This document shows, piece by piece, positions 1-59,921 of a DNA stretch of 59,921 nucleotides (its first letter is position 1; each line of letters begins with the position of its first letter). The notes below the pieces were generated by a model. It was given only the letters and a program-made list of their open reading frames with translations. It was not told where the DNA came from and did no database searches. The position numbers were made by a program, and so were the translations under genes. Origin of the DNA: Candidatus Pacearchaeota archaeon (GTDB lineage Archaea > Nanobdellota > Nanobdellia > Pacearchaeales > GW2011-AR1); the NCBI GenBank assembly GCA_002688015.1, contig NZBT01000011.1, forward strand, positions 1-59,921. The letters are read 5' to 3'.

Positions 1-104
1 AATTTAGCAGAATTGTTATAAATCTTAAACCTTAATCCAGGAACTTACTCGTTCCTAAAATCAAAACTCCCGTTAACTTAACAATGCACCAGTGTTAAGA
101 AGTA

Positions 105-1097
105 TTACTTATAATAAACTATCAAATAAGGTTTATTCTCCGTAGCCTCACGAGAATTGAAAGTAAGAAAATCTTGATCAGGAACGAACATTCCTCCAAT
201 ATCAAGAGTCAGCTCATCAGTAGGATCAAGATTAACACTCTGAACAACATTATCAGGATCTGAAAATCTTAAAGTTATTCTATCATCAGCAACCCTTTCT
301 AATGCTACATTAACTTGATCCATCACATCTACACAAGTCTCTTCTCCATCAACAACACTGCTCCAAGTCTTGCTTCTAGGAATCTCTTCTGTTTGTGAAT
401 TATAAACGGCTTGAACAATACCTTCAGCCCAATCAGCTTCGATGTAAGAAACCTCAACATTTTCATTAGGAGCCCCTATCACATTTTCTATATAAAAACA
501 AGCCTCTGACTTAGTAATTTCACCAACATTCTGAATCGCAGAAAGCTCAAACATAATTTGAATCTCACTCTGCCTAATTCCTACATGATCTTCACTAACT
601 CCAATATCTTGCAAGGCTTCCAATTTTATAGAACATCCCAAAACAGGATCGCATCCAATAAGCCTCATCACACCTGTCTGTCCAATAATCACTTTTCCGT
701 TCTCATCCGTAAAAATAGGAAATACTTCAACTTTCACAGGATCTCCTGTCAAACCTATCAAATCTAATGTAGAAATTAAAAGGCTCTTCTGTTGAAGAGC
801 AGTCATAGCTGAATCATCAACATCACGACTTTCAATATTTCCATCTGCATCATAAATTAAAACCCTGAGTCCAGAAACATCTTCTCCAGAAAGATGCTTC
901 ACATTAATCGTAAGAGTTTCCTCACTAAGTCCTGCAGATTCAACAGAAAGCCTCGTTGTCAAATCTTTTGTATTAAAACTGCCTCTTGCCCCAAACAAGA
1001 AACCACTAATAAAACCCCAGATAATAAAAATTGCTACAATAGATATCAATATGATAAGAACAGTCGTAATTACTGCACTCACTCCCTTTTTATTCAT
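105..1097 (-). CDS. Type IV pilin/archaellin-like secreted protein with class III-like signal peptide
   Basis: 330-aa ORF; N-term MNKKGVSAVITTVLIILISIVAIFIIWGF resembles archaeal type IV pilin-like N-termini. Confidence 0.7.
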   Translation of the reverse strand: MNKKGVSAVITTVLIILISIVAIFIIWGFISGFLFGARGSFNTKDLTTRLSVESAGLSEETLTINVKHLSGEDVSGLRVLIYDADGNIESRDVDDSAMTALQQKSLLISTLDLIGLTGDPVKVEVFPIFTDENGKVIIGQTGVMRLIGCDPVLGCSIKLEALQDIGVSEDHVGIRQSEIQIMFELSAIQNVGEITKSEACFYIENVIGAPNENVEVSYIEADWAEGIVQAVYNSQTEEIPRSKTWSSVVDGEETCVDVMDQVNVALERVADDRITLRFSDPDNVVQSVNLDPTDELTLDIGGMFVPDQDFLTFNSREATENKPYLIVYYK

Positions 1098-1132
1098 TCC
1101 ATAAAAAGAGAAATATAACTTATAAATCTATC

Positions 1133-2125
1133 TCATCTCCAAGTAACTGCTATATCATCCGTTCTTTCTCTCGGCTTAATATCAATCTTATCAACATCTT
1201 CTTTTATTCCAGAATTAAGCATTATCTCTCCAGTATAGGCAATCATCGCTGCATTATCAACTAATAATGGCCTCTCAGGACAAAAGAACTTCGCTCCCCT
1301 TTCTTGGCACATAAGTTTACACATTTCTTGAAGCCTTGCATTACAAGCAACTCCTCCTCCGAGAACAAGTTCAGTCTTTCCAGTATGAGCCAAAGCGCGC
1401 TCGGCCGCTTCAACAAGCATTGCAAAAGCTGTCTCCTGTAATGAAAAACATAATTTAGGAATCTCGAATTCTTTATCTTTAGCAGAATTGTAAAGCTGCT
1501 GAATCTTTGTCTGCATTCCAGAGAAAGAGACATCCATTCCCTTTATAGAATAAGAAAGTTCAATATAATCTTCCTCTGAAGCTTTCAAAGCTTCTTTCTC
1601 TATCTTCGGACCCCCAGGAAATCCCATTCCAAATGTTCTTCCTACCTTATCAATAAAGTTCCCAATTCCCGTATCTAAGGTCTCTCCGAAAACACGATAT
1701 TTCCCAGCCGCGTAAGCAATTATTTGTGTATTCGCTCCGCTAGCATAAAGTAAAACAGGATCTGTAGCCCCAACACTTCTCCCTATCTCCAAATGAGCAA
1801 TACAATGATTAACTCCCACAATTGGAACTCCAAGTTCCTTTGCCTTAGACTTAGCAAACTTCATACCTGAAAGCAAACAAGGAGCAAGCCCAGGAGCATT
1901 TGACAAAGCAATTGCAGTAATTTCACTTTCTTTTACATCGGCTTCTTTTAATGCGCTCTTCCAAATTTCCTCAGCCACAGAATCATGATGCTTCGCACTC
2001 TCCATAGGAATAATTCCCCCTTCCTCTGTTGTATACATATCTCTGACATTACTCAAAATTTTTCCCTTATCAACAACTCCAACTCCAAATGTATGTGCTG
2101 TACATTCAATTCCTACAATTACCAT
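1133..2125 (-). CDS. kae1: tRNA N6-adenosine threonylcarbamoyltransferase (Kae1/TsaD)
   Basis: MVIVGIECTAHTFGVGVVD..., NHCIAHLEIGR, SGANTQI, LGGGVACNARLQEM motifs. Confidence 0.95.
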   Translation of the reverse strand: MVIVGIECTAHTFGVGVVDKGKILSNVRDMYTTEEGGIIPMESAKHHDSVAEEIWKSALKEADVKESEITAIALSNAPGLAPCLLSGMKFAKSKAKELGVPIVGVNHCIAHLEIGRSVGATDPVLLYASGANTQIIAYAAGKYRVFGETLDTGIGNFIDKVGRTFGMGFPGGPKIEKEALKASEEDYIELSYSIKGMDVSFSGMQTKIQQLYNSAKDKEFEIPKLCFSLQETAFAMLVEAAERALAHTGKTELVLGGGVACNARLQEMCKLMCQERGAKFFCPERPLLVDNAAMIAYTGEIMLNSGIKEDVDKIDIKPRERTDDIAVTWR

Positions 2126-2155
2126 AAGAAAGAAAGAAAAACTCTCCTTAAAAAC

Positions 2156-2410
2156 TTAATTAAAAAGTTCCCCTCTCTTTTCCTCAGACAAAGACTGGTA
2201 TATATTTTGTATAACCAGAGCATATTGATAACAATCAGACAACGGCAATCTATCTCCTGTCTCCTCAGAAAAATTTTGTATCCTAATTAAAAATCCTGGA
2301 AAATCCCTCCTTCGAAGTTCTCTTAGTTCTTCAAGTATTTCATCATGGCTATATTCAACACCAAATACAACATATGACAGATCCTGTTCATCCCCATTAA
2401 CTTTTTGCAA
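2156..2410 (-). CDS. hypothetical protein
   Basis: 84-aa ORF, same strand as neighbours, no recognised motif. Confidence 0.5.
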   Translation of the reverse strand: MQKVNGDEQDLSYVVFGVEYSHDEILEELRELRRRDFPGFLIRIQNFSEETGDRLPLSDCYQYALVIQNIYQSLSEEKRGELFN

Positions 2411-2576
2411 TCTACTATCACCAATCCCTAAATAATGACTAGCAGCCTTTCACAATAATGGAGAATGTATCAATCCTAATAATATCTCTAATATCATGTT
2501 TAACACTAAAACCAACAATATAAAAACCTTACCAAAACAAACATATAAAGTAAAAAAATAAAAAACTTAAGAAGAG

Positions 2577-2720
2577 TTATCTCTTCTTCTTCTTTGCTGC
2601 GGCTTTCTTCTTTCTTCCGCCACGTGCCATTTTAGCCTCACACACGTTTCCCTTACCATCTACATAGTAAAGATATCCAGATTTTCTTTCAACAACACCC
2701 TTTGCAATAATTTTTCCCAT
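2577..2720 (-). CDS. small basic protein with Lys/Arg-rich C-terminus (47 aa, not in ORF track)
   Basis: Translated by hand: MGKIIAKGVVERKSGYLYYVDGKGNVCEAKMARGGRKKKAAAKKKKR*; SD-like AGGAGG upstream. Confidence 0.75.
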   Translation of the reverse strand: MGKIIAKGVVERKSGYLYYVDGKGNVCEAKMARGGRKKKAAAKKKKR

Positions 2721-2781
2721 GTAACACCTCCTTTTTAACAATCAAAACGATTTCGTTAAAACAAAATAACCTCATATGTAT

Positions 2782-3120
2782 TTAAACCTTTCTTCTCCCG
2801 ACGAGAAATTCAATAATTCCTTCATTCTCAGAATTAATAGGAATCTCAACAAGTTTTCTGAATTTTTTTTCAGGAGAAACTGAAAAAGTAAAACTTCTGA
2901 CTTTTCTAAATTCTAAAACTCTATTCTCCCCATCAAGCCAAACTGCCAAGAAAGGAAAGAAAACAAAATAAGAATGAATTGCCATTCTACTTTCTCTTTC
3001 TAAATCAAACAATAAGTTTTCTGTTTCTCTAGATCTAAACATCAAACCACTAATCTTTCCAAACCCAGAAACAGATCTAACTGGAACTTCAATTTCCTTT
3101 TTATTATAATAAATCTTCAT
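2782..3120 (-). CDS. DUF192 family protein
   Basis: Pattern GLMFR...FFPFLAVWLDGENRVLEFRKV... resembles DUF192/UPF0127. Confidence 0.7.
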   Translation of the reverse strand: MKIYYNKKEIEVPVRSVSGFGKISGLMFRSRETENLLFDLERESRMAIHSYFVFFPFLAVWLDGENRVLEFRKVRSFTFSVSPEKKFRKLVEIPINSENEGIIEFLVGRRKV

Positions 3121-3153
3121 AAATATTATAAGTCAAACAGGTTTAAAAATACA

Positions 3154-3543
3154 ATGAAAAGATCATTAACAAACTTATTAGCAGTTCCTTTCCTTTTAGG
3201 ATCTTTATCTATGACTGGTTGTCTCTCTTCAACAGCCATAAAAGACAATGAAAGATATAAAGTTTCAAGACCAATCTTCCCTCCAATCTGGCCAACGGAT
3301 TATATAACTCATGAAACACTCAGAGGCGGAAAAGTTGTAAGAACAACAGAAATAGATTACACAAGGATTCCAATTCTTTGGGGAACCTACGATAAAATTA
3401 TAGTCTCTATGAGGGTTTATGATGAAAATGGAAAAGAAATTGAAAGACAAAAATGGACAAGAAAAGATGATATAAAACCAAAAGAAAAAGCAAAAAGAGA
3501 TAAAAGATTCAAAAAGATTTTTCTTCCTGTATGGGTAAAATAA
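3154..3543 (+). CDS. putative lipoprotein
   Basis: Signal peptide with lipobox-like LSMTGC. Confidence 0.65.
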   Translation: MKRSLTNLLAVPFLLGSLSMTGCLSSTAIKDNERYKVSRPIFPPIWPTDYITHETLRGGKVVRTTEIDYTRIPILWGTYDKIIVSMRVYDENGKEIERQKWTRKDDIKPKEKAKRDKRFKKIFLPVWVK

Positions 3544-3547
3544 TTCT

Positions 3548-3979
3548 CTAACTGAAAAACCTTGGCAATTTCTTCCCATCAGGCTTTTTCAATCCCTTCA
3601 AACTCTCAAACTTCTCATGCATTATATCCACATTCTTATCGCAAACAAAATCATGATGGCGGAATCCTCCTCCAAAAGCCTTAGGAATATGCATAAGTTC
3701 ATGAATTATCACCTTATCTTGTTCTTTTTGATCAAGCTTTTCAAAAGCTTCAAGAAATTCAATTGTGTAAAATGCATCTGTCCCCATACCATGTTGCATC
3801 ACTTTCCCCAAAGCATGACATCTTGCTAATGTATTTCTTGTACTGCTTCCGGTACTTCGAATACATTTTACTTTCCCCTCTTTAATATGTTCCATTCCAA
3901 GAGTCGCAATTATATCTATCATTCTGTCTTGTAAATCCCCCGCATCAAAATATTTCATGATTCTACTCTTTTTTGCCAT
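3548..3979 (-). CDS. putative zinc metallopeptidase (HEXXH-type)
   Basis: VIIHELMHIPKAFGGGFRHHDF. Confidence 0.75.
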   Translation of the reverse strand: MAKKSRIMKYFDAGDLQDRMIDIIATLGMEHIKEGKVKCIRSTGSSTRNTLARCHALGKVMQHGMGTDAFYTIEFLEAFEKLDQKEQDKVIIHELMHIPKAFGGGFRHHDFVCDKNVDIMHEKFESLKGLKKPDGKKLPRFFS

Positions 3980-3986
3980 TTTTTTG

Positions 3987-5159
3987 TCACTTAGTCATTA
4001 TCTCAAGCCCATCTCTATGTTCAAGCACATGATCCTTTCCAACAGCCTTCTTTGTCCTAACATCAATTGCTTTTACAAATCCATTCCCTATATCTGTATG
4101 TAATCTAAAAGCAAAATCCAATGCTGTGCTACCCTTCTCCATTAAATAACAATCAGGAAGAACATTCCCTTTACTATCTGCTAGCTTATCTCCCGCAGGA
4201 AATATACAAACCATTCCTAAAACATCCAAAACCATTGTATTCAAAACTTTCTGAACTCCAGTATCTCCAAATTTCTTAATTTCTTCCAGCGCCGTTTTCT
4301 GCTTATCTGAAATTTCTCCTTTAATTTCAAAGTTATCAGAGCCAGGAACATAGTCAATAAGGCCTGCCTTATCTGCTTCTCTCAAAGCCAATTCTCCCTC
4401 AGCAAAACATGGAACAATAGGATAATCAAACTCTTTCTTTATCTTCTCCAAATTCTCCTTGCTCTTAGGACGATCCATCTTATTAGCAGCGATCACCATT
4501 GGCTTTGTTTCCTTTCTCAAAGCTTGTGCAAATCCAAAAACATCAGAATCAGTCCATCCTGAAGGATGCTCAACATCCAACTTACTTTTCAATAACACTG
4601 CCTTTACATCTTCCTCACTAACCTTTAGCCCGGAAAATTGCTTTGCAATTGATTCCGCTAACTTTCCTTTTTGCATTTCAACAGTTCTCGCAAAAGTTTT
4701 CCATCCTTTCTTAAAGATTCCAGAATACCATAAATCCAACTCTTTTTCTATAATCTCTATGTCCTTGCCAGGATAATAATCATCAACTGGCTTCCCTTCC
4801 CCATTACTTTCTCCAGACATATCAACAATATGGATAAATGCATCAGCAGCACTCAAATCACTCAAAAATTCATTCCCCAATCCTTTCCCCTCTGATGCTC
4901 CTTCAACTAAACCAGCCACATCAAGTAATTCAAATGGAACAAATCTCCACTTGCCTTTTTCTCCTTTAACATATCCTTCCCTAGGATTACTTATCTTCCC
5001 AAATTCAGGAGCTAAATCCTCAATTTTAACAAAACCAATCCCATGATTCGGTTTTATTGTTGCAAAAGGATAATCAGCAATTAAAACATCCATAAGCGTT
5101 GCTGCTTTGAAGAAAGTACTCTTTCCTGAACTCGGACGTCCTAATATTCCAACTAACAT
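3987..5159 (-). CDS. YchF/OBG-like GTPase
   Basis: LGRPSSGKSTFFKAAT P-loop, DVAGLVEGASEGKGLGNEFL, NKMD; C-terminal TGS-like region. Confidence 0.9.
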   Translation of the reverse strand: MLVGILGRPSSGKSTFFKAATLMDVLIADYPFATIKPNHGIGFVKIEDLAPEFGKISNPREGYVKGEKGKWRFVPFELLDVAGLVEGASEGKGLGNEFLSDLSAADAFIHIVDMSGESNGEGKPVDDYYPGKDIEIIEKELDLWYSGIFKKGWKTFARTVEMQKGKLAESIAKQFSGLKVSEEDVKAVLLKSKLDVEHPSGWTDSDVFGFAQALRKETKPMVIAANKMDRPKSKENLEKIKKEFDYPIVPCFAEGELALREADKAGLIDYVPGSDNFEIKGEISDKQKTALEEIKKFGDTGVQKVLNTMVLDVLGMVCIFPAGDKLADSKGNVLPDCYLMEKGSTALDFAFRLHTDIGNGFVKAIDVRTKKAVGKDHVLEHRDGLEIMTK

Positions 5160-5209
5160 ATTTAAAGTGAATAAAAAAGCTTTAAATAATCTCCTAAATC
5201 CATATTAAT

Positions 5210-5332
5210 GATCCTGTAGCTCAGCCTGGTTAGAGCGCTGCTCTTATAAGAGCCCTGTTCGATAGAACAGAAACTTTCAAGCTAAAAAGCTAAGAAAGGC
5301 AGAGGTCCTGGGTTCAAATCCCAGCAGGATCA
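5210..5332 (+). tRNA. tRNA-Ile(TAT) with intron 5249-5296
   Basis: Acceptor GATCCTG/CAGGATC, anticodon stem CTGCT/GGCAG, loop CTTATA^A with 48-nt insertion at 37/38; CTTA/TAAG 4-bp helix with 3-nt bulges. Confidence 0.88.
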
Positions 5333-5339
5333 TCATCAA

Positions 5340-5486
5340 ATGAAAAAACTAAGAAAAGAATGGCCATTAGGATTTATTGGTTTCCTAGCAATATTTGGAT
5401 TTCAAGGATTTCAAACAGGAAACTGGATGGATTTTATTTGGCTTATATGGGCAGTTTGGTTTATCTACTTCATACCTATAAAGTAA
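5340..5486 (+). CDS. small membrane protein (48 aa)
   Basis: MKKLRKEWPLGFIGFLAIFGFQGFQTGNWMDFIWLIWAVWFIYFIPIK*. Confidence 0.55.
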   Translation: MKKLRKEWPLGFIGFLAIFGFQGFQTGNWMDFIWLIWAVWFIYFIPIK

Positions 5487-5496
5487 TCTCTCCTTA

Positions 5497-5736
5497 CTAA
5501 AAACTCATCCAGTAATCATCAGCCATCGCTCCATGGACATTATTCCATCTAAGAACTGTTACCTTGTTCTCCAAACCAAAATGATGATAATAAGCTTTCA
5601 TTCCCTTTATCATTTCTTCTTGAGAATCAAATCCATCATCTTTATACTCTTGTTCTGTAACTTCTTTCGCCAAACAATGTCTAACATCTGTAATCTTGGC
5701 AGCAACTATAAAGGGATGTAAAGGACAACACAACAT
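5497..5736 (-). CDS. ASCH-like protein, C-terminal part (split gene)
   Basis: 79-aa ORF with SD AAAGGAGG upstream; N-terminal half lies in another frame at 5736-5873. Confidence 0.6.
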   Translation of the reverse strand: MLCCPLHPFIVAAKITDVRHCLAKEVTEQEYKDDGFDSQEEMIKGMKAYYHHFGLENKVTVLRWNNVHGAMADDYWMSF

Positions 5737-5873
5737 TAATTGTCCTCCTTTCTATAATCTCTAAATCCTGCCCTAATAGAAATCTCCTTCTCTCCAGATA
5801 AAACCTTTGTTCTCATAGAATTATCATTAGCAATCAATAAAGCGTATAAGGGATTCTTCAATTTGTCCGACAT
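5736..5873 (-). CDS. ASCH-like protein, N-terminal part (split gene)
   Basis: MSDKLKNPLYALLIANDNSMRTKVLSGEKEISIRAGFRDYRKEDN*; stop overlaps the next start (TAATG). Confidence 0.6.
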   Translation of the reverse strand: MSDKLKNPLYALLIANDNSMRTKVLSGEKEISIRAGFRDYRKEDN

Positions 5874-5922
5874 AAAGAGGAAGATTAAAACAGGATTATT
5901 AAATATTTAGATTGTTAAACAA

Positions 5923-6864
5923 TCATTTCTTACAAACAACCAAAGCATATTCATTTTCAGAATCAGGCAAAAGCTTCACATCTGAAAAGTAAAACTTACA
6001 AAACTTCTCAAGCTCCTCAGAAAAATACTTGTAAATCTTTGCAACCATAATATCATCTCCTGCTTTGAATGATATCTTCTTCCCTTCAATTTCAACTTCC
6101 TTATCTACTTTTAATTTATAAACAAGCTCAATTCTTACATGATTGAACTTAACATCGTATTCTACTTCATTTTCTTTGAAACCAAGTTCCTTCATCAGAG
6201 GCAAAGTCCAATCTTTAAAAACAGGATGCTTATAAGTTTCCAAGTTAACAAGCCTTTCTCCCTTTCTAATACCGTTTCCAATAATCAAAATATCACCAGG
6301 AAACATTGAATTACTCAATTTAAACAAATAATCATTAACATCGAAACTTGCTAAAATACTCCCTAACAACAAAACAACATTTCCTTGGTACTCACTATTC
6401 CTAAGTTCGGAAATAACTCCATCAGCATCTTGAAAACAAGCAATCTTAGAAGTATAATCTTTAACACATGGGAAATTCTCTTTCTTAACATTCTCCAAAG
6501 TCAGATTAACAAGCTCTTCACTTACAGAAACAGGGCAAAACTTTATCTGATTTTGACAATCATTTAATAATTCAATGAAAACCTTTGCCTTTTGTCCATC
6601 TCCACATCCAAGATCAATTAAGTTAAAATTGCCCTTTCCTATACTGTCTACAAGAAAATCCTTACTTTCTTTTAACATTTCAATCTCTTTGTTAATAACT
6701 AATTCTTTATATCTATCATGATTTCTCATAGCTAAAAACTTCTCAACAAGTTCCGGGTTCATATAAAGAAATTTTCTACTTCCTATATCCCAAACTCTAT
6801 TTCCATCTTTTAAGGAAGGTCCTTCCTTCACCAAATACTTCAACAGTTCTTCTTTTAATTCCAT
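5923..6864 (-). CDS. SAM-dependent methyltransferase, EgtD-like
   Basis: NLIDLGCGDGQKAKVF motif I; LLLGSILASF; EgtD-like C-terminus. Confidence 0.7.
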   Translation of the reverse strand: MELKEELLKYLVKEGPSLKDGNRVWDIGSRKFLYMNPELVEKFLAMRNHDRYKELVINKEIEMLKESKDFLVDSIGKGNFNLIDLGCGDGQKAKVFIELLNDCQNQIKFCPVSVSEELVNLTLENVKKENFPCVKDYTSKIACFQDADGVISELRNSEYQGNVVLLLGSILASFDVNDYLFKLSNSMFPGDILIIGNGIRKGERLVNLETYKHPVFKDWTLPLMKELGFKENEVEYDVKFNHVRIELVYKLKVDKEVEIEGKKISFKAGDDIMVAKIYKYFSEELEKFCKFYFSDVKLLPDSENEYALVVCKK

Positions 6865-6974
6865 AAATGTATACTTTAAAGCGGCTTTTTAAGACTTTCC
6901 TTAACTCTGTTTCACTAGAGACTCCTAACACTCTCAGTTAAGTTTAAAAGGGATTTTTATCTATTCAAATTAAT

Positions 6975-7047
6975 GCCTGTATAGTGTAGTGGCCAATCAC
7001 ATCGCCCTTTCGCGGCGGGGACCCGGGTTCGACTCCCGGTACGGGCA
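6975..7047 (+). tRNA. tRNA-Glu(TTC)
   Basis: GCCTGTA/TACGGGC acceptor, TCGCC-CTTTCGC-GGCGG anticodon arm. Confidence 0.95.
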
Positions 7048-7049
7048 TT

Positions 7050-7760
7050 CTACTTCATATAAGTTGATTCCCAACTTCTCATAGTATCTTCATTAAATTT
7101 TATACTCAACTTATCTTTCTTCTCCCTTTTAATTCTGCGTCTATACAAAGCTCCGAAAATAAACCCAAAAAACATTCCAGATAAATGAGCTATATTTCCA
7201 GTATTATTTATCGGATTTCCTGTAAAGAATCCGATTGCTCCTAAAATATCTCCTCCAGCCCAAATAATTCCTGCAATAAATATAGGCATTGGAACACCAA
7301 ATGCCCAAACAGGCACTCCAGGACGAACAATAATTAATGCCCCAATTATTCCAAATATTGCTCCACTTGCTCCTAAGGAAGAAAGGTAAAAGTTAACACT
7401 AATCAAATTAGCTAAAATGCCTGTAACAAAGAACACAAGTAAGAACTTCTTGTATCCAATAAGTTTCTCCAGAATACTCCCAAACAACAAAAGAGCAAAC
7501 AGATTATAAACTATATGGGCAACAGATCCATGTAAAAATACGGCTGATAAAAATCTCCATATTTCTCCTTGTAAAGCACTTGAGTTCAAAACAAAGAAAT
7601 CTGTAAATCCAGAAATCAATAGCTGCAATATGAACACAATTATGATTATTCCTGAAAGCTTAAATGCCCAAAACCTAAATTCTTCAGTCATAAAAACAAT
7701 AAAACCAACAGCCTTAAAAACCCTTTTTATTTCTAAAAACCATGACACTAGAACAATCAT
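7050..7760 (-). CDS. Rhomboid family intramembrane serine protease
   Basis: GASGAIFGIIGAL and AHLSGMFFGFIFG motifs, multiple TM segments. Confidence 0.88.
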   Translation of the reverse strand: MIVLVSWFLEIKRVFKAVGFIVFMTEEFRFWAFKLSGIIIIVFILQLLISGFTDFFVLNSSALQGEIWRFLSAVFLHGSVAHIVYNLFALLLFGSILEKLIGYKKFLLVFFVTGILANLISVNFYLSSLGASGAIFGIIGALIIVRPGVPVWAFGVPMPIFIAGIIWAGGDILGAIGFFTGNPINNTGNIAHLSGMFFGFIFGALYRRRIKREKKDKLSIKFNEDTMRSWESTYMK

Positions 7761-7855
7761 GGGAGTTTGCCCATCATCTCAAGAAAATCTGTTTTTCCTA
7801 GTCTAGGCCTTGATTCTATAAATCTTTATATACCAAATTTCACTCAATTAAATAT

Positions 7856-7927
7856 GGTGGTTGTCGTATAGCGGTAGTACACATGGTTGTGGTCCATGAA
7901 GGGAGAGTTCAATTCTCTCCTTCCACC
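7856..7927 (+). tRNA. tRNA-His(GTG) with genome-encoded G-1
   Basis: CATGG-TTGTGGT-CCATG anticodon arm, G-1/C73, T-arm GAGAG-TTCAATT-CTCTC. Confidence 0.9.
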
Positions 7928-7928
7928 C

Positions 7929-7973
7929 TCTTTGTCTGCCGAGGTGAGTACTCGAACAAGAGTAGATCAAAGA
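7929..7973 (+). ncRNA. novel 45-nt structured RNA element, copy 1
   Basis: TCTTTG-TCTGC-CGAGGTGAGTACTCGAACAAGA-GTAGA-T-CAAAGA; same length and architecture as 58296-58340 with compensatory stem changes. Confidence 0.7.
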
Positions 7974-8022
7974 TATGAAGTACTCAAGAAGAGAATGTCG
8001 AAAATGATCAAAAAACACCAAA

Positions 8023-9249
8023 ATGAAATTTGAACCAGAAACAGTAAAAGGATTCCAGGACTTTCTTTCTCCTGAATCAGTAAAAAGAAAACAAGTGAAA
8101 AAGATAATTGAAAATTTCTTTGAACTTTATGGTTTTATCCCTATAGAAACTCCTATTGTAGAATATGATGAACTCATGATGCCTGACTCCATAGACTCCA
8201 ATGAAGATGAAGCTGTCTCTGACCGATTTAGACTACAAGACCGTGCAGGACGTAATCTTGGCCTAAGATACGAATTCACATTTCAATTACAAAGAATATT
8301 CAAACAGAATCCAAATCTCAAATTGCCCTTCAAAAGATATCAAATAGGTCCTGTATTTAGAGATGAACCAATTTCATCAAACAGATTCAGACAATTCGTA
8401 CAATGTGATGCAGATATAATTGGTTCCTCATCTGTTGACTCTGATGTAGAATGCCTCTCTCTAATATCTGATATAACAACTGCTCTTGGAATAGAAGCAG
8501 AAATAGAGATAAACAATCGTAAACTCCTCGCTTCGATAATAGAATCTGTTCAGATACCTAATCCAAGTAAAGTAATAAAGGAAATAGACAAATTTGAAAA
8601 AATAGGAGAAGATGAAGTTAAAGCAAACCTAAGAAAATTTACAACTCCAAATCAAATAGTAACTCTTCTTAAGCTCTTAGAAAAACCTTTCTCATTTTTT
8701 CTTGAAAACGCATTTGACGGAGCTGAAGAACTAAAAAAAACAATAGATCAAGCAAAACTCTATAAGATAAAATTAAAATTCAATCCTTATCTTGCTCGTG
8801 GTCTAGGATACTACACAGGGAACATCTTCGAAGTTAAAGTTCAAGGAAGCAAAAACACAATCGCAGCAGGAGGAAGGTACGATAATTCTGTTGGAAAATT
8901 CCTAAATAGAGAAATCCCAGCAGTAGGAATTTCCTTTGGCTTAGAAAGAATAACTCAATTAGCTAAACTTTCTGTTCCCAAACCTGTAAAGGCCTTAATA
9001 ATATCAATAGATGAACCAGAAGACTCCATCTCCCTTACTAAAAAACTAAGAAAATCAAACATCCCTTGCGTTCTAACATTCGGTCAAGTAAGCAAACAAT
9101 TAGAATATGCAAATAGTCAAGAGATTCCTTACGTAATTTTCATAGGATCTGAAGAAATATCAAGCAAGAAATTCAAACTAAAAGATATGCTTTCCGGAGA
9201 AGAAAAGCTTTTAAACGGAAAACAATTAATATCTAAACTTTCAAAGTAA
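8023..9249 (+). CDS. hisS: Histidyl-tRNA synthetase
   Basis: Class II aaRS motifs; KGFQDFL, ARGLGYYTGNIFEV, AAGGRYDN. Confidence 0.95.
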   Translation: MKFEPETVKGFQDFLSPESVKRKQVKKIIENFFELYGFIPIETPIVEYDELMMPDSIDSNEDEAVSDRFRLQDRAGRNLGLRYEFTFQLQRIFKQNPNLKLPFKRYQIGPVFRDEPISSNRFRQFVQCDADIIGSSSVDSDVECLSLISDITTALGIEAEIEINNRKLLASIIESVQIPNPSKVIKEIDKFEKIGEDEVKANLRKFTTPNQIVTLLKLLEKPFSFFLENAFDGAEELKKTIDQAKLYKIKLKFNPYLARGLGYYTGNIFEVKVQGSKNTIAAGGRYDNSVGKFLNREIPAVGISFGLERITQLAKLSVPKPVKALIISIDEPEDSISLTKKLRKSNIPCVLTFGQVSKQLEYANSQEIPYVIFIGSEEISSKKFKLKDMLSGEEKLLNGKQLISKLSK

Positions 9250-9252
9250 AAA

Positions 9253-9504
9253 ATGACAGCAATAACATCGAGTAGAGTTTATGTAGGGAGAAGTCCTAAA
9301 TTAAATGACCCTCAGGGAGCTTCATCCGCAAGAGATGCATCATATATCTATCCAAGAAGAAGAAATCCTTTTATAATAAAAATAGATGAAAATGGGCCTC
9401 ACTGTTCTGGACATGTTACTGGAATGGGCTTTATCGAAGCTTATTGCACTTCCTGCCCAAGAAACGAACCAATTCTTGAAGTTAAAAACCTAAGAAGAGT
9501 CTAA
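9253..9504 (+). CDS. hypothetical protein
   Basis: 83-aa ORF directly after hisS. Confidence 0.5.
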   Translation: MTAITSSRVYVGRSPKLNDPQGASSARDASYIYPRRRNPFIIKIDENGPHCSGHVTGMGFIEAYCTSCPRNEPILEVKNLRRV

Positions 9505-10434
9505 CTCTCCAAGAGGATCCTTAAAATCACTACTCAAATTCTCTTCCCTTTCTTTCTCTTCATCAGTTAATTCCAAGTTTGCCTTCTCAATCTCAACTTC
9601 AACTTCTTTTCTCATAACTTCAAGCAAAGCTTTATTCTTTCTTTCATGTAAACTCTTAAGCCAAATCCAAATCTCTTCCAAATGCCCTTCCTGTTCCAAA
9701 AGAACACGGTGCTGATGATCTAAATGCAACAAAGGAACAAAAGTAGCCATTTTGTCTTTTCCTTTATGAAGTTCAACAAGCTCTGAGAATGCAAGTCTTT
9801 CTTCCCTCAAAGAAAAAGCATCTCTCAACTTAGAATAAATATCTTTAATCTGATCCCTTATATTAATTGTATTTTTTGGCATTACTGCTTGTGTCTCATA
9901 TTCTCTCTGTCTTTCAACAACAACTCTCTGAATTCTCCTTGTTTCTGTCTGAATTGCTTTCCCTAAAGAAGACATAAGCTCATGCAAAGAAACTTTCTTA
10001 AATCTGGGCAAAGGCGTTCTAGGAACTAATTCAGGAATCTCATCATCAAGCTCAATCCTTTCCTGACTGTATTTCTTCTCATCCTTTTTCCCAAAAAGAA
10101 TATCATCTAATGTCTGTATATCTTTACTAAGCAAAATCTCAGACTTAATCCTTAACAATAGAGAAGCAGCTAATAACACCTTGCTAGAAACAAAGAAATT
10201 AGCTTCTTCAAGCTCACGAACTTTCTCTAAATATTTTCCAGACAACAGAGAAAGATCAATATTCCAAGGATCGAGCTGCTCCGTATTAATCAAATCATAA
10301 ATAATCGCCTGCCAGCTCAGTTTCTCTGAAAACAGCAAATCTTGTACCTGCTCCTGTCCAACAGATCCAACACTCTTTTTCTCTCTCACCTCTTCCACTT
10401 CACTATTTGCCTCTCCCTTCTCCTCTTCTTCCAT
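9490..10434 (-). CDS. scpA: Segregation and condensation protein A
   Basis: SWQAIIYDLINTEQLDPWNIDLSLLSGKYL; LLAASLLLRIKSEILL. Confidence 0.9.
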   Translation of the reverse strand: MEEEEKGEANSEVEEVREKKSVGSVGQEQVQDLLFSEKLSWQAIIYDLINTEQLDPWNIDLSLLSGKYLEKVRELEEANFFVSSKVLLAASLLLRIKSEILLSKDIQTLDDILFGKKDEKKYSQERIELDDEIPELVPRTPLPRFKKVSLHELMSSLGKAIQTETRRIQRVVVERQREYETQAVMPKNTINIRDQIKDIYSKLRDAFSLREERLAFSELVELHKGKDKMATFVPLLHLDHQHRVLLEQEGHLEEIWIWLKSLHERKNKALLEVMRKEVEVEIEKANLELTDEEKEREENLSSDFKDPLGELDSS

Positions 10435-10599
10435 TCCCTGTCAAAAACCACAGGATTTATATTACTTTCTTCTCTCAATTAAACGAACCGAAAACCCTAT
10501 ATATCCTCATAACTCCTAAGGAAAGGCGAAACAATGATGTTCCCATTAAGAAGTTACAACAAACCGAAAACTTTAAATACTTATTCGCCTCTCATATAC

Positions 10600-10680
10600 T
10601 ATCACCTCTTTTTGCCCGGGAGAGGACGTTATATCCTTCTATTTTTAGCTCGGATGTAACCTCCTCTTCAAGGGTTATAA
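10600..10680 (+). ncRNA. candidate structured ncRNA (about 20-bp hairpin)
   Basis: TATA-like CTTTAAATA at 10571-10579; stem 10615-10636 / 10652-10674 with one mismatch and a small bulge. Confidence 0.4.
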
Positions 10681-10815
10681 TTAAGTAAATTAAACTGATC
10701 TAGAATTTAGCACTGATTTACTTAACAATATTAATCAAATAGCTTTTTATACTTTCTACTTTATCTGATATTAGAACAAACAGTTTAAATTTAAAATGAA
10801 AAAAAAGGGTATCTA

Positions 10816-11781
10816 TTGGTTTTCTTCTTCATAGGAGCTTATCTTTTTTCATATTTTCTCTATACTTTCGGTGTTGATTCTGTTAAATTAATAATAGAAA
10901 ATTTTAATTTAACCTATCTTTCAATATTTTTAGCATTAACCCTGATAGGATTCGTTCCGCTAGTTTGGAGATGGCAAGTAATTCTAAAGGCTTATAATAT
11001 TAAAGGAAGATTTTGGACATTGTTAAGAAATACTATGGCAGGATATGCTGTTAGCTATACAACGCCCGTATCAAGAATGGGAGGAGAACCTGTAAGGATT
11101 TTTATGCTCAAAAAAGAATTAGGAGTTAATTATAAAACTGGTAGCACAACAGTCTTAATTGACAGATATATGGAACTCCTTGGAACAGCTGCATATTCTA
11201 TAATGGCCTTGATTGTTCTTATACTATCACCTTCAATACCTTTAATCTTCAAAATAGTCTTTGGAATAGTAAACTTAATAGCAGTTCCAATAATTCTCCT
11301 AATGTTATATAGATTTATGAAAAATAAAGGAATTTTTATTATGCTCTATGATTTTCTAAGACTCTACAAGATAAAAAAATGGAAGAAATTTAGAAGTCAA
11401 TTAGGTAAAGTTGATATTCTGCTTGCTGGTTTCTTTGTAAATCATAAGAAAGAATTTTCTCTTAGTTTATTACTCTATATGGTCTCTGGACTTCTATGGC
11501 TACTAGAATTTAAATTTCTCCTCTTAAGTTTTGGTATTCAGACTTCTATCACTGACTTAATCCTTGTTTCAACAGTCATAGGACTTATAAATTTCATCCC
11601 CGTCCCAGCCCATCTTGGATTCTTAGAAGCAGGACAGACAGGACTTTTCCAAGCCTTAAGAGGAGACAGCAGTATAGGATTTGCTCTCACTCTTCTGCTC
11701 AGAGCAAGATATATAATATTAGTAGCAATTGGTTATCTTTTCGTTGCACACTTTAGCCTAAGAGAGTATTTGAAGAAATAA
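10816..11781 (+). CDS. Flippase-like (UPF0104/LPG synthase TM region family) membrane protein; start may be frameshifted ATG at 10796
   Basis: Multiple TM segments; RMGGEPVRIFMLKKELG, PVPAHLGFLEAGQTGLF motifs. Confidence 0.8.
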   Translation: MVFFFIGAYLFSYFLYTFGVDSVKLIIENFNLTYLSIFLALTLIGFVPLVWRWQVILKAYNIKGRFWTLLRNTMAGYAVSYTTPVSRMGGEPVRIFMLKKELGVNYKTGSTTVLIDRYMELLGTAAYSIMALIVLILSPSIPLIFKIVFGIVNLIAVPIILLMLYRFMKNKGIFIMLYDFLRLYKIKKWKKFRSQLGKVDILLAGFFVNHKKEFSLSLLLYMVSGLLWLLEFKFLLLSFGIQTSITDLILVSTVIGLINFIPVPAHLGFLEAGQTGLFQALRGDSSIGFALTLLLRARYIILVAIGYLFVAHFSLREYLKK

Positions 11782-11866
11782 TTCTTTTTTACACTGTTAA
11801 TCTTACTACTATTTTAAATGAAAATTCTACTACTTGATTTAAATACAATCTCTGAGCAAAAGTTTA

Positions 11867-12163
11867 ATGAAGAAATACATTCCAACGGCTTTAATGGCTC
11901 TTCCAATTGTTCTATCAACTCTTAGTGGCTGTGCATCAGATGGAAGAATACCAACTCAAAGAGAAATAACAAGAGCGGAATCAGTTTTAAAAAATAGATG
12001 GACTTCACTGGCAGGATTATTAGGTATATTTTCTGGAAGACTGCCTGAATATGACTCTCATCCTTCAGAACAAATTCCTCATAATTATACAACAAAAGAC
12101 CCTGAAGCATCAGCAATATTAAGTGGATACAGATTAAAAGACAGATTAGCAAGAACAAAGTAA
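11867..12163 (+). CDS. putative lipoprotein
   Basis: Signal peptide with STLSGC lipobox-like motif. Confidence 0.6.
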   Translation: MKKYIPTALMALPIVLSTLSGCASDGRIPTQREITRAESVLKNRWTSLAGLLGIFSGRLPEYDSHPSEQIPHNYTTKDPEASAILSGYRLKDRLARTK

Positions 12164-12208
12164 TTATTCAAAGCAACACCTTTTATACTTAATTTTCCTC
12201 CATTTCTC

Positions 12209-12478
12209 ATGGGAGAAAGACTTGAAGCATTGATGAGGATTGTTGTTGCAATTATAACAGGAATTATATTAGGTGTTTGGAAAATCTTAATACAACTATT
12301 CTTTATAATCAATTTCATTTGGACATTGATATCTGGAAAGAGAATAAAAGAACTAGCAACTTTATCTGAAATCTGGAACACTCAATGGTATGTATTCATA
12401 AGATATATAAATTTTGTAACAAACGAGAGGCCTTTCCCATTCAAGCCTTTAACTAAGAGTTTTAGTAAGTTTAAGTAA
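12209..12478 (+). CDS. DUF4389-like membrane protein
   Basis: Two TM segments and a W..Y....TNERPPF-like C-terminus. Confidence 0.6.
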   Translation: MGERLEALMRIVVAIITGIILGVWKILIQLFFIINFIWTLISGKRIKELATLSEIWNTQWYVFIRYINFVTNERPFPFKPLTKSFSKFK

Positions 12479-12480
12479 AA

Positions 12481-12735
12481 TTATTTCTTTTCTTCAACTT
12501 TCTCTTCAGTCTTATCAGTCTTTCCAACAAACTCAGTATAATGACATTTCCCACAATAAACTCTTGTCTTATGATCAGCTAAAAATGTCCCAGGCCCGCA
12601 TCTCGGACAATGTCTTGTCTTCTTCAACTTGTCCCCATCTAAAGTATAATGCTTATATCTCTTACTTGTTAACTTATTCTTATGTTCTTTCTTTCCTTTC
12701 TTATCTCCCTTTGCTCCGCCTTTCTGTGTTGCCAT
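12481..12735 (-). CDS. rps27ae: 30S ribosomal protein S27ae
   Basis: RHCPRCGPGTFLADHKTRVYCGKCHYTEF zinc ribbon. Confidence 0.95.
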   Translation of the reverse strand: MATQKGGAKGDKKGKKEHKNKLTSKRYKHYTLDGDKLKKTRHCPRCGPGTFLADHKTRVYCGKCHYTEFVGKTDKTEEKVEEKK

Positions 12736-12736
12736 T

Positions 12737-13129
12737 TTATGATGCTGCCTCCACAGGTTTCTCTTCTACTTTTTCTTCTTTAGATTCTTCTTTCTTTTCC
12801 TCTGGCTTTGCTTCTTCTACTTTTTCCTCAACAGGCTTTTCCTCAACCTTAGCTTCTTCAGCTGGAGCTTCTTCCTTCTTCTCAACTTGCTTACCCTCCA
12901 ACTTCTCCAAATCTTCTTTAGAATCATAAATCATTGCATCAACAACAAAATCGTGTCTACCAAATTCAGATTTAACATTTTTAACAATCACAGTATCTTC
13001 AGGAACTTTAAACTGTTTGACAATAATCTCTTTAGAACTCTTAAATCCTGGATTACTCTCACTCTCAACAACTATCTCAATTTCCCTTCTTTTCAATAAC
13101 TTATTTTCAAAATCATTAACTGTTTCCAT
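12737..13129 (-). CDS. rps24e: 30S ribosomal protein S24e with E/K/A/P-rich tail
   Basis: Start METVNDFENKLLKRREIEIVVE preferred over 13165; low-complexity acidic C-terminus. Confidence 0.9.
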   Translation of the reverse strand: METVNDFENKLLKRREIEIVVESESNPGFKSSKEIIVKQFKVPEDTVIVKNVKSEFGRHDFVVDAMIYDSKEDLEKLEGKQVEKKEEAPAEEAKVEEKPVEEKVEEAKPEEKKEESKEEKVEEKPVEAAS

Positions 13130-13130
13130 A

Positions 13131-13319
13131 TTATCTAAACTTAATTCCGTAAACTCCCTTTTCAATTATTTCAAGATTCTTAGCTATCTCTCCTTCTCCA
13201 ACATCATCTATCTTTATATTCAAAACTACAACTTTTCCTCTAAGTCTTTCAATTTCTTCTTTAGAAACTCCTGGAACTTTCTTTCCATTCAATTCTTCAA
13301 TTTTAACTGCTCTTTTCAT
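13131..13319 (-). CDS. hypothetical protein between rpoE1 and rps24e
   Basis: 62-aa ORF MKRAVKIEELNGKKVPGVSKEEIERLRGKVVVLNIKID...; abuts preferred S24e start. Confidence 0.6.
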   Translation of the reverse strand: MKRAVKIEELNGKKVPGVSKEEIERLRGKVVVLNIKIDDVGEGEIAKNLEIIEKGVYGIKFR

Positions 13320-13930
13320 TTTTCTCTCTTTCCTCCAGATTTTCCTTTTTCAGATTTCTCAGCCCTCTTAGCTGCAGCCTTAGATGCGACTTCCATTTTC
13401 TTCTTATCTTCATCAAGCCATTGCAACTTTCCTAATCCTGGTTGTCTCATTGTTAAACCAATCTTGGGAGAGTCTCCTTTGAACGAAATCGCAACAATTC
13501 TTGCAAGACAAGTATCCTTTTTAGCCAGTGTTCTCTTACTGCTTTTTCCAGACAGTGTTCCAGCTTTATTCAAAGAAACAAAATCTTCCATTGTCTGAGA
13601 AATATGAATCATCCCTTGCGTTGCTCCCATATCAATAAAAGCTCCAAAATTCGCAATCTCTGCTATTGTTCCGTAAATAAGCTCATGAAGCTCAGGCTTC
13701 CAAGTCAATAATTTAAATTGACTCTTATGAAATACAGCTCCATCCCCAGGAATTATAACTCCCTCTTCCATATCTCCAATACTTACCACAGAAATAACAA
13801 ATCCTAACTCCTTATCAATTGAATTAACATAACTCTCGTTAAGCTGGTTCTCTATAGCTTCCTTCGTAGGCAAACCAAAGTGCTTTGGTTCAACTCTAAC
13901 ATGATCCTCAACATCCATCAAATAAAACAT
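13316..13930 (-). CDS. rpoE1: DNA-directed RNA polymerase subunit E' (Rpo7/RpoE1)
   Basis: Rpo7-like N-term plus S1 domain IAEIANFGAFIDMGATQGMIHIS. Confidence 0.93.
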   Translation of the reverse strand: MFYLMDVEDHVRVEPKHFGLPTKEAIENQLNESYVNSIDKELGFVISVVSIGDMEEGVIIPGDGAVFHKSQFKLLTWKPELHELIYGTIAEIANFGAFIDMGATQGMIHISQTMEDFVSLNKAGTLSGKSSKRTLAKKDTCLARIVAISFKGDSPKIGLTMRQPGLGKLQWLDEDKKKMEVASKAAAKRAEKSEKGKSGGKREK

Positions 13931-13991
13931 TTATCTCTCCGTTACTTAACATGTTTATGTGAGAAAAAATCGGTTTTTAAACCTTTGGCTA

Positions 13992-14426
13992 TTATCTCAA
14001 AAAAGAAAAAAGACCTTTAGATTCCTCTTCCTGTCCAGCAGGAACAATTCCCAGAACAGATTCACCTATTTTCCTCAATCTTCTAACTTCTTCTTTTTCT
14101 GTAACAAAAGAACCCCCAAAACACATTCTCAATTTTCCTTCTGAATCATAGAGAAGAGTCTGTTCTCCTTCTCTACCTCTCTTAGTAACACATATTTTGT
14201 CTACTGTATTATCTTTTCCAAGATCATATGCAACAATACTAGTATATTCAGTACTAAAACTCAAGGGAGTTAGTTTAGCACGAACATCAACAGTCCCATA
14301 TCTTTCACTCTCACTCAAATTAATACTATAATCACCATACATCGCAACATTATCTGAACTAGCACAACCTCCAACTAAACTACTCACAAAAAATGTTCCA
14401 GCCAATAAACTATTTCTCCAATCCAT
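13992..14426 (-). CDS. putative lipoprotein
   Basis: Signal peptide with SLVGGC lipobox-like motif. Confidence 0.6.
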   Translation of the reverse strand: MDWRNSLLAGTFFVSSLVGGCASSDNVAMYGDYSINLSESERYGTVDVRAKLTPLSFSTEYTSIVAYDLGKDNTVDKICVTKRGREGEQTLLYDSEGKLRMCFGGSFVTEKEEVRRLRKIGESVLGIVPAGQEEESKGLFSFLR

Positions 14427-14473
14427 AGAAACTTTTCTCTTATGATATATTTAAACATTTATCTACTTCAAAA

Positions 14474-17400
14474 CTACAATCCATAAACATACTCACTGCA
14501 GAACTCACAATTCTTTTCAATCGGGCAAGGCTTAAATCTTTCTCTAAAGGCATTTTGGATCTTATGAGCCGTCTGAATAAGATCAGACTCTATTTCATAA
14601 ATATTGAATCCCTGCATTCTACTACTGCTTGTACACGTAGCATTCCCTTTGTCATCCAATTCAAACTCAAGAGGTTTATCAAGCCTTAGCATATCCAAAG
14701 TAATCCTTTTGACATTTCCTAATTGTCCTGCAGCAAGAGCATAATATCCCAACTGCCAATTCCTCGCTTTTCCTGCAACTTGACTTTTATTTGTCTTATA
14801 ATCAACAATTTCAATTTCCCCATTCTCATCAAAATCAATTCTATCTGCAAACCCAATAAAACTCAAATCTCCTAATTTTGTATTCAACACTTGCTCTGTC
14901 TTACTTTTCTGAGAATACTTGTTCTTATTCCTCTCATAAAAAACTTTAATCAAATGCTCTGCTTCTTCCAAATCCACAGATTCCCAATCATGTTCTAAAT
15001 TTTTCTGCTTTGCATAATCAAGAAAACTTTTTAAATCAGAAAAATTAAGTTTGACTCCCTTCTCCAAGACAGAATGAACAAAACTCCCTAATCTAATTGC
15101 TTCCCAATTTACAATCTTTTCGTCAGGCATATTATATCTATATTTATACTCGTATTTTTTCTGACAATCATCAAACAACAAAAGTGCAGAAGGAGAAAAC
15201 CTAATTTCTGTAACATCTTTATTCATACCATTAACTTCTCCTGCCTTCTGTAAAAGTTCTGTAAATGTTCCTTCAAAATCCCTTGATCTCAAAGCTCTAT
15301 GAATATCCAATCCAGTTTTAACTTCTAACTTGGGCTCCATAAATTTCTCTTCTGAATCAACACTAAAATCTATATCTGAATTTTCCTTAAACTTAATCTC
15401 ATCTAAAAATTGACTTGGATAATGTTTCTTTCCCCCATAGTTTCCAGAATAAGTCAAAATTAAATTATTCTTCGCCCTTGTAAATGCAACATAAGCTAAC
15501 CTTCTCTCCTCATAAAGCTGATGCTTCCTCTCATATTCTTCTATAACATTCTCCCTCTCCTCTTCATTTAACTCATTAATGAAAGAAAGTTCTGGATTCA
15601 ATTCATTTGGAATCAAAGCATTATTTGAATACTTCATCATTGGAAATCTTTTCTGAGCCATTGAAGTTACTATTACTGTTTTATATTCCAACCCTTTAGT
15701 ACTATGGCTCGTCATTAATCTCACACCATGCTTTTCCAACTCACTTGCTTCTATATCAATACCTAAACTCCCCACAATATCTAAATAATGTATAAATTCT
15801 GTCAATCCGGAGCCCTGTAATTCTCTCTGCTCCTTAGAAAGATCATAAAACTTATTCAAATTCAATGTAATTTCCTTCTCTTCCTTAGATCTATTACTAT
15901 TAATCATTCCAGAAATTCTATAAATTTCTTTAACTAAAACCTCAACATCTTTTTCCACAAGAGGCAACATCATCATAATTCTCTCAATAAGAATTTTCAT
16001 ATGCATTTTCCCATTCTGTGACAAATCAAGATTCTCCAATTCATTCAACAACTTCACACTCAAACAATCCTCAGATCTATTTTCTTTAATAAATTTCCCA
16101 ACTTTAATTAAATCACTTTCAGAAAATCCCATCCTATAAACTAAATCCCACCAGGACTGTTCTCCTCCCCTACCTTTACTCTTCAACTTATCCAAAATAC
16201 CAAGATAATCAACAACTTGCTTTATCTCATCTTTTCCTAATAAGCTCCCTTTAGAAACAGAACAATAATCAATTCCTTTCATGTCTAAGAAAGACTTAAT
16301 GATTCTTCCTTGCTGGTGTGTTCTAAACAGAATACATATCTCTTCTTCTTCTGTTCCTTTAGCAATCTCCCTTTCCACAAGTTCCGCAACTTTCCTTGCT
16401 TCTTCTTTTCCATCTCTCAACTCATAAACTTCTATTTTCTCTCCTTCCCTATCTTCAAAATTCTTAACTTCAAAACAATCTTCAGGATCCTCATAATTAT
16501 TCAAAATCAAATTATGTGCCGCCTTCAATATCTTATTTGCAGAACGAAAACTCCTATCTAAATTGAATACTTCCCTCCCAGAAACATCAAAAGCTTTCTT
16601 AAATTCATTAAAATTCTCTTTGTATGCTCCCCTAAATCTATAGATACTCTGATTTAAATCTCCAACAACTGTTACATTCCTCTTTCCAGCCAAAGCAGTT
16701 AACAAATCAAGTTGAACCTTATTAGTATCCTGAAATTCATCAACAATAATATAATCATAATCTTCACTTATTTCCCTGTGCTTCTGCAATAACTCAAGGG
16801 CTTTATTGTTCAAATCGGAATAATCTTGATATCCTTTAATTTTCTTTATCTTCTCATATCCTTTCCAAGCAGAAATAAACTTCCTCAAATCAATAATTTT
16901 CCCAATATCATCAATCTCTTTCATCAAATCACTTTTATTAGTTCTTACATCCTTGCTAGACTTAAAGTTACTCAAATGCATTGTTTGTAATTCAAACTGC
17001 AAACTTTCCAATCTTTTTTCCAAATCCGTAGATTCAAATTTCTTCTCCTTATCTTGTAAGTATTTCTCTAAATCTTCTATCTTGACTCCAAGATCTTTAG
17101 CAGTTCCAATACTTGCAACATATCTATGACAGTAATAAGGTTGAATCTTAAAATTAGAGTGTAAAACAACTTTAGCACTATCGGGATCTAACACTCTAAA
17201 ATCCTTAGAAACATCGACCTTCTCCCCATGCTTCCTCAACAAATCAGCAGAAAAAGCATGAAAAGTCTTTATTATTGGCTCTTTCTCTTCTTCTAAATTA
17301 ATTGCCCTTCTAACTCTCATTAACAATTCATTAGCAGCCTCATTTGAAAATGTAATACAAACAATTTTTTCAGGAGAATATATCTTATTCTTAATAAGAT

Positions 17401-17500
17401 ACTTTATTTTCTCTATGAGCGTGTATGTCTTCCCTGTTCCAGCTCCAGCAAGAATCACACTCACACCTTCGCTTTTTTCAATAGCCCCCTTATCAACCAT
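14474..17500 (-). CDS. UvrD/Rep-type helicase fused to RecB-like PD-(D/E)XK nuclease
   Basis: AGAGTGKTYTLIEKI, DEFQDTNKVQ, VAFTRAKNNLILTYS; nuclease GFADRIDFDENGEIEIVDYKTNK; Cys cluster CPIEKNCEFC. Confidence 0.9.
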   Translation of the reverse strand: MVDKGAIEKSEGVSVILAGAGTGKTYTLIEKIKYLIKNKIYSPEKIVCITFSNEAANELLMRVRRAINLEEEKEPIIKTFHAFSADLLRKHGEKVDVSKDFRVLDPDSAKVVLHSNFKIQPYYCHRYVASIGTAKDLGVKIEDLEKYLQDKEKKFESTDLEKRLESLQFELQTMHLSNFKSSKDVRTNKSDLMKEIDDIGKIIDLRKFISAWKGYEKIKKIKGYQDYSDLNNKALELLQKHREISEDYDYIIVDEFQDTNKVQLDLLTALAGKRNVTVVGDLNQSIYRFRGAYKENFNEFKKAFDVSGREVFNLDRSFRSANKILKAAHNLILNNYEDPEDCFEVKNFEDREGEKIEVYELRDGKEEARKVAELVEREIAKGTEEEEICILFRTHQQGRIIKSFLDMKGIDYCSVSKGSLLGKDEIKQVVDYLGILDKLKSKGRGGEQSWWDLVYRMGFSESDLIKVGKFIKENRSEDCLSVKLLNELENLDLSQNGKMHMKILIERIMMMLPLVEKDVEVLVKEIYRISGMINSNRSKEEKEITLNLNKFYDLSKEQRELQGSGLTEFIHYLDIVGSLGIDIEASELEKHGVRLMTSHSTKGLEYKTVIVTSMAQKRFPMMKYSNNALIPNELNPELSFINELNEEERENVIEEYERKHQLYEERRLAYVAFTRAKNNLILTYSGNYGGKKHYPSQFLDEIKFKENSDIDFSVDSEEKFMEPKLEVKTGLDIHRALRSRDFEGTFTELLQKAGEVNGMNKDVTEIRFSPSALLLFDDCQKKYEYKYRYNMPDEKIVNWEAIRLGSFVHSVLEKGVKLNFSDLKSFLDYAKQKNLEHDWESVDLEEAEHLIKVFYERNKNKYSQKSKTEQVLNTKLGDLSFIGFADRIDFDENGEIEIVDYKTNKSQVAGKARNWQLGYYALAAGQLGNVKRITLDMLRLDKPLEFELDDKGNATCTSSSRMQGFNIYEIESDLIQTAHKIQNAFRERFKPCPIEKNCEFCSEYVYGL

Positions 17501-17534
17501 TAATGCCTATAAAATCAGGATGTTATAAATATTA

Positions 17535-18743
17535 TTATAATACTTCTCCCCAACCAATCAATCTCCAATGTGAATTAATATTCCTCGCAATTCCAACATT
17601 ATCTCCTTTGAAAACAATAGCGGGAACTTTCAAATTCATTTCTAACTCAGCTCCCTTCAAACGCTTAACATTTCCCCCAGTAGTCTCTGTATTAATAGAA
17701 AGCATAAGTGTTTCCGAAGCCTTAATAGGATCAACAGCAACATGCCCTCCAACTCCATAAATTTCTTCAAATAATTCAAATTTCAACTTTATTTCAGAAG
17801 AAAGGTCAGGTAACTTTCCAGAAAGAGAAACAACATTCCCAGAGAGAATATCTCTTGCTCCCAAAGCCATATCCAATTCTGTTTCAATTCCTGCACTTCC
17901 CCCGGGGCCTAAAGTAGAAACTTTTTGACTCCCTAAAAATAATCCAACAACTTTTGTCTTAACAGTTTCATATCTTACTTTGTTCGCCTCCTTCACAACT
18001 CTTCCAGGCTTAATCTCAATCTCATCTCCAACCTTTAGTTTCCCACATTTCAATGTCCCTCCTAAAACAGCCCCACTTAGCTTTTCCACTTCTGTTCCAG
18101 GCTTATTAACATCGAAACTCCTAGCAACTATAAAAACAGGATCACAATCCAATTTCCTTTCAATTAAAGAAAGATTAACAATTGATTTCAAAACTTCAGA
18201 AATATTAACTCCTTGCTGAGCACTCACAGGAATAATTGGAATCTCCCCAGTCCCATAATTTTTTTTCAAAAGTTCTAATATATCATTATGGTTCTTTTCT
18301 GCTTCCTTTTTATCCACAAGGTCAATTTTATTCTGAACGACAATCAACTGCTTAACTCCTTTTGCTTTCAAAGCCATTAAATGTTCTCTAGTCTGTGGCT
18401 TTATTCCCTCATTAGCTGCAATAACAAGAACAGCTGCATCAACCATTGCAGCTCCAGAAAGCATTGTAGCCATTAACATCTCATGTCCAGGAGCATCAAC
18501 AAAACTCACATGCTTCACAGATTTCCCTTCTCCAGAAATGTTATACTCTCCCTTATCTTCATAAATAACAGCATCAGCATATCCAAGCTTAATTGTAATC
18601 CCTCTCTTCAATTCCTCACTATGCTGGCTTGCCCATTTCCCACTTAGTCTCTCTAATAATGTCGTCTTACCATGATCAATATGTCCAACTATAACTACAT
18701 TAATCCCTTCAAGTTTTTCATAATTTATTTTCTTCTCTGCCAT
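17535..18743 (-). CDS. eif2g: Translation initiation factor aIF2 gamma
   Basis: VIVGHIDHGKTTL, DAPGHEMLMATMLSGAAMVD, NKIDLV. Confidence 0.95.
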   Translation of the reverse strand: MAEKKINYEKLEGINVVIVGHIDHGKTTLLERLSGKWASQHSEELKRGITIKLGYADAVIYEDKGEYNISGEGKSVKHVSFVDAPGHEMLMATMLSGAAMVDAAVLVIAANEGIKPQTREHLMALKAKGVKQLIVVQNKIDLVDKKEAEKNHNDILELLKKNYGTGEIPIIPVSAQQGVNISEVLKSIVNLSLIERKLDCDPVFIVARSFDVNKPGTEVEKLSGAVLGGTLKCGKLKVGDEIEIKPGRVVKEANKVRYETVKTKVVGLFLGSQKVSTLGPGGSAGIETELDMALGARDILSGNVVSLSGKLPDLSSEIKLKFELFEEIYGVGGHVAVDPIKASETLMLSINTETTGGNVKRLKGAELEMNLKVPAIVFKGDNVGIARNINSHWRLIGWGEVL

Positions 18744-18794
18744 TCATTTCTCAAGAAAAAACACTCTTTTAAGTCTTCTGTTTAGTAAATAATA

Positions 18795-19190
18795 TCAAAA
18801 CTCTGGCGCCTCAAAAGGCCCATACAAATCTCCAGGAAATCCTGGAAACTCCCACACATAATATTCAGAAGAACAACTAATAACATAAACAGTCATCCAA
18901 CCCCCAACTATTTCTGGATCTGAAGGACCCTCATACGAATACTCTATAACCACAGCTCGCAAAGCATTACGACAAGACCATACATTTTCTTCAGAATTAT
19001 AAAACAAAGTCTCAGATTCATTCGTTAAGAAACCTTTATAACTTCCATCAGCAACTTTAGGATACATTTGTTCTAATGTGAGATCCTCATAATCCAAAAC
19101 TCCACCAACAGGATGACTCCTAACCCAAAAAAATATCCCTGCCAAAACTAACAAAATCACAATAATTCCAATAATAATTCCCTTCTTCAT
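18795..19190 (-). CDS. membrane-anchored hypothetical protein
   Basis: N-terminal TM, 131 aa. Confidence 0.55.
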   Translation of the reverse strand: MKKGIIIGIIVILLVLAGIFFWVRSHPVGGVLDYEDLTLEQMYPKVADGSYKGFLTNESETLFYNSEENVWSCRNALRAVVIEYSYEGPSDPEIVGGWMTVYVISCSSEYYVWEFPGFPGDLYGPFEAPEF

Positions 19191-19292
19191 ATCTAAACAA
19201 GAAAAAAGAACCTTATAAACTAGACGATGGATTCAAGTAGAATAGAACTTATCAAGCTAACATTTTGATTCTGTCTCTTCTTTTAAAATTAT

Positions 19293-19601
19293 CTAATCAT
19301 CCCTTGGATCATTCTGTTGTACAACATCTTTTATATTATCCAATATCCTCTGATACATTCTAATCTCACTCATTAAATTATCTACAACCCCTGTATGTAC
19401 ATTCTCATATCTTACACACCTCTGAGAATGCCCATGCATATCATCACAAGCAATCATCCTTAAACTTATATCTCTAATTCCATATAACCTCTCCAATTCT
19501 AATAAAGCCTCATCACTTATCACTGCCCCTTCAAAATATTTCTTTTTGAACCTATCAAAATCTTCAATATCCATATCGTCAGCAGGTAAATTACTTGGCA
19601 T
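19293..19601 (-). CDS. hypothetical protein
   Basis: 102-aa ORF. Confidence 0.5.
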   Translation of the reverse strand: MPSNLPADDMDIEDFDRFKKKYFEGAVISDEALLELERLYGIRDISLRMIACDDMHGHSQRCVRYENVHTGVVDNLMSEIRMYQRILDNIKDVVQQNDPRDD

Positions 19602-19674
19602 ATCAAAATCTACACTTTTAACTTTATAATAATTATTGTCCTATAATCTCCTCTTTCCATCTAGAATTCCCTCA

Positions 19675-20202
19675 TCACTCTTTCTTTTCTTCCTTAGGGG
19701 CGGCTTCTTCCTTCTTTTCTTTAACCTTAGCTTCTTCCTTTGGAGCTTCCTTTTCTCCCTCAGCTTTCTCTTCTGCTGGAGCTTCCCCTTCTGCTACAGG
19801 CTCAGCCTTCTTAGTTAAATCTTCCCACTTTTTACTTCCTTCTTTAACAACATTAAAATTAATCTGTACCGTCTTCTCAAAAACAGTATTTCCTCTAACT
19901 GTCTTTCTAAGACGAAGACCATCAGGCTGTGGAACTTTCTTCTTATCTCCTCTAGGACGCTTCTGCATTCCCCATCCTTTTGTTAACAAAACTCTTTTGA
20001 GCGTTATCCCCTCAACATCTTCCTTCATAGCAAATCCAGCAAAATCAGTTCCTCCAGTAATCTTTAACTCATATCCAGATAAATCAGCATTAATTTCCTC
20101 TCCCTTAATTGTATCTCCTACCTTCTTTCCAGATAACACTTCTGGCTCTATCTCTACCTTATACGCTTTTCCCTTATTACTTATATTCAATTTTAATACC
20201 AT
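19675..20202 (-). CDS. rps6e: 30S ribosomal protein S6e with E/K/A/P-rich tail
   Basis: GGTDFAGFAMKEDVEGITLKRVLL...RPRGDKKKVPQPDGLRLRKTVRGN. Confidence 0.92.
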   Translation of the reverse strand: MVLKLNISNKGKAYKVEIEPEVLSGKKVGDTIKGEEINADLSGYELKITGGTDFAGFAMKEDVEGITLKRVLLTKGWGMQKRPRGDKKKVPQPDGLRLRKTVRGNTVFEKTVQINFNVVKEGSKKWEDLTKKAEPVAEGEAPAEEKAEGEKEAPKEEAKVKEKKEEAAPKEEKKE

Positions 20203-20254
20203 ATCATTCTCTCAGAAAAACTGGGTTTTTAAATCATTCTGTTAGAAAATAAGA

Positions 20255-20490
20255 TTATCGGTTAATCGGTCAGGCTAGGCGAACTTTCCTTTAGGAAAGT
20301 TAGGTCAAATATTGATTTCCTACAAAAGGAAAAACTTTTGGAAAAAGTTAGATATTTGCCGTCTAGTGGGCATTAACCGAGTCACGAAGTGACCTCTTGC
20401 TGTGAACACAGAACCAAGAGTCTTATGCTTCGTTCTCAGCCGGATTTTTAGCGTAATTGTTGTCTTCTTTCTTTAGGGGGGCTGGCTCCT
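20255..20490 (+). repeat. structured intergenic region A (hairpin mosaic), inverted relative to 22640-22960
   Basis: Hairpins AACTTTCC/GGAAAGTT, GTCAC/GTGAC, CGGTTAAT/ATTAACCG; five exact 9-11-nt blocks colinear with minus strand of 22670-22895. Confidence 0.6.
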
Positions 20491-20506
20491 GTCTTTGTTA
20501 TAATGC

Positions 20507-21220
20507 CTATTTAGAATCCAAGATTCTATAAAATAAATTTGCATACATCTCAGATATCTGTTTTGATTCTATCAGATATCCAACCGGTTTTTCTCCCCAA
20601 GAAAAAATAGCTACTTTATCATCAACTATTGCAATACCTTCTGGAATTGGTAGTTTTGTAAACTTCATTTTGATATTTTTTCTTATTTTCATATGTTTCT
20701 TTACTTCTTCGGAAGCAAGTCCTTGTACAATTATTCCTTTTTCTTGCCTCTTAGCATCATATCGTGAAAAAAATTCTTGAATATCTTCGTTAAATTGATT
20801 TATGTTTAATGAAAAATAAAGATATTTATCTCTCTTACTAACATTTTCAATGAGGATATTCAGCATAGAGATAACTCCTTTTTTTCCTTCAAAAATCTCC
20901 GCTTCTTGCCTATCATCAGAAGATTTCTGTGTTGATTCTAACTCTGGAATTATAGAGATCAATTTTTCTTTTTTGATTTCTAGAAAATCTATCAAATGTT
21001 TAGGATTGATTGCCTTGTAATGTTTTATTTTTCCCCTTTTAATATATGAAATAAGGCCTTTTTCAACAAGAGCATTTATTGAATTATGAACTGCAGAACT
21101 AGCCATGCCTGAATTTTCTATCACTTCCCCAACCTTTACATCTCCCAATTTTAATAGGGCTAAATAAACCTTTATTTCTCCCTGGCTAAGGCCAAGTTCT
21201 TCTAACGCTTGAGTATTCAT
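20507..21220 (-). CDS. TrmB-family transcriptional regulator
   Basis: N-term wHTH (LGLSQGEIKVYLALLKLGDVKVGEVIENSGM) plus TrmB-like C-terminal region. Confidence 0.85.
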   Translation of the reverse strand: MNTQALEELGLSQGEIKVYLALLKLGDVKVGEVIENSGMASSAVHNSINALVEKGLISYIKRGKIKHYKAINPKHLIDFLEIKKEKLISIIPELESTQKSSDDRQEAEIFEGKKGVISMLNILIENVSKRDKYLYFSLNINQFNEDIQEFFSRYDAKRQEKGIIVQGLASEEVKKHMKIRKNIKMKFTKLPIPEGIAIVDDKVAIFSWGEKPVGYLIESKQISEMYANLFYRILDSK

Positions 21221-21257
21221 GATATAAAAAGAAAACTTGCATTTATAATACTATCTA

Positions 21258-21283
21258 TTAACTCTCCATATTTAGAGAGTTAA
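21258..21283. promoter_or_regulatory. palindromic operator candidate
   Basis: TTAACTCTC-N8-GAGAGTTAA in a divergent intergenic region, next to CTTTATAAGG. Confidence 0.6.
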
Positions 21284-21439
21284 TCTTTATAAGGATAATT
21301 TCTAATTATAATCTTAACTAAAGAGTAGTAATATACTCTAAGGAAAACAAAATGACAAACGAACAAAACACAAGAGAAGGCACAAAAGAAAGCCAAACAG
21401 AACTTCCTATTCAAAATAATGAAAGGAGGATAAATCAAA

Positions 21440-21856
21440 ATGACAATTGAAATACCAGAAATAGGTCTTTATAGAGAATGTGATTTTACTGGTGGGTGGC
21501 ATTCGTTGGAAGCACTTAGTGGCCTTGAATTATCAGTTAATCCAAGTTATAATGGTAAATTTGTAGTTATGGGAAATGATGTAATGAATAGTATTATAGG
21601 TTTAGAATCCATCAATCCAAACACACACCTATACAACGATATACCTCATGCACATATTGCAAATATGTTTCATTCAATGCATGATAATTGGAAATACCAT
21701 GCTACTGGCGGGGGACATGTCAAAATTGAAGATGGTAGAATTATTCTAAGTGGGACAGGCGATTTTTGTGGCAAATATGATATGCAAATTGTAAGGCCCA
21801 TTATAGAGAGATTTGTTTCTATGACTCCTCGATTGGAGAGGGTGGTTGTAGAATGA
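21440..21856 (+). CDS. hypothetical protein, possibly Janus/PHPT-like fold
   Basis: 138 aa, SD AAGGAGG upstream; GGGHVKIEDGRIILSGTGDFCGKYD. Confidence 0.6.
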   Translation: MTIEIPEIGLYRECDFTGGWHSLEALSGLELSVNPSYNGKFVVMGNDVMNSIIGLESINPNTHLYNDIPHAHIANMFHSMHDNWKYHATGGGHVKIEDGRIILSGTGDFCGKYDMQIVRPIIERFVSMTPRLERVVVE

Positions 21857-22602
21857 TAATCCCAAAAGAAAGTCAATCAGATTCAAGGACTGAAAAAGAG
21901 AAAGTTGTAGATGGAGCTATGGGTCACAGACAAGATAGAGGAATGACTAGGGAAGCAATTAGACAGAAGTTATCTAAATTTGACTCAATAGAACAAATGT
22001 CAGCTTATGTTGATAAGTTTGTAGATGGAATAAGAGAATATCGGCTGCCTGAGGAAACAAGATATAGACTTTTTAGAGAAGCTTTTAATCTGGGTTATAA
22101 ACCACCTAAGAAATTTCAAACTCATATAGAAAATCATTTTGATATGTACAATAGTGTATTTCAAGAAAAATTGGAAGATTTTGATTTAGGAGCACTTATA
22201 ATCGCAAGACAAAATCATCATAGCAATATAAGGTCTGGACCTCTAAGGGACCAAAGAGAGAATTTTGTAGATGAAACATTTAAAAAAATAAATTCAATAC
22301 CTTTGGGTTCTTCAGAAAGACCAGAACGACTTATAACTCTTGTTGAAAGCACAAGGAGAACTGACTTAAGAACAAAAATATTAAATAGCGCATTGAAAGA
22401 ATTCAGATTTATATCTGATGAGGACGAACAAGATTCATTTAGGGATTTTTTTAGAGAAATTTATGGAATAGGTCAATGTATCTCCTACCTTGAAAAAGAT
22501 GAGATAGAGAGAAGAAAAAACGTTGCTACTAAAAAACTTAGGGAACATAAGTTTTCAGAGGAAGACATTTATAGATTTATTGAAGAGGATAAGGAAAGAT
22601 AA
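21853..22602 (+). CDS. hypothetical alpha-helical protein
   Basis: 249 aa, overlaps previous stop (ATGA). Confidence 0.6.
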   Translation: MIIPKESQSDSRTEKEKVVDGAMGHRQDRGMTREAIRQKLSKFDSIEQMSAYVDKFVDGIREYRLPEETRYRLFREAFNLGYKPPKKFQTHIENHFDMYNSVFQEKLEDFDLGALIIARQNHHSNIRSGPLRDQRENFVDETFKKINSIPLGSSERPERLITLVESTRRTDLRTKILNSALKEFRFISDEDEQDSFRDFFREIYGIGQCISYLEKDEIERRKNVATKKLREHKFSEEDIYRFIEEDKER

Positions 22603-22639
22603 AAATAAGATAATTAAAGAACTAACAAATTAACTCGCT

Positions 22640-22960
22640 CGGCGAGACTATCTGTCGCAAAGCGATTTAAGCCAGCCCCTGTCTTTCTACAACAATTTCG
22701 TTTAAGCAAGCGATTGTGCGACAATTTTTAATTTAGCACTCCAGCGGTTAAGCGGAGCTAAAAATCCATTCAATCACAAAGAATATTGTGATGATATTTG
22801 GGCTGAGAATTGCGTCGCCAAAAGGGCAGGGGACGGGGATCAATTTCTTTGAGGGGACGCAGCAACCCCGAGTGTAACGAGAGGCAAAGCATAAGTTTGT
22901 TTAATGTACCTTAAACGCCCTTTTGGTGTTTAATGTCGAGCGCAATCGGCGCTTCGCGCC
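22640..22960 (-). repeat. structured intergenic region B (hairpin mosaic), inverted relative to region A
   Basis: Hairpins CTCGC/GCGAG, ATCACAA/TTGTGAT, CTCC/GGAG; long-range CGCCAAAAGGGC/GCCCTTTTGGTG; colinear blocks shared with region A. Confidence 0.6.
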
Positions 22961-23788
22961 TCAATTTATTGCAGCTAATGTTCTTTGTTTGCGGGACGGG
23001 AAATTATCAAAGGATGTAATATTATCAAAACCAAATTGAAAATAGGTTTGAACAGGATTTTCTGGTATGGAAAAACCATTCATACGAGAAAAAGTTTTAA
23101 TTTTTCTATAGAATGAATTAGCAATTCTACGAAAATCTCCATCCGAATTTAGAATTCTAACTGGAGTCTCATAAGATAATGCAACTGATTTAGCAAAAAT
23201 TATCGCATCATTTTTATTAGAACTTAAAATTTGACTTTCCCTTTTTTTTGATTTTGGATTAACTAAACATACTCCTGGTAACCTAGAAATGTACAATGCT
23301 GCTTCTTTTAAACCTTCTAAATCATCTGCTCTATCTTCAGGAATATAATCATCAACAGAAACTGAAAAAGATCTTGCTTTAAGCTCTCTTAAAAATCCTG
23401 TCTTTGCTTCAGCAAGCCCAAGCATGTTATCAGATCTTTGCAATAACTCTGCCCTAGTTCCTCCAAAATAGGGATTTCCACTTGTGCAACTAGACCTAAA
23501 TCTATTAGCACCTACCCTTCCAATTTTTCCAGCAAAATCTATAAGTCCTCCACATCCAGTAACAAACTCATCCCATGTTTCAGACGCAATAAAAAAGTTC
23601 TCTGGAAATAATTGATGAGCTTTTGAATAGAAATTTCTTTCCCTGTTTAACCTTAAATCAATAGGAAGGGCGGAGTCAATATATCCAGTTGCCAAATTAG
23701 CTATGAAAGACAAGTCTGTAACTACAAACCCATCAAAATCAAAGGCCTTTTCAATAGCTTCCCTAATAGATTCTTCTATACCCATCAA
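22961..23788 (-). CDS. PIN-like domain protein
   Basis: FVVTDLSFIAN at the N-term and NDAIIFAKSVALSYETPVRILNSDGDFRRI near the C-term. Confidence 0.5.
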   Translation of the reverse strand: MMGIEESIREAIEKAFDFDGFVVTDLSFIANLATGYIDSALPIDLRLNRERNFYSKAHQLFPENFFIASETWDEFVTGCGGLIDFAGKIGRVGANRFRSSCTSGNPYFGGTRAELLQRSDNMLGLAEAKTGFLRELKARSFSVSVDDYIPEDRADDLEGLKEAALYISRLPGVCLVNPKSKKRESQILSSNKNDAIIFAKSVALSYETPVRILNSDGDFRRIANSFYRKIKTFSRMNGFSIPENPVQTYFQFGFDNITSFDNFPSRKQRTLAAIN

Positions 23789-23817
23789 AATTTAGAAATA
23801 TGAAGCTTTTTAAATCT

Positions 23818-25548
23818 TCACATTCCCCAATCATCATCTTTTTTTCTTTTAATCTCAGCAATTTCTTGCAAAACCTTCTTCTCTCCTTCAGAAAGCAATT
23901 CCTTATTCTTTTTGAAGTCACGGAACTGTTTCGCTGAAATATTTGCATACAAATATTTCTTGTCTTTCAATCTACGTTCAAAATTAGTTCCTGGAAGTGA
24001 AACAGCCAGTTCTTTCCCTTCTTCTGCGGAATCCACAGATTCTTTATCCAACTGCAAATCTTTAACTCTTGCAACGGAATCACCAGTTTCATCAATTAGC
24101 TCCGTGTTTTTCACAATTTTTCCATTGGAAACACGAACACCAAACACAGCAGGATTACTATTCCTAAACACATATTGAGGCAAAATCTCAAGCTTACATA
24201 TCGTTGCGAGTCCAAGCATCTTTTCCCTTTCAATTTCTTCCTGCTTTTCCTTTCTCCACTTCTGTAAATCCTCAATTAATTTGTAAACAACTTCATCTCT
24301 AAGAACAACAACTTTCCCCGGGGCTCCCAGGTCTTCATCAACATCAACATTAAATCCAACTATTACAGCATCCAGTTCGTTTATCTCCAAATTTGCCTTC
24401 GCACTAATCATATCTGTTTTTCCAATTGGTCCGATTCCCGCCTTTACAACCTTTACTTGCTCTTGTCTTAACAAAGTCAATAATGCTTCCAAGCTCCCCA
24501 ATGAATCTGCTTTAACAATAATGCCTTGCTTATCTAACTTTATTTCCCCTGAAATTTCCTTCTTGAACTCTTTTTCAATTTCTTTTATGTTTCCCTTCAC
24601 AACTTGGAAAGGCATTCCTGAAAGAACATTTTCTTTGTTTGTCAATTGCAATCTCAATCCTGTAGCAGCACTTGCTTCTTTCTTACTCTTATACCTAAAA
24701 CTTAAGCTCTGTATTTCCTCCAAAGCTCTAACTTTCGTCTCTATAATAGAATCAAATGAAGCAATAGCAATTTCATCCCCTTCAGACAAAGTTCCATCAA
24801 ACAATATAGTTTCAATCTTCTCCCCACTTTTTTCCTTCCTAACTTCTAAAACAACTCCTTTCCCAGTCTCCCCTAATTTCAATCTTTCTTTCAAATACTT
24901 TTCACTTAATCCAGAAAGAACAAACAAAAGTTCTGGAATTCCTTCTTTTGTCTTAGCAGAACAAGGAACAATAGCAACTTTCTTGCTAAAGTCGGAAATC
25001 TCCCAATACAAATCAGATTCAAAACCATGTTCTTGTAAAGCTCCTTGGAAAGTCAATAAACTCTCCTGAAATTCCTGTGAAACATTTATCGCCTGGCTTT
25101 CCACACTTTCTTTCACCGAATCCCTCTTTTGCCATCCGCTAATTGTATCAACCTTGTTTAAAGCAATCAAAAATGGAGTCTTTGAATTCTTCAATATCTG
25201 CAAAACTTCCGCTGTCTGTGGCTTTATTCCTTCTTTAACTGAAACAACCAATATTGCTAAATCTGCTAAGCTCCCTCCCCTTTTCCTTAAATTTGTAAAT
25301 GCAGCGTGCCCAGGAGTATCAATAAACAAAAATCCAGGAATTTCCAATTTGAAACCACTAGATTCAATCAAAGGACTAGCTTTCTTTATCTGTTCTAAAG
25401 GATATTTAGTAAAACTAATCTTCTGAGTTATTCCCCCACTTTCTCCTTCTTGTACCTGTGTGCCCCTAAAACAATCTAATATGCTTGTCTTTCCATGATC
25501 CACATGCCCGGCTACAGTAACTATTGGCTGTCTTATTTTGCTTTCCAT
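23818..25548 (-). CDS. infB: Translation initiation factor aIF5B (IF2)
   Basis: VAGHVDHGKTSILD, IDTPGHAAFTNLRKRGGSLADLAILVV, NKVD. Confidence 0.95.
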   Translation of the reverse strand: MESKIRQPIVTVAGHVDHGKTSILDCFRGTQVQEGESGGITQKISFTKYPLEQIKKASPLIESSGFKLEIPGFLFIDTPGHAAFTNLRKRGGSLADLAILVVSVKEGIKPQTAEVLQILKNSKTPFLIALNKVDTISGWQKRDSVKESVESQAINVSQEFQESLLTFQGALQEHGFESDLYWEISDFSKKVAIVPCSAKTKEGIPELLFVLSGLSEKYLKERLKLGETGKGVVLEVRKEKSGEKIETILFDGTLSEGDEIAIASFDSIIETKVRALEEIQSLSFRYKSKKEASAATGLRLQLTNKENVLSGMPFQVVKGNIKEIEKEFKKEISGEIKLDKQGIIVKADSLGSLEALLTLLRQEQVKVVKAGIGPIGKTDMISAKANLEINELDAVIVGFNVDVDEDLGAPGKVVVLRDEVVYKLIEDLQKWRKEKQEEIEREKMLGLATICKLEILPQYVFRNSNPAVFGVRVSNGKIVKNTELIDETGDSVARVKDLQLDKESVDSAEEGKELAVSLPGTNFERRLKDKKYLYANISAKQFRDFKKNKELLSEGEKKVLQEIAEIKRKKDDDWGM

Positions 25549-25641
25549 AAAAATCTTAAAGAAAAGTTGTTTTTAAAGCTTCATATTTCAAAATCTGACT
25601 ACTTCAATAATTTTTAAATACTCACTCTATCTCCAAAACAT

Positions 25642-26025
25642 ATGTCTAATAATAATGAAGTAAATGGAATGATAGTACGAAGAGATTCAGGAATCGCTCA
25701 TTTCCTTCCAATTCCTGAAAGAAGAATAAAATATAAGGGGGGAAGAGTATCAATTACGAAACTGCCAATTAATCTAAGATATCTTCAAAAAAGAGATTCA
25801 ACAATAATACAGAGACTTGAAGAAAGTCAAGGAAACAGAATCGAATATTCTCTTCCAAAAGATGAATTTAAACAAGTAGCAAAACAATATGTTAGAGCAT
25901 ACTTTCAAAAACTACGAACATCCAAGAACAAAGAAGAGAGTTCTCTAGCAGATATCGTATTTGAAGATGAAGAAACAAATCCAGATGAGATAGATTATCT
26001 AAGTGATGACGACGAAATAGAGTAA
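25642..26025 (+). CDS. hypothetical protein
   Basis: 127-aa ORF with acidic tail. Confidence 0.5.
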   Translation: MSNNNEVNGMIVRRDSGIAHFLPIPERRIKYKGGRVSITKLPINLRYLQKRDSTIIQRLEESQGNRIEYSLPKDEFKQVAKQYVRAYFQKLRTSKNKEESSLADIVFEDEETNPDEIDYLSDDDEIE

Positions 26026-26376
26026 CTACATAGCTTCTTCTTTTATGTCGTCAGAAGTTGAATCACCTTCATTTGCTCCGGAAGAGTCTCCGCTTTGCCC
26101 TGGAGAGTCCAATTTCTCTTGATTATCACTATCTTCAGGAACTGGAAGATCTTTCATTAAATCATCTTCAGAAATCGAATTAATAGCTTCTTTAAACTTA
26201 GAAAATTGCTCAACAGGAATTCTCGTTCCAGCCTTTGTAAAACCAGTATATCTCTCTCCTTTAACAAACTCTCTTATAGTCAATCCCCTCCTTCCTCCAA
26301 AATCATCAATTCTTATAACGATCTCTGTATCTGCATTCTTCTGAATCTTGTCAATGTCTTTTTCCATAAGAAGCAA
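26026..26376 (-). CDS. hypothetical protein
   Basis: 116-aa ORF, convergent with neighbour. Confidence 0.5.
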   Translation of the reverse strand: MLLMEKDIDKIQKNADTEIVIRIDDFGGRRGLTIREFVKGERYTGFTKAGTRIPVEQFSKFKEAINSISEDDLMKDLPVPEDSDNQEKLDSPGQSGDSSGANEGDSTSDDIKEEAM

Positions 26377-26428
26377 AAAAGAGATTTATATATAAACCTT
26401 TATGTCCCCTAAAGAGTTATAACCTAAA

Positions 26429-27388
26429 ATGCATAATAAAAAAATCAAAATCGGGCCCCTCCTCCTAAAAAACCCCATTATCTTAGCTCCAATGGTAGAC
26501 GTCACAGACAGCGCTTACAGACAATTATGTATCTCTCAGGGCTGTTCCCTTGTTTTCACACAAATGTTATACACAAGCCAAATAATCAATGAAAACCCTA
26601 AAACAAAGGAACTAATGTCTTTCTCTAAATCTGAAAGACCCATAGGAATTCAGATTACAGGCTCTTCTCTTGAAGAATTCAAAGCCTGTCTCCCCTATCT
26701 AAAACCCTACGATGTCATAGACTTAAACTGTGGTTGCCCCTCTCTAAAAATAACAGGAAATCAAGCTGGATCCTATTTATTAAACAATCCAGATAAAATA
26801 GTAAAGATCATCAAACTCCTCAAAACTGCATTCCCAGAAAAAACAATTACAGCAAAAATCCGTCTTGGTTTCAAAAAAAACAATGTTATGAAAATTGCAA
26901 AGGCAATTGAAAAAGCTGGCGCCGATGCGATAACAATTCATCCTCGTCTGGCAACTCAAGGTTCCTCCGTCCCCGCAGATCATAAATGGACAAAGGCTCT
27001 TGTCACCGCTCTAAAAATCCCAGTTATAGCTAATGGGGATATATTCTCAGGAAAAGATGCTCTCTCTATTCTACAACAAACTGGCTGTTCTGCAGTAATG
27101 ATAGCTCGCGGAGCAATAGGAGATCCTACCCTCTTTTCCCGAATTAATCACTATCTAAAAACCAACTCTGAGCCCAAAAGAAATCAGAAAAAGAACATAA
27201 AGCTTTTCCTTGAATACTTGAAAATATCAAAAAAATATAAAATCTCCGATCTTGCCCGCGTTAAATACATAGGTGTTCAGTTCATAAAAGATTTCAAAGA
27301 CTCCGCAAAGTGCAGAGCAGAATTTTCCAAACTAAAATCAATGAAAGAAATAGAACTATATATCAAAGAATTAATTAAATCCCTTTAA
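26429..27388 (+). CDS. dus: tRNA-dihydrouridine synthase
   Basis: LAPMVDVTDSAYRQLC, DLNCGCPS, ANGDIFSGKDA. Confidence 0.92.
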   Translation: MHNKKIKIGPLLLKNPIILAPMVDVTDSAYRQLCISQGCSLVFTQMLYTSQIINENPKTKELMSFSKSERPIGIQITGSSLEEFKACLPYLKPYDVIDLNCGCPSLKITGNQAGSYLLNNPDKIVKIIKLLKTAFPEKTITAKIRLGFKKNNVMKIAKAIEKAGADAITIHPRLATQGSSVPADHKWTKALVTALKIPVIANGDIFSGKDALSILQQTGCSAVMIARGAIGDPTLFSRINHYLKTNSEPKRNQKKNIKLFLEYLKISKKYKISDLARVKYIGVQFIKDFKDSAKCRAEFSKLKSMKEIELYIKELIKSL

Positions 27389-27826
27389 TATTTCTTCTCC
27401 TTGTGCCTCTGCCACAAAAGCAGGACCAGGGTCATCCAAAGGTGTTTGTGGTCTAGGATCTACATGTGGTCTCATATTTCTATATGGATCACTAACTATG
27501 GAATCAGAATTACCAAAACCAAAATCCTTTGCAGAATCTGTAGGGTCATCTCTAGGATCTGTCGTGTCAGTTAAATAACATTTCCCCCCAGAATCAAATG
27601 ATCTATAAGCTACGTGACCTCTATGAGCCAAAGAATGCTTGGGTTGCCACGCCTTTTTTTTCAAACCTCCTCCACTTCCAGATCTACGAACCTTTCCTCT
27701 GAAAAAAGGACTTCTTCTATAAGCAACAAATCCAGCATTAGAAGTCAAATCAAGAATCTGTGTAGAATAACATCTTAAATCCCCATCCATTCTATCACAA
27801 GTGCGCTCACCGAACACCTTAACCAA
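27371..27826 (-). CDS. hypothetical protein
   Basis: 151-aa ORF, short 3' overlap with dus. Confidence 0.45.
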   Translation of the reverse strand: MVKVFGERTCDRMDGDLRCYSTQILDLTSNAGFVAYRRSPFFRGKVRRSGSGGGLKKKAWQPKHSLAHRGHVAYRSFDSGGKCYLTDTTDPRDDPTDSAKDFGFGNSDSIVSDPYRNMRPHVDPRPQTPLDDPGPAFVAEAQGEEILKGFN

Positions 27827-27915
27827 TGTAAGTCACCAATTTATTAAATAAAAAAGATTATTTAAGCCTTTGCCCTTGTAAAAACAATTAAATAAGCCTC
27901 TAACTTTTATCATTC

Positions 27916-29310
27916 ATGGAAAAAATAAAACTTTACAATACATTAACAAAGAAGAAAGAAAAGTTCAAACCTCTCAAAAAAGGTAATGTGTCCATTTATT
28001 CATGTGGTCCAACAGTATATTGGTTCCAACATATTGGTAATTTAAGGACATACATCTTTACAGACATATTAAGAAAAACCTTTGAATTCAACAATTACAA
28101 AGTAAAACACGTAATAAATGTTACAGATGTTGGACATCTTGTCTCTGATTCTGACACAGGAGAAGATAAAATGGAAAGAGCAGCTAAAAAGGAAAAAAAA
28201 TCTGCAAAACAGATTGCTGATTTCTATTTCTCTTCTTTCTTAGAAGATCTAAAAAAGCTAAACATTTCTATGCCTTCAAAATGGCCAAAAGCAACAGAAC
28301 ACATTAAGGAGCAGATAGACATGATTCAAACTCTAGAAAAGAAAGGATACACTTACAAGACAAGTGATGGAATCTATTTCAATACAAAGAAATTCAAGTC
28401 CTACGGAAAGCTTTCAAATCTTAATATTTCCAAAATAAAGGCAGGCTCAAGAGTTTCTCTCAGAGAGAAGAAGAACACAACAGATTTCGCTCTCTGGAAA
28501 TTCTCTTCTCCAGAAGAAAAAAGACAACAAGAATGGCCTTCTCCTTGGGGTGTGGGCTTTCCCGGATGGCACATTGAATGTTCAGCGATGTCTACAAAAT
28601 ACCTCGGGAAGACGTTTGACATCCACACAGGAGGACAAGAACATATACAAGTTCATCACACAAATGAAATTGCTCAAAGCGAATGTTGCTACGGAAAAAG
28701 ATTCGTAAATTATTGGATGCACACTGCTTGGCTATTATCTCCCTCTGGTCAAAAAGTATCAAAATCTAAAGGCGGCCTTTACACTCTCTCTGAATTAGAA
28801 TCTTTAGGATATAAGGCAGAACATTTTCGATATTTAGCCCTACAAACACATTACAAAAAACCATTGAAATTCTCTCTAGAAAATTTAGATGCTGCTAAAA
28901 CGGCCTTTGAAAGACTAAAAAGCAAAATCATAACATTGAAGGATCAAAAGCACAAAGGCAAAGACAACAGTAAACCTTTTCTCTCAGCCTTCACCTCCGC
29001 TATAAACGAGGATCTAAACATTCCAAAAGCTCTTTCTATCTTTCTACAAGCTCTGGATGATTTCTCTTTCAATCCAAAAGATAAATTAAAACTCCTCAAA
29101 AAGTTTGACTTTGTATTATCATTAGGAATAGAAGATATGAAAGAATCATCTATTTCCCTTTCAAAGAAAGTAAAATCACTTGTCTCTGACAGAGAAGCAT
29201 TGAGAAAAGCAAAAAAATACGCAGAAGCAGACATAATCAGACAAAGAATTTTAGAACAAGGTTATGAAATCGAAGATTCTTCTGAAGGTACTAAACTGTC
29301 TAAGGTTTGA
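27916..29310 (+). CDS. cysS: Cysteinyl-tRNA synthetase
   Basis: YSCGPTVYWFQHIGNLRTY, GWHIECSAMS, KVSKSKG. Confidence 0.95.
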   Translation: MEKIKLYNTLTKKKEKFKPLKKGNVSIYSCGPTVYWFQHIGNLRTYIFTDILRKTFEFNNYKVKHVINVTDVGHLVSDSDTGEDKMERAAKKEKKSAKQIADFYFSSFLEDLKKLNISMPSKWPKATEHIKEQIDMIQTLEKKGYTYKTSDGIYFNTKKFKSYGKLSNLNISKIKAGSRVSLREKKNTTDFALWKFSSPEEKRQQEWPSPWGVGFPGWHIECSAMSTKYLGKTFDIHTGGQEHIQVHHTNEIAQSECCYGKRFVNYWMHTAWLLSPSGQKVSKSKGGLYTLSELESLGYKAEHFRYLALQTHYKKPLKFSLENLDAAKTAFERLKSKIITLKDQKHKGKDNSKPFLSAFTSAINEDLNIPKALSIFLQALDDFSFNPKDKLKLLKKFDFVLSLGIEDMKESSISLSKKVKSLVSDREALRKAKKYAEADIIRQRILEQGYEIEDSSEGTKLSKV

Positions 29311-29726
29311 TCTGCTTCTCTATACCTACATTCTCTCGGCTTCTTACAAGCCTTACAAGAAAGAACCCCATACAACTCAGATTTCAAAGCATCATCTAAA
29401 TGATAAAGTTTAGCTATTTCTAACACTGGTTTTCTATTTCCACAGAACATGAATCTCGCACCGAGTCCATCCTTACTTATTCTTTCTCTGATACCTAAAA
29501 CTGCAGAAATTGCTGATGAACCAAAGTAACTAACGTCTTCACCGATCTTAATAACAACTAAATCAGTTCCTCTAACTTTTATGTAATCTAGAGCTTCATG
29601 AAATTGATTTATTGAATCATCTGTTGATCTAATATCCGTAGAAACATCAATAATGTAATGGGCTCCAACATCCCTCACTCTAAATCCTTCTCCAAAATTA
29701 ATCATCTTGCCTCTTTTAACAAACAA
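29262..29726 (-). CDS. STAS-domain-like protein (anti-sigma antagonist fold)
   Basis: VVIKIGEDVSYFGSSAISAVLGIRERI..GARFMFCGNRKPVLEIAKLYHLDDAL. Confidence 0.65.
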   Translation of the reverse strand: MFVKRGKMINFGEGFRVRDVGAHYIIDVSTDIRSTDDSINQFHEALDYIKVRGTDLVVIKIGEDVSYFGSSAISAVLGIRERISKDGLGARFMFCGNRKPVLEIAKLYHLDDALKSELYGVLSCKACKKPRECRYREADQTLDSLVPSEESSIS

Positions 29727-29762
29727 TTAAATTAACTATATAAATTTTATTAATATTCAAAA

Positions 29763-30080
29763 TTAGTTTCTCTTCTTTCCTTTCCTAACAAATCTTCTGA
29801 AAAAACTAAATTCGGAAAGCAAATTTGGAATTGCCCACAGAATAGCAATAAATCCAATTAAAAATATGTAAATATAATATTCTTCAACTGTGTCTGTCAA
29901 AAATGGCTTTCCCGTAAATGAAAAGTAAATCAAAGCAATTCCAGCATAAGTTAATGCAAAAGCCAAAAACTTTTCAATAATTTCTCTCGGATCATCGATA
30001 ATCTTCTTCTCTATCAGAAGCACAGCTAAATAATAAATAACAAACAGAACTACAATAATAATATAACTTATTCCAGCCAT
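29763..30080 (-). CDS. membrane hypothetical protein
   Basis: Three predicted TM segments. Confidence 0.55.
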   Translation of the reverse strand: MAGISYIIIVVLFVIYYLAVLLIEKKIIDDPREIIEKFLAFALTYAGIALIYFSFTGKPFLTDTVEEYYIYIFLIGFIAILWAIPNLLSEFSFFRRFVRKGKKRN

Positions 30081-30122
30081 ACTATTTAGAATAACAAAAG
30101 AGAGTTATAAATCTAATGAAAA

Positions 30123-30205
30123 CGCCCAGAGCAGGATTCGAACCTGCGAATCCGTAAGGAAACATGCTCTCCAAGCATGCGCTTTAACCACTCAGCCATC
30201 TGGGC
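30123..30205 (-). tRNA. tRNA-Ser(GGA)
   Basis: Class II tRNA with long variable arm; anticodon loop TTGGAGA; G73. Confidence 0.95.
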
Positions 30206-30299
30206 ATAATTATCAAAGAAATTTACTCCTTAAAAAGCTATTGTAAAATTAATTATCTAATTTAATTCTATTATGAATATTGACTTCTCCAAACTCATT

Positions 30300-30731
30300 T
30301 CAACTTCTCCCAGTAGAATGGAATCCTTTCTCTCCTCTTCCACTTTCATTAAGTTTATCGATCTTCTCAAATTCTGCTTGAAATGAAGGAACAATTAAAC
30401 CTTGAATTATCCTATCTCCTTTCTTTACTTCAAAATCCTCTTCAGTGGTATTATGGAGAACTACTTTGAATTCTCCCCTATAATCGGAGTCTATAACTCC
30501 TGCAAACTTTGTTATACCCTTGACTCCAATTCCAGATCTATCCCAAAACTGAACACAATATCCTTTAGGAAGCTCCATATGCACTCCAGTTCCAATCAAA
30601 GCAGTTTCCTTTGGCTTTATCGTCCTATCCTCCACAGAATGCAAATCAAAGCCTGCGGCTTCTTCACTCCCATAAAAAGGCATCTTAGCATCGGAATGAT
30701 TTAAATTAACTTTAACACCTATTTTTTCCAT
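30300..30731 (-). CDS. dut: dUTP diphosphatase
   Basis: AAGFDLHSV, DRSGIGVKGITKFAGVIDSDYRGEF, GRGEKGFHSTGRS. Confidence 0.95.
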   Translation of the reverse strand: MEKIGVKVNLNHSDAKMPFYGSEEAAGFDLHSVEDRTIKPKETALIGTGVHMELPKGYCVQFWDRSGIGVKGITKFAGVIDSDYRGEFKVVLHNTTEEDFEVKKGDRIIQGLIVPSFQAEFEKIDKLNESGRGEKGFHSTGRS

Positions 30732-30815
30732 AGCCTTCCCTGTCTTTCACAATATAAAACATTTACTATATCAAATCACAACAATCCTTAAAAATTAGTA
30801 TATCATAAAAATCTA

Positions 30816-31898
30816 ATGATTGACGAAGCCAAATATCAAGAGGAGTGTCTTGCTCTCAGAAGAGAGATGGAACATCCAGAACAGCAATACCTTAACTTAT
30901 TAAGAGAAGTTAAGACTCATGGATCTACAAAAGAAGATTACTCTTCTAAAGGAAAAAGGACAATAAAATCTGTTTTTGGTAAACAGTCTCGTTATGATCT
31001 CTCGGACGAAACCCTTCCCTTACTAACAACGAAAAAAGTTTTCTTTAAAGGAATTGTTCACGAACTCGTGTGGTTTCTAAGAGGAGAAACAAACATAAAA
31101 TATCTTGCAGATAATAACGTTCACATCTGGGACGACTGGCCTTATAAAGAATACAAAAAAGCAATAGATGCGAAAACTGAAGAACCTCTAAATCAAAAAG
31201 AATTCATAGAAAAAATAAAAGGCCTGTCTGCAGACGATCCTTTTGTAACAAAATGGGGGGAGCTTGGACCAATATATGGAAGACAATGGAGAAAATGGAA
31301 AGCTGGAGATGGCAGAGAAATAGATCAACTAAAATGGGCATTATGGAAAGTCCAAAAATATCCAGACAGAAAACACGCCCTTGTTTCCGCATGGAATCCT
31401 GAATTTATTTACGAGATGTCTACTCCAGGAACATCAATGGCAATACCTCCTTGTCACACATTATTTCATCTAAATTCATCAGATGAAAAATTATCATTAC
31501 TGTTATATCAAAGGTCTTGCGACTCTTTCCTAGGAGTTCCATTTAATATTGCCTCTTATTCAATGTTAACTGTTGCTCTCGCTCAACTATCTGGGCTCAA
31601 GCCCGGAGAATTCATTCACACATATGGAGATTTCCATATTTATGATAATCATTTTGATCAAGTCGAAGAACAAATATCAAGAGATCCGAGACCCTTCCCA
31701 AAATTCAGATTTAATCCTGACAGAACAAGTTTGGATGAAATTGTTTTTGAAGATTTTCAAATAGAAGATTATAAATCTCACCCAGCCATAAAAGCAGATA
31801 TAACTGTTGTTGGAGGATTTGATGAAAAAGACAGAGAGGAAATTCAAAAAAAATCAGACCTTTTAACTAGAGATCAGGCATTAAGAAAATCTAAATAA
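30816..31898 (+). CDS. thyA: Thymidylate synthase (ThyA type)
   Basis: LPLLTTKKVFFKGIVHELVWFLRGETNI, QRSCDSFLGVPFNIASYSML. Confidence 0.95.
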   Translation: MIDEAKYQEECLALRREMEHPEQQYLNLLREVKTHGSTKEDYSSKGKRTIKSVFGKQSRYDLSDETLPLLTTKKVFFKGIVHELVWFLRGETNIKYLADNNVHIWDDWPYKEYKKAIDAKTEEPLNQKEFIEKIKGLSADDPFVTKWGELGPIYGRQWRKWKAGDGREIDQLKWALWKVQKYPDRKHALVSAWNPEFIYEMSTPGTSMAIPPCHTLFHLNSSDEKLSLLLYQRSCDSFLGVPFNIASYSMLTVALAQLSGLKPGEFIHTYGDFHIYDNHFDQVEEQISRDPRPFPKFRFNPDRTSLDEIVFEDFQIEDYKSHPAIKADITVVGGFDEKDREEIQKKSDLLTRDQALRKSK

Positions 31899-32331
31899 TC
31901 CCTAACTTCTCAAACCAATATTTTGCAGTTCCTTCCAAATCTAACTCTTTTATCTCTTCAGAACTGAACCAATCACAAGATTCAACTTCTTTTTCATTTG
32001 AATTCATTTCCCCAGAAACCTCGCAACTATAAATTTTCCAATAATGACAGTCAGCACCTTTGTTACAGGAGTAATCCTTTAACTCTCCCTCTCCAATCAA
32101 TTTCTTTTCAACAACATCAAAACCACTTTCTTCCTTAACTTCCCTAATAATCGCCTCATCACTATCTTCTCCCTCATCAACATGTCCCATAATAAAAGAA
32201 TATCCTTTTGGAAAAGTTGCCCTCTTAATTAGAAAATACTTCCCTTCTTTTTCAATAAACGCAGCAACACCATAATGCATTAATTTCCCTTCAGAATTTT
32301 TCCCAATTTTTATGGAAGACATTTCCATCAC
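31891..32331 (-). CDS. NUDIX hydrolase
   Basis: GHVDEGEDSDEAIIREVKEESGF Nudix box. Confidence 0.9.
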   Translation of the reverse strand: MMEMSSIKIGKNSEGKLMHYGVAAFIEKEGKYFLIKRATFPKGYSFIMGHVDEGEDSDEAIIREVKEESGFDVVEKKLIGEGELKDYSCNKGADCHYWKIYSCEVSGEMNSNEKEVESCDWFSSEEIKELDLEGTAKYWFEKLGII

Positions 32332-32636
32332 TCTTTCATTTCAATCTTAATCTGTACACTTCTTGGAATTTGTAATTTCATGATTGGATGTAAAATCCTA
32401 TCTTCAGCAGGAATATCTAAAATTCTTCTGTGAACACGCATCTCAAATCTATCAAATGTAGCAGTTCCGTCTCCACAAGGACTCTTTCTTGTAGTTACTT
32501 TTAACTTCCTAGTTGGTAAAGGTATTGGGCCTCTCATAACAACTCCAGCTCTACTAGTAATTTCCTTAACAGAACCTATAACCTCGTTTAACTGCGCAAT
32601 ATCAATGCTACTTAGTTTTATTCTTACTTTTGCCAT
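32328..32636 (-). CDS. rps10: 30S ribosomal protein S10
   Basis: GPIPLPTRKLKVTTRKSPCGDGTATFDRFEMRVHRRIL. Confidence 0.93.
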   Translation of the reverse strand: MAKVRIKLSSIDIAQLNEVIGSVKEITSRAGVVMRGPIPLPTRKLKVTTRKSPCGDGTATFDRFEMRVHRRILDIPAEDRILHPIMKLQIPRSVQIKIEMKE

Positions 32637-32730
32637 CTTAATACTCCTTGAGTTTGAGAGACAGGGATTTTCCTGATCTCTGTATGAGTCATTCAGAAAA
32701 AATCACTTTAAAAAGCTTGCTATGCGAATG

Positions 32731-32790
32731 GGTGAAGCCTGAAGCGCCGCGTGTGCCTCAGGCTTCGTCACCTCAGCCTAAGCGAGGTGA
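32731..32790 (+). promoter_or_regulatory. mutually exclusive hairpins, leader/ncRNA candidate
   Basis: GGTGA-AGCCTGA/TCAGGCT-TCG-TCACC versus TCACCTC/GAGGTGA sharing TCACC at 32768-32772. Confidence 0.4.
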
Positions 32791-32863
32791 ATATGATACA
32801 AATAACAAAAAATGTCCCTATAAAAACCTATTTAAAACGCAATTCATTTACTACTCTACCTTT

Positions 32864-32899
32864 ATGAAAGAATTTATAAAAAAAAGAGGTAAAAAGTAA
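32864..32899 (+). CDS. 11-aa leader ORF MKEFIKKRGKK*, coupled to antiporter start (TAATG)
   Basis: ATG 32864, TAA 32897-32899 overlapping ATG 32899-32901; AGAGG SD-like inside. Confidence 0.4.
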   Translation: MKEFIKKRGKK

Positions 32900-34590
32900 T
32901 GGCAGAACAAATCTTAATCGCGTTAAGCTTAATCATCGGTTTAGCTGCAATTCTAACAATTCTTGGAAGAATGATTAAACAACCTCCAATTATCGCATAT
33001 ATACTAACAGGAATTCTCGCAGGCCCATTACTCTTCGGACTAATACTCCCTGAACAAGCATCTTCTCAAATGATACAAACCTTCTCACACATCGGTGTTG
33101 CCTTCTTATTGTTCATTGTAGGCCTTTCTCTTGATTTAAAAGTCCTAAAAGAGGTCGGAGCAGTTTCAACAGTAACAGGAATAGGAGGAATAATCATAAC
33201 AGTTCTAGCAGGATACTTCATAGCTATTGGATTAGGATTCCAAAGCATTCCAGCACTTTACATTGCATTCGCTATATCATTCTCATCTACTGTTGTAGTA
33301 GTTAAACTCCTTTCTGACAAAAGAGAAATGGACACATTACATGCAAGAATTGCTTTAGGTATTCTAATTATTCAAGACTTTGTTGCCGCCTTAGCCTTAC
33401 TAATACTACCTATAATGCAAGACGCAAACGTAAACACCATATTATTTCAAATAGGAAAAATTGTAGGATTGGTAATTTTAATCTTCTTATTCGCTAAAAT
33501 TTTCGTAAAACGCCTCCTAGACTATTTAGCGACAAACCAAGAAGTTCTATTCTTATTTGGAATTGCATGGGCCTTAATAATTGCAAGCCTATTCGATTAT
33601 CTCGGCTTGTCTTTAGAAGTCGGGGCACTAATTGCAGGAATCTCCATTGCTTCGTCTAAATATACTCTAGAACTTGGAGGAAAAATAAAACCTCTTCGTG
33701 ACTTCTTTGTAATTCTATTCTTCATTTTCTTCGGAAGTCAATTAACAGAGCCCATAACCTCTTCTGTCTTAAAAAGTGCAGTAATTATTTCTGCATTTGT
33801 CTTAATAGGAAAACCATTAATAACAATGACTTTCATGAGAATTTTTGGATACAAGAAGCGTACTAACTTTCTAACAGGATCAAGTCTCGCTCAAATTTCT
33901 GAATTCTCCTTAATACTGATTCTATTAGGATTTGGCCTAGGACACTTATCAAAAGAAGTTATGAGTTTAGCAATTCTTGTTGCCCTAATAACAATTACAA
34001 TAAGTAGTTATGGAATTCACCATTCAACAGGCATTTTCAACAGAATATCTTTCATCCTAAATCCATTTGAAGGGAAAAGAGAAGAAATAGAAACAAAACC
34101 AAAGTTTCCTGCAGAAATAGTTCTATTTGGATATAATAGAACAGGTTACAGCCTTGTAAATACATTCAAGAAGCTAGGCTACAAATTCATAGTAGTTGAT
34201 TACAATCCAAGAGTAATATCTAATCTTTTAAAGAGAGGAATAAACGCAGTTTATGGAGATGCATCTGATGAAGAATTTGTCAAAGAATTAAGATTGGCAA
34301 GAGCAAGATTAGTTGTTTCTACAATCCAAGATGTAGGTTCCAACATAGTAATAAAAGATAGATTAAGTGAAGTTAACTCCAAAGCTCTTTTCATAGCAAC
34401 TGCAGAACATGGTTCTGAAGCAAAAAGATTATACCAATCAGGAATCGACTATGTTCTTTTGCCTCATATGCTTGGAGGAGAATATGCCTCAAAGCTAATT
34501 GAAAAATTCAAAACTTCTCCAAACAGATATCAAGAGTTAAAGAAAAAACAATTGAAAGAGATAAAAATAAGAGAAAAAGAACAAGGATAA
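32899..34590 (+). CDS. Kef/CPA2-type cation:proton antiporter with TrkA-N domain
   Basis: Many TM segments; C-term EIVLFGYNRTGYSLVNTFKKLGYKFIVVDYNP. Confidence 0.9.
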   Translation: MAEQILIALSLIIGLAAILTILGRMIKQPPIIAYILTGILAGPLLFGLILPEQASSQMIQTFSHIGVAFLLFIVGLSLDLKVLKEVGAVSTVTGIGGIIITVLAGYFIAIGLGFQSIPALYIAFAISFSSTVVVVKLLSDKREMDTLHARIALGILIIQDFVAALALLILPIMQDANVNTILFQIGKIVGLVILIFLFAKIFVKRLLDYLATNQEVLFLFGIAWALIIASLFDYLGLSLEVGALIAGISIASSKYTLELGGKIKPLRDFFVILFFIFFGSQLTEPITSSVLKSAVIISAFVLIGKPLITMTFMRIFGYKKRTNFLTGSSLAQISEFSLILILLGFGLGHLSKEVMSLAILVALITITISSYGIHHSTGIFNRISFILNPFEGKREEIETKPKFPAEIVLFGYNRTGYSLVNTFKKLGYKFIVVDYNPRVISNLLKRGINAVYGDASDEEFVKELRLARARLVVSTIQDVGSNIVIKDRLSEVNSKALFIATAEHGSEAKRLYQSGIDYVLLPHMLGGEYASKLIEKFKTSPNRYQELKKKQLKEIKIREKEQG

Positions 34591-34594
34591 CCTT

Positions 34595-35236
34595 TTAAAC
34601 AGGCCCAGGTTCTCCACTTCTCGAAAAAGATCTTACTGTACTTCCCAATCTCAAAATAATTTCAACTACAAATATAACAAAAAAGAAAGCGAAAACCTGA
34701 TCAAACAATATTCCTAACCCAGCAGCCCTCAGAAAAACCCCTTCCAAATTAAACGCTCCAGGAGACAATAAGAATATACTTAATGTAATAAATGGAAACA
34801 ACTTTGCTAAATCTTGAGCAATCTCTTTATGAACATAAGCCAAAATCCTTATCGCTCCAATCAAAACAGCTGATAAAAACAAAACCCCTTGAACACTCTG
34901 CTGATCTGCTATAACTAAGATAATGAAAGCCAGAGCTGTAAACCACACCAAAATCAAAAACGGCATTACTAAAATGTATTCTATAAAATACAACATAACT
35001 GCTAAAATCTTACTAATAGTGGGATGCTCAGAGCGATTATATTTATATAAATTTAAAGTTATAAGATCCTTTTGACTTAGGCTTTTATAAAAATACCATA
35101 TAAACAAAGCAACTATAACAACTAAAATCATTGCTAAAATCAAAGTAATGAATGAGGTCCAACTTTCAGGAAAGATTCCCAAAATACTTTGATAAACCTT
35201 AAAAAGCCCTTCAAAAAGAGATTCTGTCGCCCCCAT
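34595..35236 (-). CDS. membrane hypothetical protein
   Basis: Multiple TM segments, 213 aa. Confidence 0.6.
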   Translation of the reverse strand: MGATESLFEGLFKVYQSILGIFPESWTSFITLILAMILVVIVALFIWYFYKSLSQKDLITLNLYKYNRSEHPTISKILAVMLYFIEYILVMPFLILVWFTALAFIILVIADQQSVQGVLFLSAVLIGAIRILAYVHKEIAQDLAKLFPFITLSIFLLSPGAFNLEGVFLRAAGLGILFDQVFAFFFVIFVVEIILRLGSTVRSFSRSGEPGPV

Positions 35237-35286
35237 TTTAAAACGAAGCCAATAAGGTTTAAATAACTATTCCTTTTATTATTCAT

Positions 35287-36600
35287 ATGATAGATATCAA
35301 ACTAATTCGTGAAAATCCAGACTTAGTTAAGAAAAATATAAAGAAGAAATTCCAAGATGAAAAGCTTTCCCTAGTAGATGAAGTAAAGACCTCTGACTCC
35401 AAATGGCGTTCTCTAAAAGCAAAAGCAGATAAATTAAGGCAAGAAAGGAATTCCATCTCCAAAGAAATCAGTGAAGCAAAAAAATCTAAAGATAATAAAA
35501 AAGCCTCTGAATTATTAAAAAAAGCCAAACTTATTCCAAAGAAGATAGAATATCTTGAAACCCAAACAAAAGCTCTACAAACAGAAATATCAGAGATTAT
35601 GAAAAAAATTCCAAACATAATTCATGAATCTGTTCCAATAGGAAAATCTGATAAAGATAATGTAGAAAGAGAAAAAATTGGAGTTCCCAAAAAATTAACA
35701 TTCCCAATAAAAGGTCATGCAGAACTTGGAGAATCTCTTGGCGTTCTAGATTTTGACACTTCTGCTGAAACTTCTGGAAATGGATTTTATTACATAAAGG
35801 GTGATTTAGCTCTTCTAAATCAAGCATTAATAAGTTACGCTCGTGATTTTATGACTTCAAAAGGATATGAATACGTAGAGCCACCCCTAATGATAAGAAA
35901 AAAGGTCCTCGATGGGGTCTATTCAAAAGCGGAAATAGATCAAATGTCTTATAAAGTACAAGATGAGGATCTTTACTTAATTGCAACTTCAGAACATCCT
36001 TTAATTGGGATGTTTATTGGGAGAACACTAAATCAAAAAGAGCTCCCTATCAAAATAACAGGATATAGCATGTGCTTTAGAAAGGAAATTGGATCTCATG
36101 GAATAGATGAAAAAGGAATTTTTAGAACGCATCAATTTAACAAGCAAGAAATGATAGTTATTTGTAAACCAGAAGATTCATACAAATATTATGATGAACT
36201 CTTAAATCTTTCAAAAGAACTTTTCAAAAAATTGAAAATCCCAATAAGAGAACTTGAATCTTGTTCTGCTGATCTCTCTGATCTTAAAGCGAAAGGTGCA
36301 GATCTAGAGGCTTTCTCCCCTCGACAAAAGAAATACTTCGAAATAACTTCTGTAACAAACATGGAAGCAGCACAAGCTCGTCGATTAGGAATCAAATTCG
36401 TAGATAAAGATGGACAAAAAGTATTTGCACATACATTAAACAACACAGCAATAGCAACTTCTCGTGCCCTAGTAGCAATAATGGAAAACAATCAAACTCG
36501 GGATGGAGACATCAAAATCCCTGCTATTCTTCAAAAATACATGGGCGGGAAAAAGGTAATTGAATCTAAAAAACCAGAAAAGCCAAAGAAAAAGAAATAA
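35287..36600 (+). CDS. serS: Seryl-tRNA synthetase
   Basis: MIDIKLIRENPDLVKKNIKKK, coiled-coil arm, class II motif region FRKEIGSHGIDEKGIFRTHQFNKQEM. Confidence 0.95.
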   Translation: MIDIKLIRENPDLVKKNIKKKFQDEKLSLVDEVKTSDSKWRSLKAKADKLRQERNSISKEISEAKKSKDNKKASELLKKAKLIPKKIEYLETQTKALQTEISEIMKKIPNIIHESVPIGKSDKDNVEREKIGVPKKLTFPIKGHAELGESLGVLDFDTSAETSGNGFYYIKGDLALLNQALISYARDFMTSKGYEYVEPPLMIRKKVLDGVYSKAEIDQMSYKVQDEDLYLIATSEHPLIGMFIGRTLNQKELPIKITGYSMCFRKEIGSHGIDEKGIFRTHQFNKQEMIVICKPEDSYKYYDELLNLSKELFKKLKIPIRELESCSADLSDLKAKGADLEAFSPRQKKYFEITSVTNMEAAQARRLGIKFVDKDGQKVFAHTLNNTAIATSRALVAIMENNQTRDGDIKIPAILQKYMGGKKVIESKKPEKPKKKK

Positions 36601-36664
36601 CTACATAACTTTCTTCATAAAAACTCAAATATCAAATAGAGATTAAAAACCTTGCTCTACGCTG

Positions 36665-37036
36665 TTAATCTCTTTCTACACTAAGAGAATTCTTAGCACT
36701 TAAAATAACAACTCTATTCGGCACTTCTCTTTTTATTGCTCTATCTAAAGTGGCAATATAAGCTCCCCCTCTCCCCTTCTGAATAAGCCCTTCATCAACT
36801 GTTCTTCCCCCAATCCTTGTTTTCTTAACTCTTCTATCATCCAAAATCTGCATAGCTAATTCAATAGCAACTCTTCCATCTCTCCCAACTTTACTATCTT
36901 TCTTCAAATCCTTAAGCTCTTGAGAAACCCCTAAAGGAATTTTAATCCTAAATCCTAAATTCCCAAGCTCCTCGATAAAGTTAATTTTCCTCTTAATACA
37001 GGAAATTATAAAATTAGTATCCAAAAGCACTTCCAT
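36665..37036 (-). CDS. PIN-domain RNase (Fcf1/VapC-like)
   Basis: MEVLLDTNFIISCI; RIGGRTVDEGLIQKGRGGAYIATLDRAIKR. Confidence 0.8.
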   Translation of the reverse strand: MEVLLDTNFIISCIKRKINFIEELGNLGFRIKIPLGVSQELKDLKKDSKVGRDGRVAIELAMQILDDRRVKKTRIGGRTVDEGLIQKGRGGAYIATLDRAIKREVPNRVVILSAKNSLSVERD

Positions 37037-37129
37037 AAGTTTGTTAGATTATTAAAGTATAAAAACATAACTGTATGCTCATAAAGATTCTAAAGGAATC
37101 TTTATATAATATCTTTAACATTCATAATC

Positions 37130-37696
37130 ATGAAATTACCAAAAGAGGAATGTGAAAATGCTGCATTTGTATTAGAAAAAACAATTAAAGCTCTAAAAAA
37201 GAAAGATGCTCCCGCTCTCAAATCTCTTTCTGATAAAACAATTCATTCTTCATGCACATACCAAGATTCAGGAACAACAACTTCTGCTGTCTTAATCTAT
37301 GCTCTTTCAAAGATAATTGAACGTGAAGATTATAAAAAAATGATAGACTGGGACAAATTTGAAAAAAAAGCCATTGACTTATTCAACCTTGCAATAGACG
37401 CTCTCAAAAAAAACAAACACGAAGCCTATGAAAAATATATACTACAAACAAGAAAACTCTTAGAACAAACTGCAGGATCTCTAAAGGATTATATAAAAGA
37501 AGTTTTAAGAAAATCCTCCATAAATAAGGCTTCTAAGTTATACGAGCACGGAATCTCCTCAGAACAAACCGCACATCTTCTAGGACTAAGTCAATGGGAA
37601 ATTGCAGAATATCTCGGTACAAAAACAGAGATAAAACAAAAAGAAAAAATAACAATTGAAAAGAGGGCAAAGATTGCTTTGCAATTTTTCTCTTAA
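37130..37696 (+). CDS. helical protein with C-terminal HTH, paired with PIN-like protein
   Basis: ASKLYEHGISSEQTAHLLGLSQWEIAEYLG HTH. Confidence 0.65.
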   Translation: MKLPKEECENAAFVLEKTIKALKKKDAPALKSLSDKTIHSSCTYQDSGTTTSAVLIYALSKIIEREDYKKMIDWDKFEKKAIDLFNLAIDALKKNKHEAYEKYILQTRKLLEQTAGSLKDYIKEVLRKSSINKASKLYEHGISSEQTAHLLGLSQWEIAEYLGTKTEIKQKEKITIEKRAKIALQFFS

Positions 37697-38371
37697 ATGA
37701 AAGTCTTAATCTTTGACTCCGGACCTTTAATCAATTTTTCAATGAACGGACTCCTATACATTCTTGAAGAACTCAAGAAAAATTTTGACGGAAAATTTAT
37801 TATAACAAAGGATGTCAAGACCGAAGTTCTTGATCGTCCTATAAAGATACAAAGATTTGAACTAGAAGCTTTAAGAATTCAACGCCTTATAGATAACAAA
37901 GTTCTCGAACTCCCTTCTTCTCTTAATATCAATGAATCTGACTTAAATAAAAAAACTTTTGACTTGATGAAATCTGCAAATAATCTATTAGAAAATAAAA
38001 AGAAGAAAATAAAAATTGTAAGTGAAGCAGAAATCTCATGTTTAGCTTTATCTGAAATTCTAAATAAAAAAAACATAGAAAATATCATCGCTATCGATGA
38101 AAGAACAACGCGCCTCCTTTCAGAAGCCCCTCAAGAACTAGAAAAAATAATTTCTAGAAAAATGCATTTTCGAGTTCATTTTTCTTCAAAAGATTTTTCA
38201 AAATTTGAAAAATTCAAATTCATCCGTTCTCCAGAAATTGTTTATGCAGCCCACAAAAAAGACCTTCTCAAAATCAAAGATTCAAGAGCTCTAGAAGCAA
38301 CAATTTACGCAACCAAATTTAAAGGCTCCAGTATAAGCTGGGACGAAATTAAAATTCTTAAGAAGCTCTAA
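37697..38371 (+). CDS. PIN-like nuclease candidate
   Basis: LIFDSGPLINFSMNGLL; VSEAEISCLALSEI; IIAIDERTTRLLSE; begins immediately after the previous stop. Confidence 0.65.
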   Translation: MKVLIFDSGPLINFSMNGLLYILEELKKNFDGKFIITKDVKTEVLDRPIKIQRFELEALRIQRLIDNKVLELPSSLNINESDLNKKTFDLMKSANNLLENKKKKIKIVSEAEISCLALSEILNKKNIENIIAIDERTTRLLSEAPQELEKIISRKMHFRVHFSSKDFSKFEKFKFIRSPEIVYAAHKKDLLKIKDSRALEATIYATKFKGSSISWDEIKILKKL

Positions 38372-38418
38372 TTCTATCAAATACAAACATTTAAGAATCA
38401 CCTCCTACAAAAAAAAAT

Positions 38419-39078
38419 ATGGGAATACCTGCAGATCTTCAATGGAGACTTTTAGAAAGAAATACATCTGAAAAGATAGTTGAAAGAGTAAAAGAAGTTA
38501 AAAAAATAAAGGAAATTACTAGTAAGAAAGATAAAGGTACTTTGTATGATCCAACAACAACTATAGGAATTCTTCAAAATAATATCTACGTCGGTTCAAG
38601 GTATCACACCGGTGAAGGTAAAGAAGGATATATAGCAACATTCTATGATTCCGGAGACCTCATAGAAGAAGATACCTTCTTAATGAAACAAGATTACAAA
38701 TCTACGCTTGGACTCTCCGCTTTCTTTTCCATTGTTGGAATCGGAGTTCCCTTTCTCCTTCACAACCTAAGGCCCTCTGTTTCACAAAGAGCTAAAAAAA
38801 CAAAAGAATTCTTTGATATAGAAAGTAGAATATACCATGCAAACATGATTCAAATAGAAGAACTAGCCGCCCCTATAGAAGTTCATCAAGGATCAATCGA
38901 CGAAGTAGAAAGAATAACTGGAAGATCTCTAAAAGCAGTAGACACAAAACAGTCAGAAAAATACATTGCAGGCGGTAGTATCTTCATTAAAGCCGAAGCA
39001 GCACTATTAGGGGCAGATGCAATTGTACATTATCAATCACATGCAGGAACAGGAACTCCTGTTGAATACTTAGATTAG
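38419..39078 (+). CDS. protein with YbjQ/heavy-metal-binding-like C-terminus
   Basis: AEAALLGADAIVHYQSHAGTGTPVEY. Confidence 0.5.
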   Translation: MGIPADLQWRLLERNTSEKIVERVKEVKKIKEITSKKDKGTLYDPTTTIGILQNNIYVGSRYHTGEGKEGYIATFYDSGDLIEEDTFLMKQDYKSTLGLSAFFSIVGIGVPFLLHNLRPSVSQRAKKTKEFFDIESRIYHANMIQIEELAAPIEVHQGSIDEVERITGRSLKAVDTKQSEKYIAGGSIFIKAEAALLGADAIVHYQSHAGTGTPVEYLD

Positions 39079-39081
39079 CAA

Positions 39082-39171
39082 TGGACCCGGAGAGAATCGA
39101 ACTCCCGACTTCTGCTGGCTCTCCGCTTAAAGGCGCTGGAGGCAGGTATTATACCATTTAACTACGGATCC
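39082..39171 (-). tRNA. tRNA-Trp(CCA) with short intron
   Basis: Acceptor GGATCCG/CGGGTCC; loop CTCCAG^A with about 19-nt insertion at 37/38. Confidence 0.88.
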
Positions 39172-39638
39172 TTCTGGTGCAACTCTCTATGACAATTAGC
39201 ACACACCAATACACAGCGTTTTACCTCTTTTAAAACATTTTGTTCGGAAGTATTCTTAATCAATTCTGCAATACTGGCATCTTTTTCTTTTGTTTTATGG
39301 TGGAACTCCAATGCCGGAACGCACCGATTATATCCACAAAGGCTACATTTCCCTCCCATCAATTTGACTAACTTCAATTTTATTCTCCAACGCCGATCCA
39401 TTCTCCTTCGATGAACTTTAGACTTATTCTTTAGATAATATCTTTTATCAATGATTTCACGAGGAGTTACATCTCCCATCCTCTTCACTAACATCCCTTT
39501 TCTGCCAACACCCAATCTCACAGCCTTATGTTGAACAGATCTTCTACCCCTTTTCAAATATAAACAAATATCGTCAACATGTACTCTTTTTGAATAATTA
39601 TTGACTAAGTATTTAATATCTCTATCAGTCCATTTCAT
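39162..39638 (-). CDS. HNH endonuclease overlapping tRNA-Trp 5' end
   Basis: CSLCGYNRCVPALEFHHKTKEKDA...CVLVCANCHRELHQ HNH motif. Confidence 0.85.
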   Translation of the reverse strand: MKWTDRDIKYLVNNYSKRVHVDDICLYLKRGRRSVQHKAVRLGVGRKGMLVKRMGDVTPREIIDKRYYLKNKSKVHRRRMDRRWRIKLKLVKLMGGKCSLCGYNRCVPALEFHHKTKEKDASIAELIKNTSEQNVLKEVKRCVLVCANCHRELHQKDP

Positions 39639-39769
39639 TACTAATTGAAAACCTTAGCGTATATAAATTCCCCTTACCACTTTCAAGGGTACGATATACT
39701 ACGCACCCTACACTTCTTACAAAATCCCCATTTAAAAAGGTTTATAAAACTCTTTCACTTATCTAAAAT

Positions 39770-40192
39770 ATGCCAAAAAAGAGGACAAAGAAATCCACAA
39801 CTAAAAGGAAAAAAACTTCTGTAAAAAGAAAAGCCCCTGAGAATATAACAAGAGAAATAGCTTCTAATTTAGTAGAATTACAAAAAGTACATACAGATCT
39901 AGCAGGAAAATTTGATAAACTTGCTTCCGAAATATCCTCACTATTAAAACTATTTGAATCAGCAGCAAGATCTTTCGCTTCTCACCCAGCAATAAAATCA
40001 ACCGAAAAAGACAAAGAATTCTTGGACAAAATTGACAAACTCTTAGAACAGAACAAGACAATCGCAAAAGGACTTTCTTTAATGGAAGGAAAAATAAAAG
40101 AAAGAGTTTACGGCTCCCCTGAACAAACACATAATGAATATGCTGAATCAGCCTCTGTCCCTCCTACTGGCCGCCCCCTTCCAAGATTCTAA
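39770..40192 (+). CDS. coiled-coil hypothetical protein
   Basis: Basic N-term then helical region. Confidence 0.55.
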   Translation: MPKKRTKKSTTKRKKTSVKRKAPENITREIASNLVELQKVHTDLAGKFDKLASEISSLLKLFESAARSFASHPAIKSTEKDKEFLDKIDKLLEQNKTIAKGLSLMEGKIKERVYGSPEQTHNEYAESASVPPTGRPLPRF

Positions 40193-40194
40193 CC

Positions 40195-40743
40195 ATGATA
40201 AAAAAAAGAGATATTAGAAAAATATTCATAATTCAATTTGTAAAGTCTTTAGCTTCCAATTATAAACCTCTTCCTGAAGTTAAATTCCCTGAAGAAATCG
40301 TTATTTCCAACTATAAAGAACATAAAAAAACAAATCAAAAAGTAAAGGAATTTGAGAAAGTAGTTCCTTTGCCAAATCTCCCTGATCTTCCCGAACTCCC
40401 TCCCCTTCCCCTTATTCCAAACATGCCTCAAATGCAAACCCTTTCCATACAAGAGCCTATACAAAGGATTACTTTACTATTGAGAGATCCATCAACAGTA
40501 GGTCTAGAATGTCCAGGCCCTGGAAAACACATTTTGATAAACCGCTCAGGACAAATTCAAGTATCTCCAATCGTTCTATCAGAAATACAAATAGATGAAA
40601 CAATACAACACATCTCTCAAAGAACAAAAGTTCCCATCATTCCAGGAATATTCAAAGCAGTTCTTGGAAATCTATTAGTGACTGCAGTTATTTCAGATCT
40701 CGTAGGAACAAGATTCATAATTCAAAAAAGAGCTCCTTTTTAA
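40195..40743 (+). CDS. hypothetical protein
   Basis: 182 aa, proline-rich linker, adjacent to previous CDS. Confidence 0.55.
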   Translation: MIKKRDIRKIFIIQFVKSLASNYKPLPEVKFPEEIVISNYKEHKKTNQKVKEFEKVVPLPNLPDLPELPPLPLIPNMPQMQTLSIQEPIQRITLLLRDPSTVGLECPGPGKHILINRSGQIQVSPIVLSEIQIDETIQHISQRTKVPIIPGIFKAVLGNLLVTAVISDLVGTRFIIQKRAPF

Positions 40744-40763
40744 TCTATTTGTAAAATTATATT

Positions 40764-43700
40764 CTAATCTATCGATTCACGAAACTGTCTACCTAATCTC
40801 TTCAAAATCTTTTCTTTATCAATACTATGTCCAAACTTAAAAATCGAAAACTGCTCATTTAATCTCCAGAAAATAACAACTACAGTTAAAAGTAAGGCTG
40901 CCCATAATCCAAAGTCTGAAATCAAATCTATGTCAATCAAGAAACTCAAAGGAGAAGTTCTCTTATCTAATACACAACCCTTACAATCTCCTCCACAATC
41001 AACACTTTCCTCAGTTTCATCTAAAACGGCATTAGAACAACTCTCAGGATAAATTGAATCTGATTGAACAAAACTAATATCTAATTCTCCATCTTCCTTC
41101 CAAGAATCTATATCTATCACAGCTCCGGTTAATCCTGTCTTTCTATCTCTAATCGTGGCTCTACTTCCGCCACCGCCTCCTCCTCCTCCAGGTCCAGGAG
41201 GCCCTGTAACAGTAACAACAGGGGGAAGAACAGTCTGCTCAGGATCTATAATAGAATCACCATCTGAATCTAAATCATCATCATTATCGATTCCATCTCC
41301 ATCTATATCGCTATCATTCTCATTATCGATTCCGTCTCCATCCACATCTTCATCATCTCCATTCAAAACTCCATCATTATCGACATCCCCATCATCTCCA
41401 TTGTCGACACCATCTCCATCAGTATCAGTGTCATTTTCATTGTCAATTCCGTCTCCATCCATGTCATCATCTTCATCATTCGAAATACCATCATCATCTC
41501 TATCATCATCAACTTCTTCTCCATAATCTAAAACTCCATCTGAATCATCGTCTGAATCATCTTCGTTTGGAATTCCATCTCCATCCATGTCATCATCTTC
41601 ATCATTGTCAATTCCATCTCCGTCTAAATCATCATCTTCATCATTCGGAATACCATCATCATCCAAATCATCATCAATGGTTCCATCATCATCAGTTCCA
41701 TCATCAATAACTTCACAGTCAATTGCACAATTATCTAAACTCTCTCCACTGCCACAAATACTATCTCCACAACAATTGTATTCCAATGTACATCCATTCT
41801 CATCAATTTCTGAAATAATTAAATCCCCACTACAAGCAGGCTCATCAACAAGATCACATGAAAAACCTATTCTACAATCAGAAGCACAATTATCTGAAGT
41901 CTCTCCTTCTTCTGATTCGCAAACATCATTTCCACAACAAGTATAGTCTAGAACACAAGAATTCCCATCAATACTATTAATAATAGGATCTCCTCCAGAA
42001 CAAGAAGGCTCTGCCTGGGCACAAACTAAAGGACAATCAGCAGCACAATTATCAAATGCCTCTCCTAAATCTTCCTCACACTCCTTATTTCCGCAAACAA
42101 AGGTACATTCCAAAGTTCCACAACTTGTCATACAGCCAGTCTCATCAATTACAGGATTAATATATCCACATCCTTCAGCAAGAGCCTCACAATAAAGAGG
42201 ACTACAAGCAGCTTCTGGCTGACATTCAGAATTACACCCATCTCCATTTACTAAATTCCCATCATCACACTCCTCAACTCCAAATTCAATAAACCCATCT
42301 CCGCATTCTGCATTAACACATTCTCCCTCTCCTACAATACAACTATCAGTATTGATACTATTTCCATCATCACATTCTTCTCCAGAATCGACATTTCCAT
42401 TCCCACATTCTGGAGGCAAAATTCTACACTCATATCTTACAACACACTCTGTAACTTCATCAACTATCTCAATCCTCTCTTGATCAACAGAACATCCAAT
42501 ATCATTAACAACAGGACATTGTGATACACATTCAGATCCTAAACTACACCCATTCTCATCATCTCCCAAACTAACCAACTCTTCTCCTTCTGCACAAGCA
42601 GGAATTGCGACAGGAGGACATTCAGTTTTACAATCAGCAGAACAATAATACTCACTATTTACATCATTCTCTCCCAATAACTCCTCGCAAATGTCATTCC
42701 CACATTCAGGCTCTTGAACTAAAGTACATGAATCATATTCATATTGCCCATAATCACATCTATCATTATAGCAATAAGCTGTTGCTCTTCTTCCTTCCGT
42801 AGGATCATAATCTACAGATAAAATACTATTACTATTTCCTAGTGGATCACAGCTTTCTCCCTCAATAGGATCACAAGTTATTGGGAAGCCTTGATCACAA
42901 CTAACTTCCTGCTCTTCATCTCTACATCCCTCTTCTCCATATAAAGCATAATCTTCTTCAGTACATTCATGTCCATCAAGATCATCACACACTCCATCAT
43001 AATCAATCTCAATCTCTGTCTTTTCAGCCAAACAACTATTCCCATAGGTTTCCCCATCAACTCCACAAACAGGATCTTCTACATTAGGACAAGCAACAAC
43101 ACAATCTCCATCTTCTAAATCAATCAAACCATCAGAATCATTATCAATTCCATCATCACATATCTCCACAGGAATAGTCTCACAATATCCTTCATTACAT
43201 TCTTCCCCTTCTGTACATTCACTATCTAAAATACAAGAATCTCTATCATCAGAAACACATAATCCTGTATCAAGCTCGCAAATCTCTCCTTCTGCACACT
43301 CCTTCTCCGTACCTTGGCAAATTCCTACATCTGAACAAGAATCAAACCTCGTACAAGAATTTCCATCATTACATGCATTTCCATTAGGTTTAAGAGTATT
43401 AACACATCCTTCAACAGAATCACATCTATCACTTGTACAAGAATTTCCATCATTACATTCTAAATTAGTTTTACAAGAATCTATTTCTCTACACTCATAT
43501 CCTATAACACAACCAGTATCTTCATCAATTATTTCATAACTTTCCCGACCACTTGAACAACCAACATCAATAATTACCGGACACGCAAAACAATCTACAG
43601 CACAATTCTCAGCTGTCTCTCCTAAAGCTTCTTCACACTGTCCATTCCCACACTTCTCCTTTGGAAGAATACACTGACAATCTATAAAGAATCCTCCAGA

Positions 43701-46700
43701 ACAAGAATAAATTCCTCCTTTATCCTCACACTTTTTCCTATCTTCATCAATTCTACTTCTAAATTTACAATCTCCGGTACAATCTTGAGAGAAAAGAGAA
43801 AATGTTCCAGCATCACAATCTTCATCAGGATAATCAATATTCCCATCTCCACAACTTCCCCCTCCAAACGTTGCTTGCTTACACTCAAAACTACAATAAC
43901 TACATTCCCTCCTATACTCTGGAGTACAACCAACCCCGTTAAGTGGCCCTGCGTCACATCCTTCATTTTCTTCTAAAATTCCATTCCCACATACTGGATC
44001 TTTAGGATCCTCAATGTCAGAACAATCACAATACTTTTCAGATTCTCTTGTAAAGAAGTTTATCAAACTAAACTTCTCTTTCTCTGTACACCCATCAGTA
44101 ATCTGCTGAGGAGTACAAACCTGCCCTGGTTCAGGACACCAAATTTCCCCACAATCCGTCAAACAACTATTTTCATCATATTCTGGATTAATATAATTAC
44201 ATCCCTCATTTTCAGGATCAGGATCAGCACAAACTATCTTCATCTCAACACACTTATCTTCATCATCCCCTCCACCATCATCAGGAAGAGTACAACAAAC
44301 ACCCTGTCCATTATTACAATCATATGTTCCAGGGCCTATTCCTCCTTCTTCAGTACAAGCAAATTTTGACATACAAACACTTCCTCCAGAACATCCATCA
44401 TCTCCTCCACCATCATCATCAAGAACACATTTACAAGTCTCTCCTATTCCAAAGAATCCTCCAGTACATTCTTCGACAAAACCAATATCACATTCTTCTC
44501 CATCTGGAACACATTCCCCATTATAAGCAATATCAATATCTTTCCCAGACTCCCACGCCTTCTTAATCTTACACTGATTCCCATAAGTAACTCCATCAGT
44601 TCCACAAACAGGAGCATAAACAGTAGAACATATGATCCCATCATCATTAGGAACACATGCACATTTCTCTCCAAATCCCAAAAATCCTCCTGAACATTCT
44701 TCAACTTGTCCTATATTACATCCCTCATCTCCTTTTTCAACTTCACAAAATACAGAACAACCATCCCCATTAATCAAATTCCCATCATCACAACTTTCCC
44801 CCGAATCCAAATCACCATTTCCACACACAGGATCTCCACTCTCTCCTCCACCTCCACCATACCCACTTTCTCCCACAGCAGGACTCACCAAATCCAAAAC
44901 TTGTGATGTTTCAAATCCTCCCAATCTTCCAGCCTCAACATCATGTATCTTAGTATTAGCAACTAAAGCTTGTCTAATCAAACTTCCTTTCCCATTTCCT
45001 CCTCCAATCTTCTTATTCGCACTCCCTTCCAAACTACACTTAGCAACATCAACACACTTTCTTTTTATCTTTCCATTAAGTGGCTCACTCCAATCTCCAC
45101 ACACCCATACAGGCTCACAAACTTCAAGAACACAAGAATTCCTATCCTCAATAGTTCCTGAGCAACCTTCAGCATTCCCAATTAAAGAACAGGTTCTCGT
45201 CCTCTCCTTATCAACAGGATCACAAGTACTCCATTCTCCACAATCTCTCTGACAATCCTCAACAAGAATTATAGCTTCATCTTTCTTCTCCTCTTTCTTA
45301 GTAACTGTACTTCCTCCACCTCCGCCGCCCCCTCCCCCGGAAGAAACAGCTGCAGGCACAGCAACTGTATAACTAACATTCGTCGTAAAGTTCCTATTCC
45401 CAGCATAATCATTACAATAAGCCCATAAAACAAAATCCGCATTCGCATTTCCAGTTCTTGCAATAGTAAAATCAACCTTCCCATTATCTTCTAAAGTACC
45501 ATTCGTCAATCCAGCATCAATACTATAAACACAAGCTCCCCCATCCCCATCCTCAAGAGTAATATTAATATCAACAGTACTCGATGTATATGTCGTTGAA
45601 GCAACAGGAGAATTTATTGTAACATTAGGTGTTGTTGCATCATAAACAAAAGTCACATTCTCTGTATAATTCGCATTTGCACTTGTATCATTAACATAAG
45701 CATAAAATGTCCACTGCCCCTCCGCCATTGTAGCGTTTGTAGCGTTGTGCATCTCTCCAAAGAATGTGCTCTCATTTCCACTCATAGAGAAATTATTCAA
45801 ACCATTATCAAAACTATAAGAAGCAGTTCCATTCTCATTTATAGTTATATTCCAATCCAGCGACAAATTCGCACTTCCATAGCTCACATTCCCGGGGAAG
45901 TTTATTGTTATCACAGGCCCAGTGCTGTCGGTTGTATCAGCGGCCAAGGACAAATTCCCATAATGATGTAATTTATTATCTCCTCCTCCAACATAAACAG
46001 AGCCTCCAACAATAATTGGAGAAGACCTAAGATCTGTTATCGATACAAATGCAACCCCGCTTGTCAGATTTGTGGCATTAAACTGATAAAGTCCTGCGGG
46101 ATTATTTGAAGATATAAATAGATAATCATCATTGACTGCAGAAAATTTAGCAACAGTATTTGTAATAGGAGAGGAAATATTCGCAATAATTGTACTTACG
46201 TTTGTTGCATTAAGTTGATAAAGCCTATCAGAAGCAAGGGCGAAAACTGAATTCCCTCTTATTGCAGGAGCAAGAGAATTAAAACCAAAGTTTATAGCAG
46301 TTATGGCTCTACTTACATTTGTAGAATTTAATTGATACAAAACAGATTCTTCAACAAAATAAATCGATTCTCCTGAAAGACCTATATCTCCAAGAGTTGT
46401 AGGAGCCCCTGCCGTAATTGAATAAGTGTTGATGAGATTACTGACGTTTGTTGAATTCAATTGATACACAATAACCGATGATCCAGCGCCTACATCCTTT
46501 ATGATAGCCGTATAAGCATTCCCATTAGAGACAATAAAAGACTTCGAACCCTCAGGATTAGCATTCGGAGTATAAAGAGTATAATTATTAATTAACTCAC
46601 TAATATTTGTTGCATTAAGTTGATAGGCCTGACCATCAAATGAAGCCATATAAACATACCCATCTTCTATAGTAGGGGAAGCGCCATCGGGGCTTTCAGT

Positions 46701-47282
46701 AAGATTATACTTATTAATCAAATGACTAGCATTTGTCGCATTAACTTGATAAAGGTGCTCATCATCGCTTCCAAAATATACAAAACCTCCAGCATAAGCT
46801 GGAGAAGAATCAATATCCCCTCCAGTAGTATAGTTAGCCAAATACTGGCTCACATTACTCGCGTTAACCTGATAAAATGCATCATCCCTTGATCCAAAGT
46901 AGATAGAATTATTAACAACAATAGGTGTACTAGCTATTGCGCCGCTAGCAGTATAAGCAAGAGTATCAGTGGCGCTGATATTTTCGGGAGTACTTGAATT
47001 CGTATAACTGCTGTGATTCAAATGTCTCCCAAACATCGACCATTCATCCTCAAATAAAGAATTTGAACTAGATACTCCATTTATTCCCTCTCCAAAAACA
47101 ACAGAAGCAAAAACTACAGTCAAGAATAAAATTAACAAACTAGCAACAACAGTTTTCTTCAAACCCAAACTCAATTTCTTTCCGATATATCGTTTCTTAA
47201 CCTTGTCCCCTTCCCTATAAGATTCATAATAATAGGGCCCATGCAATTTACCGTTTTTCCTTACAAATCTTTTATGAACCAT
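40764..47282 (-). CDS. giant Cys-rich surface protein (propeller, Ig-like, Kazal-like, DUF4215-like, TSP3-like repeats)
   Basis: 2172-aa ORF: TM near N-term, seven YQ(V/L/F)N(A/S)(T/S)N repeats, Kazal CGTDGVTYGNQC / CGVDGETYGNSC, CGNG..D.GE.CDDGN repeats, DxDxDG repeats, C-term TM. Confidence 0.9.
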   Translation of the reverse strand: MVHKRFVRKNGKLHGPYYYESYREGDKVKKRYIGKKLSLGLKKTVVASLLILFLTVVFASVVFGEGINGVSSSNSLFEDEWSMFGRHLNHSSYTNSSTPENISATDTLAYTASGAIASTPIVVNNSIYFGSRDDAFYQVNASNVSQYLANYTTGGDIDSSPAYAGGFVYFGSDDEHLYQVNATNASHLINKYNLTESPDGASPTIEDGYVYMASFDGQAYQLNATNISELINNYTLYTPNANPEGSKSFIVSNGNAYTAIIKDVGAGSSVIVYQLNSTNVSNLINTYSITAGAPTTLGDIGLSGESIYFVEESVLYQLNSTNVSRAITAINFGFNSLAPAIRGNSVFALASDRLYQLNATNVSTIIANISSPITNTVAKFSAVNDDYLFISSNNPAGLYQFNATNLTSGVAFVSITDLRSSPIIVGGSVYVGGGDNKLHHYGNLSLAADTTDSTGPVITINFPGNVSYGSANLSLDWNITINENGTASYSFDNGLNNFSMSGNESTFFGEMHNATNATMAEGQWTFYAYVNDTSANANYTENVTFVYDATTPNVTINSPVASTTYTSSTVDINITLEDGDGGACVYSIDAGLTNGTLEDNGKVDFTIARTGNANADFVLWAYCNDYAGNRNFTTNVSYTVAVPAAVSSGGGGGGGGGSTVTKKEEKKDEAIILVEDCQRDCGEWSTCDPVDKERTRTCSLIGNAEGCSGTIEDRNSCVLEVCEPVWVCGDWSEPLNGKIKRKCVDVAKCSLEGSANKKIGGGNGKGSLIRQALVANTKIHDVEAGRLGGFETSQVLDLVSPAVGESGYGGGGGESGDPVCGNGDLDSGESCDDGNLINGDGCSVFCEVEKGDEGCNIGQVEECSGGFLGFGEKCACVPNDDGIICSTVYAPVCGTDGVTYGNQCKIKKAWESGKDIDIAYNGECVPDGEECDIGFVEECTGGFFGIGETCKCVLDDDGGGDDGCSGGSVCMSKFACTEEGGIGPGTYDCNNGQGVCCTLPDDGGGDDEDKCVEMKIVCADPDPENEGCNYINPEYDENSCLTDCGEIWCPEPGQVCTPQQITDGCTEKEKFSLINFFTRESEKYCDCSDIEDPKDPVCGNGILEENEGCDAGPLNGVGCTPEYRRECSYCSFECKQATFGGGSCGDGNIDYPDEDCDAGTFSLFSQDCTGDCKFRSRIDEDRKKCEDKGGIYSCSGGFFIDCQCILPKEKCGNGQCEEALGETAENCAVDCFACPVIIDVGCSSGRESYEIIDEDTGCVIGYECREIDSCKTNLECNDGNSCTSDRCDSVEGCVNTLKPNGNACNDGNSCTRFDSCSDVGICQGTEKECAEGEICELDTGLCVSDDRDSCILDSECTEGEECNEGYCETIPVEICDDGIDNDSDGLIDLEDGDCVVACPNVEDPVCGVDGETYGNSCLAEKTEIEIDYDGVCDDLDGHECTEEDYALYGEEGCRDEEQEVSCDQGFPITCDPIEGESCDPLGNSNSILSVDYDPTEGRRATAYCYNDRCDYGQYEYDSCTLVQEPECGNDICEELLGENDVNSEYYCSADCKTECPPVAIPACAEGEELVSLGDDENGCSLGSECVSQCPVVNDIGCSVDQERIEIVDEVTECVVRYECRILPPECGNGNVDSGEECDDGNSINTDSCIVGEGECVNAECGDGFIEFGVEECDDGNLVNGDGCNSECQPEAACSPLYCEALAEGCGYINPVIDETGCMTSCGTLECTFVCGNKECEEDLGEAFDNCAADCPLVCAQAEPSCSGGDPIINSIDGNSCVLDYTCCGNDVCESEEGETSDNCASDCRIGFSCDLVDEPACSGDLIISEIDENGCTLEYNCCGDSICGSGESLDNCAIDCEVIDDGTDDDGTIDDDLDDDGIPNDEDDDLDGDGIDNDEDDDMDGDGIPNEDDSDDDSDGVLDYGEEVDDDRDDDGISNDEDDDMDGDGIDNENDTDTDGDGVDNGDDGDVDNDGVLNGDDEDVDGDGIDNENDSDIDGDGIDNDDDLDSDGDSIIDPEQTVLPPVVTVTGPPGPGGGGGGGGSRATIRDRKTGLTGAVIDIDSWKEDGELDISFVQSDSIYPESCSNAVLDETEESVDCGGDCKGCVLDKRTSPLSFLIDIDLISDFGLWAALLLTVVVIFWRLNEQFSIFKFGHSIDKEKILKRLGRQFRESID

Positions 47283-47362
47283 GTAGAGTAACTACTCAAA
47301 TCCTCTTTTTTACTACCCAAACAAGCAAAAATACCTATTTAAAGGTTGTTCTACAAAAATTA

Positions 47363-47617
47363 TTAACCTTTTTTCTCAGAAACAGCACCAACATACTCTT
47401 TTAGCTCTTCCAAACTAACACTTCCAACTTTCTTAGAATCTCCAAATAGCACCAAATCAACTCCTTCAAATCTATTAAGTCTTGAAACATACAACTTCGC
47501 TCTTTCTACACTATAATCAAAATCAACCCTTAGAGACAACAGTATCAAACAACTAAAACTCTTTTCTCCACAACAATTAATCTTAAATACCTTAATTTTT
47601 ATCCATTTCAGTAGTAA
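47363..47617 (-). CDS. hypothetical small protein, start uncertain
   Basis: Non-overlapping part of ORF 47363..47740; no clear ATG. Confidence 0.25.
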   Translation of the reverse strand, partial: LLLKWIKIKVFKINCCGEKSFSCLILLSLRVDFDYSVERAKLYVSRLNRFEGVDLVLFGDSKKVGSVSLEELKEYVGAVSEKKG

Positions 47618-47619
47618 AA

Positions 47620-48819
47620 ATGGCAAGAAGAAAACTAAGCCTAGCAAAAAAAATCGCTTTTTCAGCAGTAGTAGGAGCAGGAGCTCTCGCAGCCGCAAAC
47701 GGAACTCTTGGAGTTTGGTGGGACCACATTTTGCCTGCAAGAGACATAGGAAAACAAATGACCTTTCAATTAAGTACTTATAACGAGAGAGTAAGACAAG
47801 AAACTAAACAAGCATCTTACATGAGATCCCAGGAAAGAATGGGAGGCCCAATAAAAGTAAAAAACAGATGGGGACACAGAAATCCTGATAATTACGATGT
47901 GATACCCCCAGAAGGACAATATAGAATAGCTTGCGTTGGAGAATCCACAACACTAGGAGAATTCGTGGAGATGCATGAAACTTGGCCTATTCAATTACAA
48001 GAAAGCCTATTCAAAAGATTCCCGAATAAAGATTACTTAGCAATGAACATGGGACATGGAGGAGCAGTTATGAAGACAACTCTCTTAGAATACATAAAGT
48101 TTCATCAAAAGTTTAACGCAGATTTGGTAATTCTCAAAGTAGGAATGAACGACGCTGAAGCAAGAGTAAGTCTCGCAACATCTGAAGCTAATCTTACCAT
48201 AGAACTAAACGAAACACCAAGATACGGGGAAACCCTCCTATTAAATCATTGGGGCACAAAAAACTTTGTTCAACCATTTTATCGTTGGTGGTTGCCTAAA
48301 AGTAATGAACAACTAACAGAAATGATGGAGAAAAGGGAAAAAGCAATAGAAGAAGGAAAAAGAAGAACAATTGAAGGATATGGGGGAGAAACTGAAGCAG
48401 AAGAAAAAGCCAGAGACACTAGTGCCTTTGAAGATTACGCAAGAACTCTAGTAAGATTGGCAAAACTAAACGGATCTGAAGTTATAATTTTCCAAATTCC
48501 TAGAAATCCTTACATGAAAAGAAAGGGATCCGGAAGACTAGAAGATTATGGATCACACGCGAATGATTTAGCATTACAAAGGATATCTAAAGAAGAAAAT
48601 GTTTTGTATGTGCCTGTAGATCCATTATCAATTCCAGAAAAAGAATGGAAAGACCATTGTCATGTTCTTAAAGGGGGCCAAAAAATTAAAACCAACCTAA
48701 TAGAAAAAGCCGTTCTCACTCATTTCCTAGATGAAGAAGGAAGACCACTTGATAGAAACTTAAAAGCCTTTGCCAAAAATCCAGACCACACCTTAAAAAC
48801 AACTGTGAATAACAATTAA
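47620..48819 (+). CDS. SGNH/GDSL-hydrolase-like protein
   Basis: N-term TM; RIACVGESTTLGEF, VILKVGMNDA, DDHCHV-like C-terminal block (KDHCHVL). Confidence 0.7.
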   Translation: MARRKLSLAKKIAFSAVVGAGALAAANGTLGVWWDHILPARDIGKQMTFQLSTYNERVRQETKQASYMRSQERMGGPIKVKNRWGHRNPDNYDVIPPEGQYRIACVGESTTLGEFVEMHETWPIQLQESLFKRFPNKDYLAMNMGHGGAVMKTTLLEYIKFHQKFNADLVILKVGMNDAEARVSLATSEANLTIELNETPRYGETLLLNHWGTKNFVQPFYRWWLPKSNEQLTEMMEKREKAIEEGKRRTIEGYGGETEAEEKARDTSAFEDYARTLVRLAKLNGSEVIIFQIPRNPYMKRKGSGRLEDYGSHANDLALQRISKEENVLYVPVDPLSIPEKEWKDHCHVLKGGQKIKTNLIEKAVLTHFLDEEGRPLDRNLKAFAKNPDHTLKTTVNNN

Positions 48820-48853
48820 CAAAACCTATAAATCCCTTCTCCCTATCTAATTC

Positions 48854-49417
48854 ATGCAAAAAGAGATCAAAGCCCGTTTAGAAGAATTTCAAAATCTCTC
48901 CGAAAAACAAAAATATCAAGAATTTTTATTTTGCCTTCTAACACCACAAAGCAAGGCACAAAGCTGCTGGCAAGCCGTCCTTGAACTTTCCCGATTAACA
49001 AAGAAAGAATGGACTCTTCCTAAAATAAAATCCATCATAAAAACAAAAACAAGATTCCACAACACTAAGGCAAAACGTGTCTTCAAAGCAAAAGAAACTT
49101 ACAAAACAATCAAACCTCTCCTTGAAGATGAATCACTATCAATACCTTATAAAAGAGCGGTCCTCTCAAAAACAGTAAATGGATACGGATTAAAAGAAGC
49201 AAGCCACTTTTTGAGGAACATCGGCCTTTCTCAAAACAAAATAGCCATCCTTGATCGTCATATATTAAAAAACCTGCGTGTCTCCAAAATAAAATCTCAA
49301 AAACACTATCTGCAAACTGAACGTCTTTTTCTTAGATATGCCAGACTTCTAAACAAAAAACCAGATGTTCTTGATCTTCAACTCTGGAGCAAAGAAAACG
49401 GAGAAATATTCAAATAA
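48854..49417 (+). CDS. HhH N-glycosylase/DNA lyase (Ogg2-like)
   Basis: FLFCLLTPQSKAQSCW, NGYGLKEASHFLRNIGLSQNKIAILDRHILKNL. Confidence 0.85.
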   Translation: MQKEIKARLEEFQNLSEKQKYQEFLFCLLTPQSKAQSCWQAVLELSRLTKKEWTLPKIKSIIKTKTRFHNTKAKRVFKAKETYKTIKPLLEDESLSIPYKRAVLSKTVNGYGLKEASHFLRNIGLSQNKIAILDRHILKNLRVSKIKSQKHYLQTERLFLRYARLLNKKPDVLDLQLWSKENGEIFK

Positions 49418-49459
49418 CCAATAGAAACATTTATATAATCTTATATAATACTATACAAC

Positions 49460-49675
49460 ATGGCAGTAAAGACATTTAATGTTGATCCGAAAGTATATCA
49501 AAAATTTTTACATTTGTGCAAAGATAATGGAATCAGTATGAGCAAACAAATAGAGATGTTCATGAAATCAAGAGTAGAAAACAAAGAAGAAGTCAGAGAA
49601 GAATATTTACAAAAACTAGAGAAGATAAGAAGAGGAAAATTTATTAGAGTGAATAACCTTGATGAAATATTATGA
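49460..49675 (+). CDS. antitoxin (RHH/RelB-like)
   Basis: Small ORF overlapping downstream RelE-like toxin. Confidence 0.7.
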   Translation: MAVKTFNVDPKVYQKFLHLCKDNGISMSKQIEMFMKSRVENKEEVREEYLQKLEKIRRGKFIRVNNLDEIL

Positions 49676-49938
49676 ATTATAAATTAGAGGTTGATGAAAA
49701 ACTAAGATTGAAATTTTTGAAAATAAAGAAAAAAGATAAATTACATTCTGAGATTATAAAAAGAAAAATCAATCACATTCTAGAAAACCCATATCAGTTT
49801 AAACCACTAAGAAACGAAATGGCAGGAATAAGGAGAGTTCATATAGGAAAGAGCTTTGTCTTAACTTACGAAATTCTAGAGAATGACAAGACAATTAAAC
49901 TATTAGATTATGATCATCACGATAAAATATTCAAATAA
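49672..49938 (+). CDS. RelE/ParE-family toxin
   Basis: NPYQFKPLRNEMAGIRRVHIGKSFVLTYEILENDKTIKLLDYDHHDKIF. Confidence 0.85.
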   Translation: MNYKLEVDEKLRLKFLKIKKKDKLHSEIIKRKINHILENPYQFKPLRNEMAGIRRVHIGKSFVLTYEILENDKTIKLLDYDHHDKIFK

Positions 49939-50412
49939 CTAATTAGAATCATAAAACTTATCGATTGTATCAATAATCAAACGAATAGCATCAAGGTAAA
50001 TAGAGGAAGCAACAACAGCTCTTGAAGAAAATTTTGTCTGCTTAGTTTTCTTAAAAAAACTTCTATCAAGATCAAGACTAAGAATGGTTTCGCCGCCTTC
50101 TGCTTTAACACTTCTTGAATTCAAAACAGAAGCTAATGGCAATGGCTCTCTTCTTGTTTCATCCAAAGCCAAAGACAAATAATTAGCAAGCTGAGAAGCA
50201 TCTCCTTCATTACTATATATTACTACATCTAACAACCCTTCCTTAGGAACCCTATCTACTTGTTCAGGGTCTATTGACAAACGATATTTTCCATTCAAAG
50301 TTAATTGGCTTGAAAATACCTCATCATAAGAAAGCCTTCCAGAATATTTATCTTCCCGTTCTGCCCTATTAAAAACACGAGCCATAACATCTTCATTAGT
50401 ATTCTTGACCAT
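49939..50412 (-). CDS. hypothetical protein
   Basis: 157-aa ORF. Confidence 0.5.
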   Translation of the reverse strand: MVKNTNEDVMARVFNRAEREDKYSGRLSYDEVFSSQLTLNGKYRLSIDPEQVDRVPKEGLLDVVIYSNEGDASQLANYLSLALDETRREPLPLASVLNSRSVKAEGGETILSLDLDRSFFKKTKQTKFSSRAVVASSIYLDAIRLIIDTIDKFYDSN

Positions 50413-50526
50413 AACTTTCTCCCTCTTTATAGCTTAAAAACCATTTATATACTGAAGGACATATAAAAATTCACTACTCAATCTTACATTAATAACTTTT
50501 ATTAAGCAACTTCTACTAAGATAATA

Positions 50527-51219
50527 ATGAAAAAGCTCATCGTTCTATCTCTCGGGGGCTCTTTAATAATCCCTAATGAAGTAGATCACAAATATATAGA
50601 AAAATTTAGATCTGTTCTTCGTTCCCTATATAAAACACATAAATTTGTAGTTGTCACAGGAGGCGGAGCAACAGCAAGAAAATACATTGCTCCATTAAAA
50701 AAAGAAGGGAAATCTCCAAGAGAACAAGCAGCAGCAGGAATAGCTGCAACAAGAATGAACGCTAAATTCATGATGCAATTCTTCGGACCTAATGAAGCAA
50801 ACGATGTCTTGCCTCTAAGCATGAAAACCGTCTCCAACAACCTAAAAAAGAATAACGTTGTTTTCTGCGGAGCCCTAAGATTTGCCCCAAAAGAAACAAC
50901 AGATGGAAGTGGAGCCAAACTAGCCAATTTCTTAAAAACAGACTTCATAAATCTAACAAACGTCTCCGGACTTTACACGAGCAATCCAAAGGCAAACAAA
51001 AAAGCAAAATTTATCAAAAAAATCAGTTGGAAAGATTTTGACTCTATGACTTCAAAAATAAAATTTCAAGCAGGCCAACACTTTGTATTAGATCAATCAG
51101 CAGCTAAACTAATTTATAAAAACAAAATCCCAACATATATCATCTCAGGCCATGATTTAAAACAATTAAAGAAAATACTTAAAGGGAAGAAATTCAAAGG
51201 TACTCTAATAGAAGGTTAA
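50527..51219 (+). CDS. pyrH: UMP kinase
   Basis: LIVLSLGGSLIIPN, VVTGGGATARKYI, ADSG-like GSGAKLANFL. Confidence 0.9.
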   Translation: MKKLIVLSLGGSLIIPNEVDHKYIEKFRSVLRSLYKTHKFVVVTGGGATARKYIAPLKKEGKSPREQAAAGIAATRMNAKFMMQFFGPNEANDVLPLSMKTVSNNLKKNNVVFCGALRFAPKETTDGSGAKLANFLKTDFINLTNVSGLYTSNPKANKKAKFIKKISWKDFDSMTSKIKFQAGQHFVLDQSAAKLIYKNKIPTYIISGHDLKQLKKILKGKKFKGTLIEG

Positions 51220-51220
51220 A

Positions 51221-51607
51221 ATGATAACAGAACCTAATGCCTCCAAAGCAAAGCAGTTAATAAAAAACTCGAAATCTGAAAACATAGAGATTCTCTCACA
51301 AGATCATGCATTCAATCGCGCCGTAATAGAATACGGTAAGTTTTCCACAATAATTTTCCCAAACACGAAAATAAAAACGCGAAGAACACTAAGAATGATT
51401 GATTCTGGACTTGATCGTGTCTCAGCAAAAGCGGCTGCAAAGAATAAAATCACTATATCCTACGATATCTCCGCCCTAAGAAATCTTTCCAAAAAAGAAA
51501 AAGCCATAGAAATGGAAAAATTCCTTAGGATTATAAAACTAGTAAGGAAACACAAAGCAAAATTTCAATTTCTCAACGCAAAAAGCAATCAGCCATTAAG
51601 TTTTTAA
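51221..51607 (+). CDS. rnp3: RNase P protein component 3 (Rpp30-like), short form
   Basis: RRTLRMIDSGLDRVSAKAAAKNKITISYDISALRNLSKKEKAIEMEKFLRIIKLVRKHKAKF. Confidence 0.75.
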   Translation: MITEPNASKAKQLIKNSKSENIEILSQDHAFNRAVIEYGKFSTIIFPNTKIKTRRTLRMIDSGLDRVSAKAAAKNKITISYDISALRNLSKKEKAIEMEKFLRIIKLVRKHKAKFQFLNAKSNQPLSF

Positions 51608-51629
51608 TCCTGGCTTCTTTACAAATAAA

Positions 51630-53159
51630 ATGCCTGAAAAAGAAAATATACAAAAAATCATTGAATCTCTTTCCCCCATAGAAAGATCCATAATACCTCA
51701 CCTAAATTCCCCTATCCCTGAAATAATTGAAAAATCTGGCTTAGACTCTACTTCTGTTTTAAGAGCCCTTCAATTTCTATCTAACAAAGGTCTTATAATA
51801 TTTTCAAAAACAACAAAATCCGTCATAGATTTAGGAACAAACGGAGTTTATTATAAAAAGAATCATCTCCCAGAACGTCGTCTGATACTCCTATTAGAAG
51901 AAAAAAACCATCTCCCTATACAAGAAGCAAAAAAGCTTTCCAAACTAAGTGACAACGAATTCAAAGTCTCCTTGGGTGTTCTAAAATCAAAAGCCCTTAT
52001 CTCATTAGATAACGGAAAAATATCATTACAAGCAAAAAAAGAAGAACTAACAAAAAATACAATTGAAGAAGCTCTTTTAGAACTCTTGCCAATAGAAGAA
52101 TCAAAAATAAAAGATGAGCAACTCTTAGCTCTTCAAAATCTTCAAAAAAGAAAAGATATAATTGAAATAAACAAAAAAACCATAGTCTCTTTCTCAACCA
52201 CAGACTTAGGAAAACAAATAGCAAGTACTCCTCTCCAAACAGACCTAATAGAGTCTGTGACTCCAAAACTGATAAAATCTTGGAATTCTCAAAAATCAAA
52301 GAGATTTAGATCTTATGATCTTTCTTCTACAGGCCCAAAAATATATGGAGGAAAAAAGCATTTCGTAAATCAAGGAATTGAATACGGAAAACGTATCTGG
52401 CTTGATCTCGGATTCAAAGAGATGCAAGGAAGTTTAGTACAAACAAGTTTTTGGAACTTCGATGCCTTATTCACTGCTCAAGATCATCCCGTAAGAGATT
52501 TACAAGATACATTCTATATTAAAGACATAAAGGGCCAACTTCCGAAAGATAAAAATCTTGTAAAAGCAGTCAAACAAGCCCATGAATCCGGCGTCAAAGA
52601 CAGTAAAGGATGGCAATACTCTTGGGATCCAGAAGAAGCATCTTCAGTTGTCTTAAGAACACATACTACTTGCCTTTCAGCTCAAACCCTGTCTTCCCTA
52701 GACATAAAAAAGGATCTTCCTGCAAAATTCTTCTCTATAGGAAAAGTCTTACGAAATGAAACTGTCGACTGGTCTCATGGATTTGAATTTCTCCAGACAG
52801 AAGGAATCGTAGTCTCCGAATCTGTCTCTTTCCGTGACTTATTGGGGTACTTACAAGAATTCTATAAAAAGATGGGCTTCGAAAAAATTCGTTTCGCTCC
52901 CGCTTATTTCCCTTACACAGAGCCAAGTGTAGAAGTCTCCGTCTATCATCCTGAAAAAAAAGTCTGGCTTGAACTAGGCGGGGCTGGGATCTTCCGTCCA
53001 GAATTAACAATCCCTCTACTTGGGAAAGCAATTCCCGTGCTAGCTTGGGGACAAGGATTCGATAGAATTCTCATGGATTACTACAAAATCAAAGACTTCA
53101 GAGAATTTTATCAAAACAATCTAAAATCTCTCAGAGAAAAGAGGGCATTTATAAAATAA
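51630..53159 (+). CDS. pheS: Phenylalanyl-tRNA synthetase alpha subunit
   Basis: HPVRDLQDTFYI, FRPYFPYTEPS-like FAPAYFPYTEPSVEV, GAGIFRPE. Confidence 0.95.
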   Translation: MPEKENIQKIIESLSPIERSIIPHLNSPIPEIIEKSGLDSTSVLRALQFLSNKGLIIFSKTTKSVIDLGTNGVYYKKNHLPERRLILLLEEKNHLPIQEAKKLSKLSDNEFKVSLGVLKSKALISLDNGKISLQAKKEELTKNTIEEALLELLPIEESKIKDEQLLALQNLQKRKDIIEINKKTIVSFSTTDLGKQIASTPLQTDLIESVTPKLIKSWNSQKSKRFRSYDLSSTGPKIYGGKKHFVNQGIEYGKRIWLDLGFKEMQGSLVQTSFWNFDALFTAQDHPVRDLQDTFYIKDIKGQLPKDKNLVKAVKQAHESGVKDSKGWQYSWDPEEASSVVLRTHTTCLSAQTLSSLDIKKDLPAKFFSIGKVLRNETVDWSHGFEFLQTEGIVVSESVSFRDLLGYLQEFYKKMGFEKIRFAPAYFPYTEPSVEVSVYHPEKKVWLELGGAGIFRPELTIPLLGKAIPVLAWGQGFDRILMDYYKIKDFREFYQNNLKSLREKRAFIK

Positions 53160-53160
53160 A

Positions 53161-54798
53161 ATGGCAAACGTAAAATTTCCAAGAAAAGAATTCGAATCTT
53201 CTTTAGGAAGCAAGATAACAAAAGAAATGGAATCTCTAATTCCCCTATTCGGAACTCCATTGGAATCCTTATCTGATTCCGAAATTGAACTAGAAATATT
53301 CCCTAACAGGCCTGACCTATTAAGTATGCAAGGCTTTCTTCGCGCATTCAAAGCATTTATAGGTAAATCTCCTGGCCTTAAGGGATATAAAATTAACCCT
53401 CCAGAAAAAAAATATAAAGTTACTATTTCCCCTTCTGTAAAACCCGTACGTCCCTTCACAGCTTGTGCAATTGTTAAAAATCTTAAATTCAATGATGAAT
53501 CAATAAAGGAAATTGTAGATCTTCAAGAAAAACTCCACAGCACTGTAGGAAGAAATAGGAAAAAACTCGCAATTGGTATTTATCCCCTAGAAAAAATCAA
53601 ACTCCCCATAAAATACCTTGCTCTCCCCCCTAGTAAAATACATTTTATTCCCTTAGAATCAGAAAGGGAACTCTCCGGGCAACAAATACTACAAAAACAT
53701 CCTGCTGGGAGAGAATATGCCCATCTTCTTGAAGATAAAGACAAATATCCTGTTTTCGTAGATGCAAACAACAAAATCCTCTCAATGCCTCCAATTATAA
53801 ACTCTCATGATACAGGAAAAATCACTGAGTCTACTGATTCCGTATTTATAGAATGCTCCGGTTGGGATCAACAAGTACTACAAAAAACACTTAATATAAT
53901 TGTTACAACTCTCTCTGATCTAGGGGGGAAAGTATATTCAATGAATCTTCATTATGGAAGTAAAAAGCTTGTCACACCAGATCTCTCTACTGAGAAAATA
54001 AAAATCTCTCTTCCAGACATTAACAAACTTCTCGGTTTAGATCTAAAAGAATCGGACCTTTCCAAGCTCCTTCCAAAAATGGGATATGATTACAAAAACT
54101 CCATAGTCCAAATTCCTGCCTGGAGAACAGATATCTTACATCCTGTAGATATCACAGAAGACATTGCTATAGCTTATGGATATGACAACCTTGTGCCTTC
54201 AATTCCTAATGTTGCAACAGTTGCTTCTGAGTCTCAGCAAAGTAAAATAGAATCAAAGATCAGAGAAATCCTAATAGGTCTTGAATTAATTGAAATTTCC
54301 TCATATCATTTAATAAAGGCCTCTGAATCCAGACTCTACAAACTGAAATCTGTGATTGCACTAGAGGATTCCAAAACAGAATACAAAATTCTTCGCCCCA
54401 ACCTCTTAATCCCAGCCTTAAGAATTCTTGCTGAAAACAAAGACAATGAATACCCTCAAAACATATTTGAATTGGGAACTATATTCTCCCATGACGAAAA
54501 AACCGAAACAGGCCTTTCTGAATCCACTAATTTGTTAATTGCTTCTTCTCCAAGTAACTTCACAGATTTAAAGAAAATTCTCGACTATTTCGCTTCTTCT
54601 TTATCTATTAAGTTAGAAATAAAAGAATCCGAACATCAATCACTAATTCCTGGAAGAACAGCCTCAGTCCTATTAAACAACAAACCTATTGGATACATCG
54701 GAGAAGTTCATCCTCACACATTAAATCAATGGAATGTTAAGATGCCTCTTTCCGTTTTGGAAATCAGTTTAGAAGAAATTTTTAATCTCTTAGAGTGA
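53161..54798 (+). CDS. pheT: Phenylalanyl-tRNA synthetase beta subunit
   Basis: IEIFPNRPDLLS, VPAWRTDILHPVDITEDIAIAYGY-like. Confidence 0.95.
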   Translation: MANVKFPRKEFESSLGSKITKEMESLIPLFGTPLESLSDSEIELEIFPNRPDLLSMQGFLRAFKAFIGKSPGLKGYKINPPEKKYKVTISPSVKPVRPFTACAIVKNLKFNDESIKEIVDLQEKLHSTVGRNRKKLAIGIYPLEKIKLPIKYLALPPSKIHFIPLESERELSGQQILQKHPAGREYAHLLEDKDKYPVFVDANNKILSMPPIINSHDTGKITESTDSVFIECSGWDQQVLQKTLNIIVTTLSDLGGKVYSMNLHYGSKKLVTPDLSTEKIKISLPDINKLLGLDLKESDLSKLLPKMGYDYKNSIVQIPAWRTDILHPVDITEDIAIAYGYDNLVPSIPNVATVASESQQSKIESKIREILIGLELIEISSYHLIKASESRLYKLKSVIALEDSKTEYKILRPNLLIPALRILAENKDNEYPQNIFELGTIFSHDEKTETGLSESTNLLIASSPSNFTDLKKILDYFASSLSIKLEIKESEHQSLIPGRTASVLLNNKPIGYIGEVHPHTLNQWNVKMPLSVLEISLEEIFNLLE

Positions 54799-55192
54799 GA
54801 TCTCTTTCTCTTGCTAAAGCATCCAGATACAACGATATTTGAGGGTATATTCCCTCTTCTGTTATAAAATGAATATCTTCATGATCTCTCCAATCGTACC
54901 CTTTTTCTATCACGGCATCAAGATATTGTTTAGAATTACTTAGAGTAACTTGACGTTTAATAAACTCCGAAGCCAAAAGTGAAGTAAGATGCCTAGCATG
55001 AACAAAATCCATCGTTGATGTATCTAAATCATAAGGAAGGCCTACAACATATAAAAGTCGTTCTCTTTTAGTCGGATCCTCTGGCAATTCAGATTTCCAA
55101 TCAGAAAGTTTTTCAAGCAACCATCCAACTGCTCCAGTGCTAGGACCAATAACATCTGTTTCGCCAATATGTCCTCTCTCTCCTAATACCAT
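54782..55192 (-). CDS. hypothetical protein
   Basis: 136-aa ORF. Confidence 0.5.
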   Translation of the reverse strand: MVLGERGHIGETDVIGPSTGAVGWLLEKLSDWKSELPEDPTKRERLLYVVGLPYDLDTSTMDFVHARHLTSLLASEFIKRQVTLSNSKQYLDAVIEKGYDWRDHEDIHFITEEGIYPQISLYLDALARERDLTLRD

Positions 55193-55232
55193 AAAAATTA
55201 GTGAACAAGATCCTTAATAAATATTTATGTAA

Positions 55233-55703
55233 TCAACCAAAATAATTCTTTTCCTTCTTTTGAAATTCCTTAGGATTTCTCATATTCTTAAGAATTTGCT
55301 TCAAATCTCCTTTGATATCCTTCCAAGAACCAAAAATCTTCTTAATAACTTCTGATTCTTCTTTCTCATCATATTCTATCTCCAAATCAAGAGAATCCAC
55401 AATCAAACCTGCTAAAACACCATACATCTTGTTAATCTTATTTCTATCATCCTGGCCCATTGTATTCAAATAAACAGCATACATCCGAGGAGCATTCATA
55501 GGATTTAACATCATCTCCAAAAACCCAAGAGTATTTACAATTTTATCCATCATGGTCTTTCTAATAGACTTAACAAAATTACCACTTATCTTATCAAGCT
55601 TATCAATTTCAAAATCATTATTCAACTCTTTAAAACTAGGTAACTTATACTTTTTCTCATATTTTGCATATTCCTCTTCTAACTCTTTAAATTCAATGCT
55701 CAT
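55233..55703 (-). CDS. hypothetical protein
   Basis: 156-aa ORF, charged helical. Confidence 0.5.
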   Translation of the reverse strand: MSIEFKELEEEYAKYEKKYKLPSFKELNNDFEIDKLDKISGNFVKSIRKTMMDKIVNTLGFLEMMLNPMNAPRMYAVYLNTMGQDDRNKINKMYGVLAGLIVDSLDLEIEYDEKEESEVIKKIFGSWKDIKGDLKQILKNMRNPKEFQKKEKNYFG

Positions 55704-55742
55704 AGCTCCCTCACAAAAACTTGCTTTATATAATTAACTAAA

Positions 55743-56240
55743 TCAACATTCCAATCTAAACTTATCCTGTCCCACTTCAACAGATGCACATGCTGCATCT
55801 TTTTCAATATCATCTATTTTCATAACTAAAAATCTCTGCCTAATAGTATAGTACGGCTTCACAACTAAAGGCACGAATGGAGAACTCGTCTCAGACTCTT
55901 CAATACATTTTCCAGCTATTTTAGGATTAACAATAAGTTTTATTGTAAGATTTAACTCCCGATCTTCCTCATTAGTAACTGCAACATCATAATGATAGTA
56001 ATCATCATCAATTTCTCCAAGTTTAGGATTGAGGTAATCTATCGAAAAAGTCAAATTATTCCTAACCCTCTTGCATCCTTCTTGAACAAAAGTACCGTTC
56101 TCCCCAAATCTATCAGATAATTCAGTCCCTCTATTTTGTTTGTCTTTCTCCCCATAATTCAATTTAAAAAAGAGTCCTGCAAAAACTATCAAAATCAAAA
56201 CTAAAATTATCAATGCATATGTTTCAAATCCTTTCCTCAT
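55743..56240 (-). CDS. membrane-anchored hypothetical protein
   Basis: N-terminal TM, extracytoplasmic domain. Confidence 0.55.
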   Translation of the reverse strand: MRKGFETYALIILVLILIVFAGLFFKLNYGEKDKQNRGTELSDRFGENGTFVQEGCKRVRNNLTFSIDYLNPKLGEIDDDYYHYDVAVTNEEDRELNLTIKLIVNPKIAGKCIEESETSSPFVPLVVKPYYTIRQRFLVMKIDDIEKDAACASVEVGQDKFRLEC

Positions 56241-56287
56241 TTAAAACTTAAAATCCCAAACTATTTATTCTTTCGTATAAAGAATAA

Positions 56288-56463
56288 AGCCACTACCGGG
56301 AATCGAACCCGGGACCTCTACATATTCACTATATCAAAGGAAGGTGACCTATTATGGAAAACTTCAATCTCGTTTTGAGTTGGAGTTCCAGAGAGTAAAA
56401 CTCTCTAGGACCTTGATTTCATATAATACCAATGTAGCACTCTACCGGCTGAGCTATAGTGGC
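56288..56463 (-). tRNA. tRNA-Thr(GGT) with about 103-nt intron (56324-56426)
   Basis: Acceptor GCCACTA/TAGTGGC, anticodon stem CTACA/TGTAG, loop TTGGTA^A; intron helix ATCAAGG/CCTTTGAT. Confidence 0.88.
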
Positions 56464-56504
56464 CTAACTCCTAAAAAATTCAATCATATAAAAAGATTGT
56501 GCAG

Positions 56505-56759
56505 CTAACTATCTCCAAAAAGTCCAGAGTTTCTAAGAACTTTAGAACCTATATCAGTAGAATCATTAGGAAGCCATTCTGACTTTACAACATACCCAGT
56601 AATAGCCTTAGCATTATCAAACAAATTTGAAAGCCAACTAGTATAAATTCCAACAAACTTATCAAAATCATCAGAATCTGAAAGGTAAAGATTCTGCGTA
56701 CTTACTATAAACAATGCACCTATAAACAAGAATTTAATAACGATTAAACTGAGCTTCAT
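56505..56759 (-). CDS. small secreted/membrane protein, paralog of next CDS
   Basis: Shares SWL...K.I(T/A)GYVV pattern with 56765-57064. Confidence 0.5.
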   Translation of the reverse strand: MKLSLIVIKFLFIGALFIVSTQNLYLSDSDDFDKFVGIYTSWLSNLFDNAKAITGYVVKSEWLPNDSTDIGSKVLRNSGLFGDS

Positions 56760-56764
56760 GTTGC

Positions 56765-57064
56765 CTATCCTATAGTGTCGTTAACACCCCAATCTTGATT
56801 CACAACATATCCTGCAATTTTAGCACCATTGCCCATTATTGATCCAAGCCAACTAAAATAAGCTTTAATAAAACCTATAACTCCATCGAAAGAAGTCAAA
56901 TCAGCAGAAGAATCAACGTAAACAATCGCCAAAGAAATAATAATAAGAAGGATTGAAACAGCTATCAAAAAATTAATAAACGGTCCATGAAGATTCTGAG
57001 CCTGATAAAGGTATACAACTATAAATGCAAGAAAAACCAGAATAATAATCAACAGTAACCCCAT
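56765..57064 (-). CDS. small membrane protein, paralog of previous CDS
   Basis: Shares FxWLGS...AKIAGYVVNQDW pattern. Confidence 0.5.
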   Translation of the reverse strand: MGLLLIIILVFLAFIVVYLYQAQNLHGPFINFLIAVSILLIIISLAIVYVDSSADLTSFDGVIGFIKAYFSWLGSIMGNGAKIAGYVVNQDWGVNDTIG

Positions 57065-57101
57065 AACAAGTCATATCTAAAATTCTATAAAAACCTTTCT
57101 A

Positions 57102-57584
57102 CTAAAAATAATATACAAATAGAACAACAATTAGAGTTATATTAATGAAGACAAAGGTCCAGAAAAGAACATCCTCTATCCTTCCCCCTGTAGTAACCTT
57201 TCCAGAGGACACTTGCTTAATTGGCCAAAAAGGCTTTATTCCTCTAGGAGTGAAACTATCTGCAAACAAATGAAAACCATATCCTAAAAAGAAGGGGAAA
57301 GCTAAAATAGGATAAAAAAAGGCAAAAAGCAAAGAAACAAGTATACAAAACGTATAACTATGGAAAATACCTCTATGAGTTGAAAGATCGCTTATAGGCT
57401 TCCCAAACCAAGTTTTTCCCAAAAAACTGCTCGGAGAATCAATATCAGGCAAAATACTAGAAACTAAAACCACAATCAAGAACAAAGCCTTACTCTCAAT
57501 ATGCGGCAAAAACTGCAATGCAACTGCCAATCCAATAACTAAATGGGTCCTCCTTAACATTTCTAAAAGAATGAAAAGAAACAT
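57102..57584 (-). CDS. YdjM/DUF457-like membrane metal-dependent hydrolase
   Basis: RTHLVIGLAVALQFLPHI, ILPDIDSPSS, HRGIFHSY. Confidence 0.8.
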   Translation of the reverse strand: MFLFILLEMLRRTHLVIGLAVALQFLPHIESKALFLIVVLVSSILPDIDSPSSFLGKTWFGKPISDLSTHRGIFHSYTFCILVSLLFAFFYPILAFPFFLGYGFHLFADSFTPRGIKPFWPIKQVSSGKVTTGGRIEDVLFWTFVFINITLIVVLFVYYF

Positions 57585-57615
57585 TTAAATGTATCTTTCA
57601 GGACCTTCATATATA

Positions 57616-57686
57616 GCCCCTTAGTATAGTGGTCAAGTATACGTGGTTCTGGGCCATGTGACCCAGGTTCGAATCCTGGAGGGGCT
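57616..57686 (+). tRNA. tRNA-Gln(CTG)
   Basis: Acceptor GCCCCTT/GAGGGGC; anticodon arm CGTGG-TTCTGGG-CCATG. Confidence 0.93.
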
Positions 57687-57731
57687 ATTTTCGCAATATT
57701 TTTACCTGATATCTCGTTAGAGATGATGGTT

Positions 57732-57753
57732 AAAGATTTCCTTGGAAATCTTT
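57732..57753. promoter_or_regulatory. palindrome abutting TATA box
   Basis: AAAGATTTCC-TT-GGAAATCTTT followed by TTATAC. Confidence 0.45.
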
Positions 57754-57798
57754 TTATACTCTTTATACCTCAATATTCTATGGCAAGGGAAGCATAAA

Positions 57799-58071
57799 AT
57801 GGCAAAAGAAAAAGAAGAAAGCCTTGGAAAAGAAGTAGGTGAAGTATCTGACTATTTCTCACATGTAGAAGTAGCAGCCTTGAAAGTTTCTGGAAAGATT
57901 AGCGTTGGAGACAAGATAAGAATTAAAGGTCATACAACAGATTTCGAACAAACAATAGACTCCATGCAAATAGATAGAAAAGATGTTGAATCTGTAAAAA
58001 AAGGAGATGATGTAGGAATAAAAGTCTCTGATCGTGTCAGAAAACACGATAAAGTGTATCTTGTTAAATAA
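57799..58071 (+). CDS. EF-Tu domain II-like translation factor-like protein
   Basis: MAKEKEESLGKEVGEVSDYFSHVEVAALKVSGKISVGDKIRIKGHTTDFEQTIDSMQID; start placed downstream of promoter. Confidence 0.75.
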   Translation: MAKEKEESLGKEVGEVSDYFSHVEVAALKVSGKISVGDKIRIKGHTTDFEQTIDSMQIDRKDVESVKKGDDVGIKVSDRVRKHDKVYLVK

Positions 58072-58127
58072 TTTCTAATTATCTCTCAGAGGAATCTTTT
58101 TAAAGCAACTATAATTCTACTCATTAG

Positions 58128-58295
58128 GCTCCTGTAGTCTAGTGGCCAAAGATACTGCCCTCTCGTGTGCCGAGGATTACCTCTCTGGAGAATATCCTCA
58201 GTTCTCTCTAGGACAGGCCAAAAGTTTTGTGCCTCTTCAATATTGAAGGGGCACGGAGAACGGCGGTGACCCGGGTTCGACTCCCGGCAGGAGCA
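58128..58295 (+). tRNA. tRNA-Glu(CTC) with 95-nt intron (58166-58260)
   Basis: GCTCCTG/CAGGAGC; canonical BHB: CTCT/GGAG 4-bp helix, 3-nt bulges CG^T and AA^C, GTGCC/GGCAC inner helix. Confidence 0.92.
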
Positions 58296-58340
58296 TCTTT
58301 GTTCACAGATGCGAGTACTCGAGCAATAGTGAATCAAAGA
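58296..58340 (+). ncRNA. novel 45-nt structured RNA element, copy 2
   Basis: TCTTTG-TTCAC-AGATGCGAGTACTCGAGCAATA-GTGAA-T-CAAAGA. Confidence 0.7.
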
Positions 58341-58350
58341 AAAAAACAAA

Positions 58351-58515
58351 ATGGTAAAGAAGAAGAAATGTTTTGAATGCAAGAAGGAATTTGAAGTCAA
58401 ACCTACTGCGAGGTATGTTAGAAAATATTGCGACACTTGCGGTAAAAAAAGAAAGAAAATGTGGGATAATCAATGGAAATTGAAGTTTGAAGACTTCGAT
58501 GATGATGACGAATAA
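58351..58515 (+). CDS. small zinc-ribbon-like protein (54 aa, not in ORF track)
   Basis: MVKKKKCFECKKEFEVKPTARYVRKYCDTCGKKRKKMWDNQWKLKFEDFDDDDE*; two CxxC pairs. Confidence 0.75.
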   Translation: MVKKKKCFECKKEFEVKPTARYVRKYCDTCGKKRKKMWDNQWKLKFEDFDDDDE

Positions 58516-59283
58516 CTAAAGCCTTAGCTTCCCATCTCTCCAATCCCTAATTACTTGAAAAATAGTCCTATGCTCATCAACCCTATTTCCTTTCAGTAAA
58601 AAACCTCGAGCCCTCCCTATTTCCAATAAAATATCATATTTATCGCTCCCTTCCCCAATTTTCATTTTATAAAATTTTTCTAAATTTTCTTTTCCATAAT
58701 CCAAAAACATTTTTATAATTTCCAAAGCCACAGATTCTGGATCTCTCAACCTCTCCGGATTCTTAGCTCCTAAAATTCCAAGCATTATTTCATCATCACT
58801 CCATGGCACAACTCCAGGACTGTCAAGAATCCTAAGACTTCCTGCATTCACCCACTGAATCCCTCTTGTAGTTCCTGCTTTGTTAGAAACTTTTGCTCTA
58901 GCTCTTTTAGCCAAAGCATTAATTATGGCACTCTTTCCGACATTTGGATATCCAACAATTCCAATCATTGGCTCTGCGATTCCTGCCCTCTTAGAAGAAA
59001 TTAGAATCTTTTCCTTTAATTTTCTCATTCCAATATTCCTAACCCCAGAAACAAAAACACTATCTTTCTCTTTTGCTTTTAAAAAATTCAAATAATCTTT
59101 CGAAACAAGATCAATCTTCGTATAAACTTTAATTAATATCTTTTTATGGAGTTTAATAAGATCTTCTACTTCATCATTCCTAGAAATCTTAGGCATTCTC
59201 GCATCCATAATTTCCAATACAACATCACTTTCATTTACAACTTTCTTAACTACTGGCCAAAATCCCATGCCTCTCCTAAACAA
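58516..59283 (-). CDS. Circularly permuted GTPase (YlqF/RbgA-like)
   Basis: VLEIMDARMPKISRN, GYPNVGKSAIINALA, KAGTTRGIQWV, LDSPGVV. Confidence 0.9.
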   Translation of the reverse strand: MFRRGMGFWPVVKKVVNESDVVLEIMDARMPKISRNDEVEDLIKLHKKILIKVYTKIDLVSKDYLNFLKAKEKDSVFVSGVRNIGMRKLKEKILISSKRAGIAEPMIGIVGYPNVGKSAIINALAKRARAKVSNKAGTTRGIQWVNAGSLRILDSPGVVPWSDDEIMLGILGAKNPERLRDPESVALEIIKMFLDYGKENLEKFYKMKIGEGSDKYDILLEIGRARGFLLKGNRVDEHRTIFQVIRDWRDGKLRL

Positions 59284-59299
59284 AGAAGGCTTTTAATCC

Positions 59300-59533
59300 T
59301 TACTCAAACAAAGAATTATAACACGGAACATGAAAATATAAAAGACTCGCCCCTTTTCCATGCTTCACAACAACTTCGTAAGCATCATCTCCATCAATTT
59401 CGCCAACACAAGACTCACATCTATGATAATCTTTCTTACGAAAAATAACATCTACGCTTGGATCGTCAAAGGTTATTCTTGTTGCTAAATCTTTAAAGAA
59501 TACTTCTCTTTGCGCACCTATATCAATTCCCAT
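59300..59533 (-). CDS. Cys-containing small hypothetical protein
   Basis: CESCVGEI...FHVPCY. Confidence 0.5.
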   Translation of the reverse strand: MGIDIGAQREVFFKDLATRITFDDPSVDVIFRKKDYHRCESCVGEIDGDDAYEVVVKHGKGASLLYFHVPCYNSLFE

Positions 59534-59570
59534 AATAATTCAAAGCATCCAAAAAATATAAACCTATTTA

Positions 59571-59843
59571 TCAATTATCTCTCAAAGGAGCAAGAAAAGA
59601 ATCTCCTGCTTTAATCTCTCTAAAACAACTTCTACAAGAACAATATCTCTCAATATGTTTCCTATCATTATCATCAACAAAATTTCTAGCCAATAGTATC
59701 ATTCCTCCCTCAATATGCTCTGAACAGAAATAACAATGATTATTTGGAGAGGGCAAATCAATCAACGTTAATTTCCCCTGTCTAACTTCCTCAATCAAAT
59801 TATCTCTATTCTCCCAGTAATCTATTCCTGCAATAATTTTCAT
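59571..59843 (-). CDS. Cys-rich small hypothetical protein
   Basis: CYFCSEHI...RYCSCRSCFREI. Confidence 0.5.
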   Translation of the reverse strand: MKIIAGIDYWENRDNLIEEVRQGKLTLIDLPSPNNHCYFCSEHIEGGMILLARNFVDDNDRKHIERYCSCRSCFREIKAGDSFLAPLRDN

Positions 59844-59921
59844 GATTTTTCATGAAAAGCAATCTTTATAAACACACTTTTTCTCTGCCTATCATGAAGC
59901 GTTCCTCAAGAAGATGGAAAA

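Follow-up and report, generated by a model that had tools for sequence, protein, structure and literature searches.

A probable mobile palindromic element at tRNA gene ends in one family of Pacearchaeota

The closest known kind to the sequence analysed here is, by analogy, the Rickettsia palindromic elements (RPEs), which are 105–146 nt long and are reported between genes, in frame within protein genes and in RNA genes, namely those for RNase P RNA and tmRNA (Ogata et al, 2000, 2002; PMC2229807, PMC10969869). Like RPEs, our element is a small palindrome present in many copies, enters RNA genes as well as protein genes and has no known mobilising enzyme. It folds as a single long stem-loop, and its in-frame gene insertions keep one conserved open frame. 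It differs from RPEs in being archaeal and 45–92 nt long, in its preference for tRNA acceptor ends, in its occurrence as a tRNA intron, in the direct repeats of 9–43 nt on some copies and in its internal-loop modules. The likeness is one of kind and no sequence similarity is claimed. Palindromic repetitive elements with coding potential are also reported from Methanocaldococcus jannaschii (Suyama et al, 2005, cited in PMC2229807). By their description these are likewise archaeal palindromes, some of them fused into protein genes, but their host belongs to a different archaeal phylum. We know of no tRNA-end targeting by these repeats.

Mobile palindromes of a similar size include the yeast mitochondrial GC clusters such as GC42 (∼42 nt), which duplicate AG or ACT at their targets (PMC4478555), and in Neurospora mitochondria tRNA genes are reported to be flanked by GC-rich palindromes (Yin et al, 1981, cited in PMC4478555). 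GC clusters share with our element stems that are more constrained than loops, units that merge and shuffle and the lack of a known enzyme, but differ in their short target duplications and in the type of genome. To our knowledge, tRNA-intron formation has no precedent among them. Prokaryotic MITEs and REP elements are also short and non-autonomous, with inverted repeats and, in some, target duplications. In contrast to these, our element targets tRNA ends, lacks TA ends and has covarying rather than fixed stems; its direct repeats vary in length and are absent in most copies, and we identified no parent transposon. It is also unlike the IS200/IS605-REP system in that Y1 transposases do not track it. 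Finally, gain of tRNA introns via a mobile element has been proposed for another archaeon, Caldiarchaeum (Sugahara et al, 2012; PMC3293823), where the element is of the integrase type and uses an att site for recombination, whereas here the intron corresponds to an inserted hairpin plus a short tail. We found no earlier description of the element in open-licence papers, and its tRNA-end target, tRNA intron, modular internal loops and DPANN host are new.

The element in the window and in its host family

The window, a 59,921-nt stretch of DNA analysed at full length, contains two 45-nt copies of the element (Table 1). Copy 1 had been described in the original prediction as a structured RNA beginning 2 nt after tRNA-His; the distance is 1–2 nt, with the tRNA ending at 7927 according to Rfam or 7928 according to ARAGORN. 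The predicted length, 6-bp outer helix (P1), bulged T and second helix (P2) were borne out in both copies. P2 comprises the proposed 5 bp and one further pair between element positions 12 and 32 (C-G in copy 1, A-U in copy 2), with A33 bulged. Three P2 differences between the copies were correctly identified, two of them compensatory and one a change from G.U to A-U. The apical core, GAGTACTCGA, is the same in both copies and occurs twice in the window, compared with 0.02 times in shuffled sequence. Neither window copy matches Rfam, in agreement with the view that the structure belongs to no known family, and no copy among the loci scanned matched an Rfam family above its gathering score.

Table 1. 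Positions of the two window copies, their helices and the adjoining genes.
Feature	Position	Strand	Basis or remark
Element copy 1, 45-nt form	7929..7973	+	sequence; model R1 match 62.6 bits; pair counts over 69 copies
Copy 1 P1	7929-7934/7968-7973		
Copy 1 P2	7935-7939/7962-7966		bulged T7967
Copy 1 extra pair	C7940-G7960		A7961 bulged
Copy 1 apical core	7946-7955		
Element copy 2, 45-nt form	58296..58340	+	sequence; model R1 match 62.7 bits
Copy 2 P1	58296-58301/58335-58340		
Copy 2 P2	58302-58306/58329-58333		bulged T58334
Copy 2 core	58313-58322		
tRNA-His(GTG), insertion target of copy 1	7857..7927	+	Rfam tRNA model + ARAGORN
tRNA-Glu(CTC), insertion target of copy 2	58128..58295	+	sequence read by eye
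tRNA-Glu(CTC) intron	∼58166-58260 (∼95 nt)	+	sequence read by eye
hisS, downstream neighbour of copy 1	8023..9249	+	ORF

Copy 2 directly follows the discriminator A58295 of tRNA-Glu, a gene identified by eye from its acceptor stem (GCTCCTG/CAGGAGC), its T-arm (GGGTTCGACTCCC) and the anticodon CTC. Because of its long intron, this tRNA was reported neither by ARAGORN nor by Rfam at the gathering threshold. Three further long tRNA matches in the window (5210-5332 on the plus strand, 39082-39171 and 56288-56463 on the minus strand) were returned by Rfam and not by ARAGORN and probably contain introns; the genome appears rich in tRNA introns. The acceptor stem of tRNA-His apparently features two adjacent U.U mismatches, both in the window genome (7857-7927) and in G021 (L138 538-608). 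A hisS match was found in 167 of 184 family genomes, and the tRNA-His/hisS order is seen in relatives with and without the element.

The window genome (G000, 592 kb, incomplete) carries seven copies. These are localised after tRNA-His, Glu, Lys, Gly(CCC), Leu and Gly(GCC), with one inside the intron of that tRNA-Gly(GCC). Using a covariance model built from eleven copies, we searched 191 genomes of the same Pacearchaeota family, all of them incomplete, fragmentary MAGs, and identified 91 copies in 18 genomes, with up to 16 per genome; as the model was trained on the short form, decayed or divergent copies were probably missed. The search for DPANN homologues proposed with the prediction thus returned many, all convincing ones within this single family, and samples of the order, class and phylum gave no convincing match beyond it. 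One match outside the family (G250, E = 6e-4) was attributed to chance, as the sequence looks unrelated and keeps little of the core, and when relatives were initially searched with a 10-base pattern, most matches were due to chance except in G000 and G021. Strict pattern matches in named records fell in Pacearchaeota, Nanoarchaeota or unclassified archaeon MAGs, and three patterns found no match among IMG/VR viral contigs. Within the family, presence of the element is scattered over the hisS tree, requiring 9 changes against a mean of 10.1 for shuffled labels.

The copies fall into two size classes, of 45 nt and 62–92 nt. All forms share P1 (6 bp), the bulged T, P2 (5 bp plus the 12-32 pair and bulged A33) and an internal loop composed of GCA and AA strands. 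The 45-nt form is capped by a 10-nt loop, and the other type of apex is extended by as many as two modules that repeat this internal loop; in predicted folds of the 68–78-nt forms, this asymmetric loop (GCA opposite an RA strand) appears two more times, once flipped. The apex, expected to be conserved, is near-constant only in the 45-nt form and is replaced by a longer hairpin in most homologues. The long forms thus show the freely varying core that the original prediction had named as evidence against itself.

Insertion sites and evidence of movement

Adjoining tRNA 3′ ends on the same strand account for 34 of the 91 copies, and 14 more lie just beyond a tRNA 3′ end in the opposite orientation. 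At least 5 adjoin a tRNA 5′ end on the opposite strand, 4 are counted by context within tRNA-Gly introns and 27 occupy other sites, several of these preceded, in the absence of a tRNA, by a sequence loosely resembling an acceptor end (for example GGTCGGCGCA). At acceptor stems, the element is attached by its 5′ end on whichever strand it occupies, and the junctions are typically GCA|T or GCC|A: elements starting with A are preceded by GCC in 12 of 14 cases, and those starting with T most often by GCA. Occupied and empty sites can be compared at tRNA-His, which is directly followed by the element in G000, G021, G211 and G219, with none at this tRNA in G225, G030, G226 and G223.

Seven copies are located within protein genes, always on the same strand and in the same phase, so that each encodes a peptide like RSPQRGAPQQSEEARSKSES. 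The genes, named from their translations, are those for uS11 (G219, G220), uS4, eL31 and MetRS (all G042), MetRS (G211) and PolB (G221). The MetRS inserts are ∼21 aa long and are missing from homologues at both sites.

Direct repeats were found at a subset of copies. A repeat of at least 10 nt ends at the 5′ edge of the element in 15 of 91 copies, and for 11 of 33 copies the longest exact flank repeat ends at offset 0 or +1 of the element start, the ends being scattered in the rest. The repeats span 9–43 nt (up to 38 nt exact, 43 nt with mismatches), and a tail of 2–34 nt, sometimes ∼70–130 nt, precedes the second repeat. At most copies, including both in the window, there is no recognisable target duplication. 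At locus L086, the apex of one copy contains a second, nested copy. In G224 (L112, L111, L114 and L115), truncated 3′ halves are chained after an intact copy downstream of tRNA 3′ ends, which suggests repeated insertion and decay at one site. Downstream of tRNA-His in G210 (L185) there is no canonical element, and an insert of ∼80 nt is flanked by the direct repeat CACCTTCCGCTT; this suggests that the insertion signature is shared but that the hairpin has decayed or is of another kind. At one G219 locus (L089 63-658), the archaeal RNase P RNA stands in line with a tRNA and two copies of the element, and at another (L081 144-371) a group I intron (Rfam 83 bits) lies near an element-bearing tRNA.

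Based on the occurrence of both orientations, the tRNA intron, the in-frame gene copies, the direct repeats, the occupied and empty orthologous sites and the nesting, we read the copies as mobile, with movement judged from differences between species and genera. The 45-nt structure is very probably one copy of a mobile palindromic element, non-autonomous and found in one Pacearchaeota family, that targets tRNA acceptor ends. Individual copies may serve the host. The suggestion that the structure is a tRNA-trailer RNA captured the location of many copies at tRNA 3′ ends, but does not accommodate the remaining features just listed.

Stem pairing, rival explanations and mobilisation

Covarying stems were part of the reason for expecting a selected RNA, and stem pairing is indeed strong. 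Over 69 distinct copies, 94.5% of cells hold a standard pair and two-sided changes occupy 182 cells compared with 51 in shuffles; controls with a slid structure pair in no more than 47%. P1 and P2 of 87 copies comprise 894 Watson-Crick pairs, 20 G.U, 24 A.C and 19 other mismatches, with 59 copies perfect. Acceptor stems of tRNAs at the same loci contain 58 G.U and 6 A.C, a count in which the approximate stem register leaves 76 other cells. The two G.U/A.C ratios differ strongly (Fisher p = 5e-7), on counts that are not independent as the sequences are related. Even the copies at tRNA 3′ ends alone show 10 G.U and 13 A.C. A selected RNA should tolerate G.U and purge A.C, so the lack of a G.U preference, unlike in the tRNA acceptor stems, weakens that reading. 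As far as pair counts can tell, the pattern is consistent with stems whose pairing is restored through copying or needed only in copies that move. Covariation as such was confirmed and the selected RNA drawn from it was not, since the copies behave as mobile insertions. There is a general caution here for RNA discovery: hundreds of compensatory changes have accumulated, yet G.U pairs are not in the excess that a selected RNA should show, and covariation by itself is thus no proof of a functional RNA.

We nevertheless considered that the hairpin could be a structured RNA selected within tRNA transcripts, where it would guide or protect 3′-end processing or be released as a small RNA bound by a protein via the internal-loop motif. 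The strong covariation, the 34 sense copies placed exactly at tRNA 3′ ends, the location of all seven G000 copies in tRNA transcripts and the recurrence of the tRNA-His copy in four genomes all agree with such a role. It is nonetheless improbable given the scattered presence in only 18 of 191 family genomes, the same tRNAs without the element in close relatives, the antisense copies at tRNA 5′ ends, the copies within protein genes and the pair counts at tRNA 3′ ends. Among more specific RNA candidates, a T-arm mimic (GTTC...GAATC in many copies) was rejected because P2 reads CCT/AGG or TCT/AGA in other copies. C/D or H/ACA guide RNAs, kink-turns and small self-cleaving ribozymes were rejected by eye against consensus motifs, with no Rfam match, and a single functional strand suggested by G+U content was rejected since sense and antisense fold with equal energy.

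The element hairpin, with its extrahelical base and variable apex, also resembles integron attC sites, a likeness that we take to be structural. That the copies are att- or attC-like recombination sites left by tRNA-targeting integrative elements, with the duplicated tRNA 3′ ends as att duplications, draws on the classic role of tRNA 3′ ends in integration (PMC3293823) and on the direct repeats of tRNA 3′ ends that flank several copies, but is very unlikely in view of the range of repeat lengths and their spacing from the hairpin without element genes between, the seven copies inside protein genes and the lack of an IMG/VR match.

For the mobile palindromic element, we consider the following mechanism most likely. 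The element would move as a folded single strand, either DNA or RNA copied to DNA. An enzyme acting in trans would recognise the hairpin with its internal-loop motif and attach it where a folded acceptor stem is nicked at its 3′ end, and a staggered second cut would produce the direct repeats and the short tail. Since both strands of a tRNA gene would fold, copies are expected in sense at 3′ ends and in antisense at 5′ ends. Stems would stay Watson-Crick either because movement is restricted to well-paired copies or because one arm serves as template for its partner, and the internal loops would be kept for recognition.

None of the enzymes considered (reverse transcriptase, Y1 transposase and Cas1) tracks the element, and Y1 transposase and Cas1 were rejected as mobilisers on that ground. 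In these incomplete genomes, RVT_1 is present in G219, G224, G220, G187, G196, G221 and G222 and was not found in G000, G042, G193, G054 or G021. Y1_Tnp is absent in G000, G042, G219, G193, G021, G054 and other element-rich genomes and present in many non-carriers, again among incomplete genomes. Among the likewise incomplete carrier genomes, Cas1 was identified only in G054, and casposon-type insertion by Cas1 was also rejected because the repeat lengths vary, compared with a fixed duplication of ∼14–15 bp.

The element as an intron of tRNA-Gly(GCC)

How archaeal tRNA introns arose is still debated, and few direct links between mobile elements and tRNA disruption are on record (PMC3293823). 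In G000, G021, G022, G187 and G220, the intron of tRNA-Gly(GCC) begins at A37 and is made up of the element and a short tail. The same tRNA lacks an intron in G055, G028, G221, G222, G223 and G229. In the hisS tree, G220 groups in a tight clade with the intronless G221 and G028, for which reason we favour intron gain in G220. It is also possible, given the single site shared by all tRNA-Gly introns, that the intron is old and was lost repeatedly.

Under insertion into the anticodon loop, the element and its tail would become the intron, and the tail would supply GCAA or GCGA for pairing with the exon. In all five introns, a tail GCAA or GCGA can pair with exon TTGC, although the inner helix is weak, and a 3-nt bulge on the 3′ side is kept in four of the five predicted folds. 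From these models we infer that the intron would be spliced at a bulge-helix-bulge-like site. The Gly anticodon together with position 37 reads GCCA, the same string as the GCC|A acceptor junction.

These features raise the bolder, and rather doubtful, idea that a tRNA-seeking hairpin makes tRNA introns de novo. In such a scheme the hairpin would recognise GCC|A or GCA|T acceptor ends and the GCCA of the tRNA-Gly(GCC) anticodon loop, an undescribed enzyme would insert it as a folded single strand, the tail would provide the splice-site helix and the arms would be copied together, which would yield covariation without G.U intermediates. The element thus appears able to provide new tRNA introns in nature. 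Its position at tRNA ends, the tRNA-Gly intron without a counterpart in near relatives and the in-frame copies in essential genes make intron gain by insertion testable in natural lineages. A tRNA-Gly(GCC) in G211 (L233) has a short intron of ∼21 nt that lacks a complete element and may be what is left of a copy since deleted.
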